DNA of 43,881 nt from positions 1-43,881 of IMG/VR virus record IMGVR_UViG_3300029902_000001. One strand, 5' to 3'. The stretch comes from a virus. The translations under genes were made by a program, and so were the position numbers. Below, in pieces: positions 1 to 43,881 of the stretch (position 1 is its first letter; each line of letters begins with the position of its first letter). The notes below the pieces were generated by a model. The model saw only the letters and a program-made list of their open reading frames with translations, searched no databases and was not told the origin of the DNA.

Positions 1-77
1 ACTATTGTTGACTCATCTACTGGTGGTCATCCTGGTACACCTCTTGGCACCCTGACTTTTCAACAAAGCGGACCTGC
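1..77. repeat. Terminal overlap, left copy (identical to 43804-43880)
   Basis: Bases 1-77 match 43804-43880 exactly. The next base differs: A at 78, G at 43881. Both give Ala in the shared frame (GCA/GCG). The overlap lies inside a coding sequence, which fits an assembly closure of a circular or circularly permuted genome better than a biological terminal repeat. Confidence 0.9.
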
Positions 78-3000
78 AAGTGATAGTGAAAAAGCTGTCC
101 TTGGGTCTTCAAATGGGTATATCACTTCTGGTTTGTCAACTAGTGGCTATACCGCGTTTACTGTTGAAGCAATGGTCAAGCAAACAAGCAATGCCGGCGG
201 CCAGTATATTATTGGTACAGGCACAGACTCAAACGATGGTTGGACTCTAGGATTAAACGCCTCGCTTGGTTCGATGTATTTTGCCTTAGCTCAGAACAGT
301 ACCACGACAAACTACTTTGGCCCCAGCGACACATTTACTTCGGGCTTGTGGTATCATCTGGTTGTTACCTATGATGGTACGAATGTCAACACCTATATCA
401 ACGGCGTTTTAAAGACCACCACAGCACAAACTGGCGCGGTCTATGGTACCAACACAGTTACCGCCCTCGCAGTACAAAATGCTTCCTATAGCTTCGCTTC
501 GACAAGTACACTAAGCAAGCTTGCTGTCTATAATACGGCTTTAACTGGTACACGTGTTACTGCACATTATAACGCTTTGTCAACTGGTGTGAACAACCTT
601 ACAGCCACATTTGTTGGCAGTGGTATGCTTCAAGCCAAACTCGGTGGCAAGAGTTATTTCCGTGGCATGAACGTCTTTGGAGCATGGCAGGGGGGCTATG
701 GTGGTAGCGATGTATTTCCAACCGATAGCCAAATGGCCTACTACCACAGCAAAGGGTTTGATTGGTTCCGTGTACCGCTCCGGTGGGAAGCCTTACAGCC
801 AACCCTGAGTGCAGCATTAGACCCAACATATCTAGCTGCGATGGATGCGTTCGTGGCTATCGCGGCGTCGCGTGGTCAGCATATAAGTTTCACAGTGATT
901 AACCAAGGTCAATACCCAATCGGGAGTGACCAGCTTGGTAGCAGCACGTTACCATATGCGGCGTTCTATGATTTCTGGACCCGCATGGCGACACACTATG
1001 TTGGCAACCAGACCATTTATGCCTATGACTTAATGAATGAACCTTGGCATACGCTAAACTGGCCGACTGCTTCTCAGGGTGCTATCAACGCCATTCGTGC
1101 AATCGATACTGTTACACCGATTATTACAACACCAGGACCGGATGAGCAACCGTTCAGATACACCGGATTTTCAAGTTTGTATACTGGTGGCAACATCTGG
1201 TATGAAGCGCATGTCTATGGTGACGTTCCAGGCGATAACTCAGGCTATGGCAACTATTCGCCGAATAACTACGATACGAACGGTGTTGGTGCTACTGGCA
1301 TCGTCACACGCCTTGGTGCTTTTGTCAACTGGGTCATTGCAAATAATGTCGTAGGTATTGTTGGTGAGGTTGGTATTCCTGGTGTTTGGACTGGTGGCAC
1401 AAGTTCAGGTATCACAGGTGGTGGCACGTATGATTCCCGTTGGGGCACCATGCTTGACAACGCACTTACCTACCTTGACCAAAATGGCATTAGTTCGCTG
1501 TACTGGAGTGTGGGCAACTATGGTGATATCAATTCGGTAGAACCAGTAAGCGGCGTGGACTCACCAATCATGAGTACCTTAACCGCGCACCCAAGCGTCT
1601 TGATACAACCGTATGTGACCTTCACCAGCATTGGAACATTATTCCCAAATCTCCAACCAAGTAACACAGTAATCGGGTTGACCATTCGTGCTGTAGGAAC
1701 ATTGGCGGTTACACTGATAGCCCCAACAAGCTACCAACTCACCACTACGTTTGCTGGCACATCTGGCATGGCCTTGGTTGGTCCTCTTGCAACGACAGTC
1801 ATCCTCAGCAGTACATTTCAAGGCAAGTCTGTTTACTCCGGCAGTTTGACCGCGTATATACCTGTCTCGCGTGGGATGAAAGTCATGCTACAAGGCCAGG
1901 ATATTAGCCAGTATGTCGATGAAATGAGTATTGATATTCAGTGTGTGCTTGGTCAGGGTTCTGGTACCTCAAAAGTTGGTGCTGGCACAAGTTCAACTGT
2001 AACATTCGATGTTGCATTAGGTCCGGCATCCTCAGCTATTGGGTCTGGTCAAGCTATCCCTGTGGGTGTACCAACGTTGGTGCGACAAGGTGAAATCATC
2101 ATCAATGACCGCTATGGCAACCAAATCTTCGGTGGCTATGCAACTAAGATGGATGACATCACACCAAAACTGGCGAAGCGTACAAGCATCTCTGGCGTGG
2201 ACTACTGGCAAGACCTAGACCGTGTAATCATCAACACAGTATATCTCAGTATGAGCGACACGGCGATGATAACCCAGGCTTTGCACACCTACGCTCCGTG
2301 GATTGATACCTCGTTGATTGGCACCAACCAAAACTATTTCTTCGCTAAGCGTAAATTCACTGCCAAAACGCTCAGGGCTTTGTTGACCAACATTTGTGAT
2401 GTCACTGGCTTCCTTGCCTGGGTCTCACCGGATAAGAAGTTTCATTATGTCAACCCTGCTGCATTAAACACAGCACCGTTTTCAGTGAGTGATACGCCGA
2501 ACAATGTCAACAGTTTTGCCCACCAAGTAACCAAACTAGAACAAGACGACAATGCCATCATCAATCGTGTCATGTTCTACGGGGGTAAGAAAACAACCTC
2601 AGACTTCACCCAGGATATTAGCACGCAAGCCAACGGGTCAAACACGACATTTATTCTCGCATATGAACCACGAGAGTCAAGCGACGGTAAGTATCATGTA
2701 CACGTTGGTGGTGTAGATTTGGCGGTTGGCAGGGCGTCAGGTGATACAACACAACCAGCAAATATTTTGAAGTCACAAGGTGGTCTTGCTGATGTCTTAG
2801 TTGACTCAACGAACTACACTTTAACTTTCAATGTCGCGCCGTCTAATACTGGTGCAAATAGTGTTACTGCAACATATCGCTATACAACCTCGCTTGTGGT
2901 CTTAATCACTGCCACTGATTCGTATGCCTTTTTCGGGAGGTATTTCGATGGCACAATTTCAGATACAAGTGTTTATGACCAACAGACAGCAATCCAGCGG

Positions 3001-3429
3001 TGTCGCGTTCTGCTTGCCGAGCAAAAGTATGGTTTGTTCTCAATGGAGATAATTACCAGACAACCAGGATTGATGCCAGGACAGATGCTAAGAGTGGTCA
3101 ACACAGTCAAAGGTATCAATGCCAGTTTTCAAATCCAGAAGATAAGCATCAAATCATATGGTGCTGGTATCTTCAATTACACTGTTGAACTTGGTGCCTG
3201 GAATTGGAATATGGTAGATGTCATCATGCAAGCGGCGTTAGCTGGTGTGTTTGATGATACGACACAAGACGACACGACCGACCCTGTTCAAGTGTATCAA
3301 TACCAGCAAAATGTGGGTCTTCATCTGGTGGCAAGTTACAAAGCAACCAACAGCGGACATTATTACGCGCACAGTAGTGCAACAGGGAATGGAGATGCAT
3401 ACAGTGGAATGTTCACCATCACGTCTTAA
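1..3429 (+). CDS. Tail hub protein with LamG and GH5 modules (C-terminal part of the gene starting at 43174)
   Basis: The frame is open from base 1 and continues the gene that begins at 43174; the joined protein is about 1352 residues and this part holds residues 211-1352. In order: a LamG/concanavalin-like domain (window 1-590), a glycoside hydrolase family 5 barrel (about 600-1600), a short linker domain, then a siphovirus tail hub or minor tail region (about 1870-3429). GH5 motifs are intact: acid/base Glu in MNEPWH (codon at 1039, residue 557) and candidate nucleophile Glu in VGEVGIPG (codon at 1366, residue 666). The gene follows the tape measure and precedes fibre genes, as tail hub genes do. 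Inferred role: a virion-bound enzyme that binds and cuts host surface polysaccharide during adsorption. The GH5 call is strong; substrate is unknown. The TTG at 133 is an internal Leu codon, not a start. Confidence 0.85.
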   Translation, partial: TIVDSSTGGHPGTPLGTLTFQQSGPASDSEKAVLGSSNGYITSGLSTSGYTAFTVEAMVKQTSNAGGQYIIGTGTDSNDGWTLGLNASLGSMYFALAQNSTTTNYFGPSDTFTSGLWYHLVVTYDGTNVNTYINGVLKTTTAQTGAVYGTNTVTALAVQNASYSFASTSTLSKLAVYNTALTGTRVTAHYNALSTGVNNLTATFVGSGMLQAKLGGKSYFRGMNVFGAWQGGYGGSDVFPTDSQMAYYHSKGFDWFRVPLRWEALQPTLSAALDPTYLAAMDAFVAIAASRGQHISFTVINQGQYPIGSDQLGSSTLPYAAFYDFWTRMATHYVGNQTIYAYDLMNEPWHTLNWPTASQGAINAIRAIDTVTPIITTPGPDEQPFRYTGFSSLYTGGNIWYEAHVYGDVPGDNSGYGNYSPNNYDTNGVGATGIVTRLGAFVNWVIANNVVGIVGEVGIPGVWTGGTSSGITGGGTYDSRWGTMLDNALTYLDQNGISSLYWSVGNYGDINSVEPVSGVDSPIMSTLTAHPSVLIQPYVTFTSIGTLFPNLQPSNTVIGLTIRAVGTLAVTLIAPTSYQLTTTFAGTSGMALVGPLATTVILSSTFQGKSVYSGSLTAYIPVSRGMKVMLQGQDISQYVDEMSIDIQCVLGQGSGTSKVGAGTSSTVTFDVALGPASSAIGSGQAIPVGVPTLVRQGEIIINDRYGNQIFGGYATKMDDITPKLAKRTSISGVDYWQDLDRVIINTVYLSMSDTAMITQALHTYAPWIDTSLIGTNQNYFFAKRKFTAKTLRALLTNICDVTGFLAWVSPDKKFHYVNPAALNTAPFSVSDTPNNVNSFAHQVTKLEQDDNAIINRVMFYGGKKTTSDFTQDISTQANGSNTTFILAYEPRESSDGKYHVHVGGVDLAVGRASGDTTQPANILKSQGGLADVLVDSTNYTLTFNVAPSNTGANSVTATYRYTTSLVVLITATDSYAFFGRYFDGTISDTSVYDQQTAIQRCRVLLAEQKYGLFSMEIITRQPGLMPGQMLRVVNTVKGINASFQIQKISIKSYGAGIFNYTVELGAWNWNMVDVIMQAALAGVFDDTTQDDTTDPVQVYQYQQNVGLHLVASYKATNSGHYYAHSSATGNGDAYSGMFTITS

Positions 3430-4090
3430 TCTGGCATACCATTGGCGCATCAAAGAACTCCCCTCAAAGCGCGTGGTGTTCGATGCCAAGAACCTCATCA
3501 CCAATTATGGCTTGACTGCTTTTGCTTCTGCCCCTGGTGGTGTATATGTCGCTCCTCAGTGGTTGGTGATTCAAAACACATCAACCACAGTGAGTTCAGC
3601 CACAAGTTCGACTATTGTAGTGCCAACCAGGATAGACCAAACAGGTGATACAACGATTGTTGTGGGTGTTGGTCCAACCAGTATCAATCAGGAAGTGGTG
3701 ACATTTACAAGTGTTACTGGCAGCGGACCTTACACCTACAACCTTAGTCCCAACGCCACAAAGAGTCATATCGCTGGTGAACTAGTCCTACGCAATCCGG
3801 TCGTGACTGATACCTTGGCAAACATCACGAATGAAGTGCAGTATGACGTTGGCAGCTTCCCAACACAACGCGCTCAAAGCATTGGCGGGTATACCACAGG
3901 TGTCGGCAACTATATTATGCAGTTCCTTTTGACCGGAGCACAGGCTTTGATGACCCTTCCTATATTGGGCTTGTCAGATACGAACATCGTAGGTACAGGC
4001 AACCTGCATAACGAATTGGTCAGTGGCTATATTCATACAAGCGGCATTGATTTAGAAATTGATGTCAGTATCACGCTCACCAATATTTAG
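3395..4090 (+). CDS. Tail-associated structural protein
   Basis: About 231 residues. The ATG at 3395 was chosen because AGGGA lies six bases upstream; the gene then overlaps the end of the hub gene by 35 bases. An in-frame ATG at 3389 is an alternative, and longer starts lack a Shine-Dalgarno site. The protein is rich in Thr, Ser, Val and Gly with alternating beta patterns, and has a stretch reading RVVFDAKNLITNYGL near the start, like small phage tail or baseplate accessory proteins. It sits between hub and fibre genes. No domain is recognised with certainty; a tail-tip or fibre-connector role is inferred from position. Confidence 0.6.
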   Translation: MHTVECSPSRLNLAYHWRIKELPSKRVVFDAKNLITNYGLTAFASAPGGVYVAPQWLVIQNTSTTVSSATSSTIVVPTRIDQTGDTTIVVGVGPTSINQEVVTFTSVTGSGPYTYNLSPNATKSHIAGELVLRNPVVTDTLANITNEVQYDVGSFPTQRAQSIGGYTTGVGNYIMQFLLTGAQALMTLPILGLSDTNIVGTGNLHNELVSGYIHTSGIDLEIDVSITLTNI

Positions 4091-4099
4091 AGGTAGAAA

Positions 4100-4963
4100 A
4101 TGGCGCTCACCTTACGCACCAATGGGTCAAGTGGTATCAACCTTGTCTCATCTATTTGGTGGAATGATTACTACAACTTACTCACTGGCGTCATGAACGA
4201 CCAACCTGTGACTGTAAGTTCCAACCTTGTGCTGAAAGCCGTAGCAAATAACCCCGCTGCTGGTCTTGCTGCTGCTGCTGTTGCTGGTTCAAGTTTGGGC
4301 GTTGGTACATATACATACGCAGTGACATTCAGCGGTGTGGTTGGTGAGACTGGCATAAGTGCTCCGGTGAGTGTCGTAACTACTGGTGGCAATCAATCGG
4401 TCAACCTTACCTCAATCCCACTAGGCCCAAGTGGTACGACTGCACGAAAGATATATCGAACTGCGGTCAATGTTGGCGGCATAGGTACGAATGGTCATCT
4501 CCTCGTCATCTTGGGCAATAACACGAGCACGACCTATAGTGATACCGTGGCAGATGCAACCATAGCCGGAAACGCCACACCCCCGTTTGCAAGTGTCTTT
4601 GGTGGAAGTCTTCAAATAGTCAACTCAACCAATACAGCAATTCTGCACGCTTTCTATGCCGATGGTACCGCGACAATCACAAGTTTGTGGCTCAACCCAA
4701 AAACGACATACGGGACAGCTTTTCCCACAATTACTCTTGCTATCGGGGATAACGACTCAGGCTTGAATTGGGAATCTGATGGCACGTTTACCTTCATGAG
4801 TAACAATGCAGTTGTCGCTCGTATGACACCTGGGCAATTAAATATAGTAGGTCAACTCACAGTCGGCGGCTTTGGTGTTGCTACAGGCGGTATGCGACTT
4901 TGGACAGGTGGCTCAGACCCAGGTGGTGCCGCAGCAGAAGGTGACATTTGGATAAAAGCTTAA
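4100..4963 (+). CDS. Tail fibre protein
   Basis: 287 residues, ATG preceded by GAGGTAG. The N-terminus (SIWWNDYYNLLTGVMNDQ) is an anchor-like segment. The middle (about residues 60-150) has a fibronectin III-like beta pattern: TYTYAVTFSGVVGETG, then LGPSGTTARKIYRT, a motif seen in phage fibre proteins. The C-terminus resembles fibre shaft sequence (LTVGGFGVATGGMRLWTGG) and ends in GDIWIKA, a common end of phage fibre shafts. Likely role: trimeric fibre near the tail tip. It follows the preceding tail gene by 9 bases. Confidence 0.7.
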   Translation: MALTLRTNGSSGINLVSSIWWNDYYNLLTGVMNDQPVTVSSNLVLKAVANNPAAGLAAAAVAGSSLGVGTYTYAVTFSGVVGETGISAPVSVVTTGGNQSVNLTSIPLGPSGTTARKIYRTAVNVGGIGTNGHLLVILGNNTSTTYSDTVADATIAGNATPPFASVFGGSLQIVNSTNTAILHAFYADGTATITSLWLNPKTTYGTAFPTITLAIGDNDSGLNWESDGTFTFMSNNAVVARMTPGQLNIVGQLTVGGFGVATGGMRLWTGGSDPGGAAAEGDIWIKA

Positions 4964-4984
4964 GCAAACTTTGGGAGACAAGCT

Positions 4985-5584
4985 ATGGGTGTTGAATTTG
5001 GTAGCCATCTGACTTCATTTCCTGGTAGTGGCTACGAATGGGCTGGCATATCAACTGCACCGTATCAAGTAGCTGAATACTTCTCTGGTTTTCCTGGTGG
5101 GCAAATCACTGATATTTATTGCTATGTCGCTTCGCATCACGGCATGGGCAATACCAATATGAACCTCTGCATTTGGGATGGCGCTGGCAACTTACTTATC
5201 CAGTCTGGTACTATAAGTGTCGGTCCTGGTAGTGGTGGTAATAGTGGTCAATCCTATCAGCACGCAAATGTTGGTGCAATTTATATCGGCGCTGGTGGGT
5301 ATTACATCGGTTGGTGGCGTGCCCCTAGTGGAAGTTTTGAAACAAGTTGGGCGACTGGTGGTAGTTATGTACATTCGAGTGCCAATCCAGCGGGGGCATT
5401 AAGCACAGGATATTCATCTCAGTCAGGAACAATTGGGGTCTATCTGGTTTACAACCCAGGCGCGGCGTATGTGCGAAGAAGCGGTAGTTGGGCAGTAACA
5501 CAACCAGCAGTACGAAGGTCTGGTACGTGGTCTAATGGTATACCGTATGTGCGACGCTCAGGCATTTGGGTTCCTGGTGCTTAG
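4985..5584 (+). CDS. Tail fibre tip / receptor-binding protein with C-terminal repeats
   Basis: 199 residues, ATG after GGGAGAC. The protein is rich in Gly, Ser, Tyr and Trp with a beta-sandwich look. The last 40 residues carry three copies of a short unit, VRRSG(S/T/I)W, each ending in a Trp-containing turn. Such short C-terminal repeats occur in fibre tips that stack on a trimer axis. The gene follows a fibre gene by 21 bases and is the last clear tail gene before the lysis block. Receptor binding is inferred from position and composition. Confidence 0.6.
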   Translation: MGVEFGSHLTSFPGSGYEWAGISTAPYQVAEYFSGFPGGQITDIYCYVASHHGMGNTNMNLCIWDGAGNLLIQSGTISVGPGSGGNSGQSYQHANVGAIYIGAGGYYIGWWRAPSGSFETSWATGGSYVHSSANPAGALSTGYSSQSGTIGVYLVYNPGAAYVRRSGSWAVTQPAVRRSGTWSNGIPYVRRSGIWVPGA

Positions 5585-5594
5585 AAAGGTATTT

Positions 5595-6020
5595 ATGAAG
5601 ATATTCTTAATCGGCGTTGCGCTGTTCTACGCCAGTATGGGGGGGCTACTGCTGTTCTTTCCTGACCACACGGCTACCGGAATGGTGTTGACCCTCTTAC
5701 CAGTAAACATCGCGCTGTTTTGGATTTATGCGTGCGTTTTCTTGACCTCAGCAGGGGTAATTATTGCATCGGCGTTCAAGCGTAACAATGCCGTTTTGAG
5801 AAATGTAGCGATTCAGGCTATGCTTTTTACGTGTGGCACGTGGCTGTTTGTCGCACTCTGTTCAGCAATATTTTTTAAGCAAGCTGCCGGAGGAGTTCTC
5901 TCATGGGCATTTATTTTGTTTATGATGCTGAATGAAGTAGGTTTGAAGGAGAGGCGAAACCAGCAAGACCAAATCCTACGAACATTTATTGAAGCAGGTG
6001 CGAAAGATGCCAATCACTGA
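5595..6020 (+). CDS. Four-helix membrane protein, holin-like
   Basis: 141 residues from the ATG at 5595, preceded by GAAAGG. Four hydrophobic segments are visible (near residues 4-22, 30-50, 65-85 and 90-112), followed by a charged tail (KERRNQQDQILRTF). It opens the lysis block, before the spanin-like gene and the endolysin. It could be a holin partner or antiholin; the LL-H-type gene at 7861 is the better holin candidate. The last 14 bases overlap the next gene. Confidence 0.5.
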   Translation: MKIFLIGVALFYASMGGLLLFFPDHTATGMVLTLLPVNIALFWIYACVFLTSAGVIIASAFKRNNAVLRNVAIQAMLFTCGTWLFVALCSAIFFKQAAGGVLSWAFILFMMLNEVGLKERRNQQDQILRTFIEAGAKDANH

Positions 6021-6375
6021 GGTCATTCTACTCATCACGACAATTGGCGGCATGTTCATAGCCATAGGTGGTTGGACGAACACGCGCATGACAGCCAAAG
6101 CCGCTAAAGATAATGATTTGGTTATGAGCGCAATGGAAATGGTCAAACAATGGCGGAGTGATTCCGATGCCGCGAGAGAAGAAAACGTCGCTATTAGAAA
6201 AGAAAACCGAGACCTACAACGTGCATTGTCGAATGTACAACGTGAAGTAAGCCAATTGAAGGAGACCGTATTACGCTATGAGACCGCGCTTAAACAGGCA
6301 ACAGTTACAACAAGTACACAACTTAACATTGTTAGTACAACACCACAGCCAACTTCTACAGAAACTACAAAATGA
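6007..6375 (+). CDS. Membrane-anchored coiled-coil protein, spanin-like
   Basis: 122 residues from the ATG at 6007 (AGG eight bases upstream). One N-terminal membrane segment (residues 5-22, VILLITTIGGMFIAIGGW) is followed by a long charged coiled coil (about residues 45-100, AREENVAIRKENRDLQRAL). The end is Thr/Pro-rich. This N-in, C-out layout next to an endolysin is that of an Rz-type inner-membrane spanin, but small coiled-coil tail proteins can look alike. If the host lacks an outer membrane, spanin is wrong. No lipobox partner was found. Confidence 0.45.
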   Translation: MPITEVILLITTIGGMFIAIGGWTNTRMTAKAAKDNDLVMSAMEMVKQWRSDSDAAREENVAIRKENRDLQRALSNVQREVSQLKETVLRYETALKQATVTTSTQLNIVSTTPQPTSTETTK

Positions 6376-6502
6376 AGTCGAAAGCTATGTCGAAACTATC
6401 ACCGGAGTAGACCTCAAAAGCGGTGAGTGGGAACTAGACATAAAAACAGGCTACTTGACCAAGAAGACTAGTGAATTAGAAAGGCTCCAAAATGAGCATT
6501 AG
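6278..6502 (+). CDS. Small hypothetical protein overlapping the spanin-like gene
   Basis: 74 residues in the frame after that of the spanin-like gene, overlapping its end by 98 bases and covering the 117 bases that would otherwise be empty before the next gene. The start is uncertain: ATG at 6278 has GAAGGAG about 13 bases upstream. The sequence is helical at first, then has a short charged unit (VDLKSGEWELDIKTGYLTK). An embedded o-spanin was considered, but there is no signal peptide or lipobox Cys. Function unknown. Confidence 0.4.
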   Translation: MRPRLNRQQLQQVHNLTLLVQHHSQLLQKLQNEVESYVETITGVDLKSGEWELDIKTGYLTKKTSELERLQNEH

Positions 6503-6848
6503 GCAACATGGTGCAGTCAATAACCAGACTATCACCACAGCAGGAAATAGCGGCTACCTACCTAACCTACTCAGCAACGATGACCGCGCCGGAAACATGA
6601 CAATTTTTATTGACTCCGGTGTTGTTTCTGGCACCACGCCATCACTCATTGTCACTGTGTACGAAGCCTTGACCGCTGGCGGGAAGCTCGCTCAGGTGTA
6701 CCAATTCGCCCCAATCATAGCAACACAGACCGGATTGATACGTCAAGCATTGCAACAGATTCTTGCACCTTATGTCTATATCGGGTGGACAATTTCAGGC
6801 ACAACGCCACAATTCGTTGGCATGACAGTCAACACATTATTTAGCTAA
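6492..6848 (+). CDS. Small structural-like protein of unknown function
   Basis: 118 residues, ATG after AAAGG, overlapping the preceding small gene by 11 bases. Composition is Thr, Gly and Ile-rich with beta-strand spacing (NMTIFIDSGVV, SLIVTVYEAL, YVYIGWTISG), like small virion decoration or fibre-accessory proteins. There is no membrane segment and no catalytic motif. It lies between the spanin-like genes and the endolysin, in an unusual place for a virion protein. Confidence 0.5.
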   Translation: MSIRQHGAVNNQTITTAGNSGYLPNLLSNDDRAGNMTIFIDSGVVSGTTPSLIVTVYEALTAGGKLAQVYQFAPIIATQTGLIRQALQQILAPYVYIGWTISGTTPQFVGMTVNTLFS

Positions 6849-6859
6849 GGAGACCTACA

Positions 6860-7849
6860 ATGGATAATAAAAACAACGTTGGGCGCATCGCTGGTAAGAC
6901 CGTTCTCTTCATCGGTATCGAATGCAGGAATTGGAGCGTCGAGCAGTTTGCCCAAGCCGCAAGAGAAGCACGTGCCCTTGGAATCGACACCATCTCACCT
7001 AAGCGACTAGACGGTACTGTTCGCTGGTATGGCACCCCGCAGCACCTTCAAGAAGAGGCAAAAGCAGTCAACGCCGCTGGTTGTGGCTATCTCCCATTTG
7101 CCTATTGTTACGGACCACGTTTCGGATTAGGCTTTGTCAATGAAGAGTGTGCTGTCCTCACTGAGATGCAAGACGCTATGGGCGCACTGCAACCAGACGG
7201 TATCGGATTTGTTTGTGCCGACCTTGAAATCGAGTACAATGGTCAAGTTGAAGCAGCCAAGCGATTCAATGCCGCGATGCAAAACAAGCACCTGTTGTAT
7301 CTCACGTCTTGGGCTGACCCACAGTGGCAGTCTTGGGCGGGTGTGTTGAACGAACTTCGTGGTTGTATCAACTGCTATATTCCCCAAAGCTACAATGACC
7401 AACTGAATAACCTCGAACGTATCCAAGTGCCAAACGACCTTGTGGTTCAGGTTGCGGTTGACGTTAGCTATGAATTTGGTGGCGGGAATCATCCGGTGGT
7501 CATTGCTCAACAGCGTGCAGCATTGGGTGATACAACGGTTTGGATTTGGGATTATTCCTTCCTTGGCTCGTTCCGGTCAAATGTCTCCGGTGTGGTTCAG
7601 GCGATGAGCGGTGTGAAACTTGTTGGCGATGCTCCACAAAGCGTCCCAGCCCCCGCGCCAACACCTGCCCAACCAGCACCTATTCAAGAGCGCACAGTCA
7701 CAGTAGAGCCAGGGGATAGCCTGAGTGTCATTGCCCAACGTGTGTATAACAACGGCAACGAGTGGGGCAAAATCTTCGATGCTAACCGTGACAAAATCAG
7801 TGACCCAAATCATATTGAAGCAGGTTGGGTGTTACGCATCCCCGCCTGA
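6860..7849 (+). CDS. Endolysin: barrel-like hydrolase with C-terminal LysM
   Basis: 329 residues, AAGGAGAC before the ATG. Residues 1-245 look like a TIM-barrel glycoside hydrolase domain (LFIGIECRNWS, GCGYLPFAYCYG, VCADLEIEYNG, CYIPQSYND, VWIWDYSF) of the kind used as phage muramidases; Asp and Glu in CADLEIE are candidate catalytic residues. A Pro/Ala-rich linker (about 258-275) leads to a LysM domain (279-329: VEPGDSLSVIAQRVY, then WVLRIPA), which binds N-acetylglucosamine in peptidoglycan. A holin gene follows by 11 bases. No signal peptide, so export needs the holin. Exact GH family uncertain. Confidence 0.75.
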   Translation: MDNKNNVGRIAGKTVLFIGIECRNWSVEQFAQAAREARALGIDTISPKRLDGTVRWYGTPQHLQEEAKAVNAAGCGYLPFAYCYGPRFGLGFVNEECAVLTEMQDAMGALQPDGIGFVCADLEIEYNGQVEAAKRFNAAMQNKHLLYLTSWADPQWQSWAGVLNELRGCINCYIPQSYNDQLNNLERIQVPNDLVVQVAVDVSYEFGGGNHPVVIAQQRAALGDTTVWIWDYSFLGSFRSNVSGVVQAMSGVKLVGDAPQSVPAPAPTPAQPAPIQERTVTVEPGDSLSVIAQRVYNNGNEWGKIFDANRDKISDPNHIEAGWVLRIPA

Positions 7850-7860
7850 TAGGAGAACAC

Positions 7861-8202
7861 ATGTTCAAGGATATTTTGACAGTCCTCGCGCCGTATGTAT
7901 TTCCAACTATTGTCGCGGCAGTAATCTATGTCTATACACACCTGCCTTTGAAGCGCCAGCAAGAACTCGATGCGAAGACAACCTACCTACGTGGCTTAAT
8001 GCTTGACATCGTGACCACGGTAGAGAAGACAAGTGCTGCTGATGTGAGTGGTGTGGATAAAGCACTGATGGCACGGAGTATTTTCGAGCAAGCGATTAAG
8101 GCTTTGCATATCGAACTTCCGCCGAGTGTAATTGTCAGTTTGTTAGAGCCAGCGGTTGCTGCTATGAAAGTGGGTCTTGTACCTTCGCCACCTGTGCGTT
8201 AG
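7861..8202 (+). CDS. Holin, LL-H-like family
   Basis: 113 residues, GGAGAAC before the ATG. One N-terminal membrane segment (about residues 7-27), a short charged turn, then a soluble helical part with an AEQ-like stretch (ARSIFEQAIKALHIELPP) and a final helix (LLEPAVAAMKVG). This matches the known pattern of LL-H-type holins: single TM and an amphipathic cytoplasmic domain. It directly follows the endolysin and is the last gene of the plus arm, just before a terminator. Confidence 0.7.
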   Translation: MFKDILTVLAPYVFPTIVAAVIYVYTHLPLKRQQELDAKTTYLRGLMLDIVTTVEKTSAADVSGVDKALMARSIFEQAIKALHIELPPSVIVSLLEPAVAAMKVGLVPSPPVR

Positions 8203-8204
8203 AC

Positions 8205-8251
8205 AAAAAAGTCCCCTGTCCTACATTGAAGTAGTGGCAGGGGATTTTCTT
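8205..8251. terminator. Bidirectional terminator between convergent arms
   Basis: A stem GTCCCCTGTC (8211-8220) pairs with GGCAGGGGAT (8236-8245), and an inner stem CTAC/GTAG closes a six-base loop. TTTTCTT follows on the plus strand and AAAAAA precedes it (a U-run for minus-strand RNA). It lies between the plus-arm stop at 8202 and the minus-arm stop at 8250, so it can end both transcripts. Confidence 0.85.
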
Positions 8252-8477
8252 ATGCTTCGTCTTTCAAAAGGTAGTGTATCGCGGTGTACAAACAAACGAA
8301 CACACTAGCACCAACAGCTTCACCAACAGTCAGGTCGGGCATATGCCAAACTGGTACAACAAACAAATCCCAAGCAATTGCCAGCACCACGGATAAGACC
8401 GCTATAGCAGCAAGCACAATACCTGCCCAAAGTAGCGGCTTCTTTACCTGCGCCAAAGGACTTTCTTCATCGTGCAT
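8250..8477 (-). CDS. Small membrane protein with two TM segments
   Basis: 75 residues, ATG after GAGGCAG. Two hydrophobic segments (residues 15-35 and 52-68) with a short linker carrying HMPDLTVGE. It is the last gene of the minus arm and overlaps the previous gene by 11 bases. No family recognised; it could be a superinfection-exclusion or holin-like protein, but nothing in the sequence decides. Confidence 0.55.
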   Translation of the reverse strand: MHDEESPLAQVKKPLLWAGIVLAAIAVLSVVLAIAWDLFVVPVWHMPDLTVGEAVGASVFVCLYTAIHYLLKDEA

Positions 8478-8889
8478 CTATTTCTGCCTCACGCCATTTT
8501 GTCATCTCTCGTACAAGGCGTTGTGTGTTGTTGATACCTTTGAGTGTTGGGCCAGTGTACAGTACATCGTGGTCGCCACCGAGTCCAAGTTCAAGGAAGT
8601 GGATGCTCACAATGTTTTGTAACACTACCAACGCTGCCACAACAGGAAAACCAGACAAGCTTTGACCACTGTTTATCTGTAGTATCTTGGCGTTGATTCC
8701 AGTGTCGCTGTCCGCATGAATCATTGCTATGTTATCAGTGCTGTGGTTGCGTAGACGTTGCGCCATCATGTTCGCCTCAGCTATGTCCTGGCTGGTCGGT
8801 CCATCTATGCCTGTGGTATCAACATAATTGGTCGGCCCAAGTGGTTCCCAATGTTGTCTACCAGTCTTGTGTATCACTCGAAAGAACAT
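8467..8889 (-). CDS. Hypothetical protein
   Basis: 140 residues, starting at the ATG of a TAATG overlap with the nuclease gene upstream, so the two are likely translationally coupled. Mixed alpha/beta composition, with a hydrophobic middle (SGFPVVAALVVLQNIVSIHF) too broken to be a clear membrane helix, and a charged C-terminus. No motif recognised. Position downstream of replication genes suggests an accessory role. Confidence 0.55.
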   Translation of the reverse strand: MFFRVIHKTGRQHWEPLGPTNYVDTTGIDGPTSQDIAEANMMAQRLRNHSTDNIAMIHADSDTGINAKILQINSGQSLSGFPVVAALVVLQNIVSIHFLELGLGGDHDVLYTGPTLKGINNTQRLVREMTKWREAEIDAR

Positions 8890-9773
8890 TATTGCATCGG
8901 TCTCCTCTTGTTATCTTGTACAGCCAAGGCGTCACACGCGGTCAACACCGGACATCGCACACACTTCCAGCTATCCTCAATTGGTAAAACTTCTGGCAGG
9001 GTGCTCTTTGCATTTTCTCGTTGTTCAATACGGTGTTTGATTAACTTGGCAGACCAACCAATAGACTTCATACGCAACGGAGCAAGGTCAAGCGTGTCGT
9101 AGTTGCTACCAGTGCGCCCTATGCGTTTTCCTCGTGCAACCAGTGGTCCTGCTGTAGTAAACCTTCGCACTTTCTTCATATCGCAGTAGACAATTTCAAG
9201 TTCATCCACCACAATTGATGTCGCACCTTCGACTTTCAAACATTGTGTCACCAAATATGCGTACAAGTTAATTTGTATCTGGTGGTCAACCACGGCTTCA
9301 ACAAGGTCATGCCCGATTTCGGCTTTGCTTTTATAGTCAACAATCTTGACATGTAGGACACCATCGACAGGCGGGTTCATTGCCACCACAAGGTCAGGTT
9401 TACCAGTAAAGTCTTTGATGCCGAGGGTTGTTTCTACGGGAAGGGTCAAGCGTTGTTCACGTGCAACAAAGTATGCATCAGGATAGGTCGTGGTCTCCAT
9501 CAATGCATGAAACATCGAACCGCGTGTCATCGGATAGGCATAATCGACATCGACAAAGTAATCAACAAAGTTTTCGATGTTCAACTGGCGGTCACACCCA
9601 AGAATGCGGCTTGGCGAATGTGCGCTGGTTGGTGGTTGAGACGTATCCCGTACCATCAATTCAAGCAAGTCCGCAGGATAGCCACACGGATGAAGTGGGT
9701 CTTTCGCACAACGTTTACAATCGTCATGTTTGATATTGCCACGGATGCAGTGAACGCCAATTGAACGACTCAT
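8889..9773 (-). CDS. PD-(D/E)XK exonuclease, RecB/Cas4-like
   Basis: 294 residues from the ATG at 9773, which overlaps the neighbour's stop (TGAGATG region). Nuclease core motifs appear in order: GSMFHALME, then GKPDLVV (acidic residue of motif II), VDYKSKA (motif III, D-x-K), and HQIQINLYAYLV (motif IV helix). The C-terminus has Cys residues in CVRCPVLTAC, and the N-terminus has more (CIRGNIKHDDCKRC); together these could bind an Fe-S cluster as in Cas4/AddB. Likely role: recombination or DNA end processing with the Rad52-like protein. No CRISPR array is present. Confidence 0.8.
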   Translation of the reverse strand: MSRSIGVHCIRGNIKHDDCKRCAKDPLHPCGYPADLLELMVRDTSQPPTSAHSPSRILGCDRQLNIENFVDYFVDVDYAYPMTRGSMFHALMETTTYPDAYFVAREQRLTLPVETTLGIKDFTGKPDLVVAMNPPVDGVLHVKIVDYKSKAEIGHDLVEAVVDHQIQINLYAYLVTQCLKVEGATSIVVDELEIVYCDMKKVRRFTTAGPLVARGKRIGRTGSNYDTLDLAPLRMKSIGWSAKLIKHRIEQRENAKSTLPEVLPIEDSWKCVRCPVLTACDALAVQDNKRRPMQ

Positions 9774-9774
9774 C

Positions 9775-10389
9775 TCAACCAACTTTCTCTAAGCCAGACG
9801 CAACAGCCCAAAATGCTGAATACCCTGTTTGTTGTATATTACATTCGTAATAACCGTTGTGAACACGCACCCCAAGAACCTTGTACGGTACCAACGTCGG
9901 TAAAAGTCTTGCTCGTACCCTATCGCCAACATTGAATGGCTGTGCTATCGGGTGTGCCATGCGGGTGTACGAATCACACAACGTAGCAAGACTGTCAATC
10001 TTCGTGCGAATGCGCTTGGTTGCTTCATCGAGTGCGGCGTTGTAGTCAGTGAAGGCATCCACGTTGGCACGCAGCAAGACATTATCTTTTGTCAGGTAGC
10101 CGTTGGGGGCGGGTGTAACCAGAATGCGTGTGATACCGAAGTTGGTGTAGTCAACCGTCCAAGCATCAACAAACTGTGCTTCCTCACGCTGTATGTCTTT
10201 AGCATAGTACAATGAACCGACTGTACGCCCGTCCATCATAACCTCAACAACTCTATCAGTGCTGCCGTAGACTTCACGTGTGACGTTACCATAGTATTTG
10301 GTGCCATTGATTGTAATGCTCACACGGTCGCCGACTATGATTGGTTCTTCGGGCTTAGTGGACCACTTGTTTTCCCAGACAGTTTTCAT
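9775..10389 (-). CDS. Hypothetical protein with two SH3/KOW-like segments
   Basis: 204 residues from the ATG at 10389, after GAAGGAG. Two segments begin with the same words, IVGDRVSI (near residue 18) and NVGDRVRA (near residue 155), each followed by beta strands, as in small SH3-like or KOW barrels. The middle is helical (ATKRIRTKIDSLATLCDSY). The gene lies immediately after the primase, overlapping its stop within GAATGAGATG. Function unknown; nucleic-acid or protein binding is possible. Confidence 0.55.
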   Translation of the reverse strand: MKTVWENKWSTKPEEPIIVGDRVSITINGTKYYGNVTREVYGSTDRVVEVMMDGRTVGSLYYAKDIQREEAQFVDAWTVDYTNFGITRILVTPAPNGYLTKDNVLLRANVDAFTDYNAALDEATKRIRTKIDSLATLCDSYTRMAHPIAQPFNVGDRVRARLLPTLVPYKVLGVRVHNGYYECNIQQTGYSAFWAVASGLEKVG

Positions 10390-10390
10390 C

Positions 10391-11296
10391 TCATTCTCCT
10401 TCTCTTTGGAAGCGCCAACCGTTTTGGTATGCCTCACTCACATCTTTACACGTGCTTGGCATGGCTTCAATTGGCTCTAACACAACCATACCACGAGCCT
10501 GTGCTGCTATGGTAGTCTGCTCTTTTGCCACTTGTCCTGCTTCATCGTTGTCCGCTAGGATGTACACTTGGGAGACCCACTCTGGTAGTAAGGCTGGCAG
10601 CTTGTGTAATTGCCCTGCTCCGTTGGTGATAGTAGCAACCGGAAAACCTTCTTGGAAGAGAATCATTGCATCGAACTCACCTTCGCAGAGAATGCACCAA
10701 TCGCGCAAGTCAGAGTTGACATAATCCGCAGGGTAGACATACCTTCCGTTTCGCCCAGGCATGCCCATGTATTTGTGCTGCTTGACGAAATCAGGTCGGC
10801 AGTGTTCGGGGTCAGCACGGTAACGGAAGCTGAGTAGGTCTCCGGTGTCATCGAAGATAGGGATGGTAAATTGTTGTCCGTTGTGCCCTAGGAGCATATC
10901 ATGGATGGTCTTCGTTGTCAAGCCTCTTTGGTTCAACCACTCGACTCTACTGGCAAAGCGTGTCATCAATTGTTGGTGTAAGAGTTCGGCATGCGCTGTA
11001 GGCAACGGTGTGGTCTTTGCGAGTTCAGTAGCACGGTCACGGTAGGAATCAACAGCCTCACTGGTATACTTGGTCCACTCTGTGCTGGCAGTCTCCTCAG
11101 ATGTCTTCAAGAGTAGAGCCAAAGCAGCAAGGCCGTTGACATGGAAGCTACATTGTGGTGCGAAGCAATGAACATGGTCGGTGTACACTGCCATTGATGC
11201 AGTCCGGTCATTGTGTTTGGGATTGATACACTTCACTTTGAGCGGGGTTACTCCAACTGGTGAATCATCAACGGCTAGGCGTAAATCCAGTTCCAT
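10391..11296 (-). CDS. DNA primase, CHC2 zinc finger plus TOPRIM
   Basis: 301 residues, GAGGAAT before the ATG. The N-terminus has a CHC2-type zinc site (CINPKHND, then HCFAPQCSFHV). The TOPRIM motifs follow: CILCEGEFDAMI (catalytic Glu) and VYILADNDEAG (Asp-x-Asp). The order zinc finger, catalytic core, TOPRIM is that of DnaG-type primases, though the protein is about half the length of bacterial DnaG and lacks its helicase-binding domain. It acts with the DnaB-type helicase (19094-20023) and the polymerase. Confidence 0.9.
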   Translation of the reverse strand: MELDLRLAVDDSPVGVTPLKVKCINPKHNDRTASMAVYTDHVHCFAPQCSFHVNGLAALALLLKTSEETASTEWTKYTSEAVDSYRDRATELAKTTPLPTAHAELLHQQLMTRFASRVEWLNQRGLTTKTIHDMLLGHNGQQFTIPIFDDTGDLLSFRYRADPEHCRPDFVKQHKYMGMPGRNGRYVYPADYVNSDLRDWCILCEGEFDAMILFQEGFPVATITNGAGQLHKLPALLPEWVSQVYILADNDEAGQVAKEQTTIAAQARGMVVLEPIEAMPSTCKDVSEAYQNGWRFQREGE

Positions 11297-11299
11297 GTC

Positions 11300-11773
11300 T
11301 TATTCCTCATCACGCAAGGTTTCGTCTCTACCCATAAACGTATCAGCTAACTCATGAAACGCAGCTTCTTCTGCCTCATCAAATAACGCTGCCAAGGCTT
11401 CATCATCCATGACGACATCTACCTGGGGAAGCAGATGAATCTCACCACCAAAGCCGTTCGCAAGTGACTCAAAGAACTCTTTCTCTAAACGCGAATTGCA
11501 CGTGGCACAAAACATCTCACCCTGTGGTGGAACTTCTGTGTAGCAACCCAAACAAATCCCAGGCACAAATGAAATACACCGAGCACAAAACGCTAGTTGA
11601 CTTTTTGGCATGCCCGCTTGCTTCGAGTAGTGTTTGGTGTAGACATCTTGTGTTGGAATTACCGCGCCACACTGGAATCCTGCGCACGGTGTTGGTTGAA
11701 TTGCAATGTACGCCCGACCAGGGGCACCATTACGAAAGTGGATTTTGACGACGTTCTTTTTTAAAGCTGTCAA
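11300..11773 (-). CDS. Cys-rich zinc-ribbon protein with acidic tail
   Basis: About 157 residues. The start is likely TTG at 11773 (GGGGGA seven bases upstream); TTG at 11788 is the alternative. Several Cys pairs are spaced for zinc ribbons: CAGFQC, CARC, CLGC, CATC. The last 45 residues are strongly acidic (MDDEALAALFDEAEEAAFHE). The gene overlaps the microprotein gene 11730-11882 in another frame and precedes the primase by three bases. DNA or RNA polymerase binding is possible; no family recognised. Confidence 0.6.
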   Translation of the reverse strand: MTALKKNVVKIHFRNGAPGRAYIAIQPTPCAGFQCGAVIPTQDVYTKHYSKQAGMPKSQLAFCARCISFVPGICLGCYTEVPPQGEMFCATCNSRLEKEFFESLANGFGGEIHLLPQVDVVMDDEALAALFDEAEEAAFHELADTFMGRDETLRDEE

Positions 11774-11882
11774 CGATGTATCCCCCAAGGCTCATGGCGC
11801 TGGCAAACAACACACCAGCAAGAATGCTCAGCAACAAAAACAAACAAACTTCCGCAGCGATGACAACTAATTGCCAAATCAT
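11730..11882 (-). CDS. Single-TM microprotein (50 aa)
   Basis: ATG at 11882 within an ATGA overlap with the preceding microgene. A membrane helix covers residues 4-28 (VVIAAEVCLFLLLSILAGVLF), followed by a basic tail (FKKERRQNP). The 3' part overlaps the start of the zinc protein by about 44 bases. Third in a chain of three tiny overlapping membrane genes. Function unknown. Confidence 0.55.
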   Translation of the reverse strand: MIWQLVVIAAEVCLFLLLSILAGVLFASAMSLGGYIVDSFKKERRQNPLS

Positions 11883-11968
11883 TTATCACCCCGCCGATGT
11901 TCTGCAATCAAAAACCCCAGGCAAAATAGCGCCAAGGCTACGACTGCTAAAAACAAAACGTCAACCAT
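11879..11968 (-). CDS. Single-TM microprotein (29 aa)
   Basis: ATG at 11968, GGGAACGGGA upstream. Residues 3-22 form a membrane helix (DVLFLAVVALALFCLGFLI), ending in EHRRGDK. Start and stop overlap the flanking microgenes by 8 and 4 bases, which supports coupled translation. Very short, so its reality rests on the chained overlaps. Confidence 0.45.
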   Translation of the reverse strand: MVDVLFLAVVALALFCLGFLIAEHRRGDK

Positions 11969-12071
11969 TCCCGTTCTCCCGCGTGAGATATACCACAACA
12001 CACATGACGACCAACGCCACGAGTAACGCTATGGCCTGGAAAAGCCTACTTAGACCAAAAGCTTCAAACAT
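11961..12071 (-). CDS. Single-TM microprotein (36 aa)
   Basis: ATG at 12071 follows a strong site, AAGGAGAGAGCG. Residues 10-29 form a membrane helix (LFQAIALLVALVVMCVVVYL), ending in TRENGNG. It starts 11 bases after the DNA polymerase stop and opens the microprotein chain. Confidence 0.55.
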   Translation of the reverse strand: MFEAFGLSRLFQAIALLVALVVMCVVVYLTRENGNG

Positions 12072-12081
12072 CGCTCTCTCC

Positions 12082-14166
12082 TTAATGCTGCCATGATGTC
12101 CCAACGCTTGCGACAGTTGGTGGTACCACGACACGTTTCAAATAGTGGGTTGCTGCGTTAAACATACACTCTTCAAGTATTTGTTGGTGCCACAGCGTGT
12201 CCTCACTTTTACATTCTACCACAATCTCATCGTGAACGCAAGCAACTAACCGCGCAGTAGAACTTTTGGCTGTATCTTCATGCCAAAGTGCTAGGGCCAG
12301 TTTGGTGATGTCAGCCGAAGTTCCCTGAATAGGTGTGTTCTTTGCCTGACGTTCTATGCGTGACGCTAAGATGCGGTAGTCGCGTTGCTGCTCACGATAG
12401 GCATCCCATTCTTCTTGTGTCCCGTTCTGTGGTGGCACTGGTTGGCTAGGCATACTATAGAACCGTTTTCGCCCTGCCATCGTCTTGCTGACCATTGTAC
12501 GCAGTCCTGTTTGACCCACTGTATCTAGCCAAGTCTTGACGCCGGAGTAGATTGTAAAATACTTCTGCATCAAACTGGTTGCTTCTTCTTTGGTGGTACG
12601 CAGGGTGCGAGAAAGTTTCATCGCCGACATGCCATAGACCAACCCAAAGTTAATTGTCTTGGCCACATCACGGTACGCCCAACCCTCGATAGGTCCACGA
12701 CTTTTATCTTTAAGCTGTGCGATGTCGGTGTTCTCTGGCAGGTTATACATCATACATGCTGTAGCCGCGTGTAAGTCTTTTCCCTCAGCAAACAAGCGAA
12801 GCATCGTTGCATCTTTTGAGAGGTCCGCCAATATGCGCAATTCAATGTTTGAAAAGTCGGCGGTGATAAGTTGGTTGCCCTCCGCAGCTTGAACCAGTTC
12901 CCTTAGCTTTTGACCATCACCTTTCGACGGTACCTGTTGCCAGTTCGGGTTGGTGCAGGACATTCGGCCAGTTGATGCGCCAATTTGGACATACGTTGGA
13001 TGGATACGTTGGTCATCTTCAACCCTGTCAAGCAAGCTCTGACCGAAAGACTGGATGAACTTGACACATTTTCTGTAGTCCAACAAGGCATCCACCACGG
13101 CGTATTCACCACGCAACTCTTCAAGTATAATGCTACTGGTGCTGATGGTCGGCACACCCATTGCTTGTAGCGCATCCAAGACAGCAACCGGACTGTTGAC
13201 ATTGACCAACTCTGTGACAATTCTAGGGCGTCCAACATATTCATGCTGTTTTCTCCATTCCGCCAGTCCTGCATGCTTCCATATCCCCCACGACGTGCCC
13301 TGTGGCTTGCTCAGACCCAATTGAATGACCTCAGCGGCTTCCTCTGCTTTGTACCCCTCGTAAAGCTCCTGTTGGGCATCGTAGGCTTCCCAGCGCCGTG
13401 CTAGAATGGTCGGACCAATCTGCTGTAGTAAGACGTTCTCTAGTTGGCGTGTCTGAATGGTCTTGGTGCGAATGAACTCTGCCCAACCCTCGGTATCAAT
13501 ATGAATGCCAGCTAGTTCCATCGAGGCAATTGCTGGTAACGCCCTCATCTCCAATGCTGCTACAGTGGTCAACCCAAGTGCCTCTAATTGTGCTGTCTGT
13601 TCGGCATAGATACGTGGTAAGACCTCTACATCTAAGGCGGAGTAGGCCAGTTGTTCTTCGGGGATGCCTGCTGCCCATTCTTCGGGGCGTTGGTCAAGGT
13701 CGATGAACCAGTTTCGCTCTTCTTTGCTCATGACCAGTCCATCGTGGTAGCGTTTCGTGAGTTCAGCTAAGGTCATCGGTTTGCCTTGAATGCGAGCATC
13801 TGACAAGCCTAATCCCCAACGTACCTGTTCGCCGACTTGGGTATCCCACACCTGAGACATAACTAACCCGCGCCGAGCGAGAAAGCTGTAGTCAAATTTG
13901 ATGTTGTGACCGACGAACAGATGATTGACAAAGAACGGGGCAAGTGTCTCACGAAGAAATTTCCCAGGGAGTGACCGCAAATCTATCAAAATCGTCTTGG
14001 TATCGTTCAGCTTCATCTGGAGCAAAACCATTCTGTCCTGGCGGTAGTTCACTCCGGTCGTCTCCGTATCGAGATATATCACGCCCTTCGTTCTTGTATA
14101 GTAGCGTGAGAGCTTTTTTATTTCTTCCGGTGTCTTCAACAATTGGTAGGCTGTATTGAGTGGCAT
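12082..14166 (-). CDS. DNA polymerase I (3'-5' exonuclease and polymerase)
   Basis: 694 residues from ATG 14166 (GGGGAG ten bases upstream; ATG 14184 lacks a site). DEDD exonuclease motifs: YLDTETTG near residue 33, HNIKFDYSFL, YSALDVEV. Polymerase motif A is DFSNIELR, motif B KTINFGLVYG, motif C CVHDEIVVE, all intact. There is no 5'-nuclease domain, as usual in phage PolA. The residue equivalent to E. coli Phe762 is Phe; in published surveys Phe or Tyr here is linked to virulent phages and Leu to slower ones. The first 72 codons overlap the endonuclease VII-like gene in another frame. Confidence 0.95.
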   Translation of the reverse strand: MPLNTAYQLLKTPEEIKKLSRYYTRTKGVIYLDTETTGVNYRQDRMVLLQMKLNDTKTILIDLRSLPGKFLRETLAPFFVNHLFVGHNIKFDYSFLARRGLVMSQVWDTQVGEQVRWGLGLSDARIQGKPMTLAELTKRYHDGLVMSKEERNWFIDLDQRPEEWAAGIPEEQLAYSALDVEVLPRIYAEQTAQLEALGLTTVAALEMRALPAIASMELAGIHIDTEGWAEFIRTKTIQTRQLENVLLQQIGPTILARRWEAYDAQQELYEGYKAEEAAEVIQLGLSKPQGTSWGIWKHAGLAEWRKQHEYVGRPRIVTELVNVNSPVAVLDALQAMGVPTISTSSIILEELRGEYAVVDALLDYRKCVKFIQSFGQSLLDRVEDDQRIHPTYVQIGASTGRMSCTNPNWQQVPSKGDGQKLRELVQAAEGNQLITADFSNIELRILADLSKDATMLRLFAEGKDLHAATACMMYNLPENTDIAQLKDKSRGPIEGWAYRDVAKTINFGLVYGMSAMKLSRTLRTTKEEATSLMQKYFTIYSGVKTWLDTVGQTGLRTMVSKTMAGRKRFYSMPSQPVPPQNGTQEEWDAYREQQRDYRILASRIERQAKNTPIQGTSADITKLALALWHEDTAKSSTARLVACVHDEIVVECKSEDTLWHQQILEECMFNAATHYLKRVVVPPTVASVGTSWQH

Positions 14167-14686
14167 TGCGGTACTTCTCCCCATGTTCCAGCAGATACCC
14201 TATAGCATACCCCAAAATATCTGGATTGTCAAACGCCATGCCTAGCATTTTGTTGCAGTATTGACACAACAATGCGCGTACTTTCTTTGTAGCATGGTCG
14301 TGGTCCACGCAAAGCAGCGCAATTTCACCACAACATGCACATCTCCCGTCTTGCTTCAAAATCATCGTTTGGTATTGCTGTTCTGTGATGCCGTAATTTC
14401 GTAATCTGTCTAGTTCAGCATAACACGTCCGGCAATAGGTGCGTAACCCGTCAAATGCTTTTTTGTGTCTGTAGAACAAGTCGGCATGTTTCTCTAGACC
14501 GCACCTAGTGCATTGTTTTGTTTGAACCGATACTGGTCTGTCTGGTAGTGATTTGTGGTAGACTTTCATTGCAACACCGACACAATCACGACAACAGCTT
14601 TTCAAACCGTCACGATTGCGTTTGTCTTTGTGGAATGCGGCATGCTCCTTAGTCATACCGCATTTTGGACACATTTTAAATTCCAT
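13949..14686 (-). CDS. Endonuclease VII-like HNH nuclease with duplicated zinc ribbons
   Basis: 245 residues. Two similar zinc-ribbon units come first (CPKCGMTKEHAAFH...CCRDC and CTRCGLEKHADLFY...CRTC). The endonuclease VII core follows: CACCGE, CVDHDHATKKVRALLCQYCN, LGMAFDNP. The His-Asp-His site and four Cys ligands are intact. Known family members resolve branched DNA or act as free-standing homing nucleases. The last 70 or so residues (after YLLEHGEKYRN) lie beyond the core and are encoded over the start of the polymerase gene in another frame. Start: ATG 14686, directly after the stop at 14688 of the neighbour. Confidence 0.8.
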   Translation of the reverse strand: MEFKMCPKCGMTKEHAAFHKDKRNRDGLKSCCRDCVGVAMKVYHKSLPDRPVSVQTKQCTRCGLEKHADLFYRHKKAFDGLRTYCRTCYAELDRLRNYGITEQQYQTMILKQDGRCACCGEIALLCVDHDHATKKVRALLCQYCNKMLGMAFDNPDILGYAIGYLLEHGEKYRNATQYSLPIVEDTGRNKKALTLLYKNEGRDISRYGDDRSELPPGQNGFAPDEAERYQDDFDRFAVTPWEISS

Positions 14687-14687
14687 G

Positions 14688-14936
14688 TTACACTGCCAGC
14701 CATCCGTTGGTGCTCGGAATGTTATGCAGGGTTAGGTATTCCTGTAATTCATTCCAATTCCGGTGGGTTATCTTCGTCAGGTTTTCATCTTCAGTGATGA
14801 AATTGTTTTGGTCGTCTTGTGTCACACGCATCACTCGCCCTGGTGCCATTGGAAAATAGGCTTTGCGTAGTGGGCTTGAATTTATTGCTGTGGACAGTCT
14901 GGTTGGTTGCGCGGGGGGCGGTGGATTCTTTGGCAT
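14688..14936 (-). CDS. Small paralogue D of a four-gene array
   Basis: 82 residues from ATG 14936 (AGAGGAGAAAACC upstream). The C-terminal 45 residues show the array pattern: a short strand (NFITEDENL), then NWNELQEYLTLHNIPSTNGWL, matching the W-x-D/E-(V/L)-x-x-(Y/F)-(L/M)...(I/V)-x-(I/L)-N/H-x-x-W ending of the next three genes. The N-terminus differs (Pro-rich, MPKNPPPPAQPTR). Most diverged member. Function unknown. Confidence 0.65.
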   Translation of the reverse strand: MPKNPPPPAQPTRLSTAINSSPLRKAYFPMAPGRVMRVTQDDQNNFITEDENLTKITHRNWNELQEYLTLHNIPSTNGWLAV

Positions 14937-14953
14937 GGTTTTCTCCTCTGGTG

Positions 14954-15181
14954 TTAGACTGATTCCCAACCTGAATTGAGTGAGACAAAGTTTGAGCGCA
15001 TGAACACCAATACGTCGGTCCATGTCAGCTTGGTCAAGACCGTGTAGTGTGGGTCTGTAATGCTGTACATGCCATCTTTTTGAACGCTGACGGTGTAATG
15101 GTTGGATGGCGGGGCGTACATCTGGTGAAATGCTGTATGAGACGGACTACCAGCAAGTGCTGTTTTGAGGTCTGTTCGCAT
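14954..15181 (-). CDS. Small paralogue C of a four-gene array
   Basis: 75 residues from the ATG at 15181, part of a TAATG overlap with the previous stop. Pattern: short N-terminal helix (LKTALAGSPSHTAF), beta pair (YTVSVQKDGMYSIT), then LTWTDVLVFMRSNFVSLNSGW. The final W-D-V helix and N-S-x-W ending match the neighbours. No catalytic motif; it looks like a small alpha/beta adaptor or inhibitor. Confidence 0.7.
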   Translation of the reverse strand: MRTDLKTALAGSPSHTAFHQMYAPPSNHYTVSVQKDGMYSITDPHYTVLTKLTWTDVLVFMRSNFVSLNSGWESV

Positions 15182-15399
15182 TACATCGATGTCCAATCTG
15201 AATTGATAGGGATGTAATGTGAATGCAGATAGCGAACCACATCATCCCAGGTTGCGTTGTGATACTCTTTGAGGTCTTCGGCGGTGACACGATAGACTCC
15301 GGTACGAGTTTCACGTACAACGACACGTTTGGTAATCGCGCCTGGGGTGAAGTGTGTTGCGGCGTGGTTTCGAGTGCTGAGTGCTTCCTGTAATCCCAT
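15181..15399 (-). CDS. Small paralogue B of a four-gene array
   Basis: 72 residues, start at the ATG of a TAATG overlap at 15399. Contains LQEALSTRNHAATHF, a beta pair (RVVVRETRTGVYRVTAE), then ATWDDVVRYLHSHYIPINSDW. Closest to paralogue A in the last 30 residues (DDVVRYLHSHYIPINSDW against QDVIVYLHGRHISIHTDW). Confidence 0.7.
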   Translation of the reverse strand: MGLQEALSTRNHAATHFTPGAITKRVVVRETRTGVYRVTAEDLKEYHNATWDDVVRYLHSHYIPINSDWTSM

Positions 15400-15617
15400 T
15401 AGCGTGCCTTCCAATCTGTATGAATTGAGATATGCCGACCATGCAGGTAGACAATGACATCTTGCCAGCTAATACCAGCGAACTCTTTCAAGGTCTCTGT
15501 CGTTAGTGTGAATGTACCGTTGGGGTTCTCTTTGATATTCAGCACAACGCCGTCATCAAGTGTACGAAACGCGGCTTTGTTTGGGCTGGCATCAATTGCT
15601 TGCATGAGACTCTTCAT
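15399..15617 (-). CDS. Small paralogue A of a four-gene array
   Basis: 72 residues from ATG 15617 (GGAAGGAATAACC upstream), first of the array, just after the kinase stop. Contains LMQAIDASPNKAAF, a beta pair (VVLNIKENPNGTFTLT), then ISWQDVIVYLHGRHISIHTDW. Shares length, order of elements and the final helix plus strand with the other three. Confidence 0.7.
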   Translation of the reverse strand: MKSLMQAIDASPNKAAFRTLDDGVVLNIKENPNGTFTLTTETLKEFAGISWQDVIVYLHGRHISIHTDWKAR

Positions 15618-15619
15618 GG

Positions 15620-16183
15620 TTATTCCTTCCACCATTTTTTGATTTGTTCGACTTGAAACTCTAATGACGTTCCAACCAGTAAGAGCAGTTCATCGGGGTC
15701 TGATACCACTTGTTCGGCGATATGCTCAGGGTTGACCGCTATACCTCGTTGGGCGCAGACGTTGTTAGAATCAACAAAGCGTACCAGCTTGAAGCCACGA
15801 GGTTTGAGCATCTCTAGTTGTGAGGCAAAGCGGACGTTATCAAAGACTGCTGGCATGCCACTTGTTTTCAGGACACGCGTGACCACATCAACGTAGCCAC
15901 CGTTATCGAAGCCAAGCAGGGTGCCAAGTTCTTGTAACATCGGACGGTACTTTGCTTTATTGGCTTTGACATCCGCTACGGTTAGTTCACGCGGTAAGTT
16001 TGCCAACTGTGCATAGTCAATCTCGTTCAACATTATCACCAACAACTTTTTGAGTGTATCGGTGTAATTGCACAGGGCGAATTTCTCAGTATCCTCTAAG
16101 TACTTTGCCAGGGTGGTCTTCCCTGAGTGCATTGGGCCTGTAAGTGCTATGCGAATTGGTTTCAGTTTTCTCCCCCACTTCAT
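15620..16183 (-). CDS. Deoxynucleoside monophosphate kinase-like P-loop protein
   Basis: 187 residues. A Walker A motif lies near residues 14-22 (TGPMHSGKTT). A later DNVRFASQLEML segment matches the D-x-R-F region of phage dNMP kinases such as T4 gp1, and a C-terminal basic helix ends the chain. Start: ATG 16183, overlapping the preceding stop (GCATGA). Likely role: converting dNMPs to dNDPs for phage DNA synthesis. Substrate range cannot be read from sequence. Confidence 0.7.
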   Translation of the reverse strand: MKWGRKLKPIRIALTGPMHSGKTTLAKYLEDTEKFALCNYTDTLKKLLVIMLNEIDYAQLANLPRELTVADVKANKAKYRPMLQELGTLLGFDNGGYVDVVTRVLKTSGMPAVFDNVRFASQLEMLKPRGFKLVRFVDSNNVCAQRGIAVNPEHIAEQVVSDPDELLLLVGTSLEFQVEQIKKWWKE

Positions 16184-16461
16184 GCTAGGCCAACCAGTGC
16201 AGCAAACGCATCACGGTCAGAAGAAATCTTTGTGCTGGTGCTTGCTCCGTTGCAGTGAAGATACAATCCCCAACGCTCGAACACCAAGACCCAACTTTTA
16301 CCGTGCGCTTGAAAGTGAACTGCTGCTCGGTAGTTATGCCCTGAACTCCATTGTGTTGTAGGTGAGCGGTGCAGGTCAGAGTACAAGCGTGGCACAACGT
16401 TTTCCAGGCGTTGTTGAAACTCGATTATAGCGCGTTGTTCTTTGCTCACCTGTAACACCAT
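16180..16461 (-). CDS. Hypothetical protein
   Basis: 93 residues, GGAG nine bases before the ATG. Begins with a helix (SKEQRAIIEFQQRLENVVPRL), then strands rich in Trp and His (NYRAAVHFQAHGKSW, LVFERWGLYLHC). No motif recognised. It overlaps the gene upstream by 16 bases and the kinase by 4, so it belongs to the same transcript. Confidence 0.55.
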   Translation of the reverse strand: MVLQVSKEQRAIIEFQQRLENVVPRLYSDLHRSPTTQWSSGHNYRAAVHFQAHGKSWVLVFERWGLYLHCNGASTSTKISSDRDAFAALVGLA

Positions 16462-16718
16462 GCTTCTCGCTCCAATATCTCCAAAGCTTTCGCATCGGTC
16501 GTGGCAACAAAATGTGGGCTTGTCGGTATGCGATACAACTGAATGCCATCTCCAAAGCGTTCAACGAACCACACGACGTTATTTTTGCTCACGAACTGTG
16601 CCTTGGGGTAGTTGTCCGTACCGTAGTACCAATGCGTGACATACACATTGTTGTGCATAGCCTGAAACAACTGTGGAAACCTGCGTTGAATTTCATCATG
16701 GAAACTCTCAGTCGGCAT
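16446..16718 (-). CDS. Hypothetical protein
   Basis: 90 residues from ATG 16718, chosen because GAGGAG lies seven bases upstream. An N-terminal helix (SFHDEIQRRFPQLFQAMH) is followed by strands (VYVTHWYYG, VVWFVERFGDGIQLYRI). It resembles its downstream neighbour in layout: helix, then Trp-rich strands with F-E/V-R-F/W-G, so the pair may be distant paralogues. Confidence 0.55.
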   Translation of the reverse strand: MPTESFHDEIQRRFPQLFQAMHNNVYVTHWYYGTDNYPKAQFVSKNNVVWFVERFGDGIQLYRIPTSPHFVATTDAKALEILEREAWCYR

Positions 16719-17004
16719 GTTCATTCTCCTCACAATTGAGTTTCTTCAACAAGGCATCTTCTGCTTTGGTGAGTAACCGACGTACAATAGTCGTTGTGGT
16801 GGTTTCTGAAACAAGTCGTGCTATCTCTGTGCGTTTGAATCCCTTTGCGCGATACAGCAAGACTTTTTTGTACTTCAATGGCAACTTCTTAAAAGCGCTT
16901 GCCACATCAATACGTTCGATACTTTGGTCGATATCTGAACTAGGGTGCTCCACCAAGTCAACCAATAGTTCACGGACTTGGGAACGCGTGTAGTCGTCGG
17001 TCAC
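16708..17004 (-). CDS. Sigma-70 region 4-like transcription factor
   Basis: 98 residues from GTG 17004. Residues 39-92 match sigma region 4: an FKKLPLKYKKVLLYRAKGFK helix pair, then the helix-turn-helix TEIARLVSETTTTTIVRRLL and a final helix (KAEDALLKKL). No region 2 is present, so it cannot be a full sigma factor; it may redirect host RNA polymerase or act as a repressor. It is the first gene downstream of a near-consensus promoter (17011-17039) whose predicted start falls at or next to the GTG, so the mRNA may be leaderless. Confidence 0.7.
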   Translation of the reverse strand: MTDDYTRSQVRELLVDLVEHPSSDIDQSIERIDVASAFKKLPLKYKKVLLYRAKGFKRTEIARLVSETTTTTIVRRLLTKAEDALLKKLNCEENEHAD

Positions 17005-17010
17005 TTCTCT

Positions 17011-17039
17011 ATTCTAACACATCACTCTCCGGATGTCAA
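17011..17039 (-). promoter_or_regulatory. Sigma-70 promoter of the polymerase/primase operon
   Basis: Reading the minus strand: TTGACA (17039-17034), 17-base spacer, TAGAAT (17016-17011). The predicted transcript start is near 17004. It likely drives the genes from 17004 down to 8250. Confidence 0.8.
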
Positions 17040-17074
17040 CCCTTCTTAAAAATTTGCCCCTACCAACTCTAACA

Positions 17075-17446
17075 TTACAAAACATGTAACATTTGTTGGC
17101 GTAGTTTTACTAATTCAAGCCAATCGTCGAAGTCCATGAGCACCATTTGCTTTTGCTGACCCTTTGGTTTTACAACAACTGCTCCGAGCTTTCCTAAAGT
17201 CTTTGCATTTCTCATGACTTTATTGAGCCAATTATACTCAACGCGGACAGCTTTTTCGTTGCCATCGATGGTTGGGAGGGGTGAGCGGACTTTACATTCG
17301 AGCAAGAACTGGTCAAGCAAGACATCAGAAGGATATTCTTTGTAAATACCGCTTCCTGGCTGGCGACGTGCTTCCAGACCGTGTGCTTGGGCTTTAGCTG
17401 CTACTAAGTTTTCGTGTGTTGTTCCGGTTACTCGTTGCTTGGACAT
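17075..17446 (-). CDS. Small PD-(D/E)XK nuclease, resolvase-like
   Basis: 123 residues, AGAGAGG before the ATG. The order is that of archaeal Hjc-like or VRR-NUC-type small nucleases: G(T)THENLVAAKAQAHGLEARRQPGSGIYKEYPSDVLLDQFLLECKVR in pieces, with Asp in PSDVLL, then the E-x-K pair in LLECKVR. After that comes a basic segment and a strand (GAVVVKPKGQQKQMVLM). Likely role: cutting branched or recombining DNA. The first 53 bases overlap a second nuclease gene. Confidence 0.65.
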   Translation of the reverse strand: MSKQRVTGTTHENLVAAKAQAHGLEARRQPGSGIYKEYPSDVLLDQFLLECKVRSPLPTIDGNEKAVRVEYNWLNKVMRNAKTLGKLGAVVVKPKGQQKQMVLMDFDDWLELVKLRQQMLHVL

Positions 17447-17909
17447 GGAAGACCTCTCTTGTATAGGATTGGGCAGTGATTGTTGCTATCGGTATACAAA
17501 AGCCGTTTGCGTGACCACCAGCGACGCTACGGAGTTCAGGCAAGACACGCGATGCGGCATCCACCGTGCCACGCGATTCATTGCATAGCCATTGTTGCAG
17601 TTCCGGCAGGTTCAGCAGGAACGAACGGTTCAACGCAGAAAAGTGGTAGAACCAGACTTGTGCACGGCTTTTCCAGACTGCCCCAGGCTTGCCAAACGCT
17701 GTGTGCTCAAAAAAGAAGTTACCGCTGGTTTTTGTATCGGTCTTGACTTCGTAGGTCCAACCATTTAGAACAAAATCAATGTCTTGTGCTTGGTACACTT
17801 TGTCTTGGCGCACATCAATTGCTTTGTTCTTGGTCAACTGAATGAATACTTCTTCGCCGATTTTTCCGATGTTTAGTTGCCTTGGGAACGGGTATGGGTT
17901 CTTTATCAA
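17394..17909 (-). CDS. PD-(D/E)XK-type nuclease
   Basis: 171 residues from TTG 17909, chosen because GAGGAG sits seven bases upstream. Core motifs: GKIGEEVFIQLTKNK (N-terminal helix with Glu), AQDIDFVLNGWTYEVKTDTKT (Asp, then the E-x-K pair). This is the restriction-endonuclease-like order. The C-terminal part (FCIPIATITAQSYTREVF) is beta-rich. It overlaps the genes on both sides. Could be a Holliday junction resolvase or a nicking nuclease. Confidence 0.6.
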   Translation of the reverse strand: MIKNPYPFPRQLNIGKIGEEVFIQLTKNKAIDVRQDKVYQAQDIDFVLNGWTYEVKTDTKTSGNFFFEHTAFGKPGAVWKSRAQVWFYHFSALNRSFLLNLPELQQWLCNESRGTVDAASRVLPELRSVAGGHANGFCIPIATITAQSYTREVFHVQATSNRNNTRKLSSS

Positions 17910-18108
17910 GTTCAATCTCCTCAATCGCACTTTCGTTTTCAACCAGCGGAATTTCGCGCCAGTAGCTACGTCCATTATCACCAATGCTGAGAACGTAAGA
18001 AAGGGTGCATTGTTCGCAGTGACGAATGATACGAATATCAAACGCCACCACGAAAGAATGACCAACCTTACTGCAAGGACTGCTTGGTAGGGCTGGTGGG
18101 TGCATCAT
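17815..18108 (-). CDS. Small basic hypothetical protein with a Cys pair
   Basis: Up to 97 residues if started at ATG 18108, but that start has a poor ribosome site and overlaps the upstream gene by 41 bases; GTG 18051 is a plausible alternative. Contains HCEQC, a strand WREIPLVENES, and a very basic end (KATKHRKNRRRS). It overlaps the nuclease gene by 95 bases in another frame. No family recognised. Confidence 0.45.
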   Translation of the reverse strand: MMHPPALPSSPCSKVGHSFVVAFDIRIIRHCEQCTLSYVLSIGDNGRSYWREIPLVENESAIEEIELDKEPIPVPKATKHRKNRRRSIHSVDQEQSN

Positions 18109-18457
18109 TTAACGGTGCCTCTTTGCTCACATTGGACTGACCTGCTTCGGGGGGATTCGCTGGTGCCATCGCATGCTCAGCTTCACCAACATTCGCAACT
18201 GGCTCATCACTGGCCACGCGAGGGTCGGCTTCCAAAGGCTTCGGCGCGGCAACCTGCTGCTGCTGCTCCTGGGTCAAATCGACTGCATTACGAACTGAGT
18301 TAAGCTCATCGTCGGCAAGCGGGGCTTCGTTACGATGTGGGTTCTCTTCCCCAGGCATAACCTGAGTTACCGCTGCTGGCTGGTTCTCTTCGGGGTTGTA
18401 ACTTTGGTTCAAAGTTACGGCCCCCTGAACATCTTCGCTGTTCGTAGGGTTAGACAT
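18068..18457 (-). CDS. Acidic, low-complexity protein
   Basis: 129 residues from ATG 18457 (AGGAG ten bases upstream). Almost wholly Pro, Glu, Asn, Ala and Gln, with a Gln run (TQEQQQQVAAP); no hydrophobic core, so it is probably disordered. It lies between the preceding 92-residue gene and the nuclease group. Possible DNA mimic or scaffold, but nothing proves it. Confidence 0.55.
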   Translation of the reverse strand: MSNPTNSEDVQGAVTLNQSYNPEENQPAAVTQVMPGEENPHRNEAPLADDELNSVRNAVDLTQEQQQQVAAPKPLEADPRVASDEPVANVGEAEHAMAPANPPEAGQSNVSKEAPLNDAPTSPTKQSLQ

Positions 18458-18728
18458 TTTGGGTGTGCTCCTGTGTTGTAGTAGTTGGCTCACTGGCCGT
18501 TTCATTAGCCGTTGGCGTTTCCTCCGGCATGTATTCTTTGATGCTTTCAATCGAGGTTTGTAAGCGTGCTTCGTCAAATGTTTCAGTGGTTTCGATGACA
18601 ACATAAGACTGGCCTAAACCAAAAGACTTACTTACATGTACCTCTGGTGCTAGATTGAATGTTTGAATCTCTCGCATGACTGCATCAGCTACACTGTCAC
18701 TCGTTACTGCGATGTGATACGTTCGCAT
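18450..18728 (-). CDS. Hypothetical protein with Thr/Glu-rich tail
   Basis: 92 residues. The ATG at 18728 is preceded by AGGAG. Residues 1-65 form a ferredoxin-like alternation (YHIAVTSDSVADAVMREI, YVVIETTETFDEARLQTSI); the last 25 residues are Thr/Glu/Pro-rich. It overlaps the next gene by eight bases. The 190 bases upstream (18729-18918) hold GC-rich short repeats (GGCCT, AGGGGCC) but no gene that I can support. Confidence 0.5.
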   Translation of the reverse strand: MRTYHIAVTSDSVADAVMREIQTFNLAPEVHVSKSFGLGQSYVVIETTETFDEARLQTSIESIKEYMPEETPTANETASEPTTTTQEHTQNV

Positions 18729-18918
18729 GACTACTCCTAGTTTTTATTCCCAGGGCCTCTATACGGCCTACAGGTGGCTTTGTTTGAGCAAAAGGTATCA
18801 GAGTGCCACTTTACCCCACAAGAAGCACTGGCGGTGAGTTGTTCGACCTTGTAGGGGCCTTTTGTGTTGTACGGAGCGTTTGTATTTGTTTGTGTTGTTT
18901 TGGTGTGAGTGCGTTTGA

Positions 18919-19080
18919 CTATCTACCAGTTTTCGTACTACGTAGCATACCAAGGGAAAGCATCTCTGGTACTGTGTGACATCGGCGTGTATTTGGATTG
19001 AATGTTCCGGTACGGTGACTATCGAAACCGTTGTTAGAATTGAAAACGGCTTTGCATTTGAAACAGGTTGAAACGGGCAT
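18919..19080 (-). CDS. FDXHR-type small zinc-binding protein
   Basis: 53 residues from ATG 19080 with AAGGAG upstream, too short for most gene callers. Contains CFKC, a GFDSHRTG segment and RRCH: the C-x-x-C ... F-D-x-H-R ... R-R-C pattern of a small putative zinc-binding family seen in many phages. It follows the helicase gene closely. Binding of nucleic acid or polymerase is a guess; the family has no proven role known to me. Confidence 0.75.
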   Translation of the reverse strand: MPVSTCFKCKAVFNSNNGFDSHRTGTFNPNTRRCHTVPEMLSLGMLRSTKTGR

Positions 19081-19093
19081 TTTTTTTTTCTCC

Positions 19094-20023
19094 TTATGCT
19101 ACTGCTGCTTTGACTGCTTCATCACGCACGATGGTTGTATCAACATAGGTCATCAGTGGCGGGTACCAAACAGCTGAGACCATTGCCGGACTTGGGCCGT
19201 TGCGTTGTTTCAACAGATGAAACTGTGCATCTTTTGGGTCACTCAAAAACTCTTCGGCAACTTTTGCATAGATGTCTGGTCGGTTGATTCCCCATACGTT
19301 TGAGGCATCTTGTTCAATTGTACCACTATCACGCAAGTCACTCAATTGCGGAGTATGGTCGCCGCGTTTTTCGACTTCACGGTTCATCTGCGCAAGAACC
19401 AGACCTGGGGCGACCTTCAAGCATACTTCGGTAAACATAGCACTGAGGTCACTTGTGCGCGAGTAGGCGTTTGCGGTACTGCCAGGACGGTAGGGCATCT
19501 TTTGTAGGTAGTCTACGCCAAACCACAATGTTGGCTTCTCAGGACTATTTGGCCCAGGACGTAGCCACGCCACCGTCTCATCAATGCTTGTTGGCTCTAG
19601 GTACTGGATTGGCAGTCGGGCCATATCGCGTGCAGCAGCAACATACGCACTTGCTTGCTCATCAGTCACACGACCCTCACGAATAGAACGCATCGGCACT
19701 CTGGACTTCATGCTCAAAATGCGTTGCTGTACACTTGCTGGCGACATCTCAGCAGAAACAATGCGAACGACCTTATCAATTTTGTTTTCCAAGGCCCATT
19801 CTGCGATGAAGAGTGCTATCTGACAGAGAAGCGCGGTTTTACCTACGCCTGGACGTGCCATGATAACTGTCATCTCTTCTTTGTGGATGCCACCAGTCAG
19901 TTGATTGAAGCCAGCAAACGGCCAGGGTATACCCCATACCGCGCCAGGATTCGCACGACGTTCTTGTAATCGGCTGACCAATTCTTTACTAACCTCAGCG
20001 GCGGTGAACACACGTTGTGGCAT
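19094..20023 (-). CDS. Replicative DNA helicase, DnaB-type RecA domain
   Basis: 309 residues from ATG 20023, joined to the initiator's stop as TGATG. Walker A is MARPGVGKTALL, followed by VSAEMSPASVQQRI. Walker B lies in WFGVDYLQKM, and the DnaB signature LSDLRDSGTIEQDAS is clear. The protein is shorter than bacterial DnaB (about 450) and seems to lack the N-terminal primase-binding domain, so contact with the phage primase may differ. Coupled translation with the initiator fits a loader-helicase pair. Confidence 0.9.
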   Translation of the reverse strand: MPQRVFTAAEVSKELVSRLQERRANPGAVWGIPWPFAGFNQLTGGIHKEEMTVIMARPGVGKTALLCQIALFIAEWALENKIDKVVRIVSAEMSPASVQQRILSMKSRVPMRSIREGRVTDEQASAYVAAARDMARLPIQYLEPTSIDETVAWLRPGPNSPEKPTLWFGVDYLQKMPYRPGSTANAYSRTSDLSAMFTEVCLKVAPGLVLAQMNREVEKRGDHTPQLSDLRDSGTIEQDASNVWGINRPDIYAKVAEEFLSDPKDAQFHLLKQRNGPSPAMVSAVWYPPLMTYVDTTIVRDEAVKAAVA

Positions 20024-20979
20024 CAAATTCCCCCTAAAGCTAAATGTGCGTACTTGGCACGATTGGCTATCCAACGCGCCTTGTCTTCTTCGGTCGGTTC
20101 TGTCAGTTCAAACGGCTTATCCATTTCTGATGATACCACGTGCTGCGGTGCTTTGGCAAGGGCTTCTTCTTGACGATTCTTCAAGACCTTCGACACATAT
20201 GATACGCCGAACTCTTGGTTGGTACGCACTTTTCGTTCTGCCAGTTCTTCAAGCAGCAACACCACGTCCTCAGCACAATCGTTGGTAAAGCGGAGCCATG
20301 TACGTGCCATCTCTTGCTGCAACGTGTATGGCGAGAGTTTCAATTCTGCCCAAGCGCGTAGCAACAACCCCACTTGCTCACGTCGGCGCAATTGATATGG
20401 ACTGCCTTGAATGTTTGTTGGACCTTCGCTCGACATCCTATCCGCATCGCACGCCAGCGTCAACAATGAAATAGGTTCTTCGATGTACTCAAATTGCTGT
20501 TCAGCGGGAATTACTTGAAGCGCATCGGGTATGATTTTCATACTCTTGGCCCCATTGGGGTGTATGGTTTTCATACAGTCAGCCTCCACAGGTGTATGAT
20601 TTTCATACACCCCCCCCTCTTGGGGTGTATGATTTTCATACACCCTAGTGCTTGGGGGTGTATGATTTTCATACACCTCAGCGGTGGGGGGTGTATGATT
20701 TTCATACACCTGGGGGGCTAGGGGTGTATGATTTTCATACAGGGGTGTATGGTTTTCATACAGGGGGTGTATGAAATTCATACAGGGGGGTGTATGATTT
20801 TCATACCATTGGGTAGGGTTTTCATACCCCAAATTTTTCAATTCTTTCAGGGCTGTGTAAATTGTTTGACGGTCCGTTGTGCCAATTCCTTGCATAATCG
20901 AAGCCACAGAGGTATCCTCAGCCTCGAAAAGAAGAAATAAAAGCACTTTTGCCGTTGAACCGCGCATGTTTTCAAACAC
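20023..20979 (-). CDS. Replication initiator / helicase loader with iterons in its gene
   Basis: 318 residues from GTG 20979 (TAGGAGG seven bases upstream). Residues 1-52 look like a winged helix (GSTAKVLLFLLFEAED, TDRQTIYTALKELKNLGYE). Residues 52-150 are a repetitive linker of YENHTP and related units, forced by the DNA iterons beneath. The C-terminal part (about 190-318) is helical and charged (LLRAWAELKLSPYTL, EEDKARWIANRAKYAHL) and may bind the helicase, as the C-terminus of lambda O or DnaD-type loaders does. The order winged helix, linker with origin, helicase-binding end mirrors lambda O, and a DnaB-type gene follows directly. No sequence match to O is claimed. Confidence 0.75.
   Translation of the reverse strand: MFENMRGSTAKVLLFLLFEAEDTSVASIMQGIGTTDRQTIYTALKELKNLGYENPTQWYENHTPPCMNFIHPLYENHTPLYENHTPLAPQVYENHTPPTAEVYENHTPPSTRVYENHTPQEGGVYENHTPVEADCMKTIHPNGAKSMKIIPDALQVIPAEQQFEYIEEPISLLTLACDADRMSSEGPTNIQGSPYQLRRREQVGLLLRAWAELKLSPYTLQQEMARTWLRFTNDCAEDVVLLLEELAERKVRTNQEFGVSYVSKVLKNRQEEALAKAPQHVVSSEMDKPFELTEPTEEDKARWIANRAKYAHLALGGI
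20529..20827. repeat. Iteron array, probable replication origin (11 dyad units)
   Basis: Core GTATGATTTTCATAC: two 6-base arms in perfect dyad around TTT. Starts: 20529, 20562, 20594, 20627, 20660, 20693, 20726, 20747, 20769, 20792, 20813 (last one degenerate). Spacings are 33, 32, 33, 33, 33, 33, then 21, 22, 23, 21, close to three and then two helical turns. G-rich runs fill the gaps. Units fall in two reading frames of the host gene, so DNA, not protein, is conserved. Likely initiator-binding sites. Confidence 0.85.
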
Positions 20980-21491
20980 CGCTCGCCTCCTATAAAAGCA
21001 GTTACGTAACTAATTACTAATTAAGCTTAAGTACGTTACTACTTTCTGACGACCAAAGGGAGTTAGAGAGTAGTAATGTTAAATAACTTGGACTTGGACT
21101 TGGTTGACCCACTTGGTATGTAACTTGGACTAGGTTAATTAGTTAGTTAGTTAGTTAGTTTATCAGTGAGGCAGCACGACCAACGGGAGTGATACCTCTC
21201 TGATACCCCTAGTCCTTGAAACTTGAACTTGGGAGACCAACCATATCTGGGTTACTTGACTTGGCTAGGCTCTTGCCGAATTGCTTGGTGGAGCACTAAG
21301 GCTTTGAATGGTTGTGTAACTTCGACCGTCGCCATACAAGGGTGGGTCTCTAGAGCGAAGCGACACAACAGCCCTAGAAAGCCTCTTGAAACGCTAAGTG
21401 GCATAATGGTACTACTTTCTCTGTAGAAACGTCTGTTGCCTCATGCTTCGACCTTCTAGGGGCATCTGTGATAGGGTGAGGGGGTGAAGTT
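20980..21491. other. Non-coding AT-rich region beside the iterons
   Basis: No convincing gene in about 510 bases. It holds palindromes GTTACGTAAC (21001-21010) and TTAAGCTTAA (21021-21030), the direct repeat TAATTA-C-TAATTA, six ACTTGG words (three in tandem at 21086-21103, then 21111, 21123 and 21259), and five tandem TTAG units. It lies upstream of the initiator GTG, so it should hold that gene's promoter, but I see no good -35/-10 pair. The AT-rich part could be the unwinding element of the origin. Confidence 0.5.
21139..21158. repeat. (TTAG)5 tandem repeat
   Basis: Five perfect TTAG units in an AT-rich stretch about 310 bases from the nearest iteron. Candidate unwinding element or slippage-prone repeat. 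Confidence 0.7.
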
Positions 21492-21519
21492 AAAGGCCCA
21501 CTCTTACGAATGGACCTTT
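21492..21519 (-). terminator. Hairpin after the Rad52-like gene
   Basis: On the minus strand AAAGGTCCA pairs with TGGGCCTTT (nine pairs, one G-U) around a ten-base loop, 23 bases after the stop at 21543. The U tract is short, so termination may be partial. The plus strand reads CCTTTTT after its version of the stem. Confidence 0.55.
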
Positions 21520-21542
21520 TTGAGAGTAAAACTGTTTGGGGG

Positions 21543-22244
21543 TTAAAACGTGTAGTCCTCTTCTTCAGGGTCAGCAATGGGGGCACTTACCCGACCAGCG
21601 GGGGCTTTGTTATCCATCAAGGCTTTCCACTGTGCAAAGGGCATTGCATTCACTTGCTCAGCAGTCAACCCGCGATACTTAGTCAGCACATTCATCTGGG
21701 CAGGAGATGGACGGAAACCTAGGTCGCCACTTGGTTGTGCATGCGCGGACTGGCTGGCTTGCTGTGGTGCAGGACTACGGGCGGGGTCAGCTTTGTCATA
21801 CAAGATTGAACCAAGCGCGGGGCCAAACTTCTTCGCTGCTCGACTCAATGCGTCACTCTCAGCGGCAGCAATAGCGGTATCGTGTTGAAGTGAGCCATCG
21901 CGGGTACTTGTGGCAACCGAACGCCCAACCCCAGGACGTGTAAAGCTCACAACAGTTCCGGTACTATCATCGATTGCAAACGCGGTAATCTCGACTGCGA
22001 CGCTGTAGATACCACGCTCGGTATCACTATGGCGGTCAATAATCCGCTCGGACCAGCCAAATACGCCAAAGATTTCAGTCAGCAAGCGCAGCGACGTATC
22101 CCAAGGCACATAGCTAAACATCTTGCCACCACTTCCAGGCACTTGCTGTAAGTCGGCATCATCAATTCGTTGGTTCAAGGCAGCGACAATTTCACTGACT
22201 AACTTGTAGCTGCTTAGTGTTTCGGTGGGTACTTTCGTGGGCAT
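21543..22244 (-). CDS. Rad52-like single-strand annealing protein
   Basis: 233 residues from ATG 22244 (GAGGAGAATTTACC upstream). The Rad52/22 core is clear: MFSYVPWDTSLRLLTEIFG, FGWSERII, YSVAVEITAF, then AIAAAESDALSRAAKKFGPALG. The C-terminus has a linker, a UBA-like helix block (TKYRGLTAEQVNAMPFAQW) and an acidic aromatic tail (DPEEEDYTF), like the tails of SSB proteins that recruit partners. No separate SSB gene was recognised, so the tail may serve that role. Likely works with the RecB/Cas4-like nuclease in recombination. It has its own promoter at 22288-22316. Confidence 0.85.
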   Translation of the reverse strand: MPTKVPTETLSSYKLVSEIVAALNQRIDDADLQQVPGSGGKMFSYVPWDTSLRLLTEIFGVFGWSERIIDRHSDTERGIYSVAVEITAFAIDDSTGTVVSFTRPGVGRSVATSTRDGSLQHDTAIAAAESDALSRAAKKFGPALGSILYDKADPARSPAPQQASQSAHAQPSGDLGFRPSPAQMNVLTKYRGLTAEQVNAMPFAQWKALMDNKAPAGRVSAPIADPEEEDYTF

Positions 22245-22287
22245 GGTAAATTCTCCTCTGTTTTGTAGCCTAACTTGGCTCACTAAC

Positions 22288-22316
22288 ATTGTATCACACC
22301 CGCACAAAAAAGTCAA
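22288..22316 (-). promoter_or_regulatory. Sigma-70 promoter of the Rad52-like gene
   Basis: On the minus strand: TTGACT (22316-22311), 17-base spacer, TACAAT (22293-22288). Back to back with the plus-strand promoter at 22321; the two -35 boxes form a dyad GTCAAG-AC-CTTGAC (22312-22325). Confidence 0.85.
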
Positions 22317-22320
22317 GACC

Positions 22321-22349
22321 TTGACAAAATGTGTTTGGTGTGTTACACT
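22321..22349 (+). promoter_or_regulatory. Sigma-70 promoter of the terminase small subunit gene
   Basis: TTGACA (22321-22326), 17-base spacer, TACACT (22344-22349), 33 bases before the ATG at 22382. It faces away from the Rad52-like gene promoter. Confidence 0.85.
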
Positions 22350-22381
22350 AGTTGTAATATTCTCTCTTGAAGGAAGCACTT

Positions 22382-22816
22382 ATGCCAAACGCAAAACCGC
22401 CAACATTTTCAGTTGTTCCATTGTCGGATGAAAGTCAAATAACCGCGCCACGTGTCGGACGTCCGCGCAAGTTAAAGATGCCACCTCTTCCCCAAGCGAT
22501 ACTTGACGGCATGACTGAATTGGAACACAAGCACTTCGACTATTTCCTAGAAAGTTTTCGTGACCAATACCCCGACCTTACCGCCGCCGACCAAATTATG
22601 TTGGTACAGGCAGCACTTGAATACATTAACACTCTGCGTGTGCAAGCAACCCAACTAAGTACCGGACAAGTGATTACGATGTCGCGTCAACACCCAGGTG
22701 TGCAAATGCGTGCCTACATGGACCAACTTTCAATCACACGTAAATCACGCAAGCCAACCGAACGTAGTGCAGAAGATGATACACGCGATTGGCTAACAGC
22801 ACTTAGTCAGGCTTAG
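22382..22816 (+). CDS. Terminase small subunit, P27-like
   Basis: 144 residues from ATG 22382 (GAAGGAAG upstream). P27 features: a GRPRKLK word near residue 25, PPLPQAILDGMTELEHKHF, PDLTAADQIMLVQAALEYI (the L-T-x-x-D helix), then HPGVQMRAYMDQLSI. It would bind pac/cos DNA and recruit the large subunit at 31538. Odd: it is alone on the plus strand, 9 kb from terL, with its own strong promoter. Its stop overlaps that of the convergent gene in TTAG, leaving no space for a terminator. A DNA-binding regulator is the alternative. Confidence 0.7.
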   Translation: MPNAKPPTFSVVPLSDESQITAPRVGRPRKLKMPPLPQAILDGMTELEHKHFDYFLESFRDQYPDLTAADQIMLVQAALEYINTLRVQATQLSTGQVITMSRQHPGVQMRAYMDQLSITRKSRKPTERSAEDDTRDWLTALSQA

Positions 22817-23124
22817 TTCAAGATAGTTGTATCTACACCTGCAAACGTATCTTGTGTGTGATAGCCTACTGTCGCACCTGGATGGCGCAAGAGAAATTCT
22901 TCTTGTGTAAACCACCCTTTATCTTGAATCGAGAGGTCTGCCAAGTTTGTTATAATTTCGTCGCTATTCTCGGCCTCAGCCACAAAATGAAAGCCAGTGA
23001 ATGTAAGTACTTGGTAGCCTAAATGGTTGCATGGTAGCCATCCTACAGCAACAATGAACTGGCCTTGCTCTAAGAAAACGACGTTCTGCTTGTCGGTTTG
23101 TGTTAATATCTCTGCTAAAGTCAT
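22813..23124 (-). CDS. Hypothetical protein
   Basis: 103 residues, GAGGCAG before the ATG. Alternating strands (NVVFLEQGQFIVAVGWL, GYQVLTFTGFHFVAEAE) and a Trp-Phe motif (GWFTQEEFLLRHPG). No family recognised. Ends tail to tail with the terminase small subunit gene. Confidence 0.55.
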   Translation of the reverse strand: MTLAEILTQTDKQNVVFLEQGQFIVAVGWLPCNHLGYQVLTFTGFHFVAEAENSDEIITNLADLSIQDKGWFTQEEFLLRHPGATVGYHTQDTFAGVDTTILN

Positions 23125-23140
23125 GTTGTCTGCCTCTTTC

Positions 23141-23398
23141 TTATACCCAGGTGGGCGTCTGTAGTGCCTGTGGCGGCGTTGGACGTGTTAAACGGTATTC
23201 GGGTATCACTTTACCATGCAAGGCACTCTGACGGGCATCGTAGCGCCTCCGTTGTATTTCACGTCGGGCTATGCGGTATGCCACGAACAAACGCAACCAT
23301 TTTGGCGTACCACGTGGAATAGCTGGCAAGTGCTGTTTGTTATGGTGGGTTGCACTTAACCCTATGCGCCCAAACATGAAAAATCGCTCTAATCGCAT
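23141..23398 (-). CDS. Small basic hypothetical protein
   Basis: 85 residues, AAAGGGAAGC before the ATG; an in-frame ATG eight codons later is possible. Strongly basic in the middle (RIARREIQRRRYDARQ), Pro/Thr-rich at the end. It could bind nucleic acid. A hairpin CTTTAG-ACAA-CTAAAG lies upstream at 23445-23460. Confidence 0.5.
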   Translation of the reverse strand: MRLERFFMFGRIGLSATHHNKQHLPAIPRGTPKWLRLFVAYRIARREIQRRRYDARQSALHGKVIPEYRLTRPTPPQALQTPTWV

Positions 23399-23444
23399 GC
23401 TTCCCTTTCGCCCCCAGGTACAACCCTAGGGGCATTTATAAACT

Positions 23445-23460
23445 CTTTAGACAACTAAAG
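23445..23460. other. Intercistronic hairpin
   Basis: CTTTAG, ACAA loop, CTAAAG: a perfect six-pair stem in the 95-base gap between two minus-strand genes. There is no long U tract, so RNA processing or partial termination is possible. Confidence 0.45.
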
Positions 23461-23493
23461 TCTTGCACTTGTTAGCTGGTGTGCACAGAAGTG

Positions 23494-24216
23494 TTAGCTA
23501 GGTTCTCCGGTGACGTCCCTAAAGGCATACTCAATTTCTTCGATTGTGAGCGGTTCAAACGTTCCTTGTGTCACTTGCTGTTGCATCATATGTCTTGCGG
23601 TACTTAGTGGCAGTGCTCTTGTTTGCGCTGTTTGCAGTTTGTTATAGATGAACCGCATGATACGTGCAGCTTGGTTGGCACTAATACCGCGCACAGACAT
23701 ATTGATAGTATCTGCACTCAGTGTTACAGTCAAACGTGCTCCGTTTCGTAGGCGTGCGTTTACTTCATGATTTGGTGTAGAGAGATAGCCAGTATTGCGT
23801 ATGGTACTTTCAGGGAATGCCTCTTGTATTCTTTGTGCATCTTCCCTGATTCGTGCTAGGATACGTTCTCTCTCTGCTTGCTGTTCGTGCCATGCGTCAA
23901 AGGTACGGTCTAGTTGTGTAACCAAGTCGCGCACACGATTGACGGCGGCATCGTTGTTTTGTTCCCTTGGCACGTTGATAACACGTGTCATAAAATTACC
24001 GTCAAAGTCGCTTAGGTCGGTCTCTGTTGCAAAGTACCCATAGAAGCTTATAGCACCATAGGAGCACGTTATCACTATTTGATAGCCCCTATCGTTGGTT
24101 ATACGTCCGTCCCCTTGCTCTTGTAAGAGATGGGCTGTATGCCAGGGTGGGCCTAGTGCTTCAATACAATCGCTACAAAGTGCATTACGTTGGATTAAAT
24201 CGCTGTTTGTTGGCAT
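23494..24216 (-). CDS. Hypothetical protein with central coiled coil
   Basis: 240 residues. An N-terminal pair of Cys (ALCSDCIEAL) and strands (YQIVITCSYGAISFYGYF) come first, then a helical charged middle (AERERILARIREDAQRIQEAF), a strand block (ARLTVTLSADTINMSV) and a final helical part (TIEEIEYAFRDV). The ribosome site is weak (AAAGTGAG). No known domain. It lies between the Cys-rich gene and smaller unknown genes. Confidence 0.55.
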   Translation of the reverse strand: MPTNSDLIQRNALCSDCIEALGPPWHTAHLLQEQGDGRITNDRGYQIVITCSYGAISFYGYFATETDLSDFDGNFMTRVINVPREQNNDAAVNRVRDLVTQLDRTFDAWHEQQAERERILARIREDAQRIQEAFPESTIRNTGYLSTPNHEVNARLRNGARLTVTLSADTINMSVRGISANQAARIMRFIYNKLQTAQTRALPLSTARHMMQQQVTQGTFEPLTIEEIEYAFRDVTGEPS

Positions 24217-24245
24217 GGTTGGTACTCACTTTCTGTTGTAACGTT

Positions 24246-24479
24246 CTAACGTTGCGCTTGTGGTACTAAAGAATGTGGTCCGGTTAGCTGTTTGTTCGTT
24301 GGCTCTAACCATGATTCGATGGCATACATCACCGGAGCATCCCCAAACATGATTGTAGCACATTCCATACACCACATACCAACTAGTCCGTGTGTATAGT
24401 TTCGCACTTGTAAGCACGCCGGACTATCGCACGTATCACAACACAAGTCGCTATCACACACGCTTAAACCTGACTTCAT
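24246..24479 (-). CDS. Cys-rich zinc-binding protein
   Basis: 77 residues, AGGGGGATG region before the ATG. Seven Cys in the first 40 residues (SVCDSDLCCDTCDSPAC, then WCMEC) fit one or two zinc sites. The C-terminus is Pro/Gln-rich. It follows the amidotransferase gene after a perfect palindrome. Function unknown. Confidence 0.55.
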   Translation of the reverse strand: MKSGLSVCDSDLCCDTCDSPACLQVRNYTHGLVGMWCMECATIMFGDAPVMYAIESWLEPTNKQLTGPHSLVPQAQR

Positions 24480-24490
24480 AGCATCCCCCT

Positions 24491-24514
24491 ATGGGCTAGC
24501 ATATGCTAGCCCAT
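24491..24514. repeat. Perfect 24-bp palindrome between genes
   Basis: Half-site ATGGGCTAGCAT followed by its exact complement. It lies 12 bases after the amidotransferase stop and 12 before the next ATG. In RNA it gives a 10-12 pair stem with almost no loop, without a U tract. Could be an operator, a DNA cruciform or an RNA processing stem. Confidence 0.8.
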
Positions 24515-24526
24515 TGTTCTCTCTCT

Positions 24527-25378
24527 TTACTTTGTGACTTCTTCACCTAGGTACAATTCGTGGTACTTGCCTTGTGCATCGATGTAGTAGCTGGCCGAAC
24601 CTAACGCCCCCTTATAGGTGTGTACAGGGTATGTGTCTTGTTCGTCGTACTCTTCTTCAAAATCAAGGTCGCTATACTTAATCCACTTTCCTGCTTTGTC
24701 GGTATAGCCCGTACTCTCGAAGTCTTTCAATGATAGATATTCCTTAGCCAACTTGAGCGGTACTGTTGGTATAGTACTTTTGGTAGCATCCCAACTATAT
24801 CCGTCGGCGCGGTAGTACTCTTGTTCTTGGAATTGTAGTGGTATGCGTGATGCAATAAGCCAAGCGGTATCACTTGCAAACGTTAGTTCACAATCGTAGC
24901 CAGCTTTACTTTGTGCAAACGCCATGCCCTTATACCAACCAACGAACGTACCACTACAGGTGTTTAGCTTGTCAACAGTCAGGTATCCGCGCCACAATGA
25001 TTCTGCTATGATTGATGTATCACTTGTAGGCCATCCTGGAATGACATAACGGGAATCATGCCCATTGTGTGCTAGTGCTGATGTCCCATTGACAAACGGA
25101 TGGCACAAACTATCACACTGAGGGCCAGCAGATACTAAGCGCGTATGGAATAGAAATTCTTTAGCACCGCGCTCTAAACCTGCCAGCCAGAAATTAGCTG
25201 CATCACGTGGCGTCATAACCTGAGACTTACACGCTACAATCTTCCTTCCTGGCAAGTGATACGCCGCGCCGATACCATGCCCCCCAAGTTCCCGTTCTAA
25301 GGTCTTAAAAAATAGTGTAATTTCTTCTACGCTGTATTTGCTAAGATAGTCCGCCGAACAAAAAGCTAACCTACACAT
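24527..25378 (-). CDS. Class II glutamine amidotransferase
   Basis: 283 residues starting MCRLAF: after Met removal Cys2 is the N-terminal nucleophile. Further class II signs: FLFHTRLVSAG (substrate-holding Arg) and LAHNGHDS (Asn-Gly of the oxyanion hole), with CHPFVNG between. The family frees ammonia from glutamine for a partner enzyme. The C-terminal 100 residues hold a Lys/Tyr-rich part with an acidic stretch (DLDFEEEYDEQDTY). The amidoligase gene upstream (25441-26598) is the natural partner. No synthase domain is fused, so the acceptor is unknown. Confidence 0.85.
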   Translation of the reverse strand: MCRLAFCSADYLSKYSVEEITLFFKTLERELGGHGIGAAYHLPGRKIVACKSQVMTPRDAANFWLAGLERGAKEFLFHTRLVSAGPQCDSLCHPFVNGTSALAHNGHDSRYVIPGWPTSDTSIIAESLWRGYLTVDKLNTCSGTFVGWYKGMAFAQSKAGYDCELTFASDTAWLIASRIPLQFQEQEYYRADGYSWDATKSTIPTVPLKLAKEYLSLKDFESTGYTDKAGKWIKYSDLDFEEEYDEQDTYPVHTYKGALGSASYYIDAQGKYHELYLGEEVTK

Positions 25379-25404
25379 TTTAGTATCTCCTCTTGTGTTG
25401 TGAC

Positions 25405-25428
25405 GGGACTAACCCATAAGCTAGTCCC
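25405..25428. other. Intercistronic hairpin between amidoligase and amidotransferase genes
   Basis: GGGACTA and TAGTCCC, seven pairs, ten-base loop. It lies in the 62-base gap between the two genes and could stabilise or tune the two messages. Confidence 0.55.
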
Positions 25429-25440
25429 TTGAAACGCTGT

Positions 25441-26598
25441 CTAGTTTTCGTCGTCGTCGCTACGGTACTCTTCATCGTCGTCGTCGCTATCGTCGTCGTC
25501 ATAGCGGTTACAGCGTAGGTCGTCGTACCCATAGCGGTTTAAGAAGTCACGTTCGTTTGGGTGCTCATCTTGGTTCTGATAGCACTCTCTCTCTGTACGG
25601 TCCTCTTGGTCCTCTGGCAAGTTAAAGAACGCGATATACTTGGCTAAGACTTCATCAGCTACATCGTCGTATGTATCACTTGTAGGGTTGCTTAGTGGCG
25701 TATCGATGAACATACAAATTGTTGTGAGAAATTTCACCAACTTAGCAAACTGTGTGTAGGTTACTAAGCGAGCAAGCCTAAATTCCCAGGTTTCACGACG
25801 TCCTGCAAGCCAGCTACCGTGCTCTGATGTCATCGGATAGTGACGGAAGCTCCCAAAGTCCCGCCCCCAAATTGCTACGGTACTCTCTTCATGCGTGGCT
25901 AGGTACTGCTCTAAATTACAGAAGATGTCGTATGTATGACGCCGCCGATTAGCATACCGTGCCATGCCTCCTATGTGGATATGTGTACCAACGTTATCCG
26001 CGCTGGTAAAACCACTAGCCAGAGTCAAGATTTTTTGTAAGTTGCCAGGGATATGCGGTACGCCGAAGATGGGAGATTTATACTCATCTGTTACCGTGCC
26101 ATCTGCCGTGCGTGCAAAGCCTGCCTTAATCAAACGTTCTTGCAATTGCTGGTAGTCCTGATTCGTTGTGTTATCATCACAAGCTAGCTCTAGTTCAAAA
26201 CCGAATGTTAAGCCTAGCCCGTTATGACTTTCATACTTGCGTTTTGTGACCGTTGTACTATATGGCTGTTGGTATGAACAACGCTCACATAGCTTATTTA
26301 AGCGCTTAGGTTTTAGTTCTTCACGCAACCCACAAATAGGGCATTTTATGATACGTACTTTGTGACTAATATCACGTTGGCTGTAGATGAACCAACAAGC
26401 CTCCATACTTTCACGGTTATACTCTCGATAGCAGTCTAGACTTTGGTGTGTATGTGGCTGTAGTCGCTCTAATACGTCTCTAACCTCTTCTGGTGTGGTG
26501 TAGCGTTCTGTACTCACATAAACACCGTAGCGCGTTGAAAAACTAAATGCCGCTAGTTGTGTGCGTGCGTTCTTACGTGCTGTCTTGATGCTTGTCAT
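25441..26598 (-). CDS. Amidoligase (COOH-NH2 ligase, glutamine synthetase-like fold)
   Basis: 385 residues, AGAGGAGAAACGACG before the ATG. A zinc ribbon sits at residues 86-107 (CPICG, CERC). The amidoligase core follows: FGFELEL (133-138, metal-binding Glu), NVGTHIHIGG (His206, His208), and ETWEFRLAR (Glu272, Arg274). The tail of about 20 residues is nearly all Asp, Glu and Ser. Known amidoligases of this group form amide or peptide bonds with ATP and occur in phages and gene clusters with class II amidotransferases, as here. Target may be a cell-wall peptide, protein tail or small metabolite; not determined. Confidence 0.8.
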   Translation of the reverse strand: MTSIKTARKNARTQLAAFSFSTRYGVYVSTERYTTPEEVRDVLERLQPHTHQSLDCYREYNRESMEACWFIYSQRDISHKVRIIKCPICGLREELKPKRLNKLCERCSYQQPYSTTVTKRKYESHNGLGLTFGFELELACDDNTTNQDYQQLQERLIKAGFARTADGTVTDEYKSPIFGVPHIPGNLQKILTLASGFTSADNVGTHIHIGGMARYANRRRHTYDIFCNLEQYLATHEESTVAIWGRDFGSFRHYPMTSEHGSWLAGRRETWEFRLARLVTYTQFAKLVKFLTTICMFIDTPLSNPTSDTYDDVADEVLAKYIAFFNLPEDQEDRTERECYQNQDEHPNERDFLNRYGYDDLRCNRYDDDDSDDDDEEYRSDDDEN

Positions 26599-26625
26599 CG
26601 TCGTTTCTCCTCTTGTTTTCGTTAG

Positions 26626-26937
26626 CTAATCGTGCATCTGAGTAAACAAACCGTGCTCCCTAGCGTAGGTTAAATCTAACACGTGCTCGTATAAATCGTG
26701 CTCCTCCCAAGACATTCCAGGCTGTTCTAACACTTGCCCAACATGCGTGTATGCACTCACTACAGTCAACATTATCGGACATAAAGCGAGCGGTGTTACA
26801 ATATTGAGTAGGTCAACAAGCAACTTGCCAGCTTCATAACTACCGTCGTTGTCATCGTCTACTGTTTTGTTGATATCTTCCATCGCTCGTAACACTGCGA
26901 GCATTTTATTGCAAGCTACTAACTCTTCGTTTGTCAT
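26626..26937 (-). CDS. Small acidic helical protein
   Basis: 103 residues, GGAGATACAACG directly before the ATG. All-helical and acidic (NKMLAVLRAMEDINKTVDDD, AGKLLVDLLNIVTPLALC). No motif recognised. The 5' leader is shared in sequence with that of the gene at 26974-27156. Confidence 0.55.
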   Translation of the reverse strand: MTNEELVACNKMLAVLRAMEDINKTVDDDNDGSYEAGKLLVDLLNIVTPLALCPIMLTVVSAYTHVGQVLEQPGMSWEEHDLYEHVLDLTYAREHGLFTQMHD

Positions 26938-26973
26938 CGTTGTATCTCCTCAAGTTTTGTTGTTGTGGAACGT

Positions 26974-27156
26974 CTATACTGATTGTTTAATATCAGCAAT
27001 TAGCCAAAGAAGTGAATAAGCAACCTTATACATACCGACTAGATTTATCTGTTCATCGGTAGGTAACGTATCATTATGCTGGGCAATAGCGCGTATCTCA
27101 GTATCAAGTGCTAATGAAATACGCTCAGCCTGTTTTAGTGTTTCTTGTTTGTTCAT
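26974..27156 (-). CDS. Small helical protein
   Basis: 60 residues, GGAGATACAACG before the ATG. Two helices (KQAERISLALDTEIRAIAQH and a C-terminal GMYKVAYSLLWLIADIKQ). The leader, including TTCCACAACA further upstream, is like that of the next gene, suggesting a duplicated expression cassette. Function unknown. Confidence 0.5.
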   Translation of the reverse strand: MNKQETLKQAERISLALDTEIRAIAQHNDTLPTDEQINLVGMYKVAYSLLWLIADIKQSV

Positions 27157-27208
27157 CGTTGTATCTCCCTTAGTGCTGTTGTGGAACTATCAAGAGTGTC
27201 TACCCGTA

Positions 27209-27550
27209 CTAATACATCCAACTATCAGCACGTTGCCGAACGTCGTCTAACTGCCGTACTTCGTCTAGTGTTTGTATTAGTGGGTTGCCTAGGTATTCAA
27301 ATACGATATCTACTGGCAGGCTAACCAAGGATAGACTTAGAGGTAAAGCGCGTTTGTCACCTGCGAGTACCGCGAAAGATAGTATGAGCTTGTCGCTATA
27401 TGCGTTACAGCGCCAATTATCCTGTATACCGCTCATCTCTCTAGCGATACGATGGCCTACGTTGCACCCTACCATACCTATATCACCTGCGAGTACTACT
27501 TCATCGTAACGGTATCCTATGGCTTGCAGTACAATCTCTAGACGTTTCAT
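27209..27550 (-). CDS. Hypothetical protein
   Basis: 113 residues. Starts MKRLEIVLQAIGYRYDEV; then a stretch with a Trp (GIQDNWRCNAYSDKLILSF) and a hydrophobic pair of strands (ALPLSLSLVSLPVDIVFEYLG). Ends in a charged helix (DEVRQLDDVRQRADSW). No family recognised. It lies two bases after the stop of the gene upstream. Confidence 0.5.
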   Translation of the reverse strand: MKRLEIVLQAIGYRYDEVVLAGDIGMVGCNVGHRIAREMSGIQDNWRCNAYSDKLILSFAVLAGDKRALPLSLSLVSLPVDIVFEYLGNPLIQTLDEVRQLDDVRQRADSWMY

Positions 27551-27551
27551 C

Positions 27552-27911
27552 CTACTTTATCCCTTCTGTCACTGTCTGTACAAACTTGGTTGGGTACTTC
27601 TCACTTAGCCACGTTTGACTATCAGCTATGAATGACTTAGTAGCTATGTTGATGTCACATTCGTTAGTCAAGACGCTTGTGTATTCTTCTCGTATGACTA
27701 GGTGCCACGTCTTATCAATGCCTATGACTACGTGTGACACCCTACCGATTAGGCGCGTACCACAAACCTGCTCATGCCGTGATACCACTACGGTATAATA
27801 GTCTAGCTGGCTTGGCTTGACCTCAATTTCTTTAATCTTCTGCTTGCTTGCCTTGGTTGGCTTAATCGCGTTGGTCTCAATTGTTGGTGATTGTGTGAAG
27901 CTGTAACCCAT
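27552..27911 (-). CDS. Hypothetical protein
   Basis: 119 residues, GGGGACTAAG before the ATG. A Lys/Thr-rich N-terminus (IKPTKASKQKIKEIEVKPS) leads into an antiparallel strand block (YYTVVVSRHEQVCG, RVSHVVIGIDKTWHLVI) and a final helix. Could be a small DNA- or protein-binding factor; nothing diagnostic. Confidence 0.5.
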   Translation of the reverse strand: MGYSFTQSPTIETNAIKPTKASKQKIKEIEVKPSQLDYYTVVVSRHEQVCGTRLIGRVSHVVIGIDKTWHLVIREEYTSVLTNECDINIATKSFIADSQTWLSEKYPTKFVQTVTEGIK

Positions 27912-27915
27912 TGTC

Positions 27916-28047
27916 TTAGTCCCCTATTTTCTTGCTGTTAAACCACACCACTACTAACACGCCAATCAAGACGATTGACGATACGAACAACGCTAGGCCG
28001 AATAACTCTAGATATTGCATGCCGCTTAACGCTTGCTGTATTGGCAT
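27916..28047 (-). CDS. Single-TM microprotein (43 aa)
   Basis: ATG at 28047 with GGGGAAC inside the end of the upstream gene. A hydrophobic helix (LFGLALFVSSIVLIGVLVVVWF) is followed by NSKKIGD. Small membrane proteins expressed from early phage genes often alter the host envelope, but no function is shown here. Confidence 0.55.
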   Translation of the reverse strand: MPIQQALSGMQYLELFGLALFVSSIVLIGVLVVVWFNSKKIGD

Positions 28048-28050
28048 TGA

Positions 28051-28464
28051 TTATCGTTCCCCTTCATAAATGTAGTGTTTGCTCATGGTAGGGTTGCCCG
28101 AATTGGCGCTCACTGTGAGAAGAGTACTACCCCAAAATCGACTTTCACTTGTCCGCAAGCGTAGATACCAGCCACCCTTAGATTGATACATGTAACAACC
28201 AAGTCTGTACAAACAAGCGTTTATCTTATTCTTGGTTGTGACTGTGAAGAACGCATTACCAGATGTATCACGATTACTTACGTATATTTCACCCTCATTG
28301 TTGAAAGTGACGATATCCGTACCGTGATATTGTACTGCTACTTCGTTTTCGTTCTTGCGGTAAAGCTTGGTTGCCTTGCCTGCTAGGTTCTTACTCTCTC
28401 GCTTGCCTAGTAGGTCGCTTGCCTCTTGGTAGGAATTAGGATAGTTCGTTGCTACTGCTGCCAT
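28051..28464 (-). CDS. Hypothetical protein, first gene of the minus arm
   Basis: 137 residues from ATG 28464 (AAGGGAT upstream), not the longer frame. Beta-rich with spaced Tyr and Trp (EVAVQYHGTDIVTFNNEGEI, GGWYLRLRTSESRFWG). Contains NKINACLYRLGCYMYQ. This repeated strand layout is seen in small early-gene proteins of many phages; no specific family is claimed. It is the first gene downstream of the candidate promoter at 28824-28852. Confidence 0.55.
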   Translation of the reverse strand: MAAVATNYPNSYQEASDLLGKRESKNLAGKATKLYRKNENEVAVQYHGTDIVTFNNEGEIYVSNRDTSGNAFFTVTTKNKINACLYRLGCYMYQSKGGWYLRLRTSESRFWGSTLLTVSANSGNPTMSKHYIYEGER

Positions 28465-28823
28465 TGTTTTACATCCCTTATTGACTAGCACCTGACAAGC
28501 TATACACAATATGCATAGCTTCTCATATAACAGCCCTAAGAGAAGGGATAGAGCATCCGCGCCAATACGCATACTAGACGCTCTATCAAGGCATACTAAA
28601 CAATCCGCGCTATGACGCATTTTAGATTGTCGTAGGCTAGTACAGCGTGTCAGGCTCTACTAGTGTTATAGTATGTGCGAGAAGTCTTAAATTGTTAAGG
28701 TGCCTTGCCTACTGGCCTTACTAGGTAACGTAGCCTAGCGCGTTAGTCCTAGATAGCGTTGTCTAGGTCGCTGTCAGTGCTACCGTGTCAGGCTGTACCT
28801 CACGTGGCGCTCTTGACTCTCAG

Positions 28824-28852
28824 AGTATGCCATACCCACAAAACTTTGTCAA
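28824..28852 (-). promoter_or_regulatory. Candidate promoter of the minus (early) arm
   Basis: On the minus strand: TTGACA (28852-28847), 17-base spacer, CATACT (28829-28824; four of six match). It points to the first minus-arm gene 360 bases away, leaving a long leader. Confidence 0.55.
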
Positions 28853-28952
28853 GGGCCTTATACAAAAGTCATGCCATCTACACAGCTTACTAGTAGCCCA
28901 CAAACCTTGGCAGAGTCTCATCTTTATGAGTTTTTTAAAGACATTTATTTCC

Positions 28953-29021
28953 TATCGTAGCAAGCATACTGTTTAGGCGCACATTTTTGATAGACAACAA
29001 AGTCAGTATGAGCCTACGATA
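28953..29021. repeat. Long imperfect inverted repeat
   Basis: Arm 1 TATCGTAG-CAAG-CATACTG (28953-28971) pairs with arm 2 CAGTATG-AGC-CTACGATA (29004-29021): fifteen paired bases around an internal loop, with a 32-base apical loop. No U tract follows. Operator pair or structured RNA. Confidence 0.65.
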
Positions 29022-29269
29022 TATGGCGGTTTTACTCTGCTTTTTACTGCGCTTTTAGGGAGGCTCTAGCACGTGGTTGGCTCTAGACGCCCTAGGATTG
29101 GCTCTAGTGGCTTTAGCTGTATAGAGGTGGTCTCTCCAGAGTCAGTAGTATAGCCAGGGTGTGTAGCATTCATATATACACACATATGAGATAGTTGTAT
29201 AGACAAGTAATGCAGCATGACAAGATAGAGCAGAGAAGATAGATAATGTGTTGGCAGAGTGAGCCACCC

Positions 29270-29303
29270 AGCCATAGCCATAGCCAGCCATAGCCATAGC
29301 CCT
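29270..29303. repeat. GCCATA tandem cluster
   Basis: Units GCCATA, GCCATA, GCCA, GCCATA, GCCATA, GCCCTA in a row, on the edge of a pyrimidine-rich stretch. Short direct repeats of unknown role. Confidence 0.6.
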
Positions 29304-29578
29304 ATCCTTTCATCATCCCTACCCTCCTACCTTGTGTGCTCGCCTATTTCACCCTATCTGCCAACCAAACAAAGCATACCAACCAAGCAGCCTCTATAGC
29401 CAGCAACCATGCGCCAGTGCTAGGGTTATCGGGTGAGCGGGGCGGGGTACTTGTCGCACAAAATACCACCTACACCCACACTTTTGCCTTTAACTCAGCC
29501 TAATACTTTGCCAAATAATAAGCAATATATCTATAGTTTAGCCCAAACTACAAAAATAATAAAACTCATTGCCCATAC

Positions 29579-29607
29579 TTGACACGATGTGATATAATAT
29601 ATATATA
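29579..29607 (+). promoter_or_regulatory. Promoter of the plus (late) arm and leader RNA
   Basis: TTGACA at 29579-29584 with TATATA at 29602-29607 (17-base spacer). An overlapping extended -10, TGATATAAT (29590-29598), offers a second start. Both lie just upstream of the tRNA-like element at 29627. Confidence 0.65.
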
Positions 29608-29626
29608 GAAAGTACGCGATGCCATT

Positions 29627-29701
29627 GGGACTGAAATGGTTCGACCAAGACACATCAAAGTGTTGAAGGTGAAGTGGGTTCGATACCCGCCAGTTCCACC
29701 A
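29627..29701 (+). ncRNA. tRNA/tmRNA-like domain in the late leader
   Basis: 75 nt. Acceptor stem GGGACTG (29627-29633) pairs with CAGTTCC (29691-29697), then A and encoded CCA. The T arm is GTGGG-TTCGATA-CCCGC. The D region, TGG-TTCGA-CCA, resembles the 5' domain of tmRNA (TGGATTCGAC), not a normal D arm. The middle stem GACAC/GTGTT has a six-base loop, ATCAAA, so no standard anticodon loop. The 3' end also resembles tmRNA (CCGCCAGCTCCACCA in E. coli). It may be a tmRNA tRNA-like domain without a tag-coding part, or a decayed tRNA. No tag frame was found. Confidence 0.6.
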
Positions 29702-29726
29702 CCGAAAACCGCAAGGCGTGTAGGTG

Positions 29727-29808
29727 CTAGTGACCGCCAGAGAAGTCTGTTTCTCCTCACAGACAGCTTGGTTCTCCCCAATCAAGTATCTCTGGCACGG
29801 GTTACTAG
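29727..29808 (+). ncRNA. Three-way-junction RNA in the late leader
   Basis: P1: CTAGTGACC (29727-29735) pairs with GGTTACTAG (29800-29808, one G-U); a three-base bulge; then GCCAGAGA (29736-29743) pairs with TCTCTGGC (29789-29796). P2: GTCTGT/ACAGAC with loop TTCTCCTC. P3: CTTGGTT/AATCAAG with loop CTCCCC. Junction linkers are only one to two bases. Both loops hold CTCC, complementary to GGAG of the downstream ribosome site (AAAGGAG, 29824-29830). It ends 26 bases before the ATG at 29835. Possible riboregulator, antitermination or processing signal. Confidence 0.65.
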
Positions 29809-29834
29809 AGAGAGAGAAGACCTAAAGGAGAAGC

Positions 29835-30923
29835 ATGTACAAGTTTGCAGCAGTTCTGTTAGTATTGATGACCGGACTAGTGGCTCATTCACCTGCGCAA
29901 AGCAAGAGTAGCCCTATAGCGAACCTACCCTGTGCAACAACCGGACCATATGTACAGACAGACGGTACGAACCTGACAAGCAACGGAGCAGTTTTAAAGT
30001 TACGTGGCTATACGTTTTACCCTGCGACGACAGGTGGAACGAGCGCATGGCACAGCACGAACTTTCAGGCATACGAAGACAATATACTCAGTGTTGGACT
30101 AAGCGGCGGTCAGAACTTGATACGCCCAACCGATTTCTGGAACAAATCCACACCGAATCAGAATGCGTTTGACCCTACAGTTTGGGCGAACATGGACCAT
30201 TTAGTTTGCAAAGCTGCGAGTGAAGGCGTCTACGTCATCATGGACCTATCAGCATACAAATGGCTCTTAGTGAGTCAAGGTCAAGACCCAAGTGTAGCGA
30301 CGAACTGGAAGAACTTTTTGGATGTCATCGCACACCATTACAGTCAAGCTCCGAACATTGCTTTTTACAGTCTTGTTGGCGAGCCAGCCTATCCACAGAG
30401 TGCAGCAGAAGATGCGACGTTGACCGCTTTCTACAAGTATGTAACTGATGAAGTTGCTGGTCAAGACAAGAACCATTTGATAAGTGCTGGCGGCTTCAAC
30501 AACATGAACAATGGCTATCCTGGTTGGTGGAAGTCAATCTACAATTTGGCCCACAACAACGTAGCATTGTTCAAGACGTATTCTCAGCATGACATCGACC
30601 TCATGCCAACGATTCTGAACTACACCCACAGTATCACCAAACCAGCTATCGATGAAGAGTTCGGAATGCCTCAAAGCTTAGGCGACGGCAGCTATAGTGG
30701 ACAGGCGTACAATGGCATTACAACCAGCCGCGCTCAGTTTTACCAGACGGTGTATACCAATGGTGAGAACCTAGCTACTGCCGGATTTGTATTTTGGAAT
30801 TTGGCAGACCTCTCAGGTTCAACGCATTACGATGTCTACCCTGGTACAACCCCCGCTGTTTGGCAGGTCATTCAGCAACATGGAACCGCGCCCGTTTCAA
30901 CGCCGAAACCCTGTGGCGCATAA
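29835..30923 (+). CDS. Secreted GH5-like glycoside hydrolase
   Basis: 362 residues, AAAGGAG before the ATG. A signal peptide covers about residues 1-23 (YKFAAVLLVLMTGLVAHS, then PAQSK). The barrel follows with GH5-type motifs: GYTFYPATT, NLIRPTDFW, SLVGEPAYP (candidate acid/base Glu183), TYSQHDIDL, and AIDEEFGMP (candidate nucleophile Glu275), then FVFWNLAD. The usual Asn before the acid/base Glu is Gly here (V-G-E-P). Likely cuts a mannan, cellulose-like or capsular polysaccharide outside the cell. It is the first gene of the late operon, before the secreted CHAP gene. Confidence 0.8.
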   Translation: MYKFAAVLLVLMTGLVAHSPAQSKSSPIANLPCATTGPYVQTDGTNLTSNGAVLKLRGYTFYPATTGGTSAWHSTNFQAYEDNILSVGLSGGQNLIRPTDFWNKSTPNQNAFDPTVWANMDHLVCKAASEGVYVIMDLSAYKWLLVSQGQDPSVATNWKNFLDVIAHHYSQAPNIAFYSLVGEPAYPQSAAEDATLTAFYKYVTDEVAGQDKNHLISAGGFNNMNNGYPGWWKSIYNLAHNNVALFKTYSQHDIDLMPTILNYTHSITKPAIDEEFGMPQSLGDGSYSGQAYNGITTSRAQFYQTVYTNGENLATAGFVFWNLADLSGSTHYDVYPGTTPAVWQVIQQHGTAPVSTPKPCGA

Positions 30924-30931
30924 GGAAGTGT

Positions 30932-31528
30932 ATGCACAAGTTCATCGTCACCCTATCTCTGCTGCTATTGGTTGGTCTCCTCAGTCTCAGTCCAAAACCA
31001 GTCGAAGCGGCAAGTAACTCGTGGATGTGTCGAACATGGCATTCTCATGGCTGGACCTACACACATTGCACGCGCTACTGGCATTGGCACAACGGTGTTC
31101 AGATATCAGATGATGCTTGGGTGCCAAACTTTACTATCGAGAGTCAACCAGTTAAATATGCTAATGTGCAGCGCGTTCCAACAAGTTCCGGCAACTCATA
31201 TCTTTGGGGCCAGTGTACATACGGAGCAGCGGCTTTAGCACATAACTCAGTGAACAACCTTGGCGATGCACGCAATTGGGCTTACAACGCTCGAAACCGT
31301 GGCATGGCAGTTGGCACAAGTCCCGTAGCAGGTTCAACAGTAGTGTTTCCAGCGGGGTATCACGTCAGCAACTTTGGTACAGGTACAGGTCATGTAGCTC
31401 ATGTCGATGCGGTCTCAGGCAATATGATTGAGATAACCGAGATGAACAACAGCTACTACGGTGGCTTTGGTCGGTACGATACTATTTGGTTGTACGCTAT
31501 CCCAGGCGTGGTTGAGTATATTTATTAG
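30932..31528 (+). CDS. Secreted CHAP-domain peptidoglycan hydrolase
   Basis: 198 residues from ATG 30932 (AAGGAAG upstream). Signal peptide about residues 1-26, cleavage expected after VEA. A Trp/His-rich spacer (31-55) precedes a CHAP domain: catalytic Cys95 in LWGQCTYGAA, His154 in GTGHVAHVDAV, and ITEMNNSYYGG carrying the Asn/Glu region. CHAP enzymes cut peptidoglycan peptides or amide bonds. Having its own signal, it could act from outside or in the periplasm without the holin. It directly follows the secreted GH5-like gene. Confidence 0.8.
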   Translation: MHKFIVTLSLLLLVGLLSLSPKPVEAASNSWMCRTWHSHGWTYTHCTRYWHWHNGVQISDDAWVPNFTIESQPVKYANVQRVPTSSGNSYLWGQCTYGAAALAHNSVNNLGDARNWAYNARNRGMAVGTSPVAGSTVVFPAGYHVSNFGTGTGHVAHVDAVSGNMIEITEMNNSYYGGFGRYDTIWLYAIPGVVEYIY

Positions 31529-31537
31529 GAGAATGCA

Positions 31538-32986
31538 GTGCCTAAACGTGTAGACTTGCAAGTTGAAGCACTGCAAGACCCAGTAACTTTTACCGAACGC
31601 ATTCTACGACTCCCTGGTGGTAAGCCCTGCATTCCTCACGCTGGTCAAGCTGAACTTATGCGGGGCATCACCACAACGACCACAGCAGTAACCGGACGCC
31701 AGTGGGGTAAGTCGGAAGGTATGGCTTGGTACGCGACATGGTTTGGAGTCATGCACGCCAACCGTCAAGTGTTCATTATTGCACCAACCTTGGACCAAGC
31801 ACGCATCATATTTGATAAGATAGCCTTTCAGTTCCGTCAATCTCCGCTCAACTCTATGGTGGTCGGAAAAATCAAAGACTTCCCGTTTCCTCAAATAAAA
31901 CTGGCTAATGGTACAGAGTTTCATGCACGCGGGGCGAACTCCCCAATGTATATCCGAGGCAAAACAGCGCATTTAGTTGTTGCAGATGAAGCCTCGTTTT
32001 TCAAAGACAAAGTGCTTTCAGATACAATTGAGCCAATGTTTACTGTCAGCGGCAAAGAAAAAGATTCGGCGCTGGTATTAATATCAACCCCGTTTGGCGA
32101 AGGGTATTTCAAAGACACCTATTACGAGGGATTAAAAGAAGGTCACGACCCCGCGTACAGTTCATTTCACTTCGACAGCATGAGTAACCCGTATGTAGAC
32201 ATGGTGCGTTTAGACCGTGTGAAACAGCGTTACGGCGAAGACAGCTTGTTATGGAAGACTGAATATCTAGGACTGTTCGCGGATTCCGACTTACAAGTAT
32301 TTAGCAACGCCGATATAAAACGCGCACTAGACAACTACCCCGCGTATGGACAAGATGGGTCTCTCACGTTTCCTCAGCCACCTATTGAGAAGCACCGATA
32401 TGCACAGGGAGTTGACCTCGCTAACATGCGTGACTTCTTTGTTTCAGTCGTGGGTGATTGTACCAACAGAGACCTCATATATCCAGTCAAGATGGACCGG
32501 TACCAAACACGCGGCTATGACTATTACAAAAACGTCGTTCGAGCAAACTATCGGCGCTACGGTGGTAAAACACTCATCGATGCAACCTCTCTAGGTGAAG
32601 CCGTTGTTGAAGACCTGCGCGATATTGATGCAATGGGCTTTAAGTTTAGCAGTGCAAGTAAATATGATTTGATACACGGTCTCGTTACCACCATGAGCGA
32701 AGGCCGTTTTGCCCTACCAAACGTTGAAGCGATTATTGAAGAGTTTCGTTATTTCGAGTACAAACTGACTGCCGCAAAGAATATCCGCATGGAAGCAAAG
32801 CAAGGTCATGATGACATCGTTATAGCAATGGCGTTAATGAACAAGGTTGCCAATGAGTCGGTGATGCACGGCTTTTTCCAAACAGTTGATTTGACCCCAC
32901 ACGCAAAAGTCCGCCAGGGTTTCTACGACCCATTCGCGGAAGCGTTTAATGATAAAGAGGATGATAGGAATGCCAACCAATATTAG
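31538..32986 (+). CDS. terL: Terminase large subunit
   Basis: 482 residues, AGGAGAATGCA region before a GTG start at 31538. Walker A-like VTGRQWGKS (51-59), Walker B HLVVADEAS (near 145-153), coupling motif LVLISTPFG. The C-terminal RNase H-like nuclease has GVDLANMRDF and HDDIVIAMAL, with the metal-binding Asp residues. It powers DNA packaging with the portal and makes genome ends. TerS is not adjacent; the likely partner is at 22382. Confidence 0.95.
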   Translation: MPKRVDLQVEALQDPVTFTERILRLPGGKPCIPHAGQAELMRGITTTTTAVTGRQWGKSEGMAWYATWFGVMHANRQVFIIAPTLDQARIIFDKIAFQFRQSPLNSMVVGKIKDFPFPQIKLANGTEFHARGANSPMYIRGKTAHLVVADEASFFKDKVLSDTIEPMFTVSGKEKDSALVLISTPFGEGYFKDTYYEGLKEGHDPAYSSFHFDSMSNPYVDMVRLDRVKQRYGEDSLLWKTEYLGLFADSDLQVFSNADIKRALDNYPAYGQDGSLTFPQPPIEKHRYAQGVDLANMRDFFVSVVGDCTNRDLIYPVKMDRYQTRGYDYYKNVVRANYRRYGGKTLIDATSLGEAVVEDLRDIDAMGFKFSSASKYDLIHGLVTTMSEGRFALPNVEAIIEEFRYFEYKLTAAKNIRMEAKQGHDDIVIAMALMNKVANESVMHGFFQTVDLTPHAKVRQGFYDPFAEAFNDKEDDRNANQY

Positions 32987-34592
32987 CAAGGCACTGCGAT
33001 TCCTCAGTGGGCAAACAACAAAAGCTTCCGCTGGTACACTCACAAGCTTTATTCAAAATACCAGTCCTGCTTATGGTCAACCCGCCAGTATGGAAGGCGA
33101 CATGATGGGGCTAATAACCCCTGAGCGCATGCGTGAGATTGTGATTAAAACGCCGACAGCCTCAGCATCCATGTTAGCCATTGTGGATTATTGTGTCAAT
33201 GTCGAACTCGACCTACGCAACCGTGACCCAAGTAAAGACGTGCCAACCCGCCAATATACGTTCCTCAAAGATATTCTTCGTGCTCCAAATACACAAGATG
33301 ACCAACGTGAGTTCAAAGAGAAGTTATACCGAGACCTTGCGACGCTAGGGTTTGCCGCGATTGAAATTGAACGTAACGCTGGTGGTGGAGTTGCGAATCT
33401 CTGGCCGCTCGATGCAGCACGAATACGTATTGATTATGATGAGCATGGTACCGTCCTTGGTTACGATATGCTAAATTCTCAGGGCGTGCCTATTCGTGGT
33501 GCTGATGGCGTGCATGGTTGGCAACCCAAAGACATCATCTTTATATCTCGTGGTGCTCAAACAAGTAGCCGCTATCCTGCTAGTCGTATCGTGCCTTTAT
33601 TTGCCGCTGCGGTTATTGAATCATTGATTATGAGTTATATCGGAGCGATGTTCACTGAGGGTAATGTCCCGTTTGGTGTCATGGACCTGGGAGACCTCTC
33701 TGACTTGGAAATACGCGAGGCTGTTGCTATCTGGAATAACCAAGCTCAACAATCAGGTAGACACCGCATTATGTTGACTGGTTCAAAGGGTGGCATTAAA
33801 TTCGTTCCGTTCAACGGCCAATTAAAAGACCTCGATGCACGCAACCTGCTTCTTCAAGTACGCAGTCAGATTATGTCAATCATGGGTGTTACAGTCAACG
33901 AACTTGGTGAAGCTGCCGATGTCAACAAGAGCAATGGTTTCAATTTGAGCTACACATTCAAGAAGCGTGCAGTTGAACCAATCTTAGGTGCGTTCTGTGA
34001 TAAGATATCTCAACGCCTTATCTGGCAGGAATTGGGCTATACTGATACCGAAATGTATGCCGACGAAATTGACTCACGTGACGAACTCTTGCAAGCCCAA
34101 ATTGATAAGATATATCTTGACGCAGGTATTTGGACAATCAACAAAGTACGCAACCGCAAAGGTGATGTCAGCATTCAAGGCGGTGATATGCCGATAATTA
34201 TGCTTGGGGCGAACGCTGTACCAGTGGATATGATTGATTCGTTTGCTATAGCGCAGTTGAACGCCTTGGAATCTGAGGTAGCTTTGATGAACGAGACAAT
34301 TCAACAGGCAAAGGTACAAACACAAATGGCAATAGAAGCCGCTGCCAATGGTGTACAAGGTGGGTCTCCGCTGTCCAACTCGCCAATAAAACCAACGGTA
34401 TCTGCACCATTGATACGTGGAATGCAAGAACCTGAGAAATATAGTACGGTTGATGCACCAGGAAGTACCACAGCGAAGTTAAAATTCCCACGTGCTACAC
34501 CGAAGCTACCAACAGGGACACCCCAAGCAGCAAGAGGACCAGTCCAAGCAAATAGAAATGCGGGAGCAAGACCAGTAAATGAGAATCACTAA
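32970..34592 (+). CDS. Portal protein
   Basis: 540 residues from ATG 32970, with AGAGG nine bases upstream; the start at 32949 is possible. It overlaps the terminase gene by 17 bases. Portal features: a helical N-terminus, RQYTFLKDILRAPN, GFAAIEIERNAGG, LWPLDAARIRIDYDEHG, a stem/wing region with VPLFAAAVIESLIM, and the late LLLQVRSQIMSIMGVTVNELG segment, typical of HK97-type siphovirus portals. The last 100 residues are Ala/Gln/Pro-rich. Confidence 0.85.
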   Translation: MPTNISKALRFLSGQTTKASAGTLTSFIQNTSPAYGQPASMEGDMMGLITPERMREIVIKTPTASASMLAIVDYCVNVELDLRNRDPSKDVPTRQYTFLKDILRAPNTQDDQREFKEKLYRDLATLGFAAIEIERNAGGGVANLWPLDAARIRIDYDEHGTVLGYDMLNSQGVPIRGADGVHGWQPKDIIFISRGAQTSSRYPASRIVPLFAAAVIESLIMSYIGAMFTEGNVPFGVMDLGDLSDLEIREAVAIWNNQAQQSGRHRIMLTGSKGGIKFVPFNGQLKDLDARNLLLQVRSQIMSIMGVTVNELGEAADVNKSNGFNLSYTFKKRAVEPILGAFCDKISQRLIWQELGYTDTEMYADEIDSRDELLQAQIDKIYLDAGIWTINKVRNRKGDVSIQGGDMPIIMLGANAVPVDMIDSFAIAQLNALESEVALMNETIQQAKVQTQMAIEAAANGVQGGSPLSNSPIKPTVSAPLIRGMQEPEKYSTVDAPGSTTAKLKFPRATPKLPTGTPQAARGPVQANRNAGARPVNENH

Positions 34593-35436
34593 AAAAGCGT
34601 TAGAAGCATATTCACACGAAAAAACGCGCAAAGCTTTTCTAACTGCTCTTGACTTTTCCAAGAAAGCGCAACACACCGGATTGGTCGGCGAACTCTTGAA
34701 AATGGCTTGGGCGCACGAAACCAACGAGGGCGATACCTATGAGAAGCGCGAACTAACTAATTGGGCACAACAGAACGGTGTGATTGGCCTTTTACCAGAA
34801 GACGCTCATGGTTTTATGCACACAGCGATGATGCCACATGACCACGGTGACGGCAAGGGAGACCATTCACATCCAATCCAAAAGGCGTTTCTTGCAGGTG
34901 TCTATCAGCCAATTATGGTGAGCAAAGCTGTCTTGAATAGTGATGGCAGCACCACATTTGAAGGTTGGATGACTACTGAGCATCGTGACCAGGAAAAGGA
35001 TATTGTACCGCCGGAATGTTTTATTGGGTGTATGGATGCGTACATGGCGAATATGGCTCCATTGTCGAGTGAACACAATACCAACCATCTGCCTGTAGGT
35101 CATTTACAGCAACTTGCTCTTGTGCGTGATGGTCAAATATTCAAAGCAACCAATCATCCGACTGATGGACATGCTTTTGAATATTTTCCAAATGAAGGAA
35201 CAGGTGCATTTTGCCGAGGTATTGTCAACGTTGAATCTGAGGCACATGCAGTAGCAAAAGGAAATTTGGGCGGTATGTCGTGGATTGGCACCGTTTCAAA
35301 ATATGATGCGCTTCCTGGTGGTGGCAAGCGTTACATCGAAGTCGAGCGTTTATACGAGACAACTTTAGCAGCCTATCCGGTCAATTCGCATGCCATCGTG
35401 CGAGTCGCCAAAGCGTATAATTTAAAAGCGGAATAA
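34579..35436 (+). CDS. Prohead serine protease, S78/XkdF-like
   Basis: 285 residues, overlapping the portal stop by 14 bases. The N-terminal 115 residues are helical and His-rich (FMHTAMMPHDHGDGKGDHSH), perhaps a built-in scaffold or metal site. The protease core includes FEGWMTTEHRDQEKDIVPP, EHNTNHLPVGHL (catalytic His) and GGMSWIGTVSK (catalytic Ser). The family cuts capsid and scaffold parts during head maturation. Confidence 0.75.
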   Translation: MRITKKALEAYSHEKTRKAFLTALDFSKKAQHTGLVGELLKMAWAHETNEGDTYEKRELTNWAQQNGVIGLLPEDAHGFMHTAMMPHDHGDGKGDHSHPIQKAFLAGVYQPIMVSKAVLNSDGSTTFEGWMTTEHRDQEKDIVPPECFIGCMDAYMANMAPLSSEHNTNHLPVGHLQQLALVRDGQIFKATNHPTDGHAFEYFPNEGTGAFCRGIVNVESEAHAVAKGNLGGMSWIGTVSKYDALPGGGKRYIEVERLYETTLAAYPVNSHAIVRVAKAYNLKAE

Positions 35437-35451
35437 CCGCAGGAGAACACA

Positions 35452-35829
35452 ATGCCCACATCGAAAGAGACCAATGCGGCACTAGCTGCTTTGATGAGCA
35501 CGCTCACCGGAGACGGCGAAGAGATTGAAATTGTGACCAAAGCTGAGATTGACGAAATGTTGACCGCTCGATTTGAGACGTTCAGTAAAACCATTTCCGA
35601 GGGTCTTGCAGCGAATGTTGAAGTTGCAGTGCAGAAAGCCATGCCAGCCCCAGACCGCGAAGGTGTTGGCCGCAAGGGAATTGTTCAGACTGCCGACGAA
35701 CTGCGTGATGAGGACCCAGGTGCATATATCGCAGCCAAAGCACAGAAACCCGAAGAGATGACCCAAGAAGACAAGCAGCTTGCTTTCGGTATCATGTACG
35801 CCGCGTTGAAGCAAGGTATGCGCGACTAA
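35452..35829 (+). CDS. Scaffold-like / capsid accessory protein
   Basis: 125 residues, AGGAGAAC before the ATG. Helical, acidic and Ala-rich (TGDGEEIEIVTKAEIDEMLT, FETFSKTISEGLAANVEVAVQKA). Position between protease and capsid is that of scaffolding proteins or the delta domain, but no motif proves it. Confidence 0.5.
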   Translation: MPTSKETNAALAALMSTLTGDGEEIEIVTKAEIDEMLTARFETFSKTISEGLAANVEVAVQKAMPAPDREGVGRKGIVQTADELRDEDPGAYIAAKAQKPEEMTQEDKQLAFGIMYAALKQGMRD

Positions 35830-35847
35830 TCGCAGAAGGAAATAACA

Positions 35848-36792
35848 ATGCCTCTTCCAATTGATGACCTGATTCGTAAGGCTACTACGGTAACTACGAA
35901 CTTAACTAAACTCATTCCGCAGATTTGGGCCGCGCAACTTGAAGTAAATCTTCGCAAGCAGGCGGTTATTCAGTCGAGCATCATCACCAACACTGATTTG
36001 CTGGTCCCAGGAGCCGGAGATACGGTTTACATTCCAATTCTCCCCGACCTGACACTGGCTGACTTGTTGACTGAAGGCACCGACATGGTTCCCTATGCCT
36101 TGACCAATGCTGTTTCCGTTCCCTTGATTCCAGTTGAGTACGGCAAAGTGGTTGAAATTACCCGCAAGGCGCTCGACCGCATCAAGTACGACGGTATGGC
36201 CGCGATTATGGACCGTTTGGCATATGCTATGACGCTCCGTATCGAAGGTAATATCTTTGCGTTGGGTACTGCCACGGTTCCGGTTATTGGTGGTGGTCTT
36301 CCGCAGCTTTACCCGAATGGTCACGCCACAGGCACGATTGTCGCCACTGATACGTTCTCTGATGCGCTTTTGTTACAGGGGAAGCAGATTCTCCAGCAGA
36401 ACAACAACGTGCCGTTTGAGGATGGTTTCTATCGCATCTTTGTGACACCTGCCCAGGCAAACCAGTTGTTTCAAGATACCAATGTGCGTAACGACTTGCG
36501 TTGGGGCCAGCCAGAGCGGTTGTTCTCCGGTGAGTTGGGCGTTCTGCACGGTATCCGAATCATTGTCACCAATTATGCCGTGGTCACAACTGAGAATACC
36601 TTCAACGTCGGTCAGGCAATTATGTGTGCTCCTCGTTGGGCAGCTATTGCGTACAAACGTCGGGCGGAAGCGTATGTTGACCCCACGCTGTATGATGGTG
36701 GTCGTCGTCGTCGGTTTGGCATCATTGCTGACTTTGATGCTGAATTGATTCATGCTGAGCGTGCTATTGTCATTCACACATTTGACCACTAG
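35848..36792 (+). CDS. Major capsid protein, HK97 fold
   Basis: 314 residues, GAAGGAAATAACA before the ATG. Long N-terminal helix (LTKLIPQIWAAQLEVNLRKQ), then the pattern of short HK97-fold capsids: GDTVYIPILPDLTLADLLTEG, VPLIPVEYGKVVEITRKALD, a central helix with AMTLRIEGNIFALGT, FRIFVTPAQANQLF-like segment, and GELGVLHGIRIIVTN near the end. Position after protease and scaffold confirms it. No built-in delta domain is seen, so the separate scaffold gene may be needed. Confidence 0.85.
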   Translation: MPLPIDDLIRKATTVTTNLTKLIPQIWAAQLEVNLRKQAVIQSSIITNTDLLVPGAGDTVYIPILPDLTLADLLTEGTDMVPYALTNAVSVPLIPVEYGKVVEITRKALDRIKYDGMAAIMDRLAYAMTLRIEGNIFALGTATVPVIGGGLPQLYPNGHATGTIVATDTFSDALLLQGKQILQQNNNVPFEDGFYRIFVTPAQANQLFQDTNVRNDLRWGQPERLFSGELGVLHGIRIIVTNYAVVTTENTFNVGQAIMCAPRWAAIAYKRRAEAYVDPTLYDGGRRRRFGIIADFDAELIHAERAIVIHTFDH

Positions 36793-36809
36793 GTTAGGAG
36801 CGGAGCACA

Positions 36810-37460
36810 ATGCCTTTTTCAACGACAGCGTATTGTACACTGGCACAGGTTCATAGTGCTCTCAACCTTATTACATCGGTCACTGCTGATGACGCTTGGA
36901 TAACAAACGATGCTATACCCCAGGCACAACAATTCATTGATGACTACTTGGGGTATAGCTTTCAGCAAGATGGTACAGTAAGCGTTCCAGCAACACGAAC
37001 CTATGACGGCAATGATACAACTGAACTCTTTATTGACCGCTGTATTAGCCTGAATCAAGTTCTTGAAACAAGCTACTCTTTCATTCTTTCTAGTTTCGGT
37101 GTTGGGCAAAGTGTTCAAGGTCCCCAAATTGATATTACCGCCGATATGCTTCTTGGGCCTAGGTTCACAGTGCAAGCACGCGGCTATGGTTTTATTCTTC
37201 GGCGTATTAGTGGTCTCCCCTTTTACGGTGCCACAAGCAACTACGGCGTTAAAGGTGTCTTTGGGTCGGCAACAGTGCCATTGACAATAACACGAGCCTG
37301 TACAAGATTGGTCATACATTATTACAAGATGCGTGCTGCGGCATATGCCCAAGGTACAGCAATTAGTCAATTTGGTGCAATGCGCTACGACCAAGGCACA
37401 CCGATTGATGTCATGCAAGATTTAGAACCATACAGGCGTCGGGGGTTTTATGCCTCTTAG
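36810..37460 (+). CDS. Head-tail adaptor (gp6-like)
   Basis: 216 residues, AGGAGCGG before the ATG. The start, YCTLAQVHSALNL, and the helix with DDAWITNDAIPQAQQFIDDYLGY match the opening of gp6-type connector proteins that sit under the portal. The middle holds strand pairs (TRTYDGNDTTELFIDRC); the end is helical (HYYKMRAAAYAQG). It overlaps the next gene by 11 bases. Confidence 0.7.
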   Translation: MPFSTTAYCTLAQVHSALNLITSVTADDAWITNDAIPQAQQFIDDYLGYSFQQDGTVSVPATRTYDGNDTTELFIDRCISLNQVLETSYSFILSSFGVGQSVQGPQIDITADMLLGPRFTVQARGYGFILRRISGLPFYGATSNYGVKGVFGSATVPLTITRACTRLVIHYYKMRAAAYAQGTAISQFGAMRYDQGTPIDVMQDLEPYRRRGFYAS

Positions 37461-37857
37461 ATTTGATATTGAGGTTGTCTTACCGCCAGGATTACAAAAT
37501 TTGGTAGACACTGATTTAATAGCTGCTTTGCATGAAACGGCACCGACGATAGGCAACACCATCAACGAAGCTATTAGGAATAGGTCTCCGATGTCAACAG
37601 GTGCTTTGATTAGCTCTGAGACATTTAAGACACCAGATAAAGGCAAAGTGGTAGTGTCGTTTTACCCTGAAGATGGCCCGCAAATTGATGCTTGGGGACG
37701 TGTGTATGCGCCATATGCCGAAGGTCCGCCGATTGGTTTAAGCACCTATACTAACCCGCCACGCAGTATGTATGCCAAAGTCGAAACAGAAGATAGTCCG
37801 GTCATTCAGGCATGGGCAGAAGCAACGTTGGAGAATAAATTAAATGCTGTCACCTAA
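37450..37857 (+). CDS. HK97 gp10-like head completion / tail protein
   Basis: 135 residues. Shows the gp10-type pattern: a helix with APTIGNTINEAIRNRSPMSTGAL, a strand (GKVVVSFYPED), and RVYAPYAEGPP (Tyr-Ala-x-x-x-E-x-G-like). It joins head to tail in siphophages. It overlaps both neighbours (11 and 14 bases). Confidence 0.7.
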   Translation: MPLRFDIEVVLPPGLQNLVDTDLIAALHETAPTIGNTINEAIRNRSPMSTGALISSETFKTPDKGKVVVSFYPEDGPQIDAWGRVYAPYAEGPPIGLSTYTNPPRSMYAKVETEDSPVIQAWAEATLENKLNAVT

Positions 37858-38293
37858 TAGCATCGCACCTGACTCTACCGTGCTGAATAACGTGGTCAAT
37901 GGGCTTATTCTGCTGACCCAACAGATTCAAGGCATCGCGCAAACGTTTCCACAAGTGCCAGATGGACCACCACCAGATAACAGCGTTGTGTACGTCCTGA
38001 GAAATATCGGTCTGACTACACCAGAAGACGGTAAGATTCGTTGGGATATGGAATATGAAATCGTACATTTGTTCCAACGGACGAATTTATCAACGGTATT
38101 AGCGACGGCGTACAGCTATATTGGCCCGTGGGTAAATGTGTTGAGTTGTCTCCAGAACAGTGATTTGAATGGGACAGTGCAAGAGACGTATCCATTAAAT
38201 GTCACGTTGCAAAGTTATTCATTCGCTAACATGCCTTACATCGCCATCGTAACCATCGTTCATATCATAACTGACATCAACGAAACCCGCTAA
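37844..38293 (+). CDS. Tail terminator-like protein
   Basis: 149 residues, GGAG nine bases or so before the ATG. Alternating helix and strand (NVVNGLILLTQQIQGIAQTF, NSVVYVLRNIG, WDMEYEIVHLFQRTNL), ending in a beta strand (IAIVTIVHIITDIN). The place between gp10-like and tube genes is where tail terminators lie. Identified by position and fold pattern, not motif. Confidence 0.6.
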   Translation: MLSPNSIAPDSTVLNNVVNGLILLTQQIQGIAQTFPQVPDGPPPDNSVVYVLRNIGLTTPEDGKIRWDMEYEIVHLFQRTNLSTVLATAYSYIGPWVNVLSCLQNSDLNGTVQETYPLNVTLQSYSFANMPYIAIVTIVHIITDINETR

Positions 38294-38305
38294 AGGATAA
38301 CAACA

Positions 38306-39271
38306 ATGCCAAGTATTTCAAGACGTGGTTGGATAGGTGTAGCACGTGAAGCGACTTCTGGCACAGCTATTGCAACACCAACGCTTTTCCTGCCAACAAA
38401 AAGTACCTACAAACAACAGACCAAATATGCCTATGTTGATGAGGACCGTGCCACAAGGGACATTAACAACGCACGCATAGCCACGTTGCAACAGTCAGTT
38501 GGCACTACCACAGGTTCATGGTACAACGATGCCAGTGTATACCTGTTGTTAGCCTTCATGGGGGCCGATACAGCCTCACAGCCCAACGTTGGTACTGCGC
38601 CTACTGTTTGGTCGCACGCGCTCACCCTTGCCGATGTGCCCCCTTCTTTGACAATGTATCGCAGCTTTGACTTTGCCACGTATCAGATGGCGTATAGCAC
38701 AGTCAACAAATTGAAGTTTACTTTTTCTGCTGAGAACAAAACGCTTCAATGCGACGCGAGTATTGATGGTCAGTATGGCACCAAAATGGGTTCACCCCCG
38801 ACGCCAACATTTAGCACACTCAACCCGTTCTCTGGCCTACAAGCGACAATCAACATCGGTGGCGCACAATCAAACGACATCCTGAGCATGGACATCGAGT
38901 TGACCCAAAAGATAGAGTTGTGGTATTCGATGGTTGGTTCACAGCAGTTCCTTACAGCCTATTTTGCTGACCGGAGTGCTATCATCAACGCCGTGGCACG
39001 GTATGACAATGACACCTACTACAACCATTTCTTCAACACGCCAAACACCGATGACCAAATGATTATTACCTTCACTGGTCCGAACATTGCTTCGACGTAC
39101 AACCAGAGTCTTAGCCTGACATTTCCTATCGTGGGCTATGATGACATGGACCTGATGACAGACAAATCCAATGTGACGCTAAAGCTCAAAGGTACAGCAC
39201 GTCCTGGTGCGACAAAGAATAGCTTGTTCAATGCCACAGTTCAGAACACTATTGCTTCGTACACCGTATAA
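38306..39271 (+). CDS. Major tail tube protein
   Basis: 321 residues, AAGGATAAC before the ATG. The start (SRRGWIGVAREATSGTAIAT) and beta-rich body (GTTTGSWYNDASVYLLLAFMG, MYRSFDFATYQMAYSTVNKL, TLQCDASIDGQYG) match large tube proteins of siphophages. The C-terminus ends in an Ig-like strand block. It directly precedes the chaperone pair and the tape measure. Confidence 0.8.
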   Translation: MPSISRRGWIGVAREATSGTAIATPTLFLPTKSTYKQQTKYAYVDEDRATRDINNARIATLQQSVGTTTGSWYNDASVYLLLAFMGADTASQPNVGTAPTVWSHALTLADVPPSLTMYRSFDFATYQMAYSTVNKLKFTFSAENKTLQCDASIDGQYGTKMGSPPTPTFSTLNPFSGLQATINIGGAQSNDILSMDIELTQKIELWYSMVGSQQFLTAYFADRSAIINAVARYDNDTYYNHFFNTPNTDDQMIITFTGPNIASTYNQSLSLTFPIVGYDDMDLMTDKSNVTLKLKGTARPGATKNSLFNATVQNTIASYTV

Positions 39272-39292
39272 GTAAAATAAGAGGAGAACCCT

Positions 39293-39727
39293 ATGCCTAA
39301 TGTAACCCCGCCTGAATTTGTAACAGCGCAACCCGAACAAGAGTTCTTTTATGATGATTTCTTTGTCAACCCCGAAGATTGTGGCATTGCGATTACCTTG
39401 AAAGTACGCGACCGCGAAGTTCCGGTTACAGTCCGTCCTGGTATTACTATTGCCGAGCGTGAAGCTGCTGTGGGTCGTTCAATGATTCGCAAAATGGTCG
39501 ATGGCAAAATTAAAACCTTTGGCATTGATGAAACCAAGCTAAGTGGCGAACTTATGGCACTAGCAATTACCACGTGGCCATTCAAGTATCGAGACGGTAA
39601 ATTAGTGCCAATCACCGGAGAAAATTGTATGAAAATGTTGGTTGGGGCGGCTGACCAAATACTTGTACTTATTGCACAAGGACGTGAGGCAAAGGCAGAA
39701 GAACTCAACCCTTTCGCACTCAACTAA
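39293..39727 (+). CDS. Tail assembly chaperone, short form
   Basis: 144 residues, GAGGAGAACC before the ATG. An acidic N-terminus and a strand-rich middle (ITLKVRDREVPVTVRPGITI) lead to a helix near the end (CMKMLVGAADQILVLIAQ). Placed between tube and tape measure as lambda G is. A slippery site nine codons or so before the stop gives a second, longer product (see 39709-39999). Confidence 0.8.
   Translation: MPNVTPPEFVTAQPEQEFFYDDFFVNPEDCGIAITLKVRDREVPVTVRPGITIAEREAAVGRSMIRKMVDGKIKTFGIDETKLSGELMALAITTWPFKYRDGKLVPITGENCMKMLVGAADQILVLIAQGREAKAEELNPFALN
39709..39715 (+). promoter_or_regulatory. -1 ribosomal frameshift site CCCTTTC
   Basis: Zero-frame reading is AAC CCT TTC, so the heptamer C-CCT-TTC has the canonical X-XXY-YYZ form. 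The -1 frame is open from 39688 through the zero-frame stop (39725-39727) to 39999. An upstream alternative (GGCAAAG near 39689) is weaker. Confidence 0.75.
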
Positions 39728-39999
39728 GGCATGACCTTAGAGCTAAACCTTCGACTGCTACCCCAACCATTGCGCCAAATAGTTTTAGTTTTCGCCTGTG
39801 CTGCTATCAGGAATTTGGTTGGGGACCGGAGCAGATAAAACAATTGTCCGATACCGAAGCGATGTTACTCCAAATTTTCTTTGAAGAACTCTCTGCTTTC
39901 AATGGTGAACAACAACAAAAACAACAAGCAAACGCTTCCACAAACGCTGGCGATGGCTGGACCGATGACCTCGTGATGGATGGCGACCAAGACGAATAA
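39715..39999 (+). CDS. Tail assembly chaperone, frameshift extension
   Basis: 94 residues read in the -1 frame after slippage, giving a fusion of about 235 residues with the short form. The extension has a typical chaperone T-domain look: FSFRLCCYQEFGWGPEQIKQ, SDTEAMLLQIFFEEL, then Gln/Asn and acidic residues to the end. It has no good start of its own. The T domain is expected to bind the tape measure protein encoded 11 bases on. Confidence 0.75.
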   Translation, partial: RTQLRHDLRAKPSTATPTIAPNSFSFRLCCYQEFGWGPEQIKQLSDTEAMLLQIFFEELSAFNGEQQQKQQANASTNAGDGWTDDLVMDGDQDE

Positions 40000-40010
40000 G
40001 GCACAATAAT

Positions 40011-42713
40011 ATGGGTGTTCTCAACGTCGCAGTCAACATTGTCGCTTACGACCTGACTGGCGGGGCTATTCGCGCTATGGCTGGCGACCTCGAAGCTCTT
40101 GGGCAGTCTGGTGTTCGCGCCATGTCCAATTTGAAGCAAGGGGGCGATGATGCCAATAACACCATGATGGAATTGAAAGGTTCTGCCATTGGCGCAGGGT
40201 TGGCATTTGCTCTTTTTGCTGCTGGTACCGCTGCTGGCATCTCTGGTGCTGGCGACCTACAAATGGGTCTTCAACGCCTTGAACTTGCCACACAATCAAC
40301 TGCTGGTGCGTTTCCAAAACTAGAAGCCGCTGTCGTGGATATGGCAAATCATTCGCTGTATTCAACACAAGACACTACTGCTGCTTTTGAAAAACTCTCT
40401 GAAATGGGTTTCAAAGCACAGAACGTTATGTACGGTTTTGGTCCGGCGGCAGAAGTTTTGTTTCAAGGTGCCTACAACTCAACTCAGGCGCTTCAAGGTC
40501 TTGGTAGACAAGCTTTGGCGGTGGGCGAGGCTATGCAGGTTGGTGCTGTTGAAGGTGCTACACTACTTGGTTCCGCATTGAACACATTTAAGTCAGAAGG
40601 TCTAAGTGCTGCCACCACAGCAAATGATTTGGTCGGAGCGTTCTACAATGGCGTTCCTAGCGCTACTGAATTACAACAAGCTATAGAGCAAGCTGGTGGT
40701 ACTGCTTCAAGTTCGGGTGTGAAATTCAAAGACTTTGTTGTCACCCTCGATTTGTTGGGTCAAGCTGGTCTCTCTGGTTCAAGTGCTGGTGCTTCTCTTT
40801 CCTATATGCTTCGCTCACTTGATAATCCTACAACCAAGCAAGCAAAGGTCATGGAAGAATTAGGTATAACCACTGCCAAGACTGGTGTTGCTATGGACAC
40901 GTTCAGAAGCAGCCTCGCGGCAACAGGTTCGGCAGGGGCGACAGCATCAGCAAAGTTTGATGGTTCAGTCACAGGTTTGCAAGCACTGTACAAGGCGGGT
41001 CAAGCAGCAAGTATCATCCCGCTCGACACAAGTTTCAATCTTTGGGCCACAAGCGCGGGTCTGTTGGGTAATAAACTTTTCGATGCTGGTGGTAACTTTA
41101 TTGGTTTCCAAGGTGCGATTGATGTCTTAGACCAAACAATGGGTGCGAAAAGCCTGACAATGCAAGAGAAGATGCAAATCATCGGCGACTTGTTTAATGT
41201 GCGTTCTGGTCGTGCTGCATTGCTTTTGACAAATTTGAAAGACTTTGACACACAATACAAGAATATTTGGAACCGTATTGGAAGCACCGACGCTTTAAGT
41301 AATGCGCAAAAAATGTTGAATACGTTCAATGGCGCGATAACTACCTTGAAGACCACTTTAACATCAGCCCTGTCCGAAGCGTTCCTACCAGTCGTCGATT
41401 TCCTCGCACACGTCGCACAAGGCCTCAATAACTTAGTGTCACGTTTGATGGCAGCAGACCCTTGGGTGAAGACGTTAGTAGCCTCATTTCTTATTTTTGG
41501 TACAATTCTTGGGGCAGTTGTTACGCTTGCTATCGTGGGTGTATTGATTGCGCTCTCACCGCTGGCTCCGTTATTTGGGGCGTTGGTTGTGGCGTTTGGC
41601 ATGGTGGTGGCTGGTGCTGCATTTTTGGCGGCAGGTTTTATGCTTATTTCGACGCACGCAAAGCAGTTCCATGACATCGTTGACCCACTTATACATGCAG
41701 TAGAGAATTTTGCTGGCGGCTTGATGACACGATTAGGTCCGGCCTTAACCAACGTGGCAAACCTCATTATGTGGTTGGTCAACACGACACGACCTATTTG
41801 GGAACTGCTGTGGAATAATTTTACGACAATATTGCGAGTGGCTTGGGATATCATCGTTGGTATAGTCAAGGTTGCAGGTTCGATTATACAAGGTTTCATC
41901 TTTGTCTTCCTTGATATCATTGGCGGAAAATGGGGCAAGGCTTGGACTGACATTCAGACGATGGCACGCAATGTTTGGAATGCTTTAGTTGAGATGGTAA
42001 CAAATATCGGTCATACCATTCTCGATGCTATTTCAAGATTGCTCAGTTCCATTTGGAGCACAGTTCAGAACGGCATGCATAATGTTCAACAAGGCTTTGC
42101 GGTTGTATGGCTCTTGATTCAGTCCAAAGTGCGTGAGGTTGCTACAGACATCGTAAGTTCAATTCTGACTGGAATGAACAATTTTGTCCAAGCAATTGCA
42201 GGTGCGGTCGGCAATGTCGGTTCAGCTATCGGTGGTATTGTCAACGCGATAAAACAAGCTATCATGAACGTTGTGAGTGCTGCTGCTGGTTGGGGTGGCG
42301 ATTTGATTAAGAACCTTGCTGGTGGTATCACTGGTGGTATAGGGGTTGTTACTGGTGCGGTGGGTAATGTTGCTAGTGCTATTGGTAATTTTCTACACCA
42401 CAGTAAACCAGATGAGGGTCCGCTTGCCGATGATGACATGTGGATGGGTGACATGATGCAAGGTTGGGCGGGTGAAATTGTTCGACATACCCCGACCGTG
42501 GCAAATGCAGCCAGAGGTGTAGCCAGTGCGATACAAAGCAGTGTCAACACACCCGCGCTCGCTTATAGTGGTTATGTAAATTCTGGTGGTGGTAGTTCAA
42601 ACGGGAATACCACAGTCAACTTTGTTATGGATGGCAAAACATTATACCAAGCAGTCATCGAACGCGCTACTGGCAAGTTAAAACAAGCCGGAGCATCAAG
42701 ACAGTACAGATAG
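40011..42713 (+). CDS. Tape measure protein
   Basis: 900 residues. Starts in the TP901-type tape measure manner: an Ala-rich helical region, then FPKLEAAVVDMANHS, DTTAAFEKLSEMGFKAQN, and SYMLRSLDNPTTKQAKVMEELG. Hydrophobic segments lie near residues 485-550 (TLVASFLIFGTILGAVVTLA and following). The C-terminal part has Trp-spaced helices and a Gly/Ala-rich end. At about 1.5 angstrom per residue, the usual scale, the tail would be near 135 nm. Confidence 0.9.
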   Translation: MGVLNVAVNIVAYDLTGGAIRAMAGDLEALGQSGVRAMSNLKQGGDDANNTMMELKGSAIGAGLAFALFAAGTAAGISGAGDLQMGLQRLELATQSTAGAFPKLEAAVVDMANHSLYSTQDTTAAFEKLSEMGFKAQNVMYGFGPAAEVLFQGAYNSTQALQGLGRQALAVGEAMQVGAVEGATLLGSALNTFKSEGLSAATTANDLVGAFYNGVPSATELQQAIEQAGGTASSSGVKFKDFVVTLDLLGQAGLSGSSAGASLSYMLRSLDNPTTKQAKVMEELGITTAKTGVAMDTFRSSLAATGSAGATASAKFDGSVTGLQALYKAGQAASIIPLDTSFNLWATSAGLLGNKLFDAGGNFIGFQGAIDVLDQTMGAKSLTMQEKMQIIGDLFNVRSGRAALLLTNLKDFDTQYKNIWNRIGSTDALSNAQKMLNTFNGAITTLKTTLTSALSEAFLPVVDFLAHVAQGLNNLVSRLMAADPWVKTLVASFLIFGTILGAVVTLAIVGVLIALSPLAPLFGALVVAFGMVVAGAAFLAAGFMLISTHAKQFHDIVDPLIHAVENFAGGLMTRLGPALTNVANLIMWLVNTTRPIWELLWNNFTTILRVAWDIIVGIVKVAGSIIQGFIFVFLDIIGGKWGKAWTDIQTMARNVWNALVEMVTNIGHTILDAISRLLSSIWSTVQNGMHNVQQGFAVVWLLIQSKVREVATDIVSSILTGMNNFVQAIAGAVGNVGSAIGGIVNAIKQAIMNVVSAAAGWGGDLIKNLAGGITGGIGVVTGAVGNVASAIGNFLHHSKPDEGPLADDDMWMGDMMQGWAGEIVRHTPTVANAARGVASAIQSSVNTPALAYSGYVNSGGGSSNGNTTVNFVMDGKTLYQAVIERATGKLKQAGASRQYR

Positions 42714-42726
42714 AAGAGGACACACA

Positions 42727-43143
42727 ATGGCTGGCAAGAGTAATTACCTAGAGACACAGATGCTTAACTGGATTAAAGGCACGGCATTTCCAACAACCTT
42801 GGCAAACACCTATGTGGCATTGTTCACTACCAATCCTGACGATTCCGGTACTGGTGCTGTTGAACCTTCGACGAATGCGTATGCACGTGTTGCTATTGCC
42901 TCTTCTGGTTGGTCTGCTATCACTGGTGGCACAACCGTTCCTGAACAGATTAGCAATTCGGCGCTGGTTCAGTTCCCGACACCGACAAGCACAGGTTGGG
43001 GTAGCATCGTAGGCATCGGCCTGTATAGTGCTGCAACTGGTACGACAAATCTTCTTTATTGGCAGAGTATTTCGTCAACTGCTATTGGCGGTGGCGCAAA
43101 CGTTCAAATCGCAGCGAATGGTCTTGTCATCACCGACGACTAA
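42727..43143 (+). CDS. Small tail protein
   Basis: 138 residues, AGAGGAC before the ATG. The sequence MAGKSNYLETQMLNWIKG, VALFTTNPDDSGTGAVE, VGIGLYSAATGTTNLLYWQ belongs to a common small phage tail/fibre family found between tape measure and tail-tip genes. Beta-rich, no catalytic motif. Probably part of the distal tail; its exact place is unknown. Confidence 0.65.
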   Translation: MAGKSNYLETQMLNWIKGTAFPTTLANTYVALFTTNPDDSGTGAVEPSTNAYARVAIASSGWSAITGGTTVPEQISNSALVQFPTPTSTGWGSIVGIGLYSAATGTTNLLYWQSISSTAIGGGANVQIAANGLVITDD

Positions 43144-43173
43144 GCGAATATATGTTTACTCATAGGGGCATTC

Positions 43174-43881
43174 ATGGCGACAAACCTTTTTACCTACAAC
43201 CAGTCAACTGCTGAAACTAATACAACAGGTTTTACCGCTGTCGCCACGACACTGAGCCAGGACACCACACAGGCATGGCAGGGAACGCATGCTATCAAGG
43301 TGGTGAGTAGTGGGGTCGGCTCATATCAGGGTGTTCAGGTATTCATCCCCGCATCGCAGTTCGCACCGAGTACCACCTATTCCTTTTCTTGCTATCTCTA
43401 CGTGTCATCGGGTACACCTTCGCTGCGATTTTACATTCAGACCGACACAGGAAGTTTTGGTGGCGTAGGAACTATTAGCCCCACGTCAGGGAGTTGGCAG
43501 CGTTTTACCAGTACCATTACCACAGGCGCGACCATTACTAGTACCGAGTTTGGTTTGCGTTGGGATACTGGTTCTACGGCGCAGGCTGTCACTATCTGGA
43601 TGGATGGTCTACAATGTGAGATAGGCTCCGCAGCAACCACGTTTACCGTTGGTGGGTTTAGCTTTCCTACCATTACCTTTGCCGCTGCTGGTGCCCTCTC
43701 TACAACGCTGGCGGTGACTGGTAGCGGGAGTGCGTATGATGCCGCAGTCAAAGCAGATACACCAGTTCTCTTTTGGACATTGAACGATGCTGCATCCCCG
43801 ACTACTATTGTTGACTCATCTACTGGTGGTCATCCTGGTACACCTCTTGGCACCCTGACTTTTCAACAAAGCGGACCTGCG
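43174..43881 (+). CDS. Tail hub / glycosidase protein, N-terminal part (continues at base 1)
   Basis: ATG at 43174 follows AGGGG at a normal distance. The frame is open to the last base and is in phase with base 1 through the 77-bp terminal overlap. Residues 1 to about 150 look like a jelly-roll carbohydrate-binding module of the CBM4/9 kind: beta-rich, aromatic, with a repeated S.TYSFSCYL and WQRFTSTI pattern. After that comes a Gly/Ala/Thr-rich linker, then the start of the LamG-like domain (VKADTPVLFWTLND). It lies 30 bases after the gene ending at 43143. The carbohydrate-binding assignment rests on pattern only; the closure with 1-3429 is directly visible. Confidence 0.8.
   Translation, partial: MATNLFTYNQSTAETNTTGFTAVATTLSQDTTQAWQGTHAIKVVSSGVGSYQGVQVFIPASQFAPSTTYSFSCYLYVSSGTPSLRFYIQTDTGSFGGVGTISPTSGSWQRFTSTITTGATITSTEFGLRWDTGSTAQAVTIWMDGLQCEIGSAATTFTVGGFSFPTITFAAAGALSTTLAVTGSGSAYDAAVKADTPVLFWTLNDAASPTTIVDSSTGGHPGTPLGTLTFQQSGPA
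43804..43881. repeat. Terminal overlap, right copy
   Basis: Right copy of the 77-bp overlap described at 1-77, plus one divergent final base. Removing it gives a circle of 43,803 bp. Confidence 0.9.

Follow-up and report, generated by a model that had tools for sequence, protein, structure and literature searches.

Experimental precedents for an iteron array lying within an initiator gene are provided by the O protein of phage lambda (PMC5043065, PMC6022878) and by the Rep protein of pSK41 (PMC5703833). Lambda iterons, 18–19 bp in length, are inverted repeats linked through adenines, and dimers of O bind them (PMC5043065, PMC6022878). Stx phages possess six iterons and a correspondingly longer O protein (PMC7466680). 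In the RepA_N plasmids, the iterons occupy the central part of rep, where the encoded linker is dispensable as protein (PMC5703833); most of these iterons are semi-palindromes that converge at a poly-A tract (PMC7145576), and they are bound by the winged-helix N-terminal domain (NTD) of the plasmid initiator (PMC5703833, PMC7145576).

We analysed a whole IMG/VR record of 43,881 bases (termed here the window), which derives from an uncultured phage and contains an array of dyads in the middle of a gene. This array is very probably the replication origin of the phage, with predicted binding by the protein that the same gene encodes, and a mechanism of the lambda/RepA_N type is the best-supported model for it. 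Dyad units and in-gene arrays are not novel in themselves, both being known from lambda and from RepA_N plasmids. The features on which the argument turns are as follows:

19094..20023, minus strand: DnaB_C-type helicase domain protein (Pfam DnaB_C, E 7.3e-45, residues 36–284; DnaB-like phrog_19)
20023..20979, minus strand: putative replication initiator of 318 aa, with a GTG start and an AGGAGG ribosome-binding site
20529..20740: long-spaced iteron block of seven units (20529, 20562, 20594, 20627, 20660, 20693, 20726; steps 33, 32, 33, 33, 33, 33)
20726..20827: short-spaced iteron block (units 20726, which is common to both blocks, 20747, 20769, 20792, 20813; steps 21, 22, 23, 21)
20800..20850: alternative candidate unwinding site, a weaker AT-rich stretch (z 2.1) in a lambda-like position in the gene
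20980..21165: candidate DNA-unwinding region, AT-rich and non-coding, upstream of the putative initiator gene (nearest-neighbour stability profile)

Composition, phasing and reading frames of the array

The 15-bp dyad (GTATGATTTTCATAC, or GTATGAAAATCATAC on the coding strand) occurs eleven times between 20529 and 20827, and all eleven copies fall inside the one 318-aa ORF (20979–20023, minus strand), which agrees with the original prediction in both number and placement. Seven units are exact (starting at 20529, 20594, 20627, 20660, 20693, 20726 and 20792), two carry a single mismatch (20562 and 20747) and two carry two mismatches (20769 and 20813), the last unit (20813, GTAGGGTTTTCATAC) being degenerate. 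The dyad symmetry that characterizes the iterons of lambda-type origins is present as perfect 6-bp arms in eight of the eleven, and in four of the 33-bp-spaced units the palindrome is longer, extending to about GGTGTATGATTTTCATACACC. By chance, 1.35 matches with three or fewer mismatches would be expected in the whole window, and the highest count in 100 shuffles was four.

Steps between successive units measure 33, 32, 33, 33, 33, 33, 21, 22, 23 and 21 bp, such that a spacing of 33 bp gives way to one near 22 bp, as had been claimed, with the short-spaced block being the part of the array closest to the sequence that codes for the N-terminal domain. The further claim that these steps are whole helical turns, placing the sites on one face, is not borne out for normal B-DNA: The steps are multiples of 11, and the phase coherence of the dyads is R = 0.93 at 11 bp per turn vs. 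0.22 at 10.5 bp per turn. On ordinary B-DNA, each long-spaced dyad would be turned by ~50 degrees relative to the one before, spiralling around the helix, and the dyads lie on one face only if bound or supercoiled DNA has ~11 bp per turn. Nor is the two-spacing pattern distinct, as first supposed, since the unrelated contig L031 also has spacings of ~33 and then 21–22 bp (in a non-coding GTATGNTTTTCATAC dyad array at 6806–6909, with steps of about 33, 35 and 21 bp) and steps of 21–24 bp are common in other phage arrays. Conjecturally, the short block may form a core near the AT-rich side, with the long block auxiliary to it in the manner of the extra iterons of Stx phages.

Eight of the units are carried in one frame (seven reading YENHTP and one YENPTQ) and three in a second (MKIIP, MKTIHP and MNFIHP), and the predicted split of eight and three thus stands, with the one variant hexapeptide among the eight. 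Because the third frame of the unit is closed by a TGA (GTA TGA), two frames are the maximum possible, and both of the stop-free frames are occupied. Synonymous recoding that held the protein fixed and used the phage's own codon usage (5000 trials) produced a mean of 4.1 units and a maximum of 9, compared to the 11 observed, with none of the 5000 trials reaching the observed number; perfect 6-bp-arm dyads numbered at most 3, compared to 8 in the phage. Copies of the 18-base spacers share only 31% identity over their inner ten bases, which indicates that the dyad copies are not a fresh duplication, and the three second-frame units encode unrelated peptides, yet none of them has more than two departures from the dyad consensus. 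With the spacers diverged and the dyads near invariant, selection acts on the DNA dyad and not on the encoded peptide, as the original prediction had proposed.

The putative initiator and its genomic surroundings

The putative initiator is laid out as an HTH-like N-terminus (residues ~10–52), a repeat linker (~52–150) and a helical C-terminus, and as a protein it is without detectable family. Its match to Pfam HTH_11 (E 0.097) is below threshold, and its PHROG match, to the DnaD-like loader phrog_186 (E 0.032), is below significance and confined to residues 6–52. Among the Pfam and PHROG profiles, there was no match to Phage_rep_O (PF04492) or to an O-like PHROG; Pfam likewise gave no match to the RepA_N N-terminal domain (PF06970), and hhalign against nine RepA_N proteins returned a probability of ~0 (0.1%). 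A search of the PDB yielded a chance match alone (E 0.037), tblastn against phages and plasmids recovered nothing at E < 0.01, and a search for related loci with the protein found none. An AlphaFold model built with no homologues (pLDDT 35.6) was meaningless and was set aside. For the winged helix of the original prediction, the only match is the weak, sub-threshold one to HTH_11 (E 0.097), and a full winged helix is doubtful because the coding sequence of this short domain passes directly into degenerate unit 20813, leaving little room for a wing. A helicase-binding end, also part of that prediction, was an inference that no tool backed.

The adjoining gene does encode a DnaB-type protein, as anticipated, its DnaB_C ATPase domain being confirmed at E 7.3e-45, and its ATG overlaps the TGA of the putative initiator (TGATG), an arrangement that suggests translational coupling of the two genes. 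Both genes belong to a minus-strand replication module that also holds PDDEXK nuclease, primase, PolA, dNMP-kinase-like and Holliday-junction-resolvase-like genes, as well as a Rad52-type annealing protein, and the plus strand of this siphovirus-like genome carries the structural genes (TerL, portal, major head protein and tape measure). Because the two 78-base ends (1–78 and 43804–43881) agree at 77 positions, with only the last base differing, the assembly closes on itself and the genome is probably complete. Rfam and tRNA searches found nothing. Querying with the DnaB-type helicase recovered six distant relatives (28–34% identity), and no dyads comparable to those of the window were noticed in the genes beside them, where the check by script was confined to L015; the TerL query recovered two relatives (47–48%), whose contigs end before the replication module.

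Elsewhere in the window, a tail-type protein that spans the contig ends (1–3429 and 43174–43881) combines a Laminin_G_3 with a GH5 cellulase domain (E 4e-26) and is probably a polysaccharide hydrolase carried on the virion. Another, separate gene of GH5 cellulase-like type (29835–30923), whose product has an apparent signal peptide, adjoins a CHAP-domain gene (30914–31528), and four small ORFs in succession (14688–15635; 77–111 aa), which have similar HxIPxNxxW-like ends, look like tandem paralogues.

Directly before the putative initiator gene lies a 560-base non-coding region (20980–21540) that contains AACTTGGACTTGG and GTTAGTTAGTTAG repeats and two stretches that are among the genome's least stable. 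Within it, 20980–21165 ranks with the least stable 50-bp windows found genome-wide (z 3.4 at 21000 and 3.6 at 21118) and is situated about 150–300 bp off the dyad array, not abutting it. The weaker AT-rich stretch at 20800–20850 touches the short-spaced block. That one or the other of these stretches is where unwinding takes place we can only infer.

Taken together, the dyads, the use of two frames, the selection on DNA, the DnaB neighbour and the presence of like arrays elsewhere make the array a convincing candidate for an origin, and the layout is most likely the lambda O-like one that had been predicted, i.e., an in-gene iteron origin with a DnaB-type gene adjoining. The putative initiator would bind the eleven dyads through its short N-terminal HTH, one dimer per dyad, and the stretch encoded by the array would, as far as the protein goes, be a flexible linker only. 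The filled array would then bend and strain the DNA, the strain would open an AT-rich stretch nearby (20980–21165 or the weaker 20800–20850), and the C-terminal part of the putative initiator would recruit the DnaB-type helicase of the next, translationally coupled gene. Points against an origin are that the protein has no significant initiator-family match, that the searches yielded no close relative in which conservation could be judged, that the clearest AT-rich region is ~150–300 bp away, and that the array has a strong potential to form RNA hairpins.

Similar dyads elsewhere and other possible roles of the array

Pattern scans for paired dyads, run over viral and genome collections, recovered three sorts of loci. 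The original prediction had suggested a search for the 15-mer array in related phage initiator genes. A DNA search with the array in phages and plasmids returned chance matches only (E > 7); similar dyads are present in L018, L023, L025 and L101. In these four, dyads of the GTATG/ATATG type (15–17 bp) lie in the linker in two or three frames, at steps of 11–24 bp in most, with 3–5 units each compared to 11 in the window, and the proteins differ in family (O-like, replication initiation, DUF1376/primosomal, or no match). L023 is O-like (E 1.1e-8; dyad GTATGCTGTGCATAC in the linker), and L025 has a replication initiation match (E 3.6e-5; dyad GTATGGAAACCATAC in the linker), and next after its initiator gene comes a DnaB gene that shares 27% identity with the DnaB-type helicase gene of the window. 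L101, along with L099, represents DUF1376/primosomal-like genes with dyads in the linker. L018 has three units, 22 bp apart and in three different frames; its gene and that of L020 gave no profile match and were called initiator-like by eye. In another set of phages (L020, L027 and its kin, L038, L105 and L108), a small gene precedes the dyads, which begin directly 3' of its stop codon, and four of these small genes have weak initiator- or primosome-type matches.

In a non-blind assessment by eye, a link to an initiator was seen for 9 of 30 test loci (6 of ~17 independent groups) vs. none of the 14 loci (~9 groups) recovered with a control dyad matched in base composition, a difference that is suggestive only. 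Matches in L008, L098, L112, L114 and L116 were rejected as coding repeats of other proteins, and those in L009, L016/L019/L022, L017/L021, the L029 group and others had no link to an initiator. The proteins that use GTATGA have, by eye, K/R-Q in their recognition helix, a possible specificity code, but R-Q is common in such helices. We offer only tentatively, as a possibility we consider doubtful given small counts judged by eye, that TATGA-NNN-TCATA is a recurring iteron code across unrelated phage initiator classes and RepA_N plasmids, travelling as a movable module of HTH plus iterons, in frame or just after the stop; the array in the window would then be the largest of this kind found here.

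The same scans brought up TGTATGAWWWTCATACA pairs, 23 bp apart and mostly intergenic, in Bacteroidales contigs (L045–L053, L055–L057, L059–L081 and L083–L097). Their core is identical to the phage iteron core, several adjoin genes for NtrC-type response regulators or ABC/FtsX-like or TolC-like proteins, and the pairs look like a conserved regulator operator. That one dyad turns up in initiators unrelated to each other, in plasmid Reps and in operators of Bacteroidales raises the testable question of whether it reflects convergent HTH recognition or the transfer of an HTH-iteron module.

These pairs, near-identical dyads in ~48 loci, also bear on the alternative that survives best, though it is improbable: that the dyads of the phage are operators by which a transcription factor of the phage or the host, or the HTH protein acting as an autorepressor, switches the expression of the replication operon or of internal promoters, with replication starting elsewhere. 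Because the Bacteroidales pairs look like transcription-factor sites, the dyad sequence can serve as an operator. However, eleven tandem copies in mid-gene, 150–450 bp from the start codon, would be unusual for operators; promoter-like sites in the region (9 vs. 5.5 expected, sd 2.3) are not clearly above shuffles; and a place beside DnaB, along with parallel arrays in initiator genes, suits an origin better.

It is less likely still that the array works as RNA, with a large stack of mRNA hairpins controlling how the initiator/DnaB message is translated or how stable it is. Both strands do fold far better than shuffles (minus strand, –145.9 kcal/mol, z –14.0), but this extends to the plus strand (z –14.8), and any tandem DNA palindrome would fold so. 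In addition, mRNA pairing is weaker in three units (20562 and 20747, each with an A–C, and 20813, in which an arm is broken), like arrays sit outside genes in other phages, and 11-bp steps have no obvious meaning in RNA.

We give equally little credence to the array being a partition or segregation (centromere-like) site, or a site for initiator titration (handcuffing, copy control), and not the start point. In iteron plasmids, additional iterons often have a control role, and the two classes of spacing could split duties between them. The number of units also exceeds the four of lambda and the six of Stx phages (PMC7466680). However, no ParA/ParB-type gene was noticed among the genes examined, which were part of the ORFs, and a location within an initiator-like gene that has DnaB alongside is the layout of an origin. 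Finally, that YENHTP is a protein repeat spread by tandem duplication, with the DNA dyad a mere by-product, is scarcely credible, since the seven identical hexapeptides in tandem are offset by recoding that falls short of the observed dyads in every trial, by three units with unrelated peptides in the other frame, and by the diverged spacers.

An origin within the gene thus being the preferred reading, the analysis locates, in an uncultured phage, a probable origin and a candidate initiator that belongs to no recognisable family, and it provides a simple rule by which initiators missed by profiles might be found: a dyad array in mid-gene, in more than one frame, with DnaB next.

Comparison with RepA_N plasmids and lambda

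Contrary to the original prediction, the dyad units do not look distinct: Lambda iterons are inverted repeats, most RepA_N iterons are semi-palindromes, and the same 15-mer occurs in the rep linker of an Enterococcus RepA_N system. The linker of this Enterococcus Rep (L054/L082; Pfam RepA_N, E 4.5e-28) contains three copies of GGTATGAAAATCATACC, and L054/L118 carries a 15-mer identical to that of the window. Nine RepA_N proteins were compared, L054 and eight taken from plasmid records. Seven of the nine have dyads in the linker position, with arms particular to each family (TTGCGAAAATCGCAA, CTGTAAAAAGTACAG, AGTTCAAAAAATGAACT, TTCCGAAAAACGGAA and CTAAAGATTCTTTAG, with the 15-mer of the window in L054 and L118); the script detected no dyads in L120 and L121.

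The window thus resembles the RepA_N systems (pSK41, pTZ2162, and the Enterococcus and Lactobacillales RepA) in having semi-palindromic iterons with a poly-A centre in the linker of rep, and shares its very 15-mer with L054. It differs in that the sampled RepA_N genes have two or three units in one frame at a spacing of 42–63 bp, and in that their NTD is undetected in the protein of the window. To Phage_rep_O the protein has no detectable relation, and the array departs from ori-lambda in its eleven units, its different arms (GTATGA/TCATAC), its two frames and its two spacings; moreover, the neighbouring gene in lambda encodes a P-type loader, whereas that in the window encodes the DnaB-type helicase itself. 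Ori-lambda has an AT-rich stretch near its iterons; in the window a strong one lies 150–300 bp from the array and a weaker one adjoins it. The overall plan is nevertheless that of lambda O and ori-lambda (PMC5043065, PMC6022878, PMC7466680): the iterons sit within the gene of the initiator (a putative one in the window) and are inverted repeats centred on A residues, and the protein is composed of an N-terminal DNA-binding domain (predicted and HTH-like in the window), a linker and a C-terminal part.
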